NCBI RefSeq assembly: GCF_011320075.1
Contig: NZ_JAANPA010000019.1
Span: 1 to 50,242, forward strand
Direction of reading: 5' to 3'
DNA: 50,242 nt
Source: Sphingosinicella sp. YJ22
GTDB lineage: Bacteria; Pseudomonadota; Alphaproteobacteria; Sphingomonadales; Sphingomonadaceae
Shown here: positions 1-50,242 of the stretch, piece after piece
How the letters are laid out: every line of letters begins with the position of its first letter
How positions within the stretch are numbered: the first letter of the stretch is position 1
The notes under the pieces: model-generated
The model's input: only the letters and a program-made list of their open reading frames with translations
Told to the model about the DNA's origin: nothing
Database searches by the model: none
Program-made: the position numbers and the translations under genes

Positions 1-110
1 TCCGACGAAGGCGGATGGTGGAGGGGTAACCCGGCCGTGCGCTGCCCTACCCCTCCACCATGCTGCGCATGGTCCCCCTCCCCCAGCAAGCTCGGGGAGG
101 AACTGCCTTC
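1..110. repeat. Palindromic repeat inside the dnaE2 reading frame
   Basis: Two hairpins lie in tandem. A perfect 14-bp inverted repeat pairs 15-28 (ATGGTGGAGGGGTA) with 48-61. A second hairpin near 76-100 pairs a CCTCCCC arm with GGGGAGG around an AGCAAGCT loop. The composition resembles intergenic sphingomonad repeats. On the minus strand it begins immediately after the conserved DnaE2 motif WDCTLE and remains free of stops in the dnaE2 frame to position 3. Its left boundary is outside the window. Confidence 0.75.
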
Positions 111-2492
111 CAACGTGCAATCCCACCGGCTCTCGTTGATGCACACGGCGCGAACCTCCACCCCATGCTCGCGCGCGTCGCGAACGATCTGCGCGGGCGC
201 GTAGAAGCCCATCGGCTGGGCGTTGAGCAGGGCCGCGCAGAACACGTCCGGATGGTGGCACTTCATCCAGGACGAGGCGTAGGCGATCTTGGCGAAGCTC
301 GCCGCGTGGCTCTCCGGAAAGCCGTAGCTGCCGAACCCCTCGATCTGCTTGAACGTCCGCTCGGCGAAATCCTGGCTGTAGCCGCGCTCGATCATCCCGC
401 CGATCATCTTGTCGCGGAACGCGCCGACGCCGCCGGTCGACTTGAACGTCGCCATCGAACGGCGGAGCTGGTCGGCCTCGGACGGGGAGAAGCCCGCGCC
501 GACGATCGCCACCTTCATCGCCTGCTCCTGGAACAGCGGCACGCCGAGCGTCTTCTCGAGGACCTCGCGAAGCTCCGCCGAAGGATATTCGACCTTCTCC
601 TTGCCCTCGCGGCGGCGGAGATAGGGATGGACCATATCGCCCTGGATCGGCCCCGGCCGCACGATCGCGACCTCGATGACGAGATCGTAGAACCGCTCCG
701 GCTTCATCCGCGGGAGCATCGACATCTGCGCCCGGCTCTCGATCTGGAAGGTGCCGAGCGTGTCGGCCTTCTGGATCATCCTGTAGGTCTTGGGGTCGTC
801 CTCCTGCAGCACCGGCGAGGCGAGGCCCATGTCGACCTGCTTGTGGTCACGCAGCAGGTCGAAGGCGCGGCGCATGCAGCCGAGCATGCCGAGGCCGAGC
901 ACGTCCATCTTCATGAAGTGGAGCGCGGCGATGTCGTCCTTCTCCCACTCGATGACTCGGCGGTCCTCCATCGTCGCCGGGGCGATCGGAACGAGGTCGT
1001 CCAGCCGGTCCTCGGTCAGCACGAAGCCGCCGGGATGCTGGCTGAGATGGCGCGGCGTGCCGATCAGCTGGCGCGACAGTTCCAAGGTCAGCGCCAGGCG
1101 CGGGTCGCCGAGGTCGAAGTTGAGATCGCGGACATGGCGCTCCTCGACGCCGCCTTCGGACCAGCCCCAGATCTGGCTCGAAAGGGCGCCGGTCATGTCC
1201 TCGGGCAGGCCCAGCGCCTTGCCGACATCGCGCACCGCCCCGCGCGTGCGGTAGCGGGTAACGACCGCGGTCAGCGCCGCCCGCCTGGTGCCGTAGGTGC
1301 GGTAGATCCACTGGATCACCTCCTCGCGCCGCTCATGCTCGAAATCGACGTCGATGTCGGGCGGCTCGCCGCGCTCCTCGGAGATGAAGCGCTCGAACAG
1401 CAGCTTGTGCTTGATCGGGTCGATCGAGGTGATTCCGAGCAGAAAGCAGACCACCGAATTGGCGGCGCTGCCGCGGCCCTGGCACAGGATGCCCTCGCCG
1501 CGGGCGAAGCGGACGATCGCGTTCACGGTGAGAAAGTAGGGCGCGTAATTGAGCCGCCCGATGATCGCGAGCTCATAGGCGAGTTGCTTCTCGTAAGGCT
1601 CCGGCAGGCCGCCGGGGAACATCGCCGCCGCCTCGGCGCGCGCCATCTTCTCCAGCGCCTGCTGCGGGCTCATGCCCGGTGGCGCCTCGCTCGGATATTG
1701 GTAGCGGAGCTGGCCGAGGTCGAAGCCGCAGCGCGAGACGATCTCGCCGCTCGCCTCGACCATCTCCGGCCAGCGCGCGAACAATCGCGCCATCTCCGCG
1801 GCGCTCTTCATGTGGCGGTCGGCGAAGCGCTCGCGGCGGAAGCCGAGCGCGTCGATCGTGCATTTCTCGCGGATCGCGGTGACGACGTCCTGGAGCAGGC
1901 GCTTGTCGGGCGAATGGTAGAGCACGTCGCCGGTCGCCACCGGAGACACCCGGGCGCCGCGCGCGAGGCGGTCGAGCGCGGCGATCCGGCCGATGTCGCC
2001 GGGGCGGCGGCGGTAGGAGATGGCGCAATAAGCGCGGTCGCCGAACAGGTCGCGCAGGCGATGGAGCGTCGCCGCGGCGCCGTCGTCCGGATCGCCGGCG
2101 ACGAGGGCCGCGATCAGGCCTTCATTGTGCGCGGCGACTTCGTCCCAGCCGATCCGGCACTCGCTCTTGCCGAGCCACTTGCCACTGGCGTCTCGCTCAA
2201 GCGGCCGGCCGGCGGTGAGCAGCCGGGTCAGCCGCGACCAGGCGGCGCGGTCTTGGGGATAGACGAGCAGGCTCTCGCCCGAGACGAGGTCGAGCCGGCA
2301 GCCGGGCACCAGCCGCACCTTGGTGGCCTTCGACGCTTCCCAGGCGCGCACCATGCCCGCCACCGAGTTGCGGTCGACGATTCCGAGCGACGGGATGCCG
2401 AGCAGGGCCGCGGCCGAGAACAATTCCTCGGCGCTCGACACGCCGCGCAGGAAGCTGAAATGAGTCGCGACCTGGAGCTCGTGATAGGTCAC
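1..2492 (-). CDS. dnaE2: Error-prone DNA polymerase DnaE2 (ImuC), 3' end outside window
   Basis: Catalytic subunit of the ImuA-ImuB-DnaE2 translesion mutasome, a C-family polymerase. The start is GTG at 2490-2492, overlapping the imuB stop as GTGA. The N-terminus ([17 protein letters not shown]) is the usual DnaE2 PHP-domain opening. The palm motif PDIDVDF places catalytic aspartates at about D379 and D381, and MKMDVLGLG gives the third at about D530. Recognisable DnaE2 sequence runs to WDCTLE (about residue 795). The following 35 visible codons do not look like DnaE2: they are a palindromic repeat read in frame, open to the window edge. Normal length is near 1,080 residues, so roughly 250 should follow. 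Whether the frame resumes beyond the repeat cannot be seen, so the gene may be intact with an extra peptide or disrupted. Confidence 0.93.
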
Positions 2493-4258
2493 CCCATCAT
2501 CCCCTGAAGCCACCAGCTGAGGTCGCCGGTGCGGGAGTCGACGCCGTCGCCCTTGCGGAACAGCCAGAAGCGGCGGCCGTCCTCGTCCTCGACCCGGAAA
2601 TAGTCGCGCACCGCCTCCGCCTCGGCGCGGCGGCGCCACCATTCGCCATGGATTCGCTCGGGGCCGTCGGCGCGGGTCACTCGGTAGGAGCGGCCGCGCC
2701 AAGTGAAGCGGCGCGGCGGCTGGTCGGGGAGGACGGCGAGGACTCCGTGGACCGGCTCGGGCGGCGACAGCAGCCGAAGCGGCCGCGGCCAGCTCGGCCA
2801 GGCGGCGGGCGAGGCGAGGGGCGCGGCTCGGCTGACGCTGCGCTCGGGCACGTCGCTCTCGATCGCGCTCATCCGGTAGAGGCGGCTCGGGCCGAGGCGG
2901 GCGGCGAGGCGGTCGATCAGCGGCACGAGGTCGGGCGCGGGCTTCTCCCCGGTCAGCGCGCCGTCGATCGGCTGGGCGCCCGACGGCTCGACCCGTTCGG
3001 CGGTGAGGCGCATCCGCTCGATTCCGAAGCCGGGGTCGATCGTCTCGATCTTCGGCAGCAGCAGGCGCAGCAAATGGGCGCCGTCGCGGGTGGCGCGGGC
3101 GGTGCCGATCGCGACCTCCTCGTCCTGATTGTCGACCCGGGTGCAGGTGAGGCGCATCGCGCGCGCGGCGAGGCCCTTCTTCTCGAGGTCGGCGACCAGC
3201 TCGCGCATCGCCGTTTCCATCGCTTCGGCGATCGCCTCGGCGCTTCCGATCGGTTCCTGGAAGCGCAGCAGCACCGACGGCGGGTCCTCGGGAGCGACCG
3301 GGTCGAACGGCTCGGCGGCGCGGCCCAGGGCCTGGTCGAGGCGGGTGAGCAGGGCGTTGCCGAAGCGGCGCTGGAGCGGCGCGCGCGGCATCGCGACGAG
3401 CGCGCCGATCCGGTCGATGCCGAGCCGCGAAGCCGTGGCGAGCTGCGCCTCGTCGAGTCGGAGCAAAGCAAGCGGCAGCGGCGCCAGCGCCTCGGCCTGG
3501 CCGGCGGGCGGGCACAGCGTGACCGGCTCGCGGCGATGGCGGGCGAGGGCGTGAGCGGCGCCGAACGTGTCGGCGACCGCGATCCGCGCGGCGAGGCCCA
3601 TGCGCGCGCAGAAGGCGACGATCCGCCGGCACATGCGCTCCTCGCCGCCGAACAGGTGAGCGACTCCGCTGAGGTCGAGCCACAGCCCGTCCGTCCCGGC
3701 GACCGCCGCGCGCGGAGTCCAGCGGCGGGCGGCGAACAAAGCGAGGCGCGTGAGCAGGGCCGAGTCGCCTTCCGGATCGGCGTCCTGGATGTCGAGGCCC
3801 GGAAACAGCGCCCGCGCCTGGGTCACCGCCATTCCGGGCGCCAGGCCCAGCGCCTGCGCCCGTTCGCACGCCGCGGCGACCAGCATTCGGTTGCCCACCT
3901 TCTGGGCCGTGACGAGCACCTGATACCCCACGCGCTCCGCGCGCAGGGAGGATTGCGGGGCACGAAAGGCTGGCGGCGCCGGCTCTTCCCGTCGCCCGAC
4001 CTCATGTTTCGCCCAGCGCGCGCCGGGGCGCCAGCCGCTGGTGTTGGGGCAGGAACAGTCGGCGATTCGCGCGCCGGGCTTCTCCACTTTGTCATTCCCG
4101 CGAAAGCGGGAATCCAGCTTCTCTTCTTCCGGCGTTCCTAAGGCAGCTGGATCCCCGCTTTTGCGGGAATGACGGTCAACGTTACGCCGCGCGCCGTTCC
4201 TCCGCCTGATGCGGTCGGTTGCGAGCGTGGGAAAATAGAGCGAGGCGAGCCTCGGCAT
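2489..4258 (-). CDS. imuB: ImuB, Y-family-like mutasome adaptor with repeat-encoded insert
   Basis: A 589-residue Y-family-like protein that links DnaE2 to the beta clamp in damage-induced mutagenesis. The N-terminus ([19 protein letters not shown]) is typical for ImuB. The core includes [28 protein letters not shown] and [17 protein letters not shown], and the C-terminal region ends in WWLQGMMG. The start lies 77 bp inside the end of imuA, a long but credible overlap because the N-terminal motif is well preserved. Residues about 29-57 (containing KSGDP and DSRFRGND) are encoded by a palindromic repeat at 4091-4173 and are not expected in the family. The stop overlaps the dnaE2 start (GTGA), so the two are translationally coupled. 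Confidence 0.92.
4091..4173. repeat. Palindromic repeat (83 bp) inside the imuB reading frame
   Basis: The left arm is 4091-4117 and the right arm 4147-4173; they are near-perfect inverted copies, each holding a CCCGC...GCGGG core, separated by about 29 bp. This is the repeat that reads as PAKAGIQ on one strand and DSRFRGND on the other in many proteobacteria. It sits just past the imuA stop codon (4182-4184), so it is intergenic for imuA but coding and stop-free for imuB. Confidence 0.85.
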
Positions 4259-4952
4259 CGGGGGCCTCCAGAATCCAGGAACAGGGTTCGCCGCCGCGCT
4301 GGCGGGCGAGCTCGGCGGCGAGGCAGGGGCGGCCGATCCCCTCGACGGGCAGCGGCATCGACGGCGCGCCGCCGATCCGCCAGCGGGTCACCGCCGGCGA
4401 CGGCTCGGCGAGCGGGTCGCGGCCCGCTTTCTTCCAGCGCCGAAGCATGAGCGCCAGCGTTCCGCCCTCCTCAGCGGCGAGCTGGAGGCGGCGGGCCGAG
4501 GCCATCGCGCAGCGGCCGACTTCGCCGATCACCGCGCTGAGGCTGCCGTGGCGAAGCCCCTCCTCCATCACCGCCAGCACCTCCTCGTCGCTGCGGCACT
4601 CGGCGTAGAGCAGCCGCTCGGGGCCGAGGCCGGCGCCGGCGAGGCCGGGGGCGAACAGGTCGCGGCGGGCGAGCGCCCACAATATCTGGCCGCCCTCGTC
4701 CGCCCGCGACTTGCGGCCGGCGAGACCGGCGAGGAACAGGGTCGCCGACGCGTCGTCGGCGAAATCGGGGCTTCGCGCCGCAACCTCGTGAAGCGCCCGC
4801 GCCGCCAGCCCGCCGCCGGCGAGACGGCCGTCGACTTCCGCCACGCCGAGCGGCACGACCGGCGCCGCCGAGCCCGCGCCGATGCCCTCGATCCGCCGCA
4901 CCTCTGCGCGCAGGCTCTCCAGGCGTTCGGCACGGGCGGATGGGGCAGGCAT
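4182..4952 (-). CDS. imuA: ImuA, RecA-like SOS mutagenesis protein
   Basis: A 256-residue RecA/SulA-like partner of ImuB and DnaE2. The start is the ATG at 4950-4952 (MPAPSARAERLESLR). A longer upstream frame exists but would run through the SOS box, so it was not used. Recognisable features are the VPLGVAEVDGRLAGGGLAARALHEV segment early on, ILWALARRDLFAPGLAGAGL in the middle, and the C-terminal [20 protein letters not shown]. It is first in the imuA-imuB-dnaE2 operon. The GTTC-N7-GTTC operator lies 18 bp upstream, giving damage-inducible expression. The last 77 bp overlap the start of imuB. Confidence 0.93.
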   Translation of the reverse strand: MPAPSARAERLESLRAEVRRIEGIGAGSAAPVVPLGVAEVDGRLAGGGLAARALHEVAARSPDFADDASATLFLAGLAGRKSRADEGGQILWALARRDLFAPGLAGAGLGPERLLYAECRSDEEVLAVMEEGLRHGSLSAVIGEVGRCAMASARRLQLAAEEGGTLALMLRRWKKAGRDPLAEPSPAVTRWRIGGAPSMPLPVEGIGRPCLAAELARQRGGEPCSWILEAPDAEARLALFSHARNRPHQAEERRAA

Positions 4953-4970
4953 AAGCGACTCGGTTCGTTT

Positions 4971-4985
4971 GTTCGCTTTATGTTC
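4971..4985 (-). promoter_or_regulatory. LexA/SOS box for imuA-imuB-dnaE2
   Basis: GTTC at 4971-4974 and GTTC at 4982-4985, separated by exactly 7 bp, match the alphaproteobacterial LexA operator GTTC-N7-GTTC. On the minus strand a TTGACT at 5008-5003 stands 17 bp from GAACAT (4985-4980), so the operator overlaps the probable -10. It lies 18 bp from the imuA ATG and 67 bp from the divergent M16 peptidase gene. Confidence 0.88.
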
Positions 4986-5052
4986 CTGTTGTCGCTCCCG
5001 AGAGTCAAGCGAACGGCTCGACATTCCGCTGTCGGTGAAACACATAGGGCCG

Positions 5053-7887
5053 ATGTCGCTGCGTACCGCCGCTCTCGCGCTCCTCCTGATTCTCCCCGCC
5101 GCCGCTGCCACAGCCCAACAGGCGCCCGCGCCCGCGCCCGCGGCGCCGGGCTGGCTCTACCAAGGCAGCGACATCCCGCCCGACCCGGCCTGGCGCTTCG
5201 GCACCTTGGCCAACGGACTGCGCTACGCGGTGCGCCGCAACGCCCGGCCCGAGCGCCAGGTCTCGATCCGCCTACGCATCGACGCCGGCGCCCTCCACGA
5301 GCGGGAGGAGGAGCAAGGCTGGGCCCACCTCGTCGAGCATCTCGCCTTCCGCGGCACCGCCAATTTCGCCGACCGCGAGGCGCGCCAGATCTGGCAGCAG
5401 CTGGGCGCCAGCTTCGGCAGCGACACCAACGCCTTCACCGGGCCCACCCAGACCTTCTACCAACTCGACCTGCCCAATGCCGACCGGACCGGGCTCGACC
5501 GCAGCCTCCATGTCATCGCCGACATGATGTCCTCGGCCCTGTTCGCTCCCGCCGCGGTCGATGCCGAGCGCCAGATCGTCATCGCCGAGAAGGAGCGGCG
5601 GCCGGAATTGTCGGTGCGGCTCGGCGAGGCGGCGCGCGGCCTGTTCCATCACGGCCTCACCTTCGCCACCCGCGAGACGATCGGCACCGACGAGACCCTG
5701 CGCGGCGCCACCGCGGAGGGCCTGCGCGCCTTCTACCGCCGCTGGTACCGACCGGAGCGCGCCACCCTGGTCATGGTCGGCGACGCCGATCCCGACATGA
5801 TGGTCGCGCTGATCGAGCAGCGCTTCGGCGGCTGGCGCGGCCAGGGCGAAGGTCCCGCCGAGCCCGATTTCGGCACCCACGCCACGCCTCCTTCGCGCAC
5901 CGCGTCGCTGGTCTATGCCGGCGCCCCGAGCAACGCGACCATCGCCTGGTCGCGGCCCTACGACCCCCAGCGGCCGACCCGCGAACGCGAGCGCGACCAG
6001 ATGGCCGAATCGCTCGCCGCCACGATTCTCAACCGCCGGCTCGAGCGCCACGCCCGGGGCGAATCCGCCTTCATCAACGCCGGGGTCGGGGTGAACCGCC
6101 ACCGCGGCACCGCCGAGATCACCCAGCTCGCCATCACCGCCCGCAACGGCCATTGGCGCGAAGCGATGCAGCAGGCGTTCGCGATCGTCGCCGACGCCCT
6201 GCGCGCCCCGCCGAGCGCGGCGGAGATCGAGCGCGAATTGACCAACATCCGCACCGCGGCCGCCGCGGCGGTGCAGGGCGAGCCGACCGTCGCCTCCCAG
6301 CAATGGGCGGCGCGCATGATCGGCGCCGTCGACGACCGCGGCGTCATCACCTCGGCGCGGACGGCGCAGGCCCTGTTCGAGGAATTCGCGCCGCTCATGA
6401 CCCCGGAGCGGATAGCCGCCGCGACTCGCCGCCTGTTCGCGGGCGCCGAGCCGCGCCTGCTGCTGCTCTCGCCCGAGCCGATCGAGGGCGGCGACGAGGC
6501 GCTGGCCACCGCGCTCGCCGCCGCCGAGCGAGTCCAGCCCGCCACGCGCGGCGACGAGCGCAGCGTCGGCTTCGATTCGCTGCCCGCCTTGCCCGCGCCG
6601 GGCCGCGAGGTGTCGCGCGAGCGGATCGAGGATCTCGACGTCACCATCGTCCGCTTCGCCAACGGCTCGACCCTCACCTTCAAGCCGACCCGCTTCGAGG
6701 AAGGCCGGGTGCATGTCCGGCTGCGCTTCGGCGGAGGCCGTGCCGGCATCGATCCCGCCCGGCCGGTGATGACTTGGGCGGGCGGCCTGGTCGGGCCGTC
6801 GGGCCTTGCCGACCTCGACCTCGATGGCCTCGAACGGCTGACCACCGGCCGCCGAATCGGCCTGTCCTTCGCGGTCGACGAGGACGCCTACATGCTCGCC
6901 GGGACGACCAGCGCCGAGGACCTGCCCGACCAGCTGCGCCTGCTCACCACCAAGCTTACCCACCCGCGCTGGGACGCGGAGCTGTTCCGCCGCTTCCAGA
7001 CCAATGCGGTGCAGAGCTACGATCTCCAGTTCGCCACCGCTTCGGCGCGGGCCGGGCGCGAGATTCCGAGCCTGCTTTATTCCGGCGACTCGCGCTGGGG
7101 AGCGGTCGAGCGCGAAGCGCTTGCATCCGCGACGGTGGAAGACATGCGGGCCTATTTCGCGCCGCGCCTCGCCGAAGGGCCGGTTCATGTGGTGATCGTC
7201 GGGGACGTAACGCTCGACGCCGCGGTCGAGGCGGTGCGGCGCAGCGTCGCCGCCTTGCCGCCGCGCACGACGCCGGCGCCCGCGGTCGATCCGGCGCGCG
7301 TGGAGCCGCCCCAGCCGAACCCGGAGCCGCGCCGATTCACCCATAATGGCGACCCGAGCCAGGCCTTCGCCCTGATCGGCTGGTCGACGCTCGGCGGCCC
7401 CGACAATCTGCGCTCGCGCCGTGCCCTCGCGCTCGCGGCCAACATGTTCCGGGTGCGGCTGTTCGACCGGCTGCGCGAGGACGAAGGCGCGACCTATTCG
7501 CCGAGCGCCACCCATGCCAGCTCCGACATCTTCCCCAATTGGGGCGTCTTCTATGCGGCGGCGGAAGTGCGGTCCGAACGGATTCCGGCCTTCTTCCGCG
7601 CGGCGCGCGAGATCATCGCCGATCTCGCCGCGCGTCCGGTCGCGGCCGACGAGTTCGAGCGGGCCCAGAATCCGGTGATCAGCGGAATCGAGCGCAACCT
7701 CGCCAGCAACGGCTATTGGCTGGGCGCGATCGAGAGCATCGCCCACGATCCGGACGAGCTCGCCGCGGTCCGCTCCTTCCTCGCCGACTATCGCGCGCTC
7801 ACGCCGGAGGACGTCCGCCGCGCGGTCGCCGATCATGTCGTCGAACAGGGGGACTGGTCGCTGACCGTCCTTCCCGCCCGGCAATGA
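5053..7887 (+). CDS. M16 family zinc metallopeptidase, periplasmic
   Basis: A 944-residue pitrilysin/insulinase-type protease with a signal peptide (MSLRTAALALLLILPAAAATA, then QQ). The inverted zinc motif HLVEH is at residues 92-96, with the third ligand probably in IAEKE about 80 residues later. The length matches two-module M16 proteins with an active N-terminal half and an inactive C-terminal half. The ATG at 5053 is chosen because the signal peptide starts there; upstream in-frame sequence crosses the imuA promoter. It is divergent from imuA and probably unrelated in function. It likely degrades peptides in the periplasm. Confidence 0.93.
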   Translation: MSLRTAALALLLILPAAAATAQQAPAPAPAAPGWLYQGSDIPPDPAWRFGTLANGLRYAVRRNARPERQVSIRLRIDAGALHEREEEQGWAHLVEHLAFRGTANFADREARQIWQQLGASFGSDTNAFTGPTQTFYQLDLPNADRTGLDRSLHVIADMMSSALFAPAAVDAERQIVIAEKERRPELSVRLGEAARGLFHHGLTFATRETIGTDETLRGATAEGLRAFYRRWYRPERATLVMVGDADPDMMVALIEQRFGGWRGQGEGPAEPDFGTHATPPSRTASLVYAGAPSNATIAWSRPYDPQRPTRERERDQMAESLAATILNRRLERHARGESAFINAGVGVNRHRGTAEITQLAITARNGHWREAMQQAFAIVADALRAPPSAAEIERELTNIRTAAAAAVQGEPTVASQQWAARMIGAVDDRGVITSARTAQALFEEFAPLMTPERIAAATRRLFAGAEPRLLLLSPEPIEGGDEALATALAAAERVQPATRGDERSVGFDSLPALPAPGREVSRERIEDLDVTIVRFANGSTLTFKPTRFEEGRVHVRLRFGGGRAGIDPARPVMTWAGGLVGPSGLADLDLDGLERLTTGRRIGLSFAVDEDAYMLAGTTSAEDLPDQLRLLTTKLTHPRWDAELFRRFQTNAVQSYDLQFATASARAGREIPSLLYSGDSRWGAVEREALASATVEDMRAYFAPRLAEGPVHVVIVGDVTLDAAVEAVRRSVAALPPRTTPAPAVDPARVEPPQPNPEPRRFTHNGDPSQAFALIGWSTLGGPDNLRSRRALALAANMFRVRLFDRLREDEGATYSPSATHASSDIFPNWGVFYAAAEVRSERIPAFFRAAREIIADLAARPVAADEFERAQNPVISGIERNLASNGYWLGAIESIAHDPDELAAVRSFLADYRALTPEDVRRAVADHVVEQGDWSLTVLPARQ

Positions 7888-7975
7888 TCTCGGTCATCGG
7901 CATGAGCCCCGGCGGGGCGGCTGCGAGGCGGGGGAGATCACGCCTCGGCCCGGCAGCCGCGACCAGCAAAGATCG

Positions 7976-8006
7976 AGAGCGGTTCCACGCGAGTGGAAAC
8001 GGCTCT
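7976..8006. repeat. Imperfect inverted repeat between M16 and kinase genes
   Basis: AGAGCGGTTCCAC (7976-7988) and GTGGAAACGGCTCT (7993-8006) pair around a GCGA loop with one mismatch and one extra base. It resembles small dispersed alphaproteobacterial palindromes. It could act as a bidirectional mRNA-stabilising hairpin; no T-run follows. A GTG at 7993 that would extend the kinase frame lies in this palindrome and is not a convincing start. The rest of the 177-bp gap shows nothing else. Confidence 0.55.
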
Positions 8007-8064
8007 AGAGAGGCCGGCGGTGCGCGCTAGCTCATTGCCTGCCACTCCCTCAGCCGGGAGGTCG

Positions 8065-9180
8065 ATGCCCGCGAGCCTGGACTCCATGGGATTCCAGCGG
8101 CAGCCTTTCTTCAAGGACAAGAACCGCGCGTTCTGGATGCTCCAGTCGCTCGGCTGGGGCGGCTATTTCGTCCTTCGCACCCTGTCCGGAATCGCCAACG
8201 CGATGGGCTGGAGCTACGTGCTTCATACCGCGCTTCTGACCGCGACGGGCTATTCGGTCACCTTGCTGATGGCCGCGGCCTACCGGCGGCTGATCCGTGC
8301 CAAGCCGCTCGTCACCTGGGTCGCGACGGTGGCGATCATCCTGCTCGCCGCCGCCGCCTTCTCGGCGATCGAGACGTGGAGCCACGCGACCTTCATCTCG
8401 CCGGGCTCGGTGCCGGAAGGCTTCCGCTTCCTCGGCGCCATCCTGCTCACCGTCACGTTGCTGATCGCCTGGTCGGCGCTCTATTACGGCATCAATTACT
8501 ATCTGCTGCTCGAGGAGCAGAGCCGGCAATTGAATCGGCTCGAGCATCAGGCCTCGTCCGCACAGCTCGCCATGCTGCGCTACCAGCTCAACCCGCACTT
8601 CCTGTTCAACACGCTCAATTCCATTTCCACGCTCGTCCTGCTGCGGCAGACCGAGCGGGCCAATGCGATGCTGTCCCGCCTGTCGTCCTTCCTGCGCTAC
8701 ACGCTCGTCAACGAGCCGAGCGGAATGGTGACGATGACTCAGGAGGTGGAGACGCTGAAGCTCTATCTCGAGATCGAGAAGATGCGATTCGAGGAGCGTC
8801 TACAGCCGCGCTTCGAGATCGACCCGTCGGTCGAGCGGGCGCGGCTGCCGTCGCTGCTGCTCCAGCCGCTCGTCGAGAACGCCATCAAATATGCCGTGAC
8901 CCCGCAGGAGGAGGGGGCCGAGATCGCCATCGAGGGCAAGCGAGTCATCGACCGCGTGCTGATCACCGTGTCGGACACTGGGCCGGGGCCAGACGGGGCG
9001 CCGACCTATGTCGGCTCCACCGGGGTCGGCCTCGCCAACATCCGCGACCGCCTGGCCCAGGCCTATGGCGACAATCATCGTTTCGAAACGCAGAGCGTGC
9101 CCGCGGGGCCGGACACGCCGGGGGGCTTCCGCGTTCTCATTGAAATTCCCTATCAGATCGAAGCCGAGGAACCGAAATGA
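8065..9180 (+). CDS. LytS/AlgZ-type membrane sensor histidine kinase
   Basis: A 371-residue kinase of the LytS/YehU class (His_kinase plus HATPase). Four hydrophobic segments in the first 150 residues form the membrane sensor, followed by a short coiled linker (EEQSRQLNRLEHQASSAQ). The phospho-acceptor is H178 in LNPHFLFNTLNS. The ATP-binding part has LVENAIKYA and GVGLANIRDRL. The ATG at 8065 is preferred because a GGGAGG stands just before it; ATG 8086 is possible. The 3' end overlaps the response regulator as ATGA. The signal sensed is unknown. Confidence 0.92.
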   Translation: MPASLDSMGFQRQPFFKDKNRAFWMLQSLGWGGYFVLRTLSGIANAMGWSYVLHTALLTATGYSVTLLMAAAYRRLIRAKPLVTWVATVAIILLAAAAFSAIETWSHATFISPGSVPEGFRFLGAILLTVTLLIAWSALYYGINYYLLLEEQSRQLNRLEHQASSAQLAMLRYQLNPHFLFNTLNSISTLVLLRQTERANAMLSRLSSFLRYTLVNEPSGMVTMTQEVETLKLYLEIEKMRFEERLQPRFEIDPSVERARLPSLLLQPLVENAIKYAVTPQEEGAEIAIEGKRVIDRVLITVSDTGPGPDGAPTYVGSTGVGLANIRDRLAQAYGDNHRFETQSVPAGPDTPGGFRVLIEIPYQIEAEEPK

Positions 9181-9977
9181 CCATCCGCACCATCCTGGTG
9201 GACGACGAGCCGCTCGCCATTCAGGGCCTCACGCTGCGCCTCGAGAAGCATGAGGATGTCGAGATCGTCGACACCTGCTCGAACGGCCGCGAAGCGATCC
9301 GATCGATCAAGACTCACAAGCCCGACCTCGTCTTCCTCGACATCCAGATGCCCGGCTTCGACGGCTTCTCCGTTCTCCAGGGCCTGGCCGAGGTCGAGCC
9401 GCCGCTGGTCGTGTTCGTCACCGCTTATTCCGATCACGCCATCCGCGCCTTCGAAGCGCAGGCCGCCGATTATTTGATGAAGCCGGTAGAGGAGGAGCGT
9501 CTCGCCGACACGCTCGAGCGCATCCGCCAGCGCCTCGCCGAGAAGCGTAGCGCCGAGGAAGCTGGCAAATTGAAGGAAGCGCTCGCCGAGGTCTCGCCCG
9601 AGGCCGTCGAGGAAGTCGTCGCCACTGCCGACGATCTCGCCGCCAGCCGCTACGAGAAGATGATCAACATCAAGGACCGCGGCCAGATCTTCCGGGTCGA
9701 CGTCGATTCCATCGAGAAGATCGACGCGGCCGGCGACTACATGTGCATCTACACCGCCGACAACACGCTGATCCTGCGCGAGACGATGAAGGACCTCGAG
9801 AAGCGCCTCGATCCGCGCCGCTTCCAGCGAGTCCACCGCTCGACCATCGTCAACCTCGATCAGGTCCGCCAGGTGAAGCCGCACACCAACGGCGAATGCT
9901 TCCTGGTGCTTGGCTCCGGCGCCCAGGTGAAGGTCAGCCGCTCCTACCGCGACGTGGTGGCGCGCTTCGTCCACTGA
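9177..9977 (+). CDS. LytTR-family response regulator
   Basis: A 266-residue partner of the preceding kinase. The receiver domain (1 to about 120) has acidic DDE at 9-11, phospho-acceptor D55 in FLDIQMPG, T82 and K102 (LMKP). The C-terminal LytTR DNA-binding domain (about 160-262) has IFRVDVDSIEKIDAAGDYMC and FQRVHRSTIVNLDQV. It starts inside the end of the kinase gene, so the two are co-translated. The two small exported proteins that follow are candidates for its regulon because of position only. Confidence 0.94.
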   Translation: MTIRTILVDDEPLAIQGLTLRLEKHEDVEIVDTCSNGREAIRSIKTHKPDLVFLDIQMPGFDGFSVLQGLAEVEPPLVVFVTAYSDHAIRAFEAQAADYLMKPVEEERLADTLERIRQRLAEKRSAEEAGKLKEALAEVSPEAVEEVVATADDLAASRYEKMINIKDRGQIFRVDVDSIEKIDAAGDYMCIYTADNTLILRETMKDLEKRLDPRRFQRVHRSTIVNLDQVRQVKPHTNGECFLVLGSGAQVKVSRSYRDVVARFVH

Positions 9978-10033
9978 TCGGAACCGCCGGCGCGCCGCCG
10001 AATTGTGTCTGCCAAAGGGAGGCCGGACCATTG

Positions 10034-10351
10034 ATGATTGCAGCTCTGCTCCTGCAGGCCGCGCCGCCGCAGCCTCCCGCGCCGCCGCCGGACATCCAGC
10101 TCGGCATCGACGTCACCGCGCGGCGCGTGGTGATCGAGAATAAGGGCGAGCTCGACCTCACCGCCACTGCCGCCGTCAACGGCCGCGAGAGCGAGGGCAA
10201 TGTCGTCGAGGTCGATGCGCCCGACGTCCCGCAGGGGCGGCGCCAGGCGAACAATGTGCGCGTTCGGGTGCGCGCCGAGACTCGGATCGCCGATCCGCTT
10301 GCTCCGGTGCTCGATGGGGCAATACCGCAGGAACCGCAGTTGCCGGAATAA
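10034..10351 (+). CDS. Small hypothetical protein, probably exported
   Basis: A 105-residue protein of no family I recognise. A short hydrophobic start (MIAALLLQAA) is followed by a proline-rich stretch (PPQPPAPPPD), then a polar beta-rich body (DIQLGIDVTARRVVIENKG). The hydrophobic segment is short for a signal peptide. Start is ambiguous: ATG 10034, or TTG 10031 directly upstream, which is 7 nt from the GGGAGG at 10018-10023. It lies 56 bp after the response regulator and 29 bp before another exported protein, suggesting one transcript. Confidence 0.6.
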   Translation: MIAALLLQAAPPQPPAPPPDIQLGIDVTARRVVIENKGELDLTATAAVNGRESEGNVVEVDAPDVPQGRRQANNVRVRVRAETRIADPLAPVLDGAIPQEPQLPE

Positions 10352-10380
10352 CGTTGGGCGGCCGTAACAGGGAGATTCCA

Positions 10381-11103
10381 ATGCGTAAGCTTCACGCGCT
10401 GGCGGCGGGCCTCGCCGCGGCGACCGCCCTCACCATACCCGCCGTTGCCTCGGCCCAGACCGGCCAGCCCGAGATCCGTCCGCTCCAGCGCCGCCAGCCC
10501 GCGCCAGCGACCGCGCCCGCCCAGCCGTCGCCGCTCGCCCAGCAGGCGCTCGCCGGCGGCGACCCGCCCGACGTCCTCCTCGACGTGCCCAATCTCTCGG
10601 TCGAGCAACTCAGCATCCAGGTCAGCAACCTCCAGGCCAATCTCAATCTCGACGCGCGCCTCGCCAACCTGCTCCACCTCACCGCCGGCGTGAACGCGAG
10701 CATTGACGACGTCCGCATCGAGATCGCCGGCGTGCGCGCCCAGGCGACCCTGATCGTCCGCCTCGACAATGTCCGGGCGATCATCGAGCGGACGCTGCAG
10801 ACGCTCGACAACAATCCGCAGCTCGTCACCCAGCTGCTGTCGACCGTCGACAATACGGTCGGAACGGTCGGCGGCGTCGCCAACAATACGGTCAACACGG
10901 TCGGCGGAATCGCCAACAATCTGCTCCGCAACGGGCAGGTCCTCGATCTCGTCCGCGCCGGCCTCACCGAGGTGTCGCGCACGGTGAATCCGCAGGGCCA
11001 GACCGTCCGCCAGGTGCGCGATACCGCCGGCAATCTGCTTGAGGTCGTCACCGATACCGCCAACCGCATCGTCTCGTCACGGCGGTTGAGCGGCGGCCAA
11101 TAG
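10381..11103 (+). CDS. Exported protein with TVGG-type internal repeats
   Basis: A 240-residue protein with a clear signal peptide (MRKLHALAAGLAAATALTIPAVASAQ). A proline- and alanine-rich linker is followed by a region of asparagine-, leucine- and valine-rich helices (VSNLQANLNLDARLANLLHL) and an imperfect repeat (NTVGTVGGVANNTVNTVGG). The remainder is charged. I do not recognise a family. GGGAG just upstream of ATG 10381 supports the start. It may be a periplasmic or surface structural protein; expression with the LytTR system is inferred from location. Confidence 0.72.
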   Translation: MRKLHALAAGLAAATALTIPAVASAQTGQPEIRPLQRRQPAPATAPAQPSPLAQQALAGGDPPDVLLDVPNLSVEQLSIQVSNLQANLNLDARLANLLHLTAGVNASIDDVRIEIAGVRAQATLIVRLDNVRAIIERTLQTLDNNPQLVTQLLSTVDNTVGTVGGVANNTVNTVGGIANNLLRNGQVLDLVRAGLTEVSRTVNPQGQTVRQVRDTAGNLLEVVTDTANRIVSSRRLSGGQ

Positions 11104-11115
11104 GTTTCACAGCCT

Positions 11116-11184
11116 CGCGAAGGCGGGGATCCGGCGTCCGTCGCTCCCGATCAGGTGAACGGCCGCTGGATTTCCGCCTTCGCG
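11116..11184. repeat. Palindromic repeat, same family as the imuB insert
   Basis: The arm CGCGAAGGCGGGGATCC (11116-11132) pairs with 11168-11184 with two mismatches. The right half matches the right half of the element at 4147-4173. Here it is in an ordinary intergenic position. Confidence 0.75.
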
Positions 11185-11208
11185 GGAACCGGGGCGCAGG
11201 CGCCCGGT

Positions 11209-11281
11209 CCCCTCCTTTCGCCGCGTGATCCGGGATGCCGATGCCGCGCATCCGGGATAAGGCTGGGGCGAAAGGGAGGGG
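11209..11281. repeat. Nested palindrome supplying the RBS of the next gene
   Basis: The outer arms CCCCTCCTTTCGCC (11209-11222) and 11267-11281 pair with one extra G. An inner pair of ATCCGGGATG / CATCCGGGAT lies between. The right outer arm contains AAGGGAGGGG, which is the Shine-Dalgarno of the gene starting at 11285, so folding of the mRNA would hide it. Confidence 0.65.
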
Positions 11282-11284
11282 AAG

Positions 11285-12043
11285 ATGACCGACCATCACG
11301 CCCGTTTCGCCGCCTTCGCCGCGCTTCACAGGCCCGGCCAGCCGTTGATCCTGTTCAACGCCTGGGACTCGGGAAGCGCGGCGGCGATCGCCGAGGCGGG
11401 TGCGCCCGCCATCGCTACCGGCAGCTGGTCGGTGGCAGCGGCGCAGGGCTTCGCCGACGCCGAGGCCCTGCCGATCGGGCTCGCCCTGGCCAATGCGGAA
11501 CGGGTCGCCGAGGCGGTAGAGGTGCCGGTGACGATCGACTTCGAAGGCGCCTATGCAGTCGATCCCGACCATGTCGCCGCCAACATGCTGCGCCTCGCCG
11601 GCACCGGCGCGGTCGGCTGCAATTTCGAGGACCAGCTGGTCGGCGGCGAGGGGCTTCACCCGGTGGTCTTCCAGGGTGACCGAATCGCGGCGGCGCGTAA
11701 CGCGGTCGGCAGCGACTTCTTCATCAACGCCCGCATCGACCTGTTCCTCAAAGCGAAGCCGGAGCAGCATGCGGATGCGATGAGCGAGGCGCTGGAGCGC
11801 GCCGAAGCCTATGCGCAGTCCGGCGCGAGCGGGCTGTTCTTCCCCGGCCTCGGCGATCCCGGCCTGATCGCCCGCCTCTGCGAGGCGAGCCCGCTGCCGG
11901 TCAATATCATGGCCTATCCGGGCGCGCCGTCGGCGGACAAGCTCGCCGGCCTCGGGGTCGCTCGGATCAGCCACGGGCCGTTTCCCTATCGCCGAATGAT
12001 CGACTGGCTGAAGTCGGCGGCGGCGGAGCATTACCGTCGCTAG
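11285..12043 (+). CDS. Isocitrate lyase/PEP mutase superfamily enzyme
   Basis: A 252-residue TIM-barrel enzyme of the short PEP-mutase/isocitrate-lyase class that acts on C-C or P-C bonds of 2-oxo or 2-hydroxy acids. Seen: LILFNAWDSGSAAAIAEAGA near the N-terminus, ATGSWSVAAA, VPVTIDFEGAY, GCNFEDQL (metal-site region), INARIDLF and the C-terminal GVARISHGPFPYR. The substrate cannot be told; the subgroup is often annotated only at superfamily level. Its ribosome-binding site lies in a hairpin arm. It is followed after 55 bp by the cyclase gene. Confidence 0.9.
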   Translation: MTDHHARFAAFAALHRPGQPLILFNAWDSGSAAAIAEAGAPAIATGSWSVAAAQGFADAEALPIGLALANAERVAEAVEVPVTIDFEGAYAVDPDHVAANMLRLAGTGAVGCNFEDQLVGGEGLHPVVFQGDRIAAARNAVGSDFFINARIDLFLKAKPEQHADAMSEALERAEAYAQSGASGLFFPGLGDPGLIARLCEASPLPVNIMAYPGAPSADKLAGLGVARISHGPFPYRRMIDWLKSAAAEHYRR

Positions 12044-12098
12044 ACCTTGCGGGAAGGGCGGCCTAACGTCCCCTCGGGCCAACAGCCGGAGGGCGCCC

Positions 12099-13364
12099 TT
12101 GAGCCTGTTGCCGCGATTCCCGGATCCAGCGACCGAGCGCGCCTTCCTGATCGGTGAGCGCGCCGAGCGCGGCGTGGCCATCCGCGCGCTCATCGCCATC
12201 TCGATCGCGACCCTGCTCTCCTACATCGTCCTCAATCCCAACCATCTGCCGCCCGAGGGCGTGCGCGATTATGCGCTGTCGGCCGGCGCGCTGATGGCCG
12301 CGCTCGCCGGCTTCTTCGTGCTCACCCGCACCCGTTTCTACCGGGAGACGCCATGGATCGACCTGCCGGTCTTCGTCGTCATGGCGGCCGGCATGAAGTG
12401 GCTGGCTCTGGTCCTCGCCGCGCAGGCACCGACCACCGGCATTCCTCCCCACGCCATGGCGATGATCCAGATGGCGATCCTGGTAATCTTCGCCAGCGTC
12501 GGCTTCGCCGGCACCTTCGCTTATTTCCTCGGCTGGGCGGTGGCGGTGCTCGGTCTGTTCGCGGCCTGGCTGATGACGATGCCCGGGGTGCCGGACATCA
12601 CCCGCATGTACACGCTGACCAATTTCAGCACCTTCTTCGTCTTCGCCCTCTACTTCAACTGGGACATCGAGCGGCGCGCCCGCAAGGTGTTCGCGGCGAC
12701 CAGGGCGCTGGAGGCGGAACGGGCCAAGACCGAGGAGCTGCTGTACAACGTGCTGCCGCAGGAAGTCGCGGCGCGGCTGCGCGCGGGCGAGGCGGTGGCC
12801 GACGCCTTCTCGGACCTGACCGCCATTTTCGTGGATCTCGCGGGATCGTCCGAGCTGGCGCGCAAGCTGTCGCCCGGCCATCTCGTCAAGGTACTCAACC
12901 ACTTCTTCTCGGCCGCCGACTCCTGCGCCGAGCGGCACGGCCTCGAGAAGGTCAAGACGATCGGCGACGCCTATCTCGCCGTCGCCGGCGGCACCGCCTC
13001 GCAGGGGCGCGACAGCGAGGCCGCGGTGCTGTTCGCCCGCGATCTCGTCGCCCGGCTCAAGGAGATTGCCGACGAGACCGGAATCGCCCTTCCGGTGCGC
13101 ATCGGAATCCATAGCGGGCCCGCGGTCGGCGGCGTCATCGGCAGCAGCCGCCTCGCCTATGATTATTGGGGCGATACGATGAACGTCGCCGCGCGGCTGC
13201 AGGGCGCCGCGCCGCTGAACGGAGTCGCGGTGTCCGAAGCGACCTATTTCCAGGCGCGCACGCATGAGGATTTCGTCGAGCAGTCGCTGGTCCTGAAAGG
13301 CATCGGCCAGACCTCGGTCTATGTCGCGGTGCTGGACGGGCTCGACGCCCCGTCGCCCGAATGA
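12099..13364 (+). CDS. Membrane class III adenylate cyclase
   Basis: A 421-residue enzyme making cAMP from ATP. An N-terminal domain of about six membrane helices (residues 28-187) is followed by a short coiled linker and a class III catalytic domain. Metal-binding aspartates are D246 (IFVDLAGS) and D290 (KTIGDAY); the adenine-selecting pair is K286 and D355 (YDYWG); transition-state residues are N362 and R366 (NVAAR). All are present, so it should be an active adenylate cyclase. The start is TTG 12099, five bases after GGAGGG. The end overlaps the DUF2721 gene (ATGA). Confidence 0.93.
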   Translation: MSLLPRFPDPATERAFLIGERAERGVAIRALIAISIATLLSYIVLNPNHLPPEGVRDYALSAGALMAALAGFFVLTRTRFYRETPWIDLPVFVVMAAGMKWLALVLAAQAPTTGIPPHAMAMIQMAILVIFASVGFAGTFAYFLGWAVAVLGLFAAWLMTMPGVPDITRMYTLTNFSTFFVFALYFNWDIERRARKVFAATRALEAERAKTEELLYNVLPQEVAARLRAGEAVADAFSDLTAIFVDLAGSSELARKLSPGHLVKVLNHFFSAADSCAERHGLEKVKTIGDAYLAVAGGTASQGRDSEAAVLFARDLVARLKEIADETGIALPVRIGIHSGPAVGGVIGSSRLAYDYWGDTMNVAARLQGAAPLNGVAVSEATYFQARTHEDFVEQSLVLKGIGQTSVYVAVLDGLDAPSPE

Positions 13365-13834
13365 TCCCCGACTATACGCCCGGAATCGCGCTCGCCATCC
13401 AATTTGCGGTGGCGCCCGCCTTGCTGCTGGTCGGAGTCGGCGGAATCCTCAACGTCGTCGCGGTTCGGCTGGCGCGGGTGGTCGACCGCGCCCGAGCGCT
13501 CGAGCGGCACGTCCCGGAAATCGACGGGCCGCTGCGCGCGCAGGAGATCGCCGAGCTGCGCGTGCTCGACCGGCGCATGAAGATCTGCCACGCCTCGGTC
13601 GGCCTGTGTACCGCCGCCGGCTTCCTCATCTGCCTGGTCGTCGCCTTGCTGTTCGTGAACAGCATGATGGACCGCGGCTATGACAACCTCGTCTCGGTGC
13701 TGTTCGTGCTGGCGATGGCGGCGCTGAGCCTCGGGCTGGTCCTGTTCCTGACCGAGATCACCATCGCGATGCGGGTGGTCAAGGTGAGCGACGCCTATGT
13801 CTCCCGCGGCCATGGCCGGCGCCATCGCGATTGA
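13361..13834 (+). CDS. DUF2721 membrane protein
   Basis: A 157-residue protein with three hydrophobic segments (about 10-35, 78-102 and 110-135). The pattern of an N-terminal helix, an RLARVVDRAR-type charged loop and paired C-terminal helices is that of DUF2721. Function unknown. The start overlaps the cyclase stop as ATGA, so translation is coupled; whether the two proteins work together is untested. The C-terminus is basic (GHGRRHRD). Confidence 0.85.
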   Translation: MIPDYTPGIALAIQFAVAPALLLVGVGGILNVVAVRLARVVDRARALERHVPEIDGPLRAQEIAELRVLDRRMKICHASVGLCTAAGFLICLVVALLFVNSMMDRGYDNLVSVLFVLAMAALSLGLVLFLTEITIAMRVVKVSDAYVSRGHGRRHRD

Positions 13835-13865
13835 TTTTTGAGGCGGCGGCGGACAGGACGCGTCC

Positions 13866-15125
13866 ATGCTCAGCCTCAGCTTCATTCGCGACAATCAAGA
13901 CGCCGTGCGCAAGGCGGCGGCGGACAAGAACGTCCCGCTCGACCTCGATCGCCTGCTCCATCTCGACTCCGAGGTGCGCTCGGCCAAGACCCGCGTCGAT
14001 GAGCTGCGGCGGCAGCGCAACGAGATCAGCGGCAGGTTCAAGGACGCGGCGCCCGAGGAACGCCCGGCGCTCGGCGCGGAATCGAAGCAGGTCGCGGGCG
14101 AGATCGCGTCGACCGAGGCGCTGCTCGGCGCCCACCAGGCCGAACTCGACGCTTTGCTGCTGCGCGTGCCTAACATCCCCTGGGAAGGCGCGCCGGTCGG
14201 GCCCGACGAGACCTTCAACACCGTTGTCCGCCAGGTCGGAACGCCGCGCGACTTCGGCTTCGAGCCGAAGGACCATGTCGCCCTGGTCGAGCAGAATGAC
14301 TGGGCCGACCTCGCCCGAATCGTCAAGGTGTCGGGATCGCGCACCTATTGCCTCAAGGGCCGGCTCGCCGAGCTCGAGCAGGTGCTGATGCTGTGGGCGC
14401 AGCGCAAGCTCGCCGGCGAAGGCTTCACCCTGATGACCGTGCCCGCGCTGGCGCGGCCCCAGGCGTTCCAGGCGACCGGCCATTTCCCCGGCCACGAGGA
14501 AGAGGCCTATCATATCCCCGCCGACGATCTGTACCTCGCCGGCACCGGCGAGATCGCGCTGACCAGCCTCCACTCGGGCGAGATCTTCGAGGCGGACCAG
14601 CTGCCGGTCCTCTACGCCGGCTACTCGCCCTGCTTCCGCCGCGAGGCGGGCAGTGCCGGCCGCGACGTTCGCGGTCTGCTGCGCGTCCACCAATTCTACA
14701 AGCTCGAGCAATATGTCATCTGCCGCGACGATCCCGAGGAGAGCGCGCGCTGGCACGGCGTGCTGTTGCGCATCGCCGAGGAGCTGCTTGGCGAGCTCGA
14801 AATCCCCTATCAGGTCGTCGAGACGTCGACCGGCGACATGGGCAACGGCAAGTTCCGGATGAACGACATTGAGAGTTGGGTGCCGACGCTGGGCAAGTAT
14901 CGCGAGACCCACAGCTGCTCGACGCTTCACGACTGGCAGGCGCGGCGCGCGAACCTTCGCTGGCGCGACGAGGAGCGCAAGGTGCGATTCACCCACACGC
15001 TCAACAACACCGCTCTGGCCTCGCCGCGGATCCTGGTTCCCCTGCTCGAGAACCACCAGACCGATGATGGCCGCGTGCGGCTCCCCAAGGCGCTTCAGCC
15101 GCTGATGGGCGGAGAGTTCCTCTGA
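13866..15125 (+). CDS. serS: Seryl-tRNA synthetase
   Basis: A 419-residue class II aminoacyl-tRNA synthetase charging tRNA-Ser. The N-terminal helical hairpin that grips the long variable arm (about 25-110) is visible (RVDELRRQRNEISGRFKD). Motif 2 is SPCFRREAGSAGRDVRGLLR and motif 3 is in the GGEFL-terminated C-terminus, with NNTALASPRILVPLLEN before it. The length is normal. The start at MLSLSFIRDNQDAVR matches the family. Confidence 0.98.
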   Translation: MLSLSFIRDNQDAVRKAAADKNVPLDLDRLLHLDSEVRSAKTRVDELRRQRNEISGRFKDAAPEERPALGAESKQVAGEIASTEALLGAHQAELDALLLRVPNIPWEGAPVGPDETFNTVVRQVGTPRDFGFEPKDHVALVEQNDWADLARIVKVSGSRTYCLKGRLAELEQVLMLWAQRKLAGEGFTLMTVPALARPQAFQATGHFPGHEEEAYHIPADDLYLAGTGEIALTSLHSGEIFEADQLPVLYAGYSPCFRREAGSAGRDVRGLLRVHQFYKLEQYVICRDDPEESARWHGVLLRIAEELLGELEIPYQVVETSTGDMGNGKFRMNDIESWVPTLGKYRETHSCSTLHDWQARRANLRWRDEERKVRFTHTLNNTALASPRILVPLLENHQTDDGRVRLPKALQPLMGGEFL

Positions 15126-15193
15126 CAAGCCCGCGCCGGCTCATCGGAGAGCTCGGCAGCTGGTTCAACCTGCGCTGGCTGAGCCTCAAGCCG

Positions 15194-15772
15194 GTGCCGC
15201 GCCACGCGGGACGGCATAGGGTCATCGTGGTGCCGGGCTTCTTCGGCAACGACTGGTCGACCCGGCCGCTGCGGCGCGTCCTCGCCGATGCAGGCTATGA
15301 GGCGCATGGCTGGGGGATGGGCTTCAACTGGGGCGCCCGGCCCGACTCGCTCGACAAGGTCGAAGCCCTGGTCGAGCGGGTCGCCGATGGCGACAAGGTC
15401 ACCCTGATCGGCTGGAGCGTCGGCGGCGTCTTCACCCGCGAGGTCGCCAAGCGCCGGCCGGAGCTGGTCGAACGCGTGATCACCCTGGGCTCGCCGGTCA
15501 CCGGCGACCCGCGCAAGAACAATTTCTGGCGGGTCTACGAGCGGATCAGCGGATACCCGGTCGATCGGCCGCCGGTACCGGTGCGCACCGGGGAGAAGCC
15601 GCCGGTCCCGACCATCGCCCTGTGGTCGCCGAATGACGGCATCGTTGCCGCCCAATGCGCCCGTTGCGGCCCAGGCGAGAGCGACGAGGTGATCGAAGTC
15701 GGCTGCACCCATATCGGCTTCATGACCTGCCGGGAGACCGCGGGGATCGTCGTCGAACTGCTCAGGCGCTGA
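15194..15772 (+). CDS. Alpha/beta hydrolase; true start probably 72 bp upstream
   Basis: At least 192 residues of an alpha/beta hydrolase with VIVVPGFFGNDW (oxyanion strand), nucleophile motif GWSVGG, acid in WSPNDGIV and histidine in CTHIGF. Substrate unknown. The nearest conventional start is GTG 15194, used here. The frame is open and protein-like upstream (RRLIGELGSWFNLRWLSLKP) back to a CTG at 15122 that overlaps the serS stop as CTGA, with GGCGGAG before it, so initiation at CTG is plausible. The 3' end overlaps the thioesterase gene by 11 bp, tail to tail. Confidence 0.82.
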   Translation: MPRHAGRHRVIVVPGFFGNDWSTRPLRRVLADAGYEAHGWGMGFNWGARPDSLDKVEALVERVADGDKVTLIGWSVGGVFTREVAKRRPELVERVITLGSPVTGDPRKNNFWRVYERISGYPVDRPPVPVRTGEKPPVPTIALWSPNDGIVAAQCARCGPGESDEVIEVGCTHIGFMTCRETAGIVVELLRR

Positions 15773-16157
15773 GGAACGCCTCGACGACCTCGCGCGGCAC
15801 ACGGGCCGGGCGGCCGGTCGCCTTGTCGATCATCGCCCAGGTGGTGCGGGCGCGGACATTGTCCTTCCCATCGTGACCGGTGAAGGTCATCAGCCGGTCG
15901 AAACGGGCGCCTCTCGGCGGCTCTGCCACCCAAGTGCGGGCGGTGACGCTTTCGCCTTCCAGGAGCGGACGCAGATAGTCGATCTCGTGGCGGGTGACGA
16001 CCCAGATATAGGCGTCGACATGGGCCGGATCGGCCGCGGCGCGCCAATGGCCGGTGGCGACGTCCTGGATCCAGCGCACCCACACCGCATTGTTGACGTG
16101 GCCGAGCTCGTCGATGTCGTCCGCGGTGGCGGTGAAGACCTGCTCGAACGCGCTCAT
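15762..16157 (-). CDS. Acyl-CoA thioesterase, 4HBT hotdog fold
   Basis: A 131-residue single hotdog domain. The motif DIDELGHVNNAVWVRWIQD carries the catalytic Asp and His-Asn typical of 4-hydroxybenzoyl-CoA thioesterase-like proteins; WVVTRHEIDYLRPLLEGE follows. It should hydrolyse acyl-CoA, substrate unknown. The ATG at 16155-16157 overlaps the stop of the lipoprotein gene (ATGA), making it the last gene of a three-gene operon with two peptidases. It converges on the hydrolase gene with an 11-bp overlap. Confidence 0.88.
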   Translation of the reverse strand: MSAFEQVFTATADDIDELGHVNNAVWVRWIQDVATGHWRAAADPAHVDAYIWVVTRHEIDYLRPLLEGESVTARTWVAEPPRGARFDRLMTFTGHDGKDNVRARTTWAMIDKATGRPARVPREVVEAFLSA

Positions 16158-17563
16158 TGCAGGCGCGGGAGGCCGTTCTCGCCGACGACATGCGCTATGC
16201 CGGCGCGGCGCAGGAGGGCGGCGAGGGCCTGCCGGGGCTGCGCCGAGCCCTGGTCGAGCAGGGTCTCGATGTCCGCGCGAAGTCCCGGGTCGCCGGCCAC
16301 GCCGTCGAGGGCGTCGAGCCACTCGTCGCGGGTCAGGACGCCGTCTTCCCGGTTGGCCTCGACGAGGCCGCGCACGAAGGCGCTGTAGGGCCGGCCGGAC
16401 CTGGCTTCGGCGACCAGCGCGAACACCGCGCCGCAGGCATAATAAGCGCGGTTCTGGCCGCGGTCCTCGGCGCTGGCGACGCCGCGATTCTCGATCAGGC
16501 CGGCGCACTCGCGCAGCGCCCGGTTGATCTCGCCCTTCCAGTCATAGGCCGGGTCGAGCGCCTGAACGGTACGGATCGCGAGCAGGTCGGCGCCGCCTTC
16601 CAGCATCCAGGCATCGCGGGAGCGCTCGTAGCGCACCGCCTGACCCAGCCAGAAATGCGACCCCTCATGGGCGATGAACCAGCGCGCGAGGTTGATCATC
16701 TCGGGGTTGCGCTCGACGAGGCCCTCGCCGTCGAAGCGCATGATGATCGTGCCCGGCACGACTCCGCCGTTCATGCTGGCGCGGCCGGGCGTCGGGCCGG
16801 CCCAGCTTGCCAGCAGGGTCGGCGGCCCGCCCGGCGCCGGACCGAGCTCGGCGGCGTAGCGGGACAGGATCGCCGGGGTCAGCTCGCGAAGCGCGTCGGC
16901 CAGCCAGCTTGGAAGGGCGGGGTCGATCGCCGCAGCCATCGTGTCGGTGACGATCGGGTCGCGGGCGCCGAACAGGATGTAGGAGTTCGAGTTCTGGGTC
17001 GTCACCTCGGGCGAGCGTCGGCCCCGGTGGAGCAGAGGCCCGGCACTGTCGCGGAACGTCACCCGGGTGCCGCTGTCGTCGATCGGCTGGCCGGTGAGGT
17101 CGACCGGCAACCCCGCTACGACGTCGCGCGGCGCCGAGAAGAGGAGGAAATGGTCGTCGAACAGCGCGACCGCACCACCGCCGAGCGCCAGCGCCGGCAC
17201 ATAGTCGGAGCGCAGCTCGTCGGTGAACGGCGTGAAGCGGATCCGCACGACCTCCGGCACATTGCCGCTGTCCGCGACCAGCGCATCATAGCGGCCGATC
17301 CGCTCCAGCCGAACGCCCGGAGTCTCGACGGCCCAGCTGGCAGCGCGCCAGGATCGGCCGGTGGCCTCGGCATCGGCCGAGCGGATGAACGCCCAAACCG
17401 GGGCGGCGCGGGGGAAGCGATATTCCGCCGTCCACACGTCGCCGTCGCGGACGATTGAGACCGCCACCGGCGCGGACTGGGCCGCGGCAGAGGGGGCGAC
17501 CGGCGCGGCCCCGCCGGCGCATCCCGTCAGCGCCAGCATCGCCCCGATGATCGCCCCCCGCAT
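16154..17563 (-). CDS. Lipoprotein with M1-type HEXXH-X18-E zinc motif
   Basis: A 469-residue predicted lipoprotein: signal MRGAIIGAMLALTGC with the lipobox cysteine at about 15. The C-terminal third holds HEGSHFW (H299, E300, H303) and E322 in MLEGGADLL, exactly the HEXXH-X18-E spacing of M1 gluzincins. The N-terminal two thirds are beta-rich and not assigned. It is probably a surface or periplasmic metallopeptidase. The ATG 17563 is 4 bp after the oligopeptidase stop; upstream in-frame sequence lies inside that gene, so this start is chosen. Confidence 0.82.
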   Translation of the reverse strand: MRGAIIGAMLALTGCAGGAAPVAPSAAAQSAPVAVSIVRDGDVWTAEYRFPRAAPVWAFIRSADAEATGRSWRAASWAVETPGVRLERIGRYDALVADSGNVPEVVRIRFTPFTDELRSDYVPALALGGGAVALFDDHFLLFSAPRDVVAGLPVDLTGQPIDDSGTRVTFRDSAGPLLHRGRRSPEVTTQNSNSYILFGARDPIVTDTMAAAIDPALPSWLADALRELTPAILSRYAAELGPAPGGPPTLLASWAGPTPGRASMNGGVVPGTIIMRFDGEGLVERNPEMINLARWFIAHEGSHFWLGQAVRYERSRDAWMLEGGADLLAIRTVQALDPAYDWKGEINRALRECAGLIENRGVASAEDRGQNRAYYACGAVFALVAEARSGRPYSAFVRGLVEANREDGVLTRDEWLDALDGVAGDPGLRADIETLLDQGSAQPRQALAALLRRAGIAHVVGENGLPRLQ

Positions 17564-17567
17564 CGGC

Positions 17568-19736
17568 TCAGCGCGCCGGCTGGACGTCGGCGCCGCCATT
17601 CTGGGTCAGCATGAAGGCATAGGCCTCGGCCACCTCGCGAAGCCGTGTCCAACGGCCCGACTGGCCGCCATGGCCGGCGCCCATGTTGATCTTCATGAGC
17701 TGGAGATTGCTGTCGGTACGCATCTCGCGCAGCCGCGCATTCCACTTGGCCGGCTCCCAATAGGTGACGCGCGGGTCGTTGAGGCCGCCGGTGATCAGCA
17801 TCGGCGGATAGGCCTGGCGGCGGACATTGTCGTACGGGCTGTAGGCCAGCATCGTCCGGAACGCCTGCGGGTCGGTGATCGGGTTGCCCCACTCGTTCCA
17901 CTCGCCCGGCGTCAGCGGCAGCGTCTCGTCCAACATCGTGTTGACCACGTCGACGAACGGCACGTCGGCGACCACCGCGCCCCACAAGCCGGGATCGCTG
18001 TTGACCACCGCGCCCATCAGCTCGCCGCCGGCCGAGCCGCCCTGGATCGCGATGCGGCCGGCCTGGGTGTAGTTGGCGGCGATGATGCCGCGAGCGGCGT
18101 CGACGAAGTCGTTGAACGTGTTGGTGCGCCGCTCGAGCTTGCCGTCGAGATACCATTGGTAGCCCATGTCGTCGCCGCCGCGGATGTGGGCGATGGCGAA
18201 GGCGTAGCCGCGGTCGAGCAGGCTGAAGCGGTTGGTGTTGAACGCCGGCGGAGTCGCGATGCCGTAGGCGCCATAGGCGTAGAGGAAGACGCGGCCCTGG
18301 CCGTTGCGCTCGAAGCCGCGGCGGTAGACGATCGACACCGGCACCTGGCGGCCGTCGCGCGAGGGCACCATCAGCCGCTCGGTCACATATTGCGACGGAT
18401 CGTAGCCCGACGGGATCTGCTGGACCTTGCGGGTCTCGAGCCGGTTGTCGTCCGGATGATAGTCGTAGACGGTCGGCGGAGTGACCATCGAGCTGTAGCT
18501 GAGGCGATAGGTCGAGGGCGCATATTCCGGGTTGGCGCCGAGGCCGACCGTGTAGCTCGCCTCCTGGAACGGGATTCGCTCTTCCTGGCCGTCATAGGAG
18601 CGCAGCCGCACCTGATCGAGGCCGTTGACCCGCTCCTGGATGACGAGGTGGTCGCGGAATGACGTGATCCCGCGCAGATAGGCTTCGTCCGAGCCGCCGA
18701 TGACGGTGCGCCACTCGCCCGGCCGCTCCGGCGACGCCTCGGCGAGGCGGAAGTTGACGTGTTCGTCGTTGGTGAGGATCCACAGCTTATCGTGGGCGGA
18801 ATCGACGCTGTACTGGATGTTCGGCCGCCGCGCGGCGATCAGCACCGGGGTCGCGGTCGGGTTGTCGGACGGTACGAGATAAACCTCGTTTGAAGTGTTC
18901 TCGCCGGTCGAGATCAGGATGTACTTGCGGTCCTGGGTGTGGCCGACGCCGACCGTGAAGGCGACATTCTGGGTCTCCTCGTAGAGCGTGCGGTCGTTGG
19001 CGACCGGCTCGCCGAGGCGGTGCAGGCGGGCACGGTAGCTGCGCCAATTGTCGTTGACCTCGGTGAACACGACTCCGCGGCTGTCGGCGGTCCAGACCGG
19101 CTGGCCGATGCCGACCTCGGTCACCGTCTCGATGTCCTGGCCGGTGGTGAGGTCGCGAATCTTGAGCTGGAAGCGCTCAGAGCCGTCGTCGTCGACGAGG
19201 ATCGCGGCGTAGCGGCCGTCGGGGCTCACCTCCATCGCGCCGAGGCGGAAATATTGCTTGCCCTCGGCCTCGCGCGGCTCGTCGAAGATCACCTGATCGG
19301 CGCCGCCGCCGACGGGGCGGCGGTACCAGGTGCGGTATTGCGCGCCCGGCTGGAACGCCCACCAATATTCGAAAGCGCCGTCGCGGACCGGGACCGAGCT
19401 GTCGTCCTCGGGGATCCGGCCGCGCATTTCCTGGAACAGGGTCTCGATGAGCGGCTGGTGCGGCGCCATCGCCGCCTCGAAATAGCTGTTCTCGGCGCGC
19501 AGATAATTGAGCACGTCCTCGTCATCGACGGTCGGATAGCCGGGGTCGCGAAGCCAGTGATATGGATCTTCGATCCGCACGCCGTGGCGCTCGTAGCTGT
19601 GGGGGCGTTGCTCGGCGCGGGGCGGCGGCGGAAGCTGAGTCTGGGTCATCGGTCCTCGGTTGGTCGGGGCGGGCGGCTGAGCCGACGCGAGAGCGGGGGC
19701 GGCGGCGAGAAGCAAGGCGGCAAACGCCAGGCGCAT
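17568..19736 (-). CDS. Oligopeptidase B-like S9A prolyl oligopeptidase, exported
   Basis: A 722-residue serine peptidase with a signal peptide (MRLAFAALLLAAAPALASAQ). The N-terminal beta-propeller begins at HSYERHGVRIEDPYHWLRD, and the hydrolase domain has nucleophile GGSAGGELMG, acid in GLNDPRVTYWEP and histidine in GAGHGGQSGR, the pattern of PtrB. Cytoplasmic in enterobacteria, this copy should be periplasmic. It cleaves short peptides after basic residues if specificity is conserved. First gene of the operon with the M1-like lipoprotein and thioesterase. Confidence 0.94.
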   Translation of the reverse strand: MRLAFAALLLAAAPALASAQPPAPTNRGPMTQTQLPPPPRAEQRPHSYERHGVRIEDPYHWLRDPGYPTVDDEDVLNYLRAENSYFEAAMAPHQPLIETLFQEMRGRIPEDDSSVPVRDGAFEYWWAFQPGAQYRTWYRRPVGGGADQVIFDEPREAEGKQYFRLGAMEVSPDGRYAAILVDDDGSERFQLKIRDLTTGQDIETVTEVGIGQPVWTADSRGVVFTEVNDNWRSYRARLHRLGEPVANDRTLYEETQNVAFTVGVGHTQDRKYILISTGENTSNEVYLVPSDNPTATPVLIAARRPNIQYSVDSAHDKLWILTNDEHVNFRLAEASPERPGEWRTVIGGSDEAYLRGITSFRDHLVIQERVNGLDQVRLRSYDGQEERIPFQEASYTVGLGANPEYAPSTYRLSYSSMVTPPTVYDYHPDDNRLETRKVQQIPSGYDPSQYVTERLMVPSRDGRQVPVSIVYRRGFERNGQGRVFLYAYGAYGIATPPAFNTNRFSLLDRGYAFAIAHIRGGDDMGYQWYLDGKLERRTNTFNDFVDAARGIIAANYTQAGRIAIQGGSAGGELMGAVVNSDPGLWGAVVADVPFVDVVNTMLDETLPLTPGEWNEWGNPITDPQAFRTMLAYSPYDNVRRQAYPPMLITGGLNDPRVTYWEPAKWNARLREMRTDSNLQLMKINMGAGHGGQSGRWTRLREVAEAYAFMLTQNGGADVQPAR

Positions 19737-19829
19737 ATGACGGCTCCTTCAGGGGCCGGCGCCGGGCTGGCGCTCGGGAGGGACAGGGCATAATTAGAGG
19801 CAAGACGATCGTTTCGGAAAGCCCTCCTC

Positions 19830-21623
19830 ATGTCATCTCATGCCGACCGCCTCGCAGCCCTCCGCGAACAGCTGAAATCCGACCGCCTCGACGGCTTCGT
19901 CGTGCCGCTCACCGACGAGCATATGAGCGAATATGTCGGCTCCTATGCACAGCGCCTCGCCTGGCTGACCGGCTTCGACGGCTCGGCCGGCGCGGCGGTG
20001 GTGCTGCCCGAGGAAGCGGCGATGTTCGTCGACGGCCGCTACACCTTGCAGGTGCGCGACCAGGTCGATCCCGATCATTGGAGCTATCAGTTGGTGCCGC
20101 AGACCAGCATCGCCGAATGGCTGTCCAAGCACGCGCCCGCCGGAGGCCGGATCGGCTACGATCCCTGGCTTCACACCCATGACTGGGTGAAGAAGGCGAG
20201 CGCGGCGCTGGCCGAGAAGGGCGCCGAGCTGGTCGCCGTCACCCGCAACCCGATCGACGCGGTGTGGTCCGACCGGCCGGAGCCGTCGCGCGCCAAGCTC
20301 GTCGTTCATGGCGACCGCTATGCCGGCAAGTCGTCGGCGGCGAAACGCCAGGAAATGGCCGAGTGGCTCGCCGAGCAGAAGGCCGACGGGGCCGTCCTCG
20401 CGGCGCTCGATTCGATCGCCTGGACCTTTAACGTGCGCGGTCAGGACGTGTCGCGCACCCCGGTCGCCCTCGCCTTCGCGATCGTCAACTCGGACGGCAC
20501 CGCCGACCTGTTCGTCGCCGGCGAGAAGGTCGGCGACGACGTCCGCCAGCATCTCGGCAACGGCGTTCGGCTTCATGAGCGAAGCGCGTTCGAGGGCCAT
20601 CTGCGCGGCCTTTCCGGCAAGACCATCGCCGTCGACCCGGAGCGCTCGGTCGCGGCGATCCAGGCTGCGCTGGAACAGGCCGGCGCCCGCGTCCTCGCCA
20701 AGCGCGATCCCGCGGTGCTTCCCAAGGCGATCAAGAACGAGACCGAGATCGCCGGCCACAAGGCGGCCCAGGCCCGCGACGGCGCCGCGCTGGTGCGCTT
20801 TCTCCACTGGATCACGGTCGAGGCGCCCAAGGGCGGCATCGACGAGCTCAAGGCCGTCGCCAAGCTCCAGGAGTTCCGCGAGGCGAGCGGCGTGCTCAAG
20901 GATCTGAGCTTCGACACCATCTCCGGTGCCGGCCCGAACGGCGCGGTGATCCACTATCGCGCGACCGAGGAGACCAACCGGCCGCTCGAGATGAACTTGC
21001 TCTATCTCGTCGATTCGGGCGGCCAATATGCCGACGGCACCACCGACGTGACCCGCACGCTGGCGATCGGCACTCCGACGCAGGAGATGCGCGATCGCTT
21101 CACCCGAGTCCTCCAGGGCCATATCGACCTGTCGACCGCGGTCTTCCCGACCGGCACGCGCGGCAGTCAGCTCGACAGCTTCGCGCGCCGGCCGCTGTGG
21201 GAGGCGGGCCTCGACTATGCCCACGGCACGGGACACGGCGTGGGGAGCTTCCTGGCGGTCCATGAAGGGCCGCAGCGGATCAGCTTCGTCGGCTCCAGCC
21301 AGTCGGGCGGCGACGAGCCGCTCCAGGCCGGCATGATCCTGTCCAACGAGCCCGGCTACTACAAGGCCGGCGCCTACGGCATCCGAGTCGAGAATCTGGT
21401 GCTGGTCGTCCCGACCCAAGTCGACGGTGCCGAGAAGGACGTCCTCACCTTCGAGACCCTCACCTTCGCGCCGATCGACCGGTCACTCATCGTGGCGGAG
21501 ATGCTGAGCCCGCGCCAGCGCGCCTGGCTCGACGCCTATCACGCGCAGGTGTGGGACCTGATCGGACCACAGCTCGACGGCGAGGTGAAGAGCTGGCTCG
21601 AGGAGCAGTGCCGCCCGATCTGA
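19830..21623 (+). CDS. Xaa-Pro aminopeptidase, M24B
   Basis: A 597-residue three-domain aminopeptidase P: two creatinase-like N-terminal domains and a pita-bread catalytic domain. Metal ligands are visible in VDSGGQYADGTTDVTRTL (two Asp), HGTGHGVGSFLAVHEGP (His) and NEPGYYKAGAYGIRVENL (two Glu). It removes N-terminal residues before proline. There is no signal peptide, so it is cytoplasmic. It is divergent from the oligopeptidase B gene with 93 bp between. Confidence 0.96.
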   Translation: MSSHADRLAALREQLKSDRLDGFVVPLTDEHMSEYVGSYAQRLAWLTGFDGSAGAAVVLPEEAAMFVDGRYTLQVRDQVDPDHWSYQLVPQTSIAEWLSKHAPAGGRIGYDPWLHTHDWVKKASAALAEKGAELVAVTRNPIDAVWSDRPEPSRAKLVVHGDRYAGKSSAAKRQEMAEWLAEQKADGAVLAALDSIAWTFNVRGQDVSRTPVALAFAIVNSDGTADLFVAGEKVGDDVRQHLGNGVRLHERSAFEGHLRGLSGKTIAVDPERSVAAIQAALEQAGARVLAKRDPAVLPKAIKNETEIAGHKAAQARDGAALVRFLHWITVEAPKGGIDELKAVAKLQEFREASGVLKDLSFDTISGAGPNGAVIHYRATEETNRPLEMNLLYLVDSGGQYADGTTDVTRTLAIGTPTQEMRDRFTRVLQGHIDLSTAVFPTGTRGSQLDSFARRPLWEAGLDYAHGTGHGVGSFLAVHEGPQRISFVGSSQSGGDEPLQAGMILSNEPGYYKAGAYGIRVENLVLVVPTQVDGAEKDVLTFETLTFAPIDRSLIVAEMLSPRQRAWLDAYHAQVWDLIGPQLDGEVKSWLEEQCRPI

Positions 21624-21626
21624 CGT

Positions 21627-23114
21627 TCAGCCCCTCGCCGCGCGCGGCGGGCGTTCGGCGATCCGGGTGAGGCGCGAGGGGCGCGCGGGGTCGGGCACCG
21701 CGGGCGCCGTCGTCCAGCCGAGATGGGGCAGGCTGATCGAGCGCTTGCCCATCAGATCGGTGCGGCACACGATCAGGCCCTTCTCCTCGACGAAGGTCAG
21801 CATGCGCTTCACCCGGCCGGTCGAACTGGTGCCGTAGAGCGCGGCCAGCTCCGCGTCGCCGGGACAGGCCTCGCTCTCTCGCGCCGCCCGGGCGATAGCG
21901 AGGAACGGCGCGAGCATCTCCTCCGGCAGCGCGGCGCCCAGCGCCAGCGCCTCCTCCCATTCTTTTTCGTCGACGATTCCGGCGCGGGCCAGCGCGAGGC
22001 GGCGCGTGAAACCGGTCATGTCGAGGCTCGGCTGCGCCCCGCGCATGCGGCAGCGCAGCTGGAAGTCCTGGAACAGCGAGGCGACCGGAAGCGCCGCGCC
22101 TTCGGAGGCGATCTCGGCGAAGATGTCCGCGACGACCGCCGCCTGCTCCTCGGGTTCGAGGACGCGCGCTTCCGGCACGGCAGCGGGCGCCGTCATCGAT
22201 CGGATGAGATCTTCGGACGTGAGCGGTGCAGGAGCCGGCGGCGGCGGCGCAAGCTCCTCGGCGCTCGGCGCGAACAGCAGGTCCTGCATGTCCTCGGCCG
22301 GCGCCGTCGGCAGCGGCACCAGCCGGGGGCTGCCGCCGCGGCTGCCGGTGCGCACCGCGCCGATCCGGATGTTGACCGGGCGGCGGGTGATGGCTGGGCC
22401 GAGCGCAAGGAACTCGCCGCGGGCGAGGTCGCGGATCACCTCGGCCTGGCGGCGCTCCATGCCGAGCAGGTCGGCGGCGCGCAGCATGTCGATGTCGAGG
22501 AAGGTCCGGCCCATCAGGAAGTTGGACGCCTCCGCCGCGACATTCTTGGCGAGCTTGGCGAGGCGCTGGGTGGCGATGACTCCGGCGAGGCCGCGCTTGC
22601 GGCCGCGGCACATGAGGTCGGTCATCGCGCCCAGCGAGGCGCGGCGGGCGTCGTCGGCCACCTCGCCGGCCACCGCGGGCGCGAAGACCTGCGCCTCGTC
22701 GACCACCACCAAGGCCGGGTACCAATGCTCGCGCGGCGCATCGAACAGCGCCGACAGGAAAGCGGCGGCGCAGCGCATCTGGCCGTCCATGTCGACGCCT
22801 TCGAGGTTGAGGACGACCGAGGCGCGGTGGGCGCGGACCCGCGCCCCCAGCCGTTCGATCTCGGCGAGGCTATATTCGGCAGCGTCGATCGCGACATGGT
22901 CGAATTCGTCGCACAGCGACACGAAGTCGCCCTCCGGATCGATCACGATCTGCTGGACCAGGCCGGCGCTGCCCTCGAGCAGTCGGCGCAGCAGGTGCGA
23001 CTTGCCCGAGCCCGAATTGCCCTGGACGAGCAGTCGGGTGGCGAGCAGCTCCTCGAGGTCGACCGCGGCCGGGTTGCCGCTGCCGTCGATTCCCATGTCG
23101 ATCTTGGCAGTCAT
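21627..23114 (-). CDS. HerA-like ATPase
   Basis: A 495-residue P-loop protein of the HerA/FtsK superfamily. Walker A is GNSGSGKSH (32-40), Walker B is LVVVDEAQ (D139, E140), and VIATQRLAKLAKNV resembles the sensor region. An acidic, proline-rich linker (about 270-320) leads to a C-terminal helical part with a winged-helix-like segment (YGTSSTGRVKRMLTFVEEKGLI). Known HerA proteins drive DNA end resection or act in defence; no NurA nuclease is adjacent, so the role here is unknown. It ends 3 bp from the M24 gene. Confidence 0.88.
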   Translation of the reverse strand: MTAKIDMGIDGSGNPAAVDLEELLATRLLVQGNSGSGKSHLLRRLLEGSAGLVQQIVIDPEGDFVSLCDEFDHVAIDAAEYSLAEIERLGARVRAHRASVVLNLEGVDMDGQMRCAAAFLSALFDAPREHWYPALVVVDEAQVFAPAVAGEVADDARRASLGAMTDLMCRGRKRGLAGVIATQRLAKLAKNVAAEASNFLMGRTFLDIDMLRAADLLGMERRQAEVIRDLARGEFLALGPAITRRPVNIRIGAVRTGSRGGSPRLVPLPTAPAEDMQDLLFAPSAEELAPPPPAPAPLTSEDLIRSMTAPAAVPEARVLEPEEQAAVVADIFAEIASEGAALPVASLFQDFQLRCRMRGAQPSLDMTGFTRRLALARAGIVDEKEWEEALALGAALPEEMLAPFLAIARAARESEACPGDAELAALYGTSSTGRVKRMLTFVEEKGLIVCRTDLMGKRSISLPHLGWTTAPAVPDPARPSRLTRIAERPPRAARG

Positions 23115-23197
23115 CGCATCGAGCCATGGCCGATGCGCGCTGGGATGGGCAAGGCGGAGGCGGCGAAAGGACGCCGAATCAATCGCTTTGCTGTGGA

Positions 23198-23344
23198 TTA
23201 GTCGGGCTTGCCGTGGTCCGGCGCGGACGGCGGCTCCTGCTCGTCCACGTGCTCATCCACGGCGCGCTGCTGCGCCTTGCGGCGACGCAGGTTCGCGCGC
23301 AGCGCTTCGGCAAGCCTCTTTTCACGCTCGGGATCTTGCGCCAT
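23198..23344 (-). CDS. Small basic protein, 48 residues
   Basis: MAQDPEREKRLAEALRANLR, then RRKAQQRAVDEHVDEQEPP and a short polar tail. It is a single charged helix with an RRRKAQ patch and an acidic tail. Small proteins with an ALRxNLRRRKAQ core are common hypothetical genes in sphingomonads. Codon use is normal. It lies 83 bp upstream of the HerA-like gene on the same strand. Function unknown. Confidence 0.65.
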   Translation of the reverse strand: MAQDPEREKRLAEALRANLRRRKAQQRAVDEHVDEQEPPSAPDHGKPD

Positions 23345-23435
23345 ATGCGCCGCACCTAGAGCGGACGCGGCTCCTGCCGCAACCCGCCTTGACGTATGCC
23401 GGGCGAGCGGCCATAGCGCCGCCCCTGCGAGACGT

Positions 23436-23510
<75 letters not shown>

Positions 23511-23547
23511 CTCGCCCCAGCGGTTCTTGAACGGGGAAAAGCCTGGT

Positions 23548-23730
23548 TCAGGCCGCGCGGACCAGCGGCATCGTGATCGTCTGGCGATCGTCCGGATATT
23601 GCGAGGCTTTGACCGCGAAGATCTGGGCGAGCTCGAGATGGCGTTCGCGCGCGGCGTCGGTCACGGCACGTTGGGCGCGACCGCGCTCTTCGGCGGCTCG
23701 GCGCGTATAATAGCGGAAGTCCGATTCCAT
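23548..23730 (-). CDS. Small hypothetical protein, 60 residues
   Basis: [20 protein letters not shown] starts a helical protein in which a YYxRRAxEE opening and an ARERHLELA core resemble a small conserved alphaproteobacterial family of unknown role. The ATG 23728-23730 follows GGAGG on the minus strand; a TTG six codons upstream is less likely. It lies between the tRNA and yebC, on the opposite strand to both. Confidence 0.65.
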
Positions 23731-23889
23731 GCGGGCTTGCCCTCCCAACCCGATCCGGGAACTAACACGGATCAGTCTGACGTAAAACGCTTCGGGTTAA
23801 CCACACGTAAAAAGCCGAGGAATTGCCCGCAGACCCGGCTCTCGCTTAAGGGAGCGCAACTTCTGGCAAAAGAGGACTACCGCTCGAAC

Positions 23890-24633
23890 ATGGCCGGTCA
23901 CAGCAAATTCAAGAACATCATGCATCGCAAGGGCGCGCAGGACAAGAAGCGCTCGGCGATGTTCTCCAAGCTTTCACGAGAGATCACGGTGGCCGCGAAA
24001 ATGGGCGCGCCCGATCCCGACATGAACCCGCGCCTTCGCGTGGCTGTGCTCGCGGCCAAGGCCCAGTCGATGCCCAAGGACAATATCCAGCGCGCGATCG
24101 ACAAGGCGACCGGCGGCGATGCCGAGAATTACGAGGAGCTTCGCTACGAGGGCTTCGGCCCGGCCGGCGTGTCGCTGATCGTCGAGGCGCTGACCGACAA
24201 CCGCAACCGCACCGTGACCAACGTGCGCACCATCTTTTCCAAGAATGGTGGCAATCTCGGCGCGCCCGGCTCGGTGAGCCACGGCTTCGACCGTCTCGGC
24301 CTCATCACCTATCCGGCGGGCGCCGGCTCCGCCGATGACGTTCTGGAAGCGGCGATCGACGCGGGCGCCGACGATGTCGAGAGCGACGACGAGGGCCACG
24401 AGATCTGGACCAGCGTCGACAATCTCCACGGCGTCGCCAAGTCGCTCGAGGCCGCGCTCGGTGAACCGGAAAGCGTGAAGCTCGCTTGGCGCCCGCAGAA
24501 TTCGGTCGAGCTTGGCGAGGACGACGCCGCGCAGCTGATCAAGCTGGTCGACGCGCTCGAGGACGACGACGACGTCCAGACCGTGTGGGGCAATTACGAA
24601 ATGTCCGACGAGGTCATGGAAAAGGTCGCCTGA
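23890..24633 (+). CDS. YebC/PmpR family protein
   Basis: A 247-residue YebC family member, full length. It begins with the invariant [21 protein letters not shown] and has [20 protein letters not shown] and a very acidic end ([10 protein letters not shown]). YebC proteins were long called DNA-binding regulators; some act on ribosomes to relieve polyproline stalling. ruvC, the frequent neighbour, is not present downstream. Confidence 0.97.
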
Positions 24634-24687
24634 CAACCTTGATTGTTGCTGGTTTGTTCCATCTGGGCTAGTGTTCGGCCTCCACTT

Positions 24688-24722
24688 AGCCCCTCCCCTT
24701 CAGGGGAGGGGTTGGGGTGGGG
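24688..24722. repeat. Left terminal inverted repeat of the DUF559 element
   Basis: 35 bp, a perfect inverted copy of 25083-25117. The outer part is a hairpin (CCCCTCCCC, TTCA loop, GGGGAGGGG) and the inner part a GTTGGGGTGGGG tail pointing toward the nuclease gene. Outside it, CCACTT matches the other end's CCACT with one extra base. The last Gs form the ribosome-binding site of the nuclease gene. Confidence 0.9.
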
Positions 24723-24732
24723 GAGTCCAGAA

Positions 24733-25119
24733 GTGACCGAAGCCGAACTCCTCGACCGCGCCCGCCACATGCGCAACAATCCCACAGAGTTCGAGAAGCG
24801 GCTGTGGCGACATCTGTCCGGCAATCAGATGGGCCACAAGTTCCGCCGCCAGCACGTGATCTTTCCGTACATCGTCGACTTGTTCTGCCCAGCAAAGGGC
24901 TTGGCGGTGGAGGTGGACGGCGAGACGCATGCGCACGAGCGAGATAGACGGCGGGATGCGCGACTGGCCGAACTGGGATTCAGAACGATCCGGGTTACCA
25001 ACGACGACGTGCGAGACAATATGGATGGAGTGCTCTTGGCGATCCTCCGTGTCGTCCGCCACATGCCGGATCGCTGGCCAGGCCCCACCCCAACCCCTCC
25101 CCTGAAGGGGAGGGGCTAG
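24733..25119 (+). CDS. DUF559 endonuclease-fold protein inside inverted repeats
   Basis: A 128-residue DUF559 protein, a single-domain relative of very-short-patch repair (Vsr) and restriction endonucleases. N-terminal helices (ARHMRNNPTEFEKRLW) lead to a core with D49 in YIVDLF, E60-V-D62 and H66 (GETHAH), followed by GFRTIRVTNDDV. The start is GTG 24733, 8 nt from GGGGGAG at the end of the left repeat. The frame runs into the right repeat, which encodes the tail PTPTPPLKGRG and the TAG stop. The gene therefore fills the whole interval between the two repeats. Nuclease activity is inferred from the fold family only. Confidence 0.9.
   Translation: MTEAELLDRARHMRNNPTEFEKRLWRHLSGNQMGHKFRRQHVIFPYIVDLFCPAKGLAVEVDGETHAHERDRRRDARLAELGFRTIRVTNDDVRDNMDGVLLAILRVVRHMPDRWPGPTPTPPLKGRG
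25083..25117. repeat. Right terminal inverted repeat of the DUF559 element
   Basis: A perfect inverted copy of 24688-24722. It encodes the last residues of the DUF559 protein. Its GGGGAGG also forms the Shine-Dalgarno of the helicase gene, whose GTG (25119-25121) begins two bases beyond. Confidence 0.9.
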
Positions 25120-27815
25120 TGGGCGACCTGCCCTATCCCGCATTATACGCCACGCATGGCGGGATCTGGATCGCGCGCGCGGACGGCGTGACCGAGGCGG
25201 TCGGGCGTGGCGAGGCGATCTCGCGCGCGGCCGACACGCCGATGATCCTCATGAACGCGCCGCTGGTGGGGAGCAGGCTCGGCTATCCCGACCTGTCCGG
25301 GCTCGACCTGCTCGAACTGTTCGCGTTCGTCTTCCCCGCGCGCTTCGCGGTGCCGACGCCGCATGGCCTGGCGCAGGCGCTCGAACTAGAGCCGCCGGCG
25401 TCCGATGCGGAGGCGGCCGACTTCCTGCGAAGGGCCGCGGCGAAACTCCTTGCCGTGCTCGACGGCGACTGGCCGGAGCGTGAAGGCGCGTGGACCAGCG
25501 CCCAGGCGCTCGGCCGGCTGCGCTGGCCCTGGGCGGCGGCGGTGCTGCAGCGGGTGCGCAGGCCCGAGCGGGACGAGCGTTGGCTGTTCTCGCGCCTGCC
25601 CGAATGGAGCGAGGCCGCCGGGCGCGGGCCGCCGCGCAACGTGCGCATCGATCCGGCCGAGGTCTCCGAGCGGTTGACCGAACTGACTGGCACGGGCGCC
25701 GAGCCGCGCCCGGGGCAGCGGCTCTATGCCGAGACCGCGGCGGCGGCGTTCGATCCGCGCCGGACCGCGGGGGAACCGCACATGTTGCTCGCCGAGGCCG
25801 GCACCGGAATCGGCAAGACGCTCGCCTATCTCGCCCCCGCCTCGTTGTGGGCCGAGCGCGCCGATGGCGCGGTGTGGGTGTCGACCTATACCAAGGCGCT
25901 CCAGCGCCAGCTCACCCGCGAGGGCGAGCGGCTGTTCCCCGACCCCGCCGAGCGGCGCGCCAAGATGGTCGTTCGCAAGGGCCGCGAGAATTATCTCTGC
26001 CTGCTCAATCTCGAGGACGCGCTTCAGGGCGGCTTCTCGGGCCGAGCCGCGATCCTCGCCCAGCTCGTTGCGCGCTGGGCGGCATACAGCCGCGACGGCG
26101 ACATGGTCGGCGGCGACCTGCCCGGCTGGCTGCCCAGCCTGTTCCGCCGCGCCGGCGCGACTGCGCTGACCGACCGCCGCGGCGAATGCGTCTATGCCGG
26201 CTGCGCGCATTACCGGAAATGCTTCATCGAGCGGTCGACGCGGGCGAGCCAGGATGCCGACATCGTCGTCGCCAACCATGCGCTGGTGATGGTCAACGCC
26301 GCGCGCGGCCGGGAGACCGGTGCTGCGCCCACGCGCCTCGTCTTCGATGAGGGCCATCACCTGTTCGATGCCGCCGATTCGACCTTCGGCGCGGCGTTGT
26401 CCGGACAGGAAGCGATCGAGCTCAGGCGCTGGATCCTGGGGCCGGAGGGCCGCTCGCGCGGGCGTCGGCGCGGCCTCCAGGCGCGGCTGATGGACGTGAT
26501 CAGCTATGACGAAGCCGGCGCCGATGCGGTCGCGGCGGCGGTCGCTGCGGCGCAGGAGCTGCCCGGCGACGGCTGGCTCCAGCGGATCGGCGAAGGCGCG
26601 CCGTGGGGACCGGTCGAGGCCCTTCTGCTTGCCGTTCGCCACAGCGTCTATGCACGGGCGACCGCCCAGGAATCGGGCTTCGGCATCGAGACCGAGCTCG
26701 CCGAGCCCGACGGCGCCTTCGTCGCCGCGGCCGGCGAGGCGGTGGCGGTGCTGGAGCGGCTGATGCGCGCGCTGGTCGCGCTCGGCAAGCGGCTGGAGGC
26801 GGTGCTGGAGGATGCGCCCGACTGGCTCGATGGACCGGCTCGGGCGCGGGTCGAGGGCGCATTGTCGGGCCTCGCCTGGCGCACCCAGACGATCGCGTCC
26901 TGGATCGCGCTTGCCGGACGTGTCGGCGGCCCGGCGGATCCCGACTTCGTCGATTGGCTCGCGGTCGACCGGGTCGAGGGCCGTGAGTTCGACGTCGGCC
27001 TCCACCGCCGCTGGCTCGATCCGACCCGCCCGCTCGCCGAGGCGGTGCTGAAGCCGGCGCATGGCGTCGTCGTCACCTCGGCGACGCTGCGCGGCGGTGA
27101 GAGCTGGGACGCAGCCGAGGCGCGCACCGGCGCAAGCCATCTCGGCCGTGCCGTCCACTTCGCCGCGGACAGCCCGTTCGACTATGCCGCCAACAGCGAG
27201 GTGCTGATCGTCACCGACTTGAAGCGCGGCGATTTGCCCGCCTTGTCAGGTGCCTACGCCCGGCTGATCGAGGCTGCCGGCGGCGGCACGCTCGGCCTGT
27301 TCACCGCGATCAACCGCCTGCGCGCGGTCCACGCCCGAATCGCCGACCGCCTCGCCCGCGCCGGACTGCCGCTCTACGCCCAGCATGTCGACCCGATCGA
27401 CACCGGCACGCTGGTGGACATCTTTCGCGACGACCCGACCGCGAGCCTGCTCGGCACCGACGCGCTTCGCGACGGAGTCGACGTGCCCGGCCATTCGCTT
27501 CGGCTGGTGGTGATGGAGGGCATTCCCTGGCCCCGTCCGACCGTGCTCCATGCCGCGCGCCGAGCGGTCGGCGGCGGCAGCGCGTATGACGACCGCGTCG
27601 TGCGCGCACGGCTCGCCCAGGCGTTCGGCCGGCTGATCCGCCGCGGCGGCGATCGCGGCCTGTTCGTCCTGCTCTCCTCGGCGGCGCCGACGCGGCTGAT
27701 GACCGCCTTCCCACCTGGCGTCGCGATCCGGCGGGTGCCGCTCGCCGAAGCGGTCGAGCGTGTGCAGACGTGGCTTCCAACCGAGCCGGCGTTGCGGCAA
27801 GAGGAGCCCGTCTAG
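25119..27815 (+). CDS. DinG/Rad3-type ATP-dependent DNA helicase
   Basis: An 898-residue superfamily 2 Fe-S helicase. A 190-residue N-terminal extension precedes the core. Walker A is EAGTGIGKT (226-234). The Fe-S cysteines are the one in NYLC plus three in CVYAGCAHYRKC; the DEAH-type box is DEGH (410-413). Later motifs include SLLGTDALRDGVDVPG and RLAQAFGRLIRRGG. It should unwind 5'-3', acting on R-loops or stalled forks. The GTG start overlaps the DUF559 stop by one base (TAGTG), with its ribosome-binding site inside the repeat, so translation is coupled to the nuclease. No SOS box is visible upstream. Confidence 0.93.
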   Translation: MGDLPYPALYATHGGIWIARADGVTEAVGRGEAISRAADTPMILMNAPLVGSRLGYPDLSGLDLLELFAFVFPARFAVPTPHGLAQALELEPPASDAEAADFLRRAAAKLLAVLDGDWPEREGAWTSAQALGRLRWPWAAAVLQRVRRPERDERWLFSRLPEWSEAAGRGPPRNVRIDPAEVSERLTELTGTGAEPRPGQRLYAETAAAAFDPRRTAGEPHMLLAEAGTGIGKTLAYLAPASLWAERADGAVWVSTYTKALQRQLTREGERLFPDPAERRAKMVVRKGRENYLCLLNLEDALQGGFSGRAAILAQLVARWAAYSRDGDMVGGDLPGWLPSLFRRAGATALTDRRGECVYAGCAHYRKCFIERSTRASQDADIVVANHALVMVNAARGRETGAAPTRLVFDEGHHLFDAADSTFGAALSGQEAIELRRWILGPEGRSRGRRRGLQARLMDVISYDEAGADAVAAAVAAAQELPGDGWLQRIGEGAPWGPVEALLLAVRHSVYARATAQESGFGIETELAEPDGAFVAAAGEAVAVLERLMRALVALGKRLEAVLEDAPDWLDGPARARVEGALSGLAWRTQTIASWIALAGRVGGPADPDFVDWLAVDRVEGREFDVGLHRRWLDPTRPLAEAVLKPAHGVVVTSATLRGGESWDAAEARTGASHLGRAVHFAADSPFDYAANSEVLIVTDLKRGDLPALSGAYARLIEAAGGGTLGLFTAINRLRAVHARIADRLARAGLPLYAQHVDPIDTGTLVDIFRDDPTASLLGTDALRDGVDVPGHSLRLVVMEGIPWPRPTVLHAARRAVGGGSAYDDRVVRARLAQAFGRLIRRGGDRGLFVLLSSAAPTRLMTAFPPGVAIRRVPLAEAVERVQTWLPTEPALRQEEPV

Positions 27816-27834
27816 AGGGGCTCCAGCCACACGC

Positions 27835-28371
27835 ATGAAGGTTCTGACGTTGCTCAGGCACGCCAAGTCGGGCTGGGACGACCCGGTCTCGCGCGATTTC
27901 GACCGGTCCCTGAACAAGCGTGGGCGCAAGGCCGCGCGGGTCGTCGGCCGCGCGATGCGCGAGCAGGGCCTCGCCTTCGATGCGATCATCGCCTCGCCGG
28001 CGGTGCGTGTGGTCGAGACCCTGCGCGACGTCGGCGACGGCTACGGTCATGCGCTGGAACCGGAGCAGGACCAGGCTCTCTATCTCGCCAGTCCGGCCGT
28101 GCTGCTCGAACGCATCCACCATGTCGACGACGCCGTGGAGCGGCTTCTCGTCGTCGGCCACAATCCCGGGCTCGAGCAGCTGACCTTGCTCCTCGCCGGC
28201 CGCGGCGAGGGCGGGCTCCGGCGCGAGGCCGAGCTCAAATATCCGACCGCGACGCTGGCCGAGATCCGTTTCGACGTCGACCGCTGGGCCGATGTGGCGG
28301 CCGCCGGGGGCACGCTGACCCGTTTCATTCGCCCGCGCGATCTCGACCCGGAGCTCGGACCCGAGGCCTAA
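27835..28371 (+). CDS. SixA-like histidine phosphatase
   Basis: A 178-residue histidine phosphatase of the SixA branch. The catalytic RHAKSGW motif has H9, and the second histidine is in VVGHNPGLEQLTLLL. In E. coli, SixA dephosphorylates a phosphohistidine on a PTS phosphocarrier; the substrate here is unknown. ATG 27835 is chosen because MKVLTLLRHAKSG is the family start. The TAA stop shares bases with the arsR stop (CTAA). Confidence 0.9.
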   Translation: MKVLTLLRHAKSGWDDPVSRDFDRSLNKRGRKAARVVGRAMREQGLAFDAIIASPAVRVVETLRDVGDGYGHALEPEQDQALYLASPAVLLERIHHVDDAVERLLVVGHNPGLEQLTLLLAGRGEGGLRREAELKYPTATLAEIRFDVDRWADVAAAGGTLTRFIRPRDLDPELGPEA

Positions 28372-28691
28372 TCTTCTAGGTCGGTCTTCAGCCGGTCGAG
28401 CAGGCTCACCGCGCTTTTCGCATAATCGCCGATCCAGCGGTCGTGGATGTGCTTGATCGGCAGCGGGTTGAGGTAGTTCCAACGCTCGCGCCCCGTCCGC
28501 TCGGCAATGACTAGATCGGCTTCCTCAAGCACTTTGAGATGCTGCATCACCGTGCAGCGATCGAGCGGCGCGAATCGAGCGCATAGCTGCCCGGTCGTTT
28601 GCGGCCGATCTTTTAGCGCGTCGAGCATGGCGCGCCGGACGCCGGCACTCAACGCCTTGAAAATACGGTCCTCTTTGTCGCCGATTGACAT
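28368..28691 (-). CDS. ArsR-family repressor of the SRPBCC gene
   Basis: A 107-residue winged-helix repressor. AMLDALKDRPQTTGQLCARF and CTVMQHLKVLEEADLVIAER form the helix-turn-helix, and GRERWNYLNP the wing. It has no metal-binding cysteine pair of the ArsR/SmtB kind, so it belongs to the metal-independent type usually paired with an SRPBCC gene, as here. The ATG abuts an 18-bp operator, and a perfect -10 (TATAAT, minus strand 28705-28700) lies about 9 bp before the start codon, implying a leaderless mRNA and autorepression. Confidence 0.92.
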   Translation of the reverse strand: MSIGDKEDRIFKALSAGVRRAMLDALKDRPQTTGQLCARFAPLDRCTVMQHLKVLEEADLVIAERTGRERWNYLNPLPIKHIHDRWIGDYAKSAVSLLDRLKTDLED

Positions 28692-28712
28692 GTTATAGAA
28701 TTATAACATAAA
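28685..28712 (+). promoter_or_regulatory. Promoter of the SRPBCC gene
   Basis: A perfect -35 TTGACA (28685-28690) is followed after 16 bp by CATAAA (28707-28712), a 4/6 match to TATAAT. The spacer is filled by the ArsR-type operator. The stretch is strikingly AT-rich against the surrounding GC-rich DNA. Confidence 0.7.
28691..28708. promoter_or_regulatory. ArsR operator
   Basis: TGTTATA-GAAT-TATAACA, a 7-bp dyad around 4 bp. It covers the -10 of arsR and lies between the -35 and -10 of the divergent SRPBCC promoter, so binding would silence both. Confidence 0.8.
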
Positions 28713-28740
28713 GCGGCGGCGCACAAGGAGGAGGATGGTC

Positions 28741-29220
28741 ATGGACCTCAAATTCAAGGTCTCCGCGCGCATCGCCAAGCCGGTCGAGGATGTGTTCGAG
28801 GCCGTCGCCGACCCGGGCAAGCTGTCCCGCTACTTCACCACCGGCGGCGCCAGAGGCCGGCTCGAGACCGGCGCGACCGTCACCTGGTCCTTCCACGATT
28901 TCCCCGGCGCTTTTCCGGTCGAGGTGGTCGAGGTCGTTCCGAACGAGCGGATCGTGCTGCGCTGGGAAGCGACCGAGGGCGAGGTCGACAAGGAAGCCGG
29001 CACTTACGAGCCGGGCGGCTACCAGACGACGGTCACCATGACCTTCGCCCCGCTCGACGACGGCCGCACCCTGGTCGAGATTTCCGAGGAAGGCTGGCGC
29101 GAGACGCCGGGAGGCCTCGCGGCGAGCTACGGCAATTGCATGGGCTGGTCGCAGATGCTGTGCGCGCTCAAGATGTGGGTCGAGCACGGCATCAACATGC
29201 GCGAGGGCATGTACAAATAG
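28741..29220 (+). CDS. SRPBCC/AHSA1 family protein
   Basis: A 159-residue START-like ligand-binding domain: MDLKFKVSARIAKPVEDVFE at the start, YFTTGG, then VEVVPNERIVLRWE, and a C-terminal helix (GWSQMLCALKMWVEHGIN). Such proteins bind hydrophobic ligands or act as chaperone co-factors; the ligand is unknown. ATG 28741 is 9 nt after AAGGAGG (28725-28731), better placed than ATG 28735. It is divergent from its presumed ArsR repressor. Confidence 0.9.
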   Translation: MDLKFKVSARIAKPVEDVFEAVADPGKLSRYFTTGGARGRLETGATVTWSFHDFPGAFPVEVVEVVPNERIVLRWEATEGEVDKEAGTYEPGGYQTTVTMTFAPLDDGRTLVEISEEGWRETPGGLAASYGNCMGWSQMLCALKMWVEHGINMREGMYK

Positions 29221-29257
29221 CTGCGGGACCGGGCCGGTAGGGGGAGGGCTGCCTGCG

Positions 29258-29548
29258 ATGGACAAGGCCAAGGTGACGCGGATCGTGCACGACGTGCCCC
29301 GCTCGCACACGATCTACGAGACCGACTATCTTCATCTCGGCATGTGGCCGCACCGGCACATCCTGGACGTGAACGTTCACGTCGGCGCCGCCGGCTTCAG
29401 CATGGGCCTGCCGCTTACGCGCGTGGAATCGGCGAAGGTCGATGCCGGCGAATGGGCCTATTTCGACGCCTTGGCCGCGGCGGTCCAGGACAATCCCTTC
29501 CGCTACGCCAGCGTGCCGATCGATACATCGTCCCTAGGGACGGATTGA
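29258..29548 (+). CDS. Hypothetical protein, 96 residues
   Basis: No family recognised. MDKAKVTRIVHDVPRSHTIY opens a cytoplasmic, mixed alpha/beta protein with several histidines (LHLGMWPHRHILDVNVHVG). A GGGGGAGGG stands upstream. It follows the SRPBCC gene by 37 bp in the same direction, so it may belong to the ArsR-controlled transcript. It ends 4 bp from merR, converging. Confidence 0.65.
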   Translation: MDKAKVTRIVHDVPRSHTIYETDYLHLGMWPHRHILDVNVHVGAAGFSMGLPLTRVESAKVDAGEWAYFDALAAAVQDNPFRYASVPIDTSSLGTD

Positions 29549-29552
29549 GGAT

Positions 29553-29963
29553 TCAGGCGCCGCTCTCTTCAAGGGCGGCGACGAGCGCGGCGCGGATCGA
29601 GCGCAGCCGCTCCGCCGCGAAGGCATCGCGCGGGCCCGCCTGCGGGGCAGCGACAGCAGGCGCTGGCGCCGGCGCAGGCGTATCGAGCGCCAGCTTCGGC
29701 GGCGCCTCGGCGGCCGTTGCGCGCTTCTCGCCGAGCACGCGCTGGACGCCGCGGATCGTGTAGCCCTCGCTGTTCAGCAGATGGTGGATGCGCCGCGCCA
29801 GAGCGACGTCGTCAGGCCGGTAATAGCGGCGGTTGCCGGCGCGCTGGAGCGGCCGTAGCTGCGGAAACCGCGTCTCCCAATATCTCAGGATATGCTGGGG
29901 AACGCCTAGCTCGCCAGCCAGCTCGCTGATCGTGCGGAAAGCCTGCTCGCTCTTGCCCGCCAT
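29553..29963 (-). CDS. MerR-family regulator
   Basis: A 136-residue MerR-type protein. The N-terminal winged helix ([41 protein letters not shown]) is clear; a proline- and alanine-rich linker and a short C-terminal helix follow. No sensing cysteines are present. The order fabH-ihfA-merR is common in alphaproteobacteria. It begins 3 bp after the ihfA stop, so it is co-transcribed. Its target is unknown. Confidence 0.92.
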
Positions 29964-29966
29964 GGC

Positions 29967-30293
29967 CTAGCCGGCGCGGGCGATCCGCTCGCGCATGATC
30001 TGGCTGGCACGGAAGGTCAGCACGCGGCGCGGCGCGATCGGGACTTCGACCCCGGTCTTCGGGTTGCGGCCGATGCGCTCGCCCTTGTCGCGCAGGATGA
30101 AGCTGCCGAACCCGGAAATCTTCACATTCTGGCCCTCGGACAGGCCGTGGCACATGTGATGAAGAATGCGCTCGACGATGGTGGCGGATTCGGCGCGCGA
30201 CAGTCCGATCTCGCGATGGACCACATCGGCGAGGTCGGCGCGGGTCAGCGTACCCGCGGCCTCCGGCTTTCTCATGGTGCCTGCATCCGCCAT
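29967..30293 (-). CDS. ihfA: Integration host factor subunit alpha
   Basis: A 108-residue HU/IHF protein that bends DNA as a heterodimer with IhfB. Seen: [47 protein letters not shown] with the DNA-intercalating arm, and [17 protein letters not shown] 30293 follows GGGGAAG; a longer frame upstream lacks family similarity. A hairpin lies between it and fabH. Confidence 0.96.
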
Positions 30294-30339
30294 TTCTTCC
30301 CCCCGGGGAACTTGTGCTTCGATACAGGACGATAGTCCC

Positions 30340-30373
30340 AATGCCTCAGAGGCGCAATGCGCCTGCGGGCATT
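30340..30373. terminator. Hairpin between fabH and ihfA
   Basis: AATGCC (30340-30345) pairs with 30368-30373, and AGGCGC (30350-30355) with GCGCCT (30359-30364) around an AAT loop. There is no T-run, so it may be a processing or attenuation structure rather than a strong terminator. Confidence 0.45.
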
Positions 30374-30380
30374 ACGAGGG

Positions 30381-31355
30381 TTAATAGCGGACCGCCGCCG
30401 CGCCCCATGTGAAGCCGCCGCCCATCGCCTCGAGCACGAGCAGGTCGCCGCGCTTGATGCGGCCGTCGCGGATCGCGGTGTCGAGCGCGAGCGGGACCGA
30501 GGCGGCCGACGTGTTGGCGTGCTGGTCGACGGTGACGATGACTCGCTCCGGAGCGAGGCCAAGCTTCTTGGCGGTCGCGTCGAGGATGCGCTTGTTGGCC
30601 TGGTGAGGGACGACCCAGTCGACTTCGGACGCCTCGTGCCCGGAGGCGACCAGCACCTCGTTCAGCACGTCGGCGAGATTGACCACCGCATGGCGGAACA
30701 CTTCCTTGCCCTTCATGCGGAGCTTGCCGACGGTGCCGGTCGTCGACACGCCGCCGTCGACATAGAGCAGGTCGTTGTGGCGGCCGTCGGCATGGAGCCG
30801 GGTGGCGAGCACGCCCTGGTCGCGGGTCTGCTCGGCCTTGAGGAGGATCGCGCCGGCGCCGTCGCCGAACAGGACGCAGGTGGTGCGGTCCTCCCAGTCG
30901 AGGATCCGGCTGAACGTCTCGGAGCCGATGACCAGGGCGTAATCGGCCATTCCGCCCTTGATCATGTTGTCGGCCACCGACAGCGCGTAGAGGAAGCCGG
31001 TGCACACCGCGGCGACGTCGAAGGCGATGCAGTCGTTGATGCCGAGCATCGTCTGCACCCGGGTCGCGCTGGCCGGGAAGGTCTGGTCGGGCGTTGCGGT
31101 GGCGAGGACGATGAGGCCGACCTGCTGCGCCTCGACGCCGGCATCGGCCAGCGCCTTGCGCGCCGCCTCGGTGGCAAGCGTCGCCGTGGTCTCGCCGTCG
31201 GCGGCGATGTGGCGCGCCTCGATGCCGGTGCGCTCGACGATCCATTCGTGGGTGGTGTCGACTCGCTCGGCGAGCTCGGCATTGGTGACCCGGCGCGGGG
31301 GCAGGGCCGAGCCGGTGCCGGCGATTACGGAACGGCGAATAAGGTCAGTTGTCAT
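30381..31355 (-). CDS. fabH: Beta-ketoacyl-ACP synthase III
   Basis: A 324-residue condensing enzyme starting fatty acid synthesis from acetyl-CoA and malonyl-ACP. The triad is C118 ([11 protein letters not shown]), H251 (VPHQANKRI) and N281 ([10 protein letters not shown]). The C-terminal [13 protein letters not shown] is typical. The start overlaps the plsX stop (ATGA), in the conserved rpmF-plsX-fabH order. Confidence 0.98.
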
Positions 31356-32407
31356 TGCGCTGCAGCGGCTCGCTTGGTCTGACGGCTCGGGACATGGCCC
31401 AGATCCTCCTCGATCCGCTCGAGGATCTCCTGGCGCACCATGCGCGCGGCGACGCGGATGGCATTGGCCATGCCGACATCGTTGGCGCTGCCATGGCTCT
31501 TCACGACAACGCCATTGAGGCCGAGAAAGACCCCGCCATTGTGATTGTTGGGATCGAGGGTCGACCTGAGCAGGCGCGTCGCGGGCCGCGAGATCAGGAA
31601 GCCGACCTTCGAGCGGATCGAATTGGCGAAGGCGCGGCGGATGAGGTCGCCGACGAAGCGGGCGGTGCCTTCCATCGTCTTCAGCGCGATGTTGCCGGAA
31701 AAGCCGTCGGTGACGACCACGTCGATGTCGCCGCGCGACATCTTGTCGCCCTCGGTGAAGCCGTCGAAGCGCATGCGCAGGCTGTCGGCGGCGGACAGGA
31801 TGGCGGCGGCTTCCTTGAGCTCGTCGGTTCCCTTCACCGCTTCGGTGCCGATGTTGAGAAGCCTCACGCGCGGCTCGGGCAGGTCGAGGACGACGCGGGA
31901 GTAGGCTGCGCCCATCACCGCGAACTGGACGAGATTGTTGGCGTCGCACTCGGTGTTGGCGCCGAGATCGAGCATGACGACGTCGTTGTCGCCGAGCGTC
32001 GGCATCATCGCGGCGAGCGCCGGGCGGTCGATTCCGGGAAGGGTGCGCAGCGCGAGCTTGGCCATCGCCATCAGCGCGCCGGTATTGCCCGCCGACACGA
32101 CGGCGTCGGCCTCCTTGGCCTTCACCGCCGCGATCGCCTGGCCCATCGACGTGGTCTTGGAGCGGCGCAGCGCCTGGCTCGGCCGCTCCTCGCCGCTGAT
32201 CTGGTCGTCGCTGTGGATGATCCGACAAGCCGACGCGAAGTCGCTGCCCTCGCGCTTCAGCTCAGCCTCGATCAGCGCCTGGTCGCCGAACAGCAGGAAG
32301 GACAGGTCCTTGCGGCGACGCCATGCGCGCGCGGCGCCGGCGACCGTGACCGCGGGGCCCGAATCGCCACCCATCGCGTCGATTGCGATCCGTGGCCCGC
32401 TGCCCAA
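31352..32407 (-). CDS. plsX: Phosphate acyltransferase PlsX
   Basis: A 351-residue enzyme converting acyl-ACP to acyl-phosphate for phospholipid synthesis. The start [18 protein letters not shown] is the family signature; [32 protein letters not shown] and [18 protein letters not shown] follow. Normal length. Lies between rpmF and fabH. Confidence 0.98.
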
Positions 32408-32440
32408 TTAAGCTGTCCCCTGTTGCAGGCCCGCCAGAGG

Positions 32441-32620
32441 TCAGGCCTCGGTCGAGACGATCTCGCGGCCGTTATAGTGACCGCAGCCGCGGCACAGATT
32501 GTGCGGCAGCTTGAGCTCGCCGCAATTCGGGCACTCCTGGAAGCTCATCGGCTTGATGGCGTCGTGGCTGCGACGCATGCCGCGCTTCGACGGCGTCGTT
32601 TTTCTTTTGGGAACGGCCAT
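32441..32620 (-). CDS. rpmF: 50S ribosomal protein L32
   Basis: A 59-residue L32: [20 protein letters not shown], then a zinc ribbon with CPNC and CRGC. All four cysteines are kept, so this is the zinc-binding form. It precedes plsX by 33 bp. The 191-bp gap upstream, shared with the divergent MAPEG gene, holds the promoters; no clear hexamers were assigned. Confidence 0.98.
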
Positions 32621-32811
32621 GGCGGCTACTGCCTCTTTCGATTCGAACCTGATGTGGCGAGCGCGGAGCCGCGGGTCAACGGCTTGAAGGCCATTGCACC
32701 GCCACGCTTCCCGATGCTCGCGGAAGGCTGCGCCCTATAGCGAATTTGGCGGCCGTTGCAAGCGCCGCGGGGGCGTGCCAAGCGGGTCGCAACCAGGGGA
32801 GGCCTTTCTAC

Positions 32812-33246
32812 ATGATCCTGCCGATCGCGCTCACCGCCGCCGGCGCCGCCGCATTGCTGCACATCTGGCTCAGCATCCGCGTGTCGCACATCCGCCGCAC
32901 GCAGAAGATCCTGCATGGCGACGGCGGCAATCCGGGCATGCTGCGCCGCATGCGCGCTCATGCCAATTATGCCGAGAACGCGCCGATCTTCCTGGTCCTG
33001 GTCGCGCTGCTCGAGCTCGCCGGGGGGCGCGCCGAATTCCTTTGGGCGGCGACGATCATCTTCTTCCTCGCCCGGATCCTCCACGCCTTCGGCATGGACA
33101 GCGACAAGCTGTCGAAGCTCCGCCTCGCCGGGGTCATCGGCAGCTGGCTGGTTCTGCTCGCGCTCGGCGCCTGGGCGATCACGCTGACCTACACCCAGAT
33201 GCAGCCGCCGCCGCCGCGGCAGGAAGCGCCGATCCTGAAAAGCTAG
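32812..33246 (+). CDS. MAPEG family membrane protein
   Basis: A 144-residue protein with four membrane helices. The motif RRMRAHANYAENAPIFLVLV is diagnostic of MAPEG/YecN proteins, relatives of membrane glutathione transferases. The substrate in bacteria is uncertain. ATG 32812 is preceded by GGGGAGG. The TAG stop shares bases with the CDF gene stop (CTAG). Confidence 0.9.
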   Translation: MILPIALTAAGAAALLHIWLSIRVSHIRRTQKILHGDGGNPGMLRRMRAHANYAENAPIFLVLVALLELAGGRAEFLWAATIIFFLARILHAFGMDSDKLSKLRLAGVIGSWLVLLALGAWAITLTYTQMQPPPPRQEAPILKS

Positions 33247-34166
33247 CGCGCGCCGCGCTCGGGCGGCACGAATTCCAGCTCGGCGAAGCGCCAGCGCCGC
33301 TCCGGCTCGCACGGCCACAGCGAATCGAGGTCGATGCCTCCCGGAGGCGGGTTCACGCCGTGCACCTCGGCAAGGATGTAGCGGCCCGATTCCCGCAGCC
33401 TGATCTCGCCCTCCGGCCAGCGCCGCTTCAACTCCTTGGCGAGGGCGTCGGCGTCCGCCGCCATGTCCGACGAGCCGAGCGCGCGCGGAACGCCGTCGGC
33501 GAGCTCCGCCGCGGCCGAGCGCAGCGCCTTCACGCCATCCTGCAGGATGCTGGCCGATATCACCGCGGCGGCCGCCGCGTCGGCCCACCAATAGCCGAGG
33601 CCGACGCCGATCACGCCGCCGACTCCGGCGAGGCCGGTCATCCAGTCGGCTTTCTGCATCAGCGCATCCGTATGCAGCACCTCGTCATGCGCTCGGCGCG
33701 CGACCGGCAGCTTCATGCGCCCGAGGATCAGCGGCGGGACGACCGAGTAGAGCAGGGCCGCCACCATCACCCAGCCGAGCCAGACCTGCTGACCGAACAG
33801 GAACACCGACGGAATCGTGATGTGCTCGCGCATCGCCAGGGTGCGCAGGGCCTCGAACAGCAGGGTTGCGCCCATGATCGTCAGAGCCGTGGCCGCGATC
33901 AGGAAGGCGATGCTGTGGGCGCGGTCGTAGCCGTGCGGGAACAGGCGGGTCGGCTCTTTGCACTCCAGCTTGAGCGCGATCAGCAGCACCACCGACGGGA
34001 CTATGCTGAGCAGGTCCTCGACAAATGCCGTGCGCATCGCCTGGCTGGAACCCATGGCGAGGAACATCACGATCACGATCGAGGTCATCCAGGCGATCGT
34101 CCACCACGCCAGACGGCGCGCGCGGGCGATGTCGGCCTCGATCTCGGTGGGGAACGGCTCGGTCAT
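33243..34166 (-). CDS. Cation diffusion facilitator transporter
   Basis: A 307-residue CDF family protein with six membrane helices. The canonical motifs are degenerate: FVEDLLSIVPS in helix 2 carries E-D, and LHTDALMQKADWMTG in helix 5 carries H and D ligands. LFPHGYDRAHSIAFLIAA is the usual loop into helix 3. The C-terminal domain ends in arginines. It probably exports a divalent metal. The start overlaps the lipoprotein gene (ATGA), giving a two-gene operon. Confidence 0.9.
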   Translation of the reverse strand: MTEPFPTEIEADIARARRLAWWTIAWMTSIVIVMFLAMGSSQAMRTAFVEDLLSIVPSVVLLIALKLECKEPTRLFPHGYDRAHSIAFLIAATALTIMGATLLFEALRTLAMREHITIPSVFLFGQQVWLGWVMVAALLYSVVPPLILGRMKLPVARRAHDEVLHTDALMQKADWMTGLAGVGGVIGVGLGYWWADAAAAAVISASILQDGVKALRSAAAELADGVPRALGSSDMAADADALAKELKRRWPEGEIRLRESGRYILAEVHGVNPPPGGIDLDSLWPCEPERRWRFAELEFVPPERGAR

Positions 34167-34609
34167 GACGGCGTCGACAGGGCCCGCGCCTCGCGCTCGA
34201 TCAGCATGATCCAGCCATTTTCGCCGTTGCGCGCCGCGGCCGTCGCCTCGATCTCGCTGTCGCCTTCGCTTCGCGTCGCGATCGGCGGCAGCAGGTGGAC
34301 GCGCCGGTACCAGGGGCTGGCGCGGTCGAACTCGCCGACGACGAGGTCGAGCTGGCCGGCCTCCAGCCGCAGCAGCAAGGCTTCGGCGGTGCCATCCTCG
34401 ACCCGCGGACGGCCTCCGGCCGCGGCGCTCGAGCGTTCGACGAAATCACGCAGCCGGGCGAAGTGGGGAGATTGCGCGGCCGCGGCGATCACGCCGACCC
34501 GCACCTCCTGCATCTCGGCGATCCGCTCGAGCGTCCCTTGCTGGTCGCGCGGCACGCCGCCGCATCCGGCAAGTGCCAGAAACGCAAGAAGAAGTGCCGG
34601 CAGCTTCAT
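34163..34609 (-). CDS. Lipoprotein resembling part of a solute-binding protein
   Basis: A 148-residue predicted lipoprotein: MKLPALLLAFLALAGC. The body has EVRVGVI and DGTAEALLLRLEAGQLDLVVGEF, typical of family 3 extracellular solute-binding domains, but is only about half the normal length, so it may be one lobe or a divergent family. ATG 34609 is taken as start because the lipobox signal begins there. It precedes and overlaps the CDF transporter, suggesting metal delivery; no ABC permease is nearby. Confidence 0.75.
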   Translation of the reverse strand: MKLPALLLAFLALAGCGGVPRDQQGTLERIAEMQEVRVGVIAAAAQSPHFARLRDFVERSSAAAGGRPRVEDGTAEALLLRLEAGQLDLVVGEFDRASPWYRRVHLLPPIATRSEGDSEIEATAAARNGENGWIMLIEREARALSTPS

Positions 34610-34653
34610 AACGGGGCTGCAACGCCCCCCTCGCAATTAGCGTTCCCGGCGAG

Positions 34654-35319
34654 TCAGGCCCGCGCGAGCACCCGGTCGCCGACGAACGGATTGGTCTGGC
34701 GCTCGCGGCCGAAGGTCGAGGCAGGGCCGTGGCCGGGCACGAAGACGGTGTCGTCGCCCAGCGGCCACAGCTTGCCGGTGATCGCGTCGATGAGGTCCTG
34801 ATGGTTGCCCATCGGAAAATCGGTGCGGCCGATCGAGCCCTGGAACAGCACGTCGCCGACGATCGCCAGCTTCGATTCCGGATGATGGAAGACGACGTGG
34901 CCCGGCGTGTGGCCGGGGCAGTGATAAACGTCCAGCGTGAGGTTGCCGACCGTCACCTGGTCGCCGTTGACCAGCCAGCGGTCGCTCTCGAACGGCTTGC
35001 CGGTAATGCCGTAGGCGCGGCCGTCATCCTCCAGCCGAGCGATCCAGAAGCGGTCGTCCTCGTGCGGCCCCTCGATCTTCACGCCGAGCTCGTCGGCGAG
35101 GATCTTGGCCGATCCGCAATGGTCGATATGGCCGTGGGTGAGCAGAAGCTTCTCGACAGTCACGCCGTGCTGCGCCGCCGCCGCCTTCAGCCGGTCGAGG
35201 TCGCCGCCCGGGTCGGTGAAGGCGCCCTTCATGGTCGCGGTGCACCAGATCAGGGTGCAGTTCTGCTGGAGCGGCGTCACCGGGATGATCGCCGCCTTGA
35301 GCGGTGGCTGAGTGGTCAT
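34654..35319 (-). CDS. Metallo-beta-lactamase fold hydrolase
   Basis: A 221-residue glyoxalase II-like protein. The zinc motif is THGHIDH (H62, H64, D66, H67), with CPGHTPGHV, VGDVLFQGSIGRTD and VPGHGP carrying the remaining ligands. It resembles YcbL-type hydrolases that act on thioesters such as S-lactoylglutathione; specificity is not certain. ATG 35319 gives the family start (LKAAIIPVTPLQQNCTL). Confidence 0.92.
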   Translation of the reverse strand: MTTQPPLKAAIIPVTPLQQNCTLIWCTATMKGAFTDPGGDLDRLKAAAAQHGVTVEKLLLTHGHIDHCGSAKILADELGVKIEGPHEDDRFWIARLEDDGRAYGITGKPFESDRWLVNGDQVTVGNLTLDVYHCPGHTPGHVVFHHPESKLAIVGDVLFQGSIGRTDFPMGNHQDLIDAITGKLWPLGDDTVFVPGHGPASTFGRERQTNPFVGDRVLARA

Positions 35320-35383
35320 GGTGCGGAGATGGCGGGCGCCGCGGCCCGATGCAAGCGCGCGCCGCTCTGCTATGACCGGGGCG

Positions 35384-36190
35384 ATGACGATGCAGATCAC
35401 CCGCCGCGCTGCCTTGGGCCTGGTCACCGGCGGCCTCGCCGCGCCAGCCTTCGCGCAGCGCCGGCGCGAGCTCGACGTGCCGTTCGTGCCGACTCCGCAC
35501 AGCCTCGTCGAACAGATGCTCGACCTCGCCGGAGTGACGGCCGAGGACTATCTGGTCGACCTCGGCTGCGGCGACGGGCGTATCGCTGTTGCGGCGGGGC
35601 AGCGCGGCGCCCGCGCGCTTGGCGTCGATATCGAGGCGCTGCGGATCCAGGAGGCGGCCGCGGCGGCGCGGGTCGCCGGGGTCGAGGGGCGCGTGCGCTT
35701 CCGCCGCCAGGACCTGTTCGCGACTCCGATCCACGAAGCGAGCGTGGTCGCCATCTACCTTCTGCCCGACATCAACCTGCGGCTTCGGCCCAAGCTCCTG
35801 ACCGAGCTGCCGGCCGGTGCGCGGGTCGTCAGCCACGCCTTCGACATGGGCGACTGGGCCGCCGACGCCGAGGAGGTTCATGACGGTCGCCGAATCTTCC
35901 TGTGGCATGTGCCGGCGGTGGCGGGCGGCAGCTGGGAAGTGACCGCAACCGACGGGAGCTACCGGCTGCTCGAACTGGAGCAACGGTTCCAGGAGGTGGC
36001 CGGGACGCTGAGCGGCGACGGGACGGTGCGCGCTGTCGTCGGAAGGCTGCGAGGCAGGCATCTCGTGCTTTCCGCGCAGGACGACGGCGCGCCCCTCGCA
36101 TTGTCCGGAACGATCGATGGCGCCGACTTCCTGCCCGATGCCGCGGCCCGATCCGGGCAGGGCGGCTGGACCGGGCGACGCATCGCGTGA
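35384..36190 (+). CDS. Methyltransferase-fold protein with Tat signal
   Basis: A 268-residue protein with a twin-arginine signal (MTMQITRRAALGLVTGGLAA, cleavage after AFA). The mature part has class I S-adenosylmethionine motif I, LVDLGCGDGRIAVAAG, and an LLPDINLRLRPKLL segment. The C-terminal 90 residues are a beta-rich extension absent from its neighbour. Export of an SAM-dependent fold is odd because the cofactor is cytoplasmic. Start uncertain among ATGs 35372, 35384 and 35390. It overlaps the next paralogue (GTGA). Confidence 0.82.
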   Translation: MTMQITRRAALGLVTGGLAAPAFAQRRRELDVPFVPTPHSLVEQMLDLAGVTAEDYLVDLGCGDGRIAVAAGQRGARALGVDIEALRIQEAAAAARVAGVEGRVRFRRQDLFATPIHEASVVAIYLLPDINLRLRPKLLTELPAGARVVSHAFDMGDWAADAEEVHDGRRIFLWHVPAVAGGSWEVTATDGSYRLLELEQRFQEVAGTLSGDGTVRAVVGRLRGRHLVLSAQDDGAPLALSGTIDGADFLPDAAARSGQGGWTGRRIA

Positions 36191-36746
36191 CCGGACCCGG
36201 CGACCGGCTGCACCGCGCGACCCGCGGGCCTATGGCGGGGACCGTCGATCAGCTCGACGCGCCGTTCTGGTCCACCCCGCGGGAGCTGGTCGAGCACATG
36301 CTCGACCTCGCCGGGGTCGGGGCCACCGACAGGCTGATCGACCTGGGCTGCGGCGATGGCCGGATCGTCATCGCCGCCGCGCGGCGCGGCGCCGAGTCGC
36401 TCGGTATCGATGTCGACCCTTGCCGAATTGCCGAGGCCGAAGCGGGCGCCCGCGCGGCCGGCCTCGAGAATCGCGCGCATTTTCGAACCGAGGACCTGTT
36501 CGAAACCTCGCTCGACGGCGCCAGCGTCGTGACGCTTTACCTCGTGCCCCTGACCAACTGGCTGCTCGGCTACCGGCTTCAACGGGAGCTGGTCCCGGGC
36601 AGCAGGGTGGTCAGCCACGCCTTCCCCATCGTCGGCTGGCCGGCCGACGAGGAGCATGTCGTCGAGGGCCGCCACGTCTATCTGTGGCGCGTGCCGGCCG
36701 AAGCCGATCGGCCCGCGCCGGCTCCGATCCCGTTCGGGACGCCTGC

Positions 36747-36750
<4 letters not shown>
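36187..36750 (+). CDS. Class I SAM methyltransferase, paralogue of upstream gene
   Basis: A 187-residue protein with LIDLGCGDGRIVIAAARRGA and STPRELVEHMLDLAGV, closely parallel to the upstream protein's TPHSLVEQMLDLAGV and VDLGCGDGRIAVAA. Shared stretches include SVV-LYL and RVVSHAF. There is no signal peptide. The start is GTG 36187 overlapping the preceding stop; ATG 36232 is an alternative. The pair looks like a tandem duplication with one copy exported. Substrate unknown. Confidence 0.85.
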
Positions 36751-38732
<1,982 letters not shown>

Positions 38733-38839
38733 TCAATCCCTCCCCGAAATGCTTGTTCTCTATGCGCTTGGCTTATCTGTCGGCACCGGGCTCCGCAATC
38801 GGCTCGACAAAAAGCGGGGGCGGCGGCATCGCTGCCCGC

Positions 38840-40594
38840 GTGACTAGTCGTCCACGCCTCCCGCTCGACCAGCCGTTCGTGCTGATCGACAATGCCCGCG
38901 GCGGCTCGGCGACCTTGCTGCGCGGTCCTGTCGACGTCATCACCGCGCACGCGCCGGGCGACGTGCCGGCGGCGCTGGAGCGGCTGCGCGACCTTGGCGG
39001 GCGCCATGCGGCGGGCTTCCTGTCCTACGAGGCCGGCCATGCGCTCGATCCCAAGCTCGCGCCGCTCGCCCGTCCGGCCGATGCGGACGGCGTGCCCTTG
39101 CTGTGGTTCGGCCTGTTCGATCGGGCCGAGCGCGTCGACGCCGCGGAGCTTCTGCCCGACGCCGCCGGCGCATGGTGCGGGCCGCCGCGGCCGCTGATCG
39201 ACCGCGCCGACTATGACGCCGCGCTCGCCCGGCTCCATGAGCACATCCTCGACGGCGACATCTACCAGGCGAATTTCACCTTCCAGGCGGAGGTGAAGTT
39301 CGCCGGCCATCCGCTCGCCCTCTACGCGGCGCTGCGCGAGCGGGCCAAGGCGGGCTACGGCGCCGTTGTCTTCACCGGCACCCACTGGATCCTGTCACTG
39401 TCTCCGGAGCTGTTCTTCACGCTCGACCAGGGGGAATTGCGCGCTCGGCCGATGAAGGGCACCGCCCAGCGCGGCGCTTCGCTGGACGAGGACCAGGCCG
39501 CGATCGAGGAGCTGGCGAGCGATCCCAAGCAGCGCGCCGAAAACCTGATGATCGTCGACCTGCTGCGCAACGATCTGTCGCGGGTGGCGCAGCCGGGCAG
39601 CGTCGCCGTGCCCAGGCTGTTCACGGTCGAGACCTATCCGACCGTTCACCAGATGGTTTCGTCGGTGACGGCGCGGATCGAGCCCGGCCGCGACGCCGTC
39701 GACTCGATCCGCGCGCTCTTCCCCTGCGGCTCGATCACCGGCGCTCCGAAGCTCCGGGCGATGGAGATCATCGACTCGCTCGAGGCGGGCCCGCGCGGAG
39801 TCTATTGCGGGTCGATCGGCCGCATCCGGCCGGACGGCGGCGCGGCGTTCAACGTCGCCATCCGGACTCTCACCGTTCGCGACGGTGAGGACGTGGCGCG
39901 GCTCGGCCTCGGCTCGGGCATCGTCGCCGACAGCCGGGCCGGGTCCGAATGGCGCGAGTGCCTGGCCAAGGGCGCGTTCGTCGCCGCGCCGGGGCGCTTC
40001 GATCTGGTCGAAACGATGCGCCACGATTCCCACGAAGGCGTGGTCGACCTCGATCGCCACCTGGGGCGGATGAAGGCCAGCGCCGACGCGCTCGGTTTCG
40101 ACTTCGATCGCCACGGCGCGCGCAACGAGCTTCAGGCGGCGGGCTTCGGCGCCGGCAACGCCAAGATGCGGCTGCTCCTCGCGCGCAGCGGCGCGATGGC
40201 GGTGGAGGTGGAGCCGTTGGGCGAGCCGCCGGTCGAGCCGGTGCCGGTCGCCGTGCGCCCGCTGCCGGTCCCGGCGCAGGATTTCCGCCTCAGGCACAAG
40301 ACCAGCGACCGCGAATTCTACCGCGCCGCGCTGGCGGCGGCGGGGACCTATGAAGTCGCGTTCATCGATCCCGACGGCTTCCTCACCGAAGGCAGCTTCA
40401 CCACCATCTTCGTCGAGCGCGACGGCGGCCTGCTGACCCCGCCTTTGTCGCTCGGCCTCCTCCCCGGTGTGCTTCGCCAGCGCCTGATCGACGAGGGCAG
40501 GGCGACCGAGGCGCCGCTGCGCGAGCGCGACCTCGAAGGCGGCTTCCTCATCGGCAATTCGGTGCGCGGGCTGATCCGGGCCAGGCTGGCCTAG
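38840..40594 (+). CDS. pabB: Fused aminodeoxychorismate synthase I and lyase (PabB-PabC)
   Basis: A 584-residue fusion making p-aminobenzoate for folate. The PabB part (about 1-380) has HEHILDGDIYQANFTF, MKGTAQRG, LMIVDLLRNDLSRVAQPGSV and CGSITGAPKLRAMEII. The PabC part (about 390-584) has HEGVVDLDRHLGRMKAS, the PLP lysine in LRHKTSDREF and FLTEGSFTTIFVE. Start GTG 38840 is chosen because upstream in-frame sequence lacks similarity; its Shine-Dalgarno is weak. The glutaminase PabA is not in the window. It converges on dinB with CTAG. Confidence 0.93.
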   Translation: MTSRPRLPLDQPFVLIDNARGGSATLLRGPVDVITAHAPGDVPAALERLRDLGGRHAAGFLSYEAGHALDPKLAPLARPADADGVPLLWFGLFDRAERVDAAELLPDAAGAWCGPPRPLIDRADYDAALARLHEHILDGDIYQANFTFQAEVKFAGHPLALYAALRERAKAGYGAVVFTGTHWILSLSPELFFTLDQGELRARPMKGTAQRGASLDEDQAAIEELASDPKQRAENLMIVDLLRNDLSRVAQPGSVAVPRLFTVETYPTVHQMVSSVTARIEPGRDAVDSIRALFPCGSITGAPKLRAMEIIDSLEAGPRGVYCGSIGRIRPDGGAAFNVAIRTLTVRDGEDVARLGLGSGIVADSRAGSEWRECLAKGAFVAAPGRFDLVETMRHDSHEGVVDLDRHLGRMKASADALGFDFDRHGARNELQAAGFGAGNAKMRLLLARSGAMAVEVEPLGEPPVEPVPVAVRPLPVPAQDFRLRHKTSDREFYRAALAAAGTYEVAFIDPDGFLTEGSFTTIFVERDGGLLTPPLSLGLLPGVLRQRLIDEGRATEAPLRERDLEGGFLIGNSVRGLIRARLA

Positions 40595-41688
40595 AGCGGC
40601 AGGCTCGGCTCCAGCTCGGGCGCCGGCTCGTCGTTGCACAGTCCGGCGAGGGTGAGGCCGAGCAGCCGCACCGGCTTGGCGACCGGGACGAGCCGGTGGA
40701 GCAGGGTTCGGCCGATCGCCAGGAACTCCTCACGCCCCGCCACCGGCCGCGCCAGCGAGTGGGTGCGGGTGACGATCCGGAAGTCCTGATACTTCATCTT
40801 GAGGACGACGGTGCGGCCCTCGATTCCGCGGCCCTCCATGCGCGACCAGATGGTCTGGCTGATCCGCTCGAGCTCCGCCTCCATTCGGGCCGGATCGGTG
40901 AGGTCCTCCATGAAGGTGTCCTCGGCGCCGATCGACTTGCGCTCGCGGTCCGGCCTCACCTGGCGGTCGCAGATGCCGCGGGCGAGCCGGTAATAGGTCG
41001 GCCCGGAGCTGCCGAAATGACGTTCGAGGAAGGCGACGTCCCGCGCGGCGAGGTCGGCTCCGCTGACGATTCCGAGCCGCTCCATCTTCGCGGCGGTCTT
41101 GGGGCCGACGCCGTGGAAGCGGCTGACCCGCAGGCTGGCGACGAAGGCGGCGCCTCTCGCGGGCGTGATCACGCACAGTCCGTCGGGCTTGTTCTGGTCC
41201 GACGCGAGCTTGGCCAGGAACTTGTTGTAGGAAACTCCGGCCGATGCGGTGAGGCCGGTCTCTTCCCGAATTCGCGCGCGGATCTCCTCGGCGATGCGGG
41301 TCGCGATGCCGATCCCCTTCAGGTCCTCGGTGACGTCGAGATAGGCCTCGTCGAGGCTGAGCGGCTCGACCAGCGGGGTGTAGTCGGCGAAGATCGCGCG
41401 CACCTGCCGCGAGACCTCGCGATAGACGTCGAAGCGCGGCTTGACGAAGATCAGGTCCGGGCAGCGCCGCCGCGCGGTGACCGACGCCATGGCCGATCGC
41501 ACGCCATAGACCCGCGCTTCGTAGCTCGCCGCCGCGACGACTCCGCGCTGCGAACCGCCGCCGACCGCGACCGGCTTGCCACGAAGTTCCGGATCGTCGC
41601 GCTGCTCGACCGACGCGAAGAAGGCGTCCATGTCGACATGGATGATCTTGCGCAGCTTCGGCGGATCGAGCGCGGCCTCTTCGTTCAC
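40591..41688 (-). CDS. dinB: DNA polymerase IV
   Basis: A 365-residue Y-family translesion polymerase. Catalytic residues are D19 (HVDMDAFFASVEQ) and D113-E114 (SLDEAYLDV). SAGVSYNKFLAKLASDQNKP and VSRFHGVGPKTAAKMERLG follow. The C-terminal EPSLPL may be a weak clamp-binding peptide. The start is GTG 41688, the only reasonable one. A near-match to the SOS box (GTTC-N7-GTTT) spans the start codon. Confidence 0.96.
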   Translation of the reverse strand: MNEEAALDPPKLRKIIHVDMDAFFASVEQRDDPELRGKPVAVGGGSQRGVVAAASYEARVYGVRSAMASVTARRRCPDLIFVKPRFDVYREVSRQVRAIFADYTPLVEPLSLDEAYLDVTEDLKGIGIATRIAEEIRARIREETGLTASAGVSYNKFLAKLASDQNKPDGLCVITPARGAAFVASLRVSRFHGVGPKTAAKMERLGIVSGADLAARDVAFLERHFGSSGPTYYRLARGICDRQVRPDRERKSIGAEDTFMEDLTDPARMEAELERISQTIWSRMEGRGIEGRTVVLKMKYQDFRIVTRTHSLARPVAGREEFLAIGRTLLHRLVPVAKPVRLLGLTLAGLCNDEPAPELEPSLPL

Positions 41689-41737
41689 GCTTTGTTTGTA
41701 GCGGCGGCGGCCGTGCGCCGCCAGCGGCTAAGATGGG

Positions 41738-42136
41738 TCAGTCGAGCTGGATCGCCCCGTCGCCCAGGTCGATGCCGCAGCGGCCGTCGCGGACCCAGCA
41801 AACCTGGCCGTAAAGCGGCTCGAAGCCCTCGAAATCGACTCGCAGCTTCTCGCCGATGCGCGGCTCGATTGGCGCCTCGAGCATGATGCCGCTGCCCGAG
41901 AGGTTGACGACCTTGGACAGAATTTTCTTACGGCGGAAGGTCACGGTGGCGCGCTCGACGACTCCGCGGAAGCGGTCCTCGCGGCGCTGATTGGTGGTGC
42001 GGCGCTCGCCGCGCGGAATGAGGATCGCGCTCAGGCTGACGTCGCCCGAGCCGCGCCGGCAATTTTCCTTCTTGGCGGCCGGACGAACCACCTGGCTCAC
42101 TTCCCCAGCCTTCAGTGCGGAACGGAATGCGTTCAT
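41738..42136 (-). CDS. PilZ domain protein
   Basis: A 132-residue protein with a C-terminal PilZ fold: arginine motif QRREDRFRG and VVNLSGSGIMLEAP (the D/NxSxxG motif). It should bind cyclic di-GMP if the arginines serve as usual. An unstructured basic N-terminus of about 40 residues precedes it. ATG 42136 is used; the longer frame is intergenic in character. Divergent from a second PilZ gene across 163 bp. Confidence 0.85.
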   Translation of the reverse strand: MNAFRSALKAGEVSQVVRPAAKKENCRRGSGDVSLSAILIPRGERRTTNQRREDRFRGVVERATVTFRRKKILSKVVNLSGSGIMLEAPIEPRIGEKLRVDFEGFEPLYGQVCWVRDGRCGIDLGDGAIQLD

Positions 42137-42299
42137 CGAACATGCGCCTCTTAATCGAACCGAGGCACCTCTATGACAGACAAGTTTTACTGAATTCCTA
42201 GCGACATGGGCGGCGGCGATGCCGGCCCGCCTCAACTGCGGCAGCACTTCCTTAACCGAACCGCGCTAAGCCTTTCGGGTTACAGCCAAGAGGCCAGAT

Positions 42300-42701
42300 G
42301 TGCGGCGCGAAGAGCGACTACCCCTGGACGAGCCGGCGCGGCTGCACCCCAATGAGTGGAGCAGCCTTGAAGTTCGGGTCCTCGATCTGTCCAACAACGG
42401 CTTTCGGGCGGAGTGCGAAGCGCGGGTGACGGTTGGCAGTTGCGTCACCTTGGAGCTGCCCGGAATCGGCTCGGAGCTCGCTTATGTGACATGGCGCCGC
42501 GGCGACCGCTTCGGCGCCAAGTTCCGCCAGCCGGTCTCGATCGACCGCTGCGGCTGGTCGCGGCTTACCCGCCAGGCGGTTCTCGCGCGCATGCTCGTCG
42601 AGCGCGCCGCGGCGCGCACCGTCGGCCAATATGGCACCGAGTTCGAGCTTCGCCGCAAGATCCTCGACGGCCTGCCGATGGTGCGCGTCAACGGCGACTG
42701 A
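42300..42701 (+). CDS. Second PilZ domain protein
   Basis: A 133-residue protein: RREERLPLDEPARLH and VLDLSNNGFRAEC carry the two PilZ motifs, followed by FGAKFRQPVS. The start is GTG 42300, after an AAGAGG. Homologous in fold to the divergent neighbour but only weakly similar. The 163-bp space between them shows no obvious operator. No diguanylate cyclase or phosphodiesterase is in the window. Confidence 0.82.
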   Translation: MRREERLPLDEPARLHPNEWSSLEVRVLDLSNNGFRAECEARVTVGSCVTLELPGIGSELAYVTWRRGDRFGAKFRQPVSIDRCGWSRLTRQAVLARMLVERAAARTVGQYGTEFELRRKILDGLPMVRVNGD

Positions 42702-42757
42702 CGGCGGGTTTCGCCGGCGGATTGTCCGGCATGTCGCCGCCTGCCATACCCGGCGCC

Positions 42758-43894
42758 ATGTCCCGCCGCCGCCTCGGCTCTGCCGCCCTTGCTCTCGCCG
42801 CCATGATCGTGACCCCAAACGCTTCCGCCCAGGACCGGCCCCGAGTCCGCGAGGCCGGCATCGCCGTCGGCGTGATGCAGCCCGGGCCCCTGAACGCGAT
42901 CACTGATGTTGCCGGGGTGCGCGTCGGCCATGTCACGCTGATCGAGGGGCGCGACATCCGCACCGGCGTAACCGCGGTCCTTCCGCATGGCGGCAACCTG
43001 TTCCAGGACAAGGTCCCCGCCGCCATCGCGGTCGGCAACGGCTTCGGCAAGCTGATGGGGTCGACCCAGGTCGCCGAGCTCGGCGAGATCGAGAGCCCGA
43101 TCCTGCTCACCAACACGCTTAACGTCCCCGAAGCGGCCGCAGCGACGATCGAATGGACTTTGGCGCAGCCTGGCAACGAGGAGGTGCGCTCGGTCAACGC
43201 GATCGTCGGCGAGACCAATGACGGCTTCCTCAACGACATCCGCCGGCGGCGGGTCACCATCGCCGATGCCCGCCGTGCCATCGAGGCGGCGCGCGAGGGC
43301 CCGGTGGCGGAGGGCGCGGTTGGCGCGGGCACGGGCACGGTCGCCTTCGGCTACAAGGGCGGCATCGGCACCGCCTCGCGCCGGCTCGAGACGCGCCATG
43401 GCGGCTGGACCGTCGGAGTGCTGGTGCAGAGCAATTATGGCGGCGCGCTCACCATCGACGGGCTGCCTTACGACGCCTTGACCGGACGCCACGGCCTTGC
43501 GCCGCAGCGCCAGGGTTCGGGCGACGGCTCGATCATCATCGTCATCGCCACCGACGCGCCCTTGTCCGACCGCAACCTCGAACGGCTCGCCCGCCGCGCC
43601 TTCCTCGCGCTCGGCCGCACCGGCTCGCCGATGACCAATGGCTCGGGCGACTATGCCATCGCCTTCTCGACCCATGACGGGGTGCGGCGGACCGCGGCGC
43701 GGCGCGCGGCGGCGACGGCCTATCCCGAGCTCGGCAACGAGGCGATGACGCCGCTCTTCTTCGCCGCGCTCGAAGCCACCGAGGAAGCGGTGCTCAACTC
43801 GATGTTCCGCGCCGGCCGAATGGACGGCGCCCGCGGCACCATCGAGGCGTTGCCGATCGACGAGGTGCTTCGGCTGAGGCGCCAGGCCCGCTGA
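42758..43894 (+). CDS. DmpA/BapA-like P1 family aminopeptidase, exported
   Basis: A 378-residue N-terminal nucleophile hydrolase. A signal peptide (MSRRRLGSAALALAAMIVTP, ending ASAQ) precedes ITDVAGVRVGHVTLIEG, VGNGFGKLMGSTQV, VLVQSNYGG and the autocleavage site GDG/S before IIIVIATDAP, with nucleophile S258. The residue before Ser is Gly, as in DmpA, whereas BapA of Sphingosinicella has Asn. It may hydrolyse D-amino acid or beta-peptides. An earlier ATG at 42731 is possible. Confidence 0.9.
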   Translation: MSRRRLGSAALALAAMIVTPNASAQDRPRVREAGIAVGVMQPGPLNAITDVAGVRVGHVTLIEGRDIRTGVTAVLPHGGNLFQDKVPAAIAVGNGFGKLMGSTQVAELGEIESPILLTNTLNVPEAAAATIEWTLAQPGNEEVRSVNAIVGETNDGFLNDIRRRRVTIADARRAIEAAREGPVAEGAVGAGTGTVAFGYKGGIGTASRRLETRHGGWTVGVLVQSNYGGALTIDGLPYDALTGRHGLAPQRQGSGDGSIIIVIATDAPLSDRNLERLARRAFLALGRTGSPMTNGSGDYAIAFSTHDGVRRTAARRAAATAYPELGNEAMTPLFFAALEATEEAVLNSMFRAGRMDGARGTIEALPIDEVLRLRRQAR

Positions 43895-43944
43895 CCCAGG
43901 CGCCGACCGGCGCCGAAACATTCATTTCCTGTTCACGCCGGATG

Positions 43945-43961
43945 ATGTGATACTATCACAT
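43945..43961. promoter_or_regulatory. Perfect palindrome upstream of the VWA gene
   Basis: ATGTGATACTATCACAT is symmetric apart from the central C. It is 20 bp before the ATG at 43981 and AT-rich against its surroundings. It resembles a CRP-type site (TGTGA...TCACA) but the spacer is 5, not 6, so another dimeric regulator is likelier. Confidence 0.7.
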
Positions 43962-43980
43962 TCAAGGTGGGAGAGTGACT

Positions 43981-45708
43981 ATGCGGCCAATCATCCTCAC
44001 GACGATGTCGGCACTTATGCTCGCTGGCAGCATGCCGTCGCCGCTGATGGCGCCGGCGTTCGCCCAGGCGCGCGCCGAAGCGCCGGCGGGCGACCCGGAC
44101 CGGATCTGCGCGCCCTATCTCGAGCGCGGGCTCGAGGAGATGAGCTATGGCCGCGGTCGCACCGGGCGCCTGTCCGGAGCAGCGCCGATGCCGACGGCGC
44201 CTCCTCCCATGCCGCAGGCGGGAATGGCGCAGCCGATGGCCGTGACCGGGACGCGCATCGCCCGGCCGGGCATCCCGATCCCGCGCGAGGACCGCGAGCG
44301 CTATGCCGGCGAGGAGGTCGCCGCGGTGCGCGCCGTCGCCGAAGAGCCGGTGTCCACCTTCGGAGTCGATGTCGACACCGGCAGCTACGCCAATGTCCGC
44401 CGCTTCCTCCAGGACGGCCGCATGCCGCCCCAGGCCGCGGTGCGCACCGAGGAGCTGCTCAACTATTTCCGCTACGATTATCCGCGGCCGAACGACCGAA
44501 CGCGGCCGTTCAGCATCGCCACCGACATGACCACGACTCCGTGGAACTCCAACACGCGGCTTCTGCGCGTCGGCCTGCGCGGCTACGACATCGCCCGGCG
44601 CGATCGGCCGCCGGCCAACCTCGTCTTCCTGGTCGACGTGTCGGGCTCGATGATGAGCCGCGACAAGCTGCCGCTGGTGCAATGCTCGCTGGCATTGCTG
44701 GCGGAGCGCCTGAACCCGCGCGACCGCGTGTCGATCGTCGTCTATGCCGGCGCCGCCGGGCGGGTGCTCGATCCGACCAATGACAGGCGCCGGATCCAGG
44801 ACGTGCTGATGCGGCTCCAGGCCGGCGGCTCGACCGCGGGCGCGGCCGGCATCCAGCTCGCCTACGACACCGCGCGCCAGAACATGATCCCGGGCGGAAT
44901 CAACCGGGTCATCCTCGCCACCGACGGCGACTTCAACGTCGGCGTCAGCAACACCGAGACTCTGGTCGACATGGTCGAGCGCGAGCGCGCGGCGGGCATC
45001 CAGCTGACCACGCTCGGCTACGGCACCGGCAATTACAATGAAGCGATGATGGAGCAGATCGCCGACCACGGGAACGGCAATTACGCTTACATCGACAGCC
45101 CGCGCGAGGCTCAGAAGGTGCTCGACGAGGAGCTGTCGTCGACCCTGTTCACCATCGCCCAGGACGTGAAGATCCAGGTCGAGTTCAATCCCGCTTATGT
45201 CGCCGAATACCGCCTGATCGGCTACGAGAACCGCGCGCTTCGCGAGGAGGATTTCGACAATGACGCGGTCGACGCCGGCGACATCGGCGCGGGCCACCAG
45301 GTCACCGCGCTCTACGAGATCGTGCCGGCCGGAAGCCGCGGCTGGCTGCCGCAGCGCCGCTACGAAGGCAATCGGCGCCAGGCCGCCGGCGAGCAGGACG
45401 GCGAGATGGCGCATCTCAGGCTGCGCTACAAGCTGCCGGGCGAGAGCGAGAGCCGGCTGATCGAGCAGCCGGTCCATGTGCGCCTGGTCCGCCGCGCCGC
45501 CGCGCCGACCGGCGACACCGCCTTCGCGGCGGCAGTCGCCGCCTACGGCCAGCTGCTGCGTGGCGACACCAATCTCGGCCGCTTCACCTTCGCCGACGCC
45601 CGCGCCCTCGCCGGCCGTGCCCGCCTCGACGACTTCTGGCGGCGCGAGTTCATCGGCCTGACCGAGGCCGCCGAGCGCCACCTGCGCGAGGAACGGGCGG
45701 AGCGCTGA
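43981..45708 (+). CDS. YfbK-type VWA domain protein, exported
   Basis: A 575-residue protein with a signal peptide (MRPIILTTMSALMLAGSMPS, ending AFA). A low-complexity Pro/Met region contains AVTGTRIARP, like the opening of TonB-dependent receptors. The YfbK N-terminal segment (VSTFGVDVDTGSYANVRRFL) leads to the VWA domain with the metal site LVDVSGSM and ATDGDFNVG, then the DUF3520 C-terminal domain (VEFNPAYVAEYRLIGYENR). Role unknown, probably envelope adhesion or assembly. GGGAG 7 nt upstream fixes the start. Confidence 0.9.
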   Translation: MRPIILTTMSALMLAGSMPSPLMAPAFAQARAEAPAGDPDRICAPYLERGLEEMSYGRGRTGRLSGAAPMPTAPPPMPQAGMAQPMAVTGTRIARPGIPIPREDRERYAGEEVAAVRAVAEEPVSTFGVDVDTGSYANVRRFLQDGRMPPQAAVRTEELLNYFRYDYPRPNDRTRPFSIATDMTTTPWNSNTRLLRVGLRGYDIARRDRPPANLVFLVDVSGSMMSRDKLPLVQCSLALLAERLNPRDRVSIVVYAGAAGRVLDPTNDRRRIQDVLMRLQAGGSTAGAAGIQLAYDTARQNMIPGGINRVILATDGDFNVGVSNTETLVDMVERERAAGIQLTTLGYGTGNYNEAMMEQIADHGNGNYAYIDSPREAQKVLDEELSSTLFTIAQDVKIQVEFNPAYVAEYRLIGYENRALREEDFDNDAVDAGDIGAGHQVTALYEIVPAGSRGWLPQRRYEGNRRQAAGEQDGEMAHLRLRYKLPGESESRLIEQPVHVRLVRRAAAPTGDTAFAAAVAAYGQLLRGDTNLGRFTFADARALAGRARLDDFWRREFIGLTEAAERHLREERAER

Positions 45709-45788
45709 CCCACCTCCCCGTTGCGGCTCCGGAACCTCCGCCGCGCCCGCACGCTCACGCGTGACGTGGCGTTGGTTGGAGGTTTCGG

Positions 45789-50242
<4,454 letters not shown>

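Follow-up and report, generated by a model that had tools for sequence, protein, structure and literature searches.

A DUF559 nuclease gene between inverted triplex-motif repeats, and the association of the two across Bacteria

Architecture of the DUF559 unit

The window analysed here is a stretch of 50,242 nucleotides from the draft genome of Sphingosinicella sp. YJ22 (contig NZ_JAANPA010000019.1, positions 1 to 50,242). It contains a unit of about 430 bp in which one gene is enclosed by two inverted copies of a repeat. The gene (24733..25119, plus strand) starts with GTG, encodes a Vsr-fold nuclease of 128 residues from the DUF559 family (PF04480; E 1.4e-27, 96.1 bits against a cut-off of 20.6) and fills nearly all of the unit. 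No other Pfam-recognised gene lies inside the repeats, in agreement with a preliminary description of this DNA that had placed the DUF559 gene alone between them, with no transposase.

The left repeat (24687..24722, plus strand) and the right repeat (25083..25118, minus strand) are 36 nt long, 100% complementary and separated by 360 nt. They are perfect inverted copies, as previously described, although one nucleotide longer than the 35 bp first given. Each arm reads, in order, CCCCTCCCC-TTCA-GGGGAGGGG-TT-GGGGTGGGG. On the left side, the pyrimidine arm CCCCTCCCC (24690-24698), the loop TTCA (24699-24702) and the purine arm GGGGAGGGG (24703-24711) are followed by the spacer TT and by a third arm, GGGGTGGGG (24714-24722), directed inward. 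The right copy has the opposite orientation, with its third arm also pointing inward, and encodes the C-terminal end of the DUF559 protein. The 22-nt hairpin and the inward direction of its tail had been recognised correctly; what had been taken for a G-rich tail is a third arm that mirrors the purine arm across the spacer. The feet of the two hairpins are TTAG on the left and CTAG on the right. DNA folding of the window arms gave a z of about -1.8, short of a decisive value, in a model that leaves the third arm outside.

As read from the sequence, the purine-rich stretch 5' of the GTG is the left third arm, which may serve as the ribosome-binding site of the DUF559 gene. The stop codon TAG (25117-25119) lies at the end of the right repeat, as had been noted, and overlaps the GTG start (from 25119) of a gene for a DinG-like helicase within TAGTG (25117..25121, plus strand). 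Upstream of the unit, a GTTG-N7-GTTC box (24645..24659, plus strand), identified by eye, resembles a LexA/SOS box, for which PMC12907096 quotes the consensus GTTC-N7-GTTC; similar boxes are found 5' of dinG in relatives. Because of this resemblance, the unit appears to lie between the promoter region of dinG and its start codon, and the box would place DUF559 and dinG in one operon or promoter region controlled by DNA damage. A direct 9-bp match at the two ends of the unit, GGGCTAGTG at 24665-24673 and 25113-25121, overlaps the right arm; it may be a target duplication but is indistinguishable from chance, and no clear target duplication is seen. Elsewhere in the window, near the contig end (50-100, minus strand), lies a lone triplex motif, CCTCCCC in class, whose spacer holds a hairpin.

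The repeats have the design of an intrastrand triplex motif

Judged by its letters, the window repeat has the design of an intrastrand triplex motif (TM): a pyrimidine arm, a loop, a purine arm, a spacer and a mirror third arm. Both window copies conform to this design. The class (TM-ECO, earlier called 'PIT' motifs) was described by Holder et al. 2015 (PMC4666352), who demonstrated triplex formation in vitro for the TM-ECO sequence. That paper lists 23 copies for E. coli MG1655 and records the motif in over 260 genomes. It links the sites to local instability of the E. coli genome and reports no mobility gene and no transposases close to them. Earlier work cited there reports these motifs as lacking promoter or terminator activity, and the main text of the paper mentions neither 'duf' nor 'endonuclease'.

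The third arm was compared with its own hairpin over 377 DUF559 flanks that carry one. Scored against the mirrored arm of that hairpin, its agreement is 0.883, compared with 0.800 (s.d. 0.0035) for shuffled partners. Among asymmetric arms, the mirror orientation beats the direct one by 185 to 29 with 100 ties, and by 109 to 18 with 59 ties when one flank per locus is taken. The match to the own arm and the excess of the mirror orientation indicate that the third arm has been retained as a feature of the repeat, rather than being a G-run that arose by chance. CGTC-type REPs, which reportedly carry ATCCCGG-type letters, were ruled out as the identity of the window repeat, since their stems and tails differ.

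Family and fold of the DUF559 protein

The AlphaFold model of the window protein has a mean pLDDT of 87.6. Its nearest solved structures are the endonuclease-like NGO0050 (3hrl) and the homing endonuclease I-Bth0305I (3r3p), with weaker similarity to Vsr (1vsr, 1cw0). At the profile level, matches to PF18741 and to Vsr (the latter weak) fall below cut-off, and PADLOC and NCBIfam return weak or generic matches. Four residues, D49, E60, D62 and H66, are conserved in 223-224 of 224 aligned loci in a D...ExD...H pattern, which argues for an active site under constraint. Relatives are few among phage records (3 of 50,697 at E 1e-5 with the query used). A member of the family has been studied in Caulobacter, where the DUF559 protein VsrA is SOS-induced and is required for the SOS response in cells without a cytosine methylase (PMC12907096).

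DUF559 genes are paired with triplex motifs across Bacteria

TMs were scored with a single orientation-aware definition, drawn up after the loci had been seen and applied identically to the controls. Three sets of loci were used: a genus/order set of 115 DUF559 loci, from which 15 matches were omitted (8 short or partial, 5 near contig ends or partial, 2 others); a Pseudomonadota set with the single best locus per genome, taken from 30 of the 98 genomes that have a match; and a cross-phylum set consisting of the best 80 of at least 565 confirmed loci. Contig ends left 4 of 115 loci unscored in the first set and 1 of 79 in the third, where one further locus (L175) was dropped for a stretch of N.

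In total, 166 of 219 scored DUF559 loci have TMs on both flanks and 211 on at least one. Both flanks carry the motif at 90 of 111 genus/order loci, 14 of 30 Pseudomonadota loci and 62 of 78 cross-phylum loci (these from the best 80 of at least 565), and at least one flank does so at 109, 29 and 73 of the same loci, respectively. The preliminary description was to count as refuted if most DUF559 genes lacked flanking palindromes, which these counts contradict, or if the palindrome were equally common beside unrelated genes, which the controls contradict. Random blocks from the same loci have TMs on both flanks in 2 of 1028 cases and on any flank in 40, and control ORFs in 2 and 23 of 277. One of the two bracketed control ORFs (L166) is itself a second DUF559 gene (E 5.7e-40), and the other may not be a gene. 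A simpler test, based on inverted matches alone, gives the same picture: with a match of at least 16, 93 of 111 scored genus/order loci are positive against 2 of 1973 same-size random blocks (4 of 115 unscored at contig ends), with 13 of 30 against 3 of 362 in the Pseudomonadota sample and 60 of 77 against 0 of 2048 in the cross-phylum set (L175 with its run of N removed; 2 of 80 unscored at contig ends). The window genome has six DUF559 genes and each of them is bracketed: exact inverted seeds of 14 nt show this for five, and inspection for the sixth (L005).

DUF559 genes and TMs are therefore associated by direct count, and the nuclease may act on the repeats. The suggestion that DUF559 is the enzyme of a REP-like system of sphingomonads gains support from the bracketing but loses its restriction to that group: a sphingomonad-only system is ruled out by the cross-phylum set, whose doubly flanked loci include, as titled in their records, Nitrospira, Rokubacteria, Binatia, Dadabacteria, Gastranaerophilales, SAR202, Dehalococcoidia and Daviesbacteria. 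Plasmid records of three Deinococcus species also have TMs on either side of a DUF559 gene. Three of four cyanobacterial records carry motifs with 5-6-letter arms on both sides when the required arm length is relaxed, a setting that lacks a separate control; by this definition the Synechocystis record has a TM on one side.

The pairing also holds in the reverse direction. Among the motif matches listed, five pairs of TMs lie on opposite strands of one contig at a spacing of 300-800 bp (G111, G225, G309, G314 and G321), and a profile search places a DUF559 gene within every one of them. A same-strand pair (L336, on G131:C4) surrounds a DUF559 gene that is broken into two frames and apparently decaying. 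The third arms do not face inward everywhere: certain lineages have the two of them directed out from the gene (L333 in G225, L335 in G309, L338, L340 and L343).

In E. coli MG1655, the DUF559 gene is ycjD. The published TM copy no. 9 lies about 166 bp past its stop codon and a decayed TM-like hairpin spans its 3' end; TMs were found on the 3' side only, none being detected 5' of the gene in this strain. Of 5426 E. coli genomes, 3362 contain at least 80% of the ycjD region. SMS-3-5, the one strain without ycjD that was compared, has other genes at this position and no clean empty site.

Association of motif copy number and arm types with the DUF559 genes

At least three copies of the strict motif were found in 36 of 74 Pseudomonadota genomes with a strong DUF559 match and in 9 of 175 without (249 genomes; Fisher p 8e-15, a value which, like the other p-values here, is too small because related genomes are not independent). 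The nine motif-rich genomes without a strong match reach 97 copies, and one of them (G286) has a weak DUF559 match. Among 41 relatives, the number of DUF559 genes correlates with the palindrome count after subtraction of a reversed-pattern control (Spearman 0.83; 0.64 within the genus), and the correlation is not significant for the 16 relatives outside the window genus or family (p 0.19). Motifs were also counted in 41 of the genomes behind the 80 best cross-phylum loci, selected mostly from outside sphingomonads: the strict motif is present in 34 of them, with up to 352 copies, and for this motif the reversed-pattern control is not independent, because the AGA third arm nearly mirrors the purine arm and the control equals the count in several genomes. 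The 352 copies belong to a Serratia genome (G319), whose retrieved DUF559 gene (L232) is accompanied by a TM on just one side. Motif copies far exceed DUF559 genes in many genomes.

Several contigs of the window's draft genome start or end no more than a few hundred bases from palindromes of this kind (for example C45:4-25, C62:70-91, C67:47-68 and C71:19-40), so that copies may be under-assembled and the counts low.

Repeat type tracks the protein. Mapped on the DUF559 tree, the arm class of 210 labelled loci requires 44 changes, against 93-116 in 200 shuffles. The left and right arms of a locus agree in class in 142 of 167 cases, with at most 69 after shuffling. The clade of the window protein comprises eight loci (SH-aLRT 98), and all seven members that can be classed carry the CCCCTCCCC-type arm, the eighth being a contig-end locus with none. 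Copies of the window palindrome beyond the unit itself are more numerous in genomes that have this clade, with p 0.003 for genomes at least 95% complete and p 0.022 for all 26; one genome without the clade (G024) has 34 copies.

Occupied and empty sites

The preliminary description had proposed yebC-dinG as the junction at which relatives should be compared. This choice did not hold up: in the window genome yebC is followed by dinG, whereas yebC is present at none of 29 other dinG loci (flanks of up to 1500 bp, some shorter), which points to a rearrangement near the unit. In relatives, the next gene after yebC is ruvC at 22 of 24 loci (by eye), and a tblastn search of the window with a relative's ruvC gave a best E of 0.34. 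The junctions compared were the upstream regions of dinG at 14 loci and the downstream regions of yebC.

The states of the yebC-ruvC junction were read mostly by eye and include empty sites. The junction is bare in ten relatives (G004, G005, G008, G012, G013, G019, G020, G022, G023 and G024), where no more than about 30 nt separate the two genes. It holds a TM pair without a gene in three (G007, G011 and G018), a single palindrome in one (G014) and a full unit in three (G001, G015 and G289); in five relatives the gap is longer and free of such palindromes. The serC-serA gap contains a full unit in G000, G007 and G015 and a TM pair in G011, with nothing or other repeats elsewhere. Other inverted repeats, GTCATCCCGG-like by eye, are seen in this gap at L303, L305, L308, L314 and L315, and the CGTC-REP-like repeats found there by eye in several genomes are separate elements.

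DUF559 genes of one site lie near each other on the tree, which suggests that the gene is mostly inherited in place. Changes of site occur nonetheless: G006, G010, G011 and G016 carry members of the window clade at another site, unrelated to the first. On the Deinococcus plasmids, the junction of the hpa gene cluster that DUF559 occupies differs among all three species. The DUF559 proteins of NW-56 and D. proteolyticus are 87.5% identical and the flanking oxidoreductases 80%. At the oxidoreductase/hpaE junction, which holds the unit in NW-56, the two genes of D. proteolyticus overlap directly.

A possible repeat-spreading system and its alternatives

The recurrence of the same pairing in many bacterial groups suggests that the nuclease probably spreads or maintains the repeats. 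We favour, with a probability of roughly 60%, a selfish or domesticated system of the RAYT/REPIN kind in which the enzyme would be the DUF559 Vsr-fold nuclease acting on TMs. The observations behind this reading are the bracketing, the repeat types that track the tree, the association at genome level, the gene-less pairs, the occupied and empty sites, the changes of site and the conserved residues. The comparison with RAYTs that had been drawn from the single locus is borne out in layout: inverted repeats enclose the enzyme gene, gene-less inverted pairs are dispersed, repeat types follow the tree and descent at a site is mostly vertical. Weighing against this reading are the nine genomes that have at least three motif copies and no strong DUF559 match, the one-sided arrangements of Serratia G319 and ycjD, the weaker bracketing in the Pseudomonadota sample, the modest result of the family-specific copy test with its exception, the non-significant count correlation among the 16 more distant relatives, the units with both tails outward and the lack of a clear target duplication. 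A further point against it is that a PD-(D/E)XK nuclease by itself is not known to carry out the strand joining of a transposase.

As we picture it, a full unit is a single DUF559 gene flanked by two inverted TMs, and the dispersed units are gene-less TM pairs about 60-170 bp apart. When a TM becomes single-stranded, on the lagging strand, during repair or in a transcription bubble, it would fold into a hairpin or triplex that a DUF559 protein of the matching type could recognise, and the protein would then nick or cut at or near the fold. Repair-coupled copying may insert or restore TM pairs at other places and leave no obvious target duplication, while the DUF559 gene itself would mostly stay, be inherited vertically and move occasionally. 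We infer the binding, cutting and copying, as well as the order of these steps, from the arrangement of genes and repeats. We would give about even odds to the broader proposal that the DUF559 family supplies the dedicated enzymes that intrastrand-triplex repeats across Bacteria have seemed to lack, the two forming a class of minimal mobile or domesticated element in which the nuclease reads a triple-helical fold and drives the copying of TM pairs; ycjD and the 23 E. coli copies would then be a remnant.

The main rival is a repairing or resolving role without spreading. DUF559 would be a host or domesticated repair nuclease that recognises TM structures at stalled forks, clears or repairs them and is maintained together with them, and the TMs would spread otherwise, by replication slippage, gene conversion or other transposases. 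The Vsr-like fold and the persistence of DUF559 genes at fixed sites agree with such a role, as do the SOS induction of VsrA and the need for it in that response without a cytosine methylase (PMC12907096) and the TM-linked instability in E. coli (PMC4666352). By itself, however, this role leaves unexplained why the gene is bracketed by inverted TMs whose arms share a class and why the gene-less pairs are laid out likewise, and we consider it rather unlikely. The same instability (PMC4666352), along with the rearrangement near the unit suggested by the lack of yebC at the 29 other dinG loci, could instead mean that TMs are recombination hot spots that capture small genes, of which the DUF559 genes are survivors. 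Against such a capture speak the two bracketed control ORFs, one a DUF559 gene and the other doubtful, the DUF559 genes in all five wide TM pairs among the motif matches listed, and the arm types that follow the DUF559 tree; we hold it to be very unlikely.

The position of the window third arm just before the GTG and the stop codon within the right arm would fit TMs that work in cis, as terminator-like or attenuator-like elements that shield neighbours from the expression of a harmful nuclease or limit that expression, their spread being incidental. This is improbable in our view, given that TM arms are found in either orientation, that their copies far outnumber DUF559 genes in many genomes, and that the earlier work cited in PMC4666352 reports no promoter or terminator activity for the motifs. 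Inverted ends and gene-less derivatives are also what one would see if the unit were an insertion sequence or MITE of the usual kind, moved by a known transposase and carrying DUF559 as a passenger, but the unit has no clear target duplication, PMC4666352 describes no transposases near TMs, and about 430 bp nearly filled by DUF559 leave no room for a transposase, making this origin highly improbable.

In several phyla, triplex repeats and the widespread but little-understood DUF559 family predict each other. If DUF559 acts on the repeat, it would be an example of a PD-(D/E)XK nuclease sustaining a repeat family, and would provide a cellular partner for triplex DNA and a partial account of the instability of TM sites.

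Comparison with known systems

Searching titles and the beginnings of abstracts, with most subscription journals and preprints outside the search, we found no paper that joins DUF559 or Vsr with palindromic or triplex repeats; a prior report of the link may exist. The TMs of Holder et al. (PMC4666352) share with the window repeat the DNA design, the inverted pairs and the occurrence in many bacteria, and many genomes carry the identical letters CCCTCTCCC-loop-GGGAGAGGG-NNN-GGGTGAGGG. The window genus differs in its arms, whose variants include CCCCTCCCC and CCTCCCC, and some of its motifs have an additional hairpin in the spacer. CGTC REPs, largely alphaproteobacterial and reported without a dedicated transposase, differ in their stems of 8-9 bp, the AT at the stem start and the CCA tail, with no mirror third arm in the description given by PMC3733652.

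On the protein side, the Vsr-like nucleases YcjD and VsrA belong to the same family and have the same fold as the window protein, but VsrA is discussed in PMC12907096 as mismatch-repair-like, in passages that mention no repeat association. I-Bth0305I (3r3p) is the nearest functionally named fold match; it is named in the PDB as a mobile intron protein, whereas the window gene lies between repeats. The closest parallel in organisation is RAYT/REPIN, where an enzyme gene is likewise flanked by inverted palindromes and accompanied by dispersed, non-autonomous inverted doublets, as the DUF559 units are by gene-less TM pairs. Repeat groups are enzyme-specific in that system as well, and the enzyme genes are as a rule not self-mobilising (Bertels and Rainey 2011, PMC3116915). 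At the hairpin foot, for which that system has a GTAG tag, the window reads TTAG on the left and CTAG on the right. The unit is nevertheless not a RAYT, because the enzyme is unrelated: RAYT is a tyrosine (Y1/HUH) transposase and DUF559 a nuclease of the PD-(D/E)XK type. The repeats differ as well, those of the DUF559 units having a mirror third arm.
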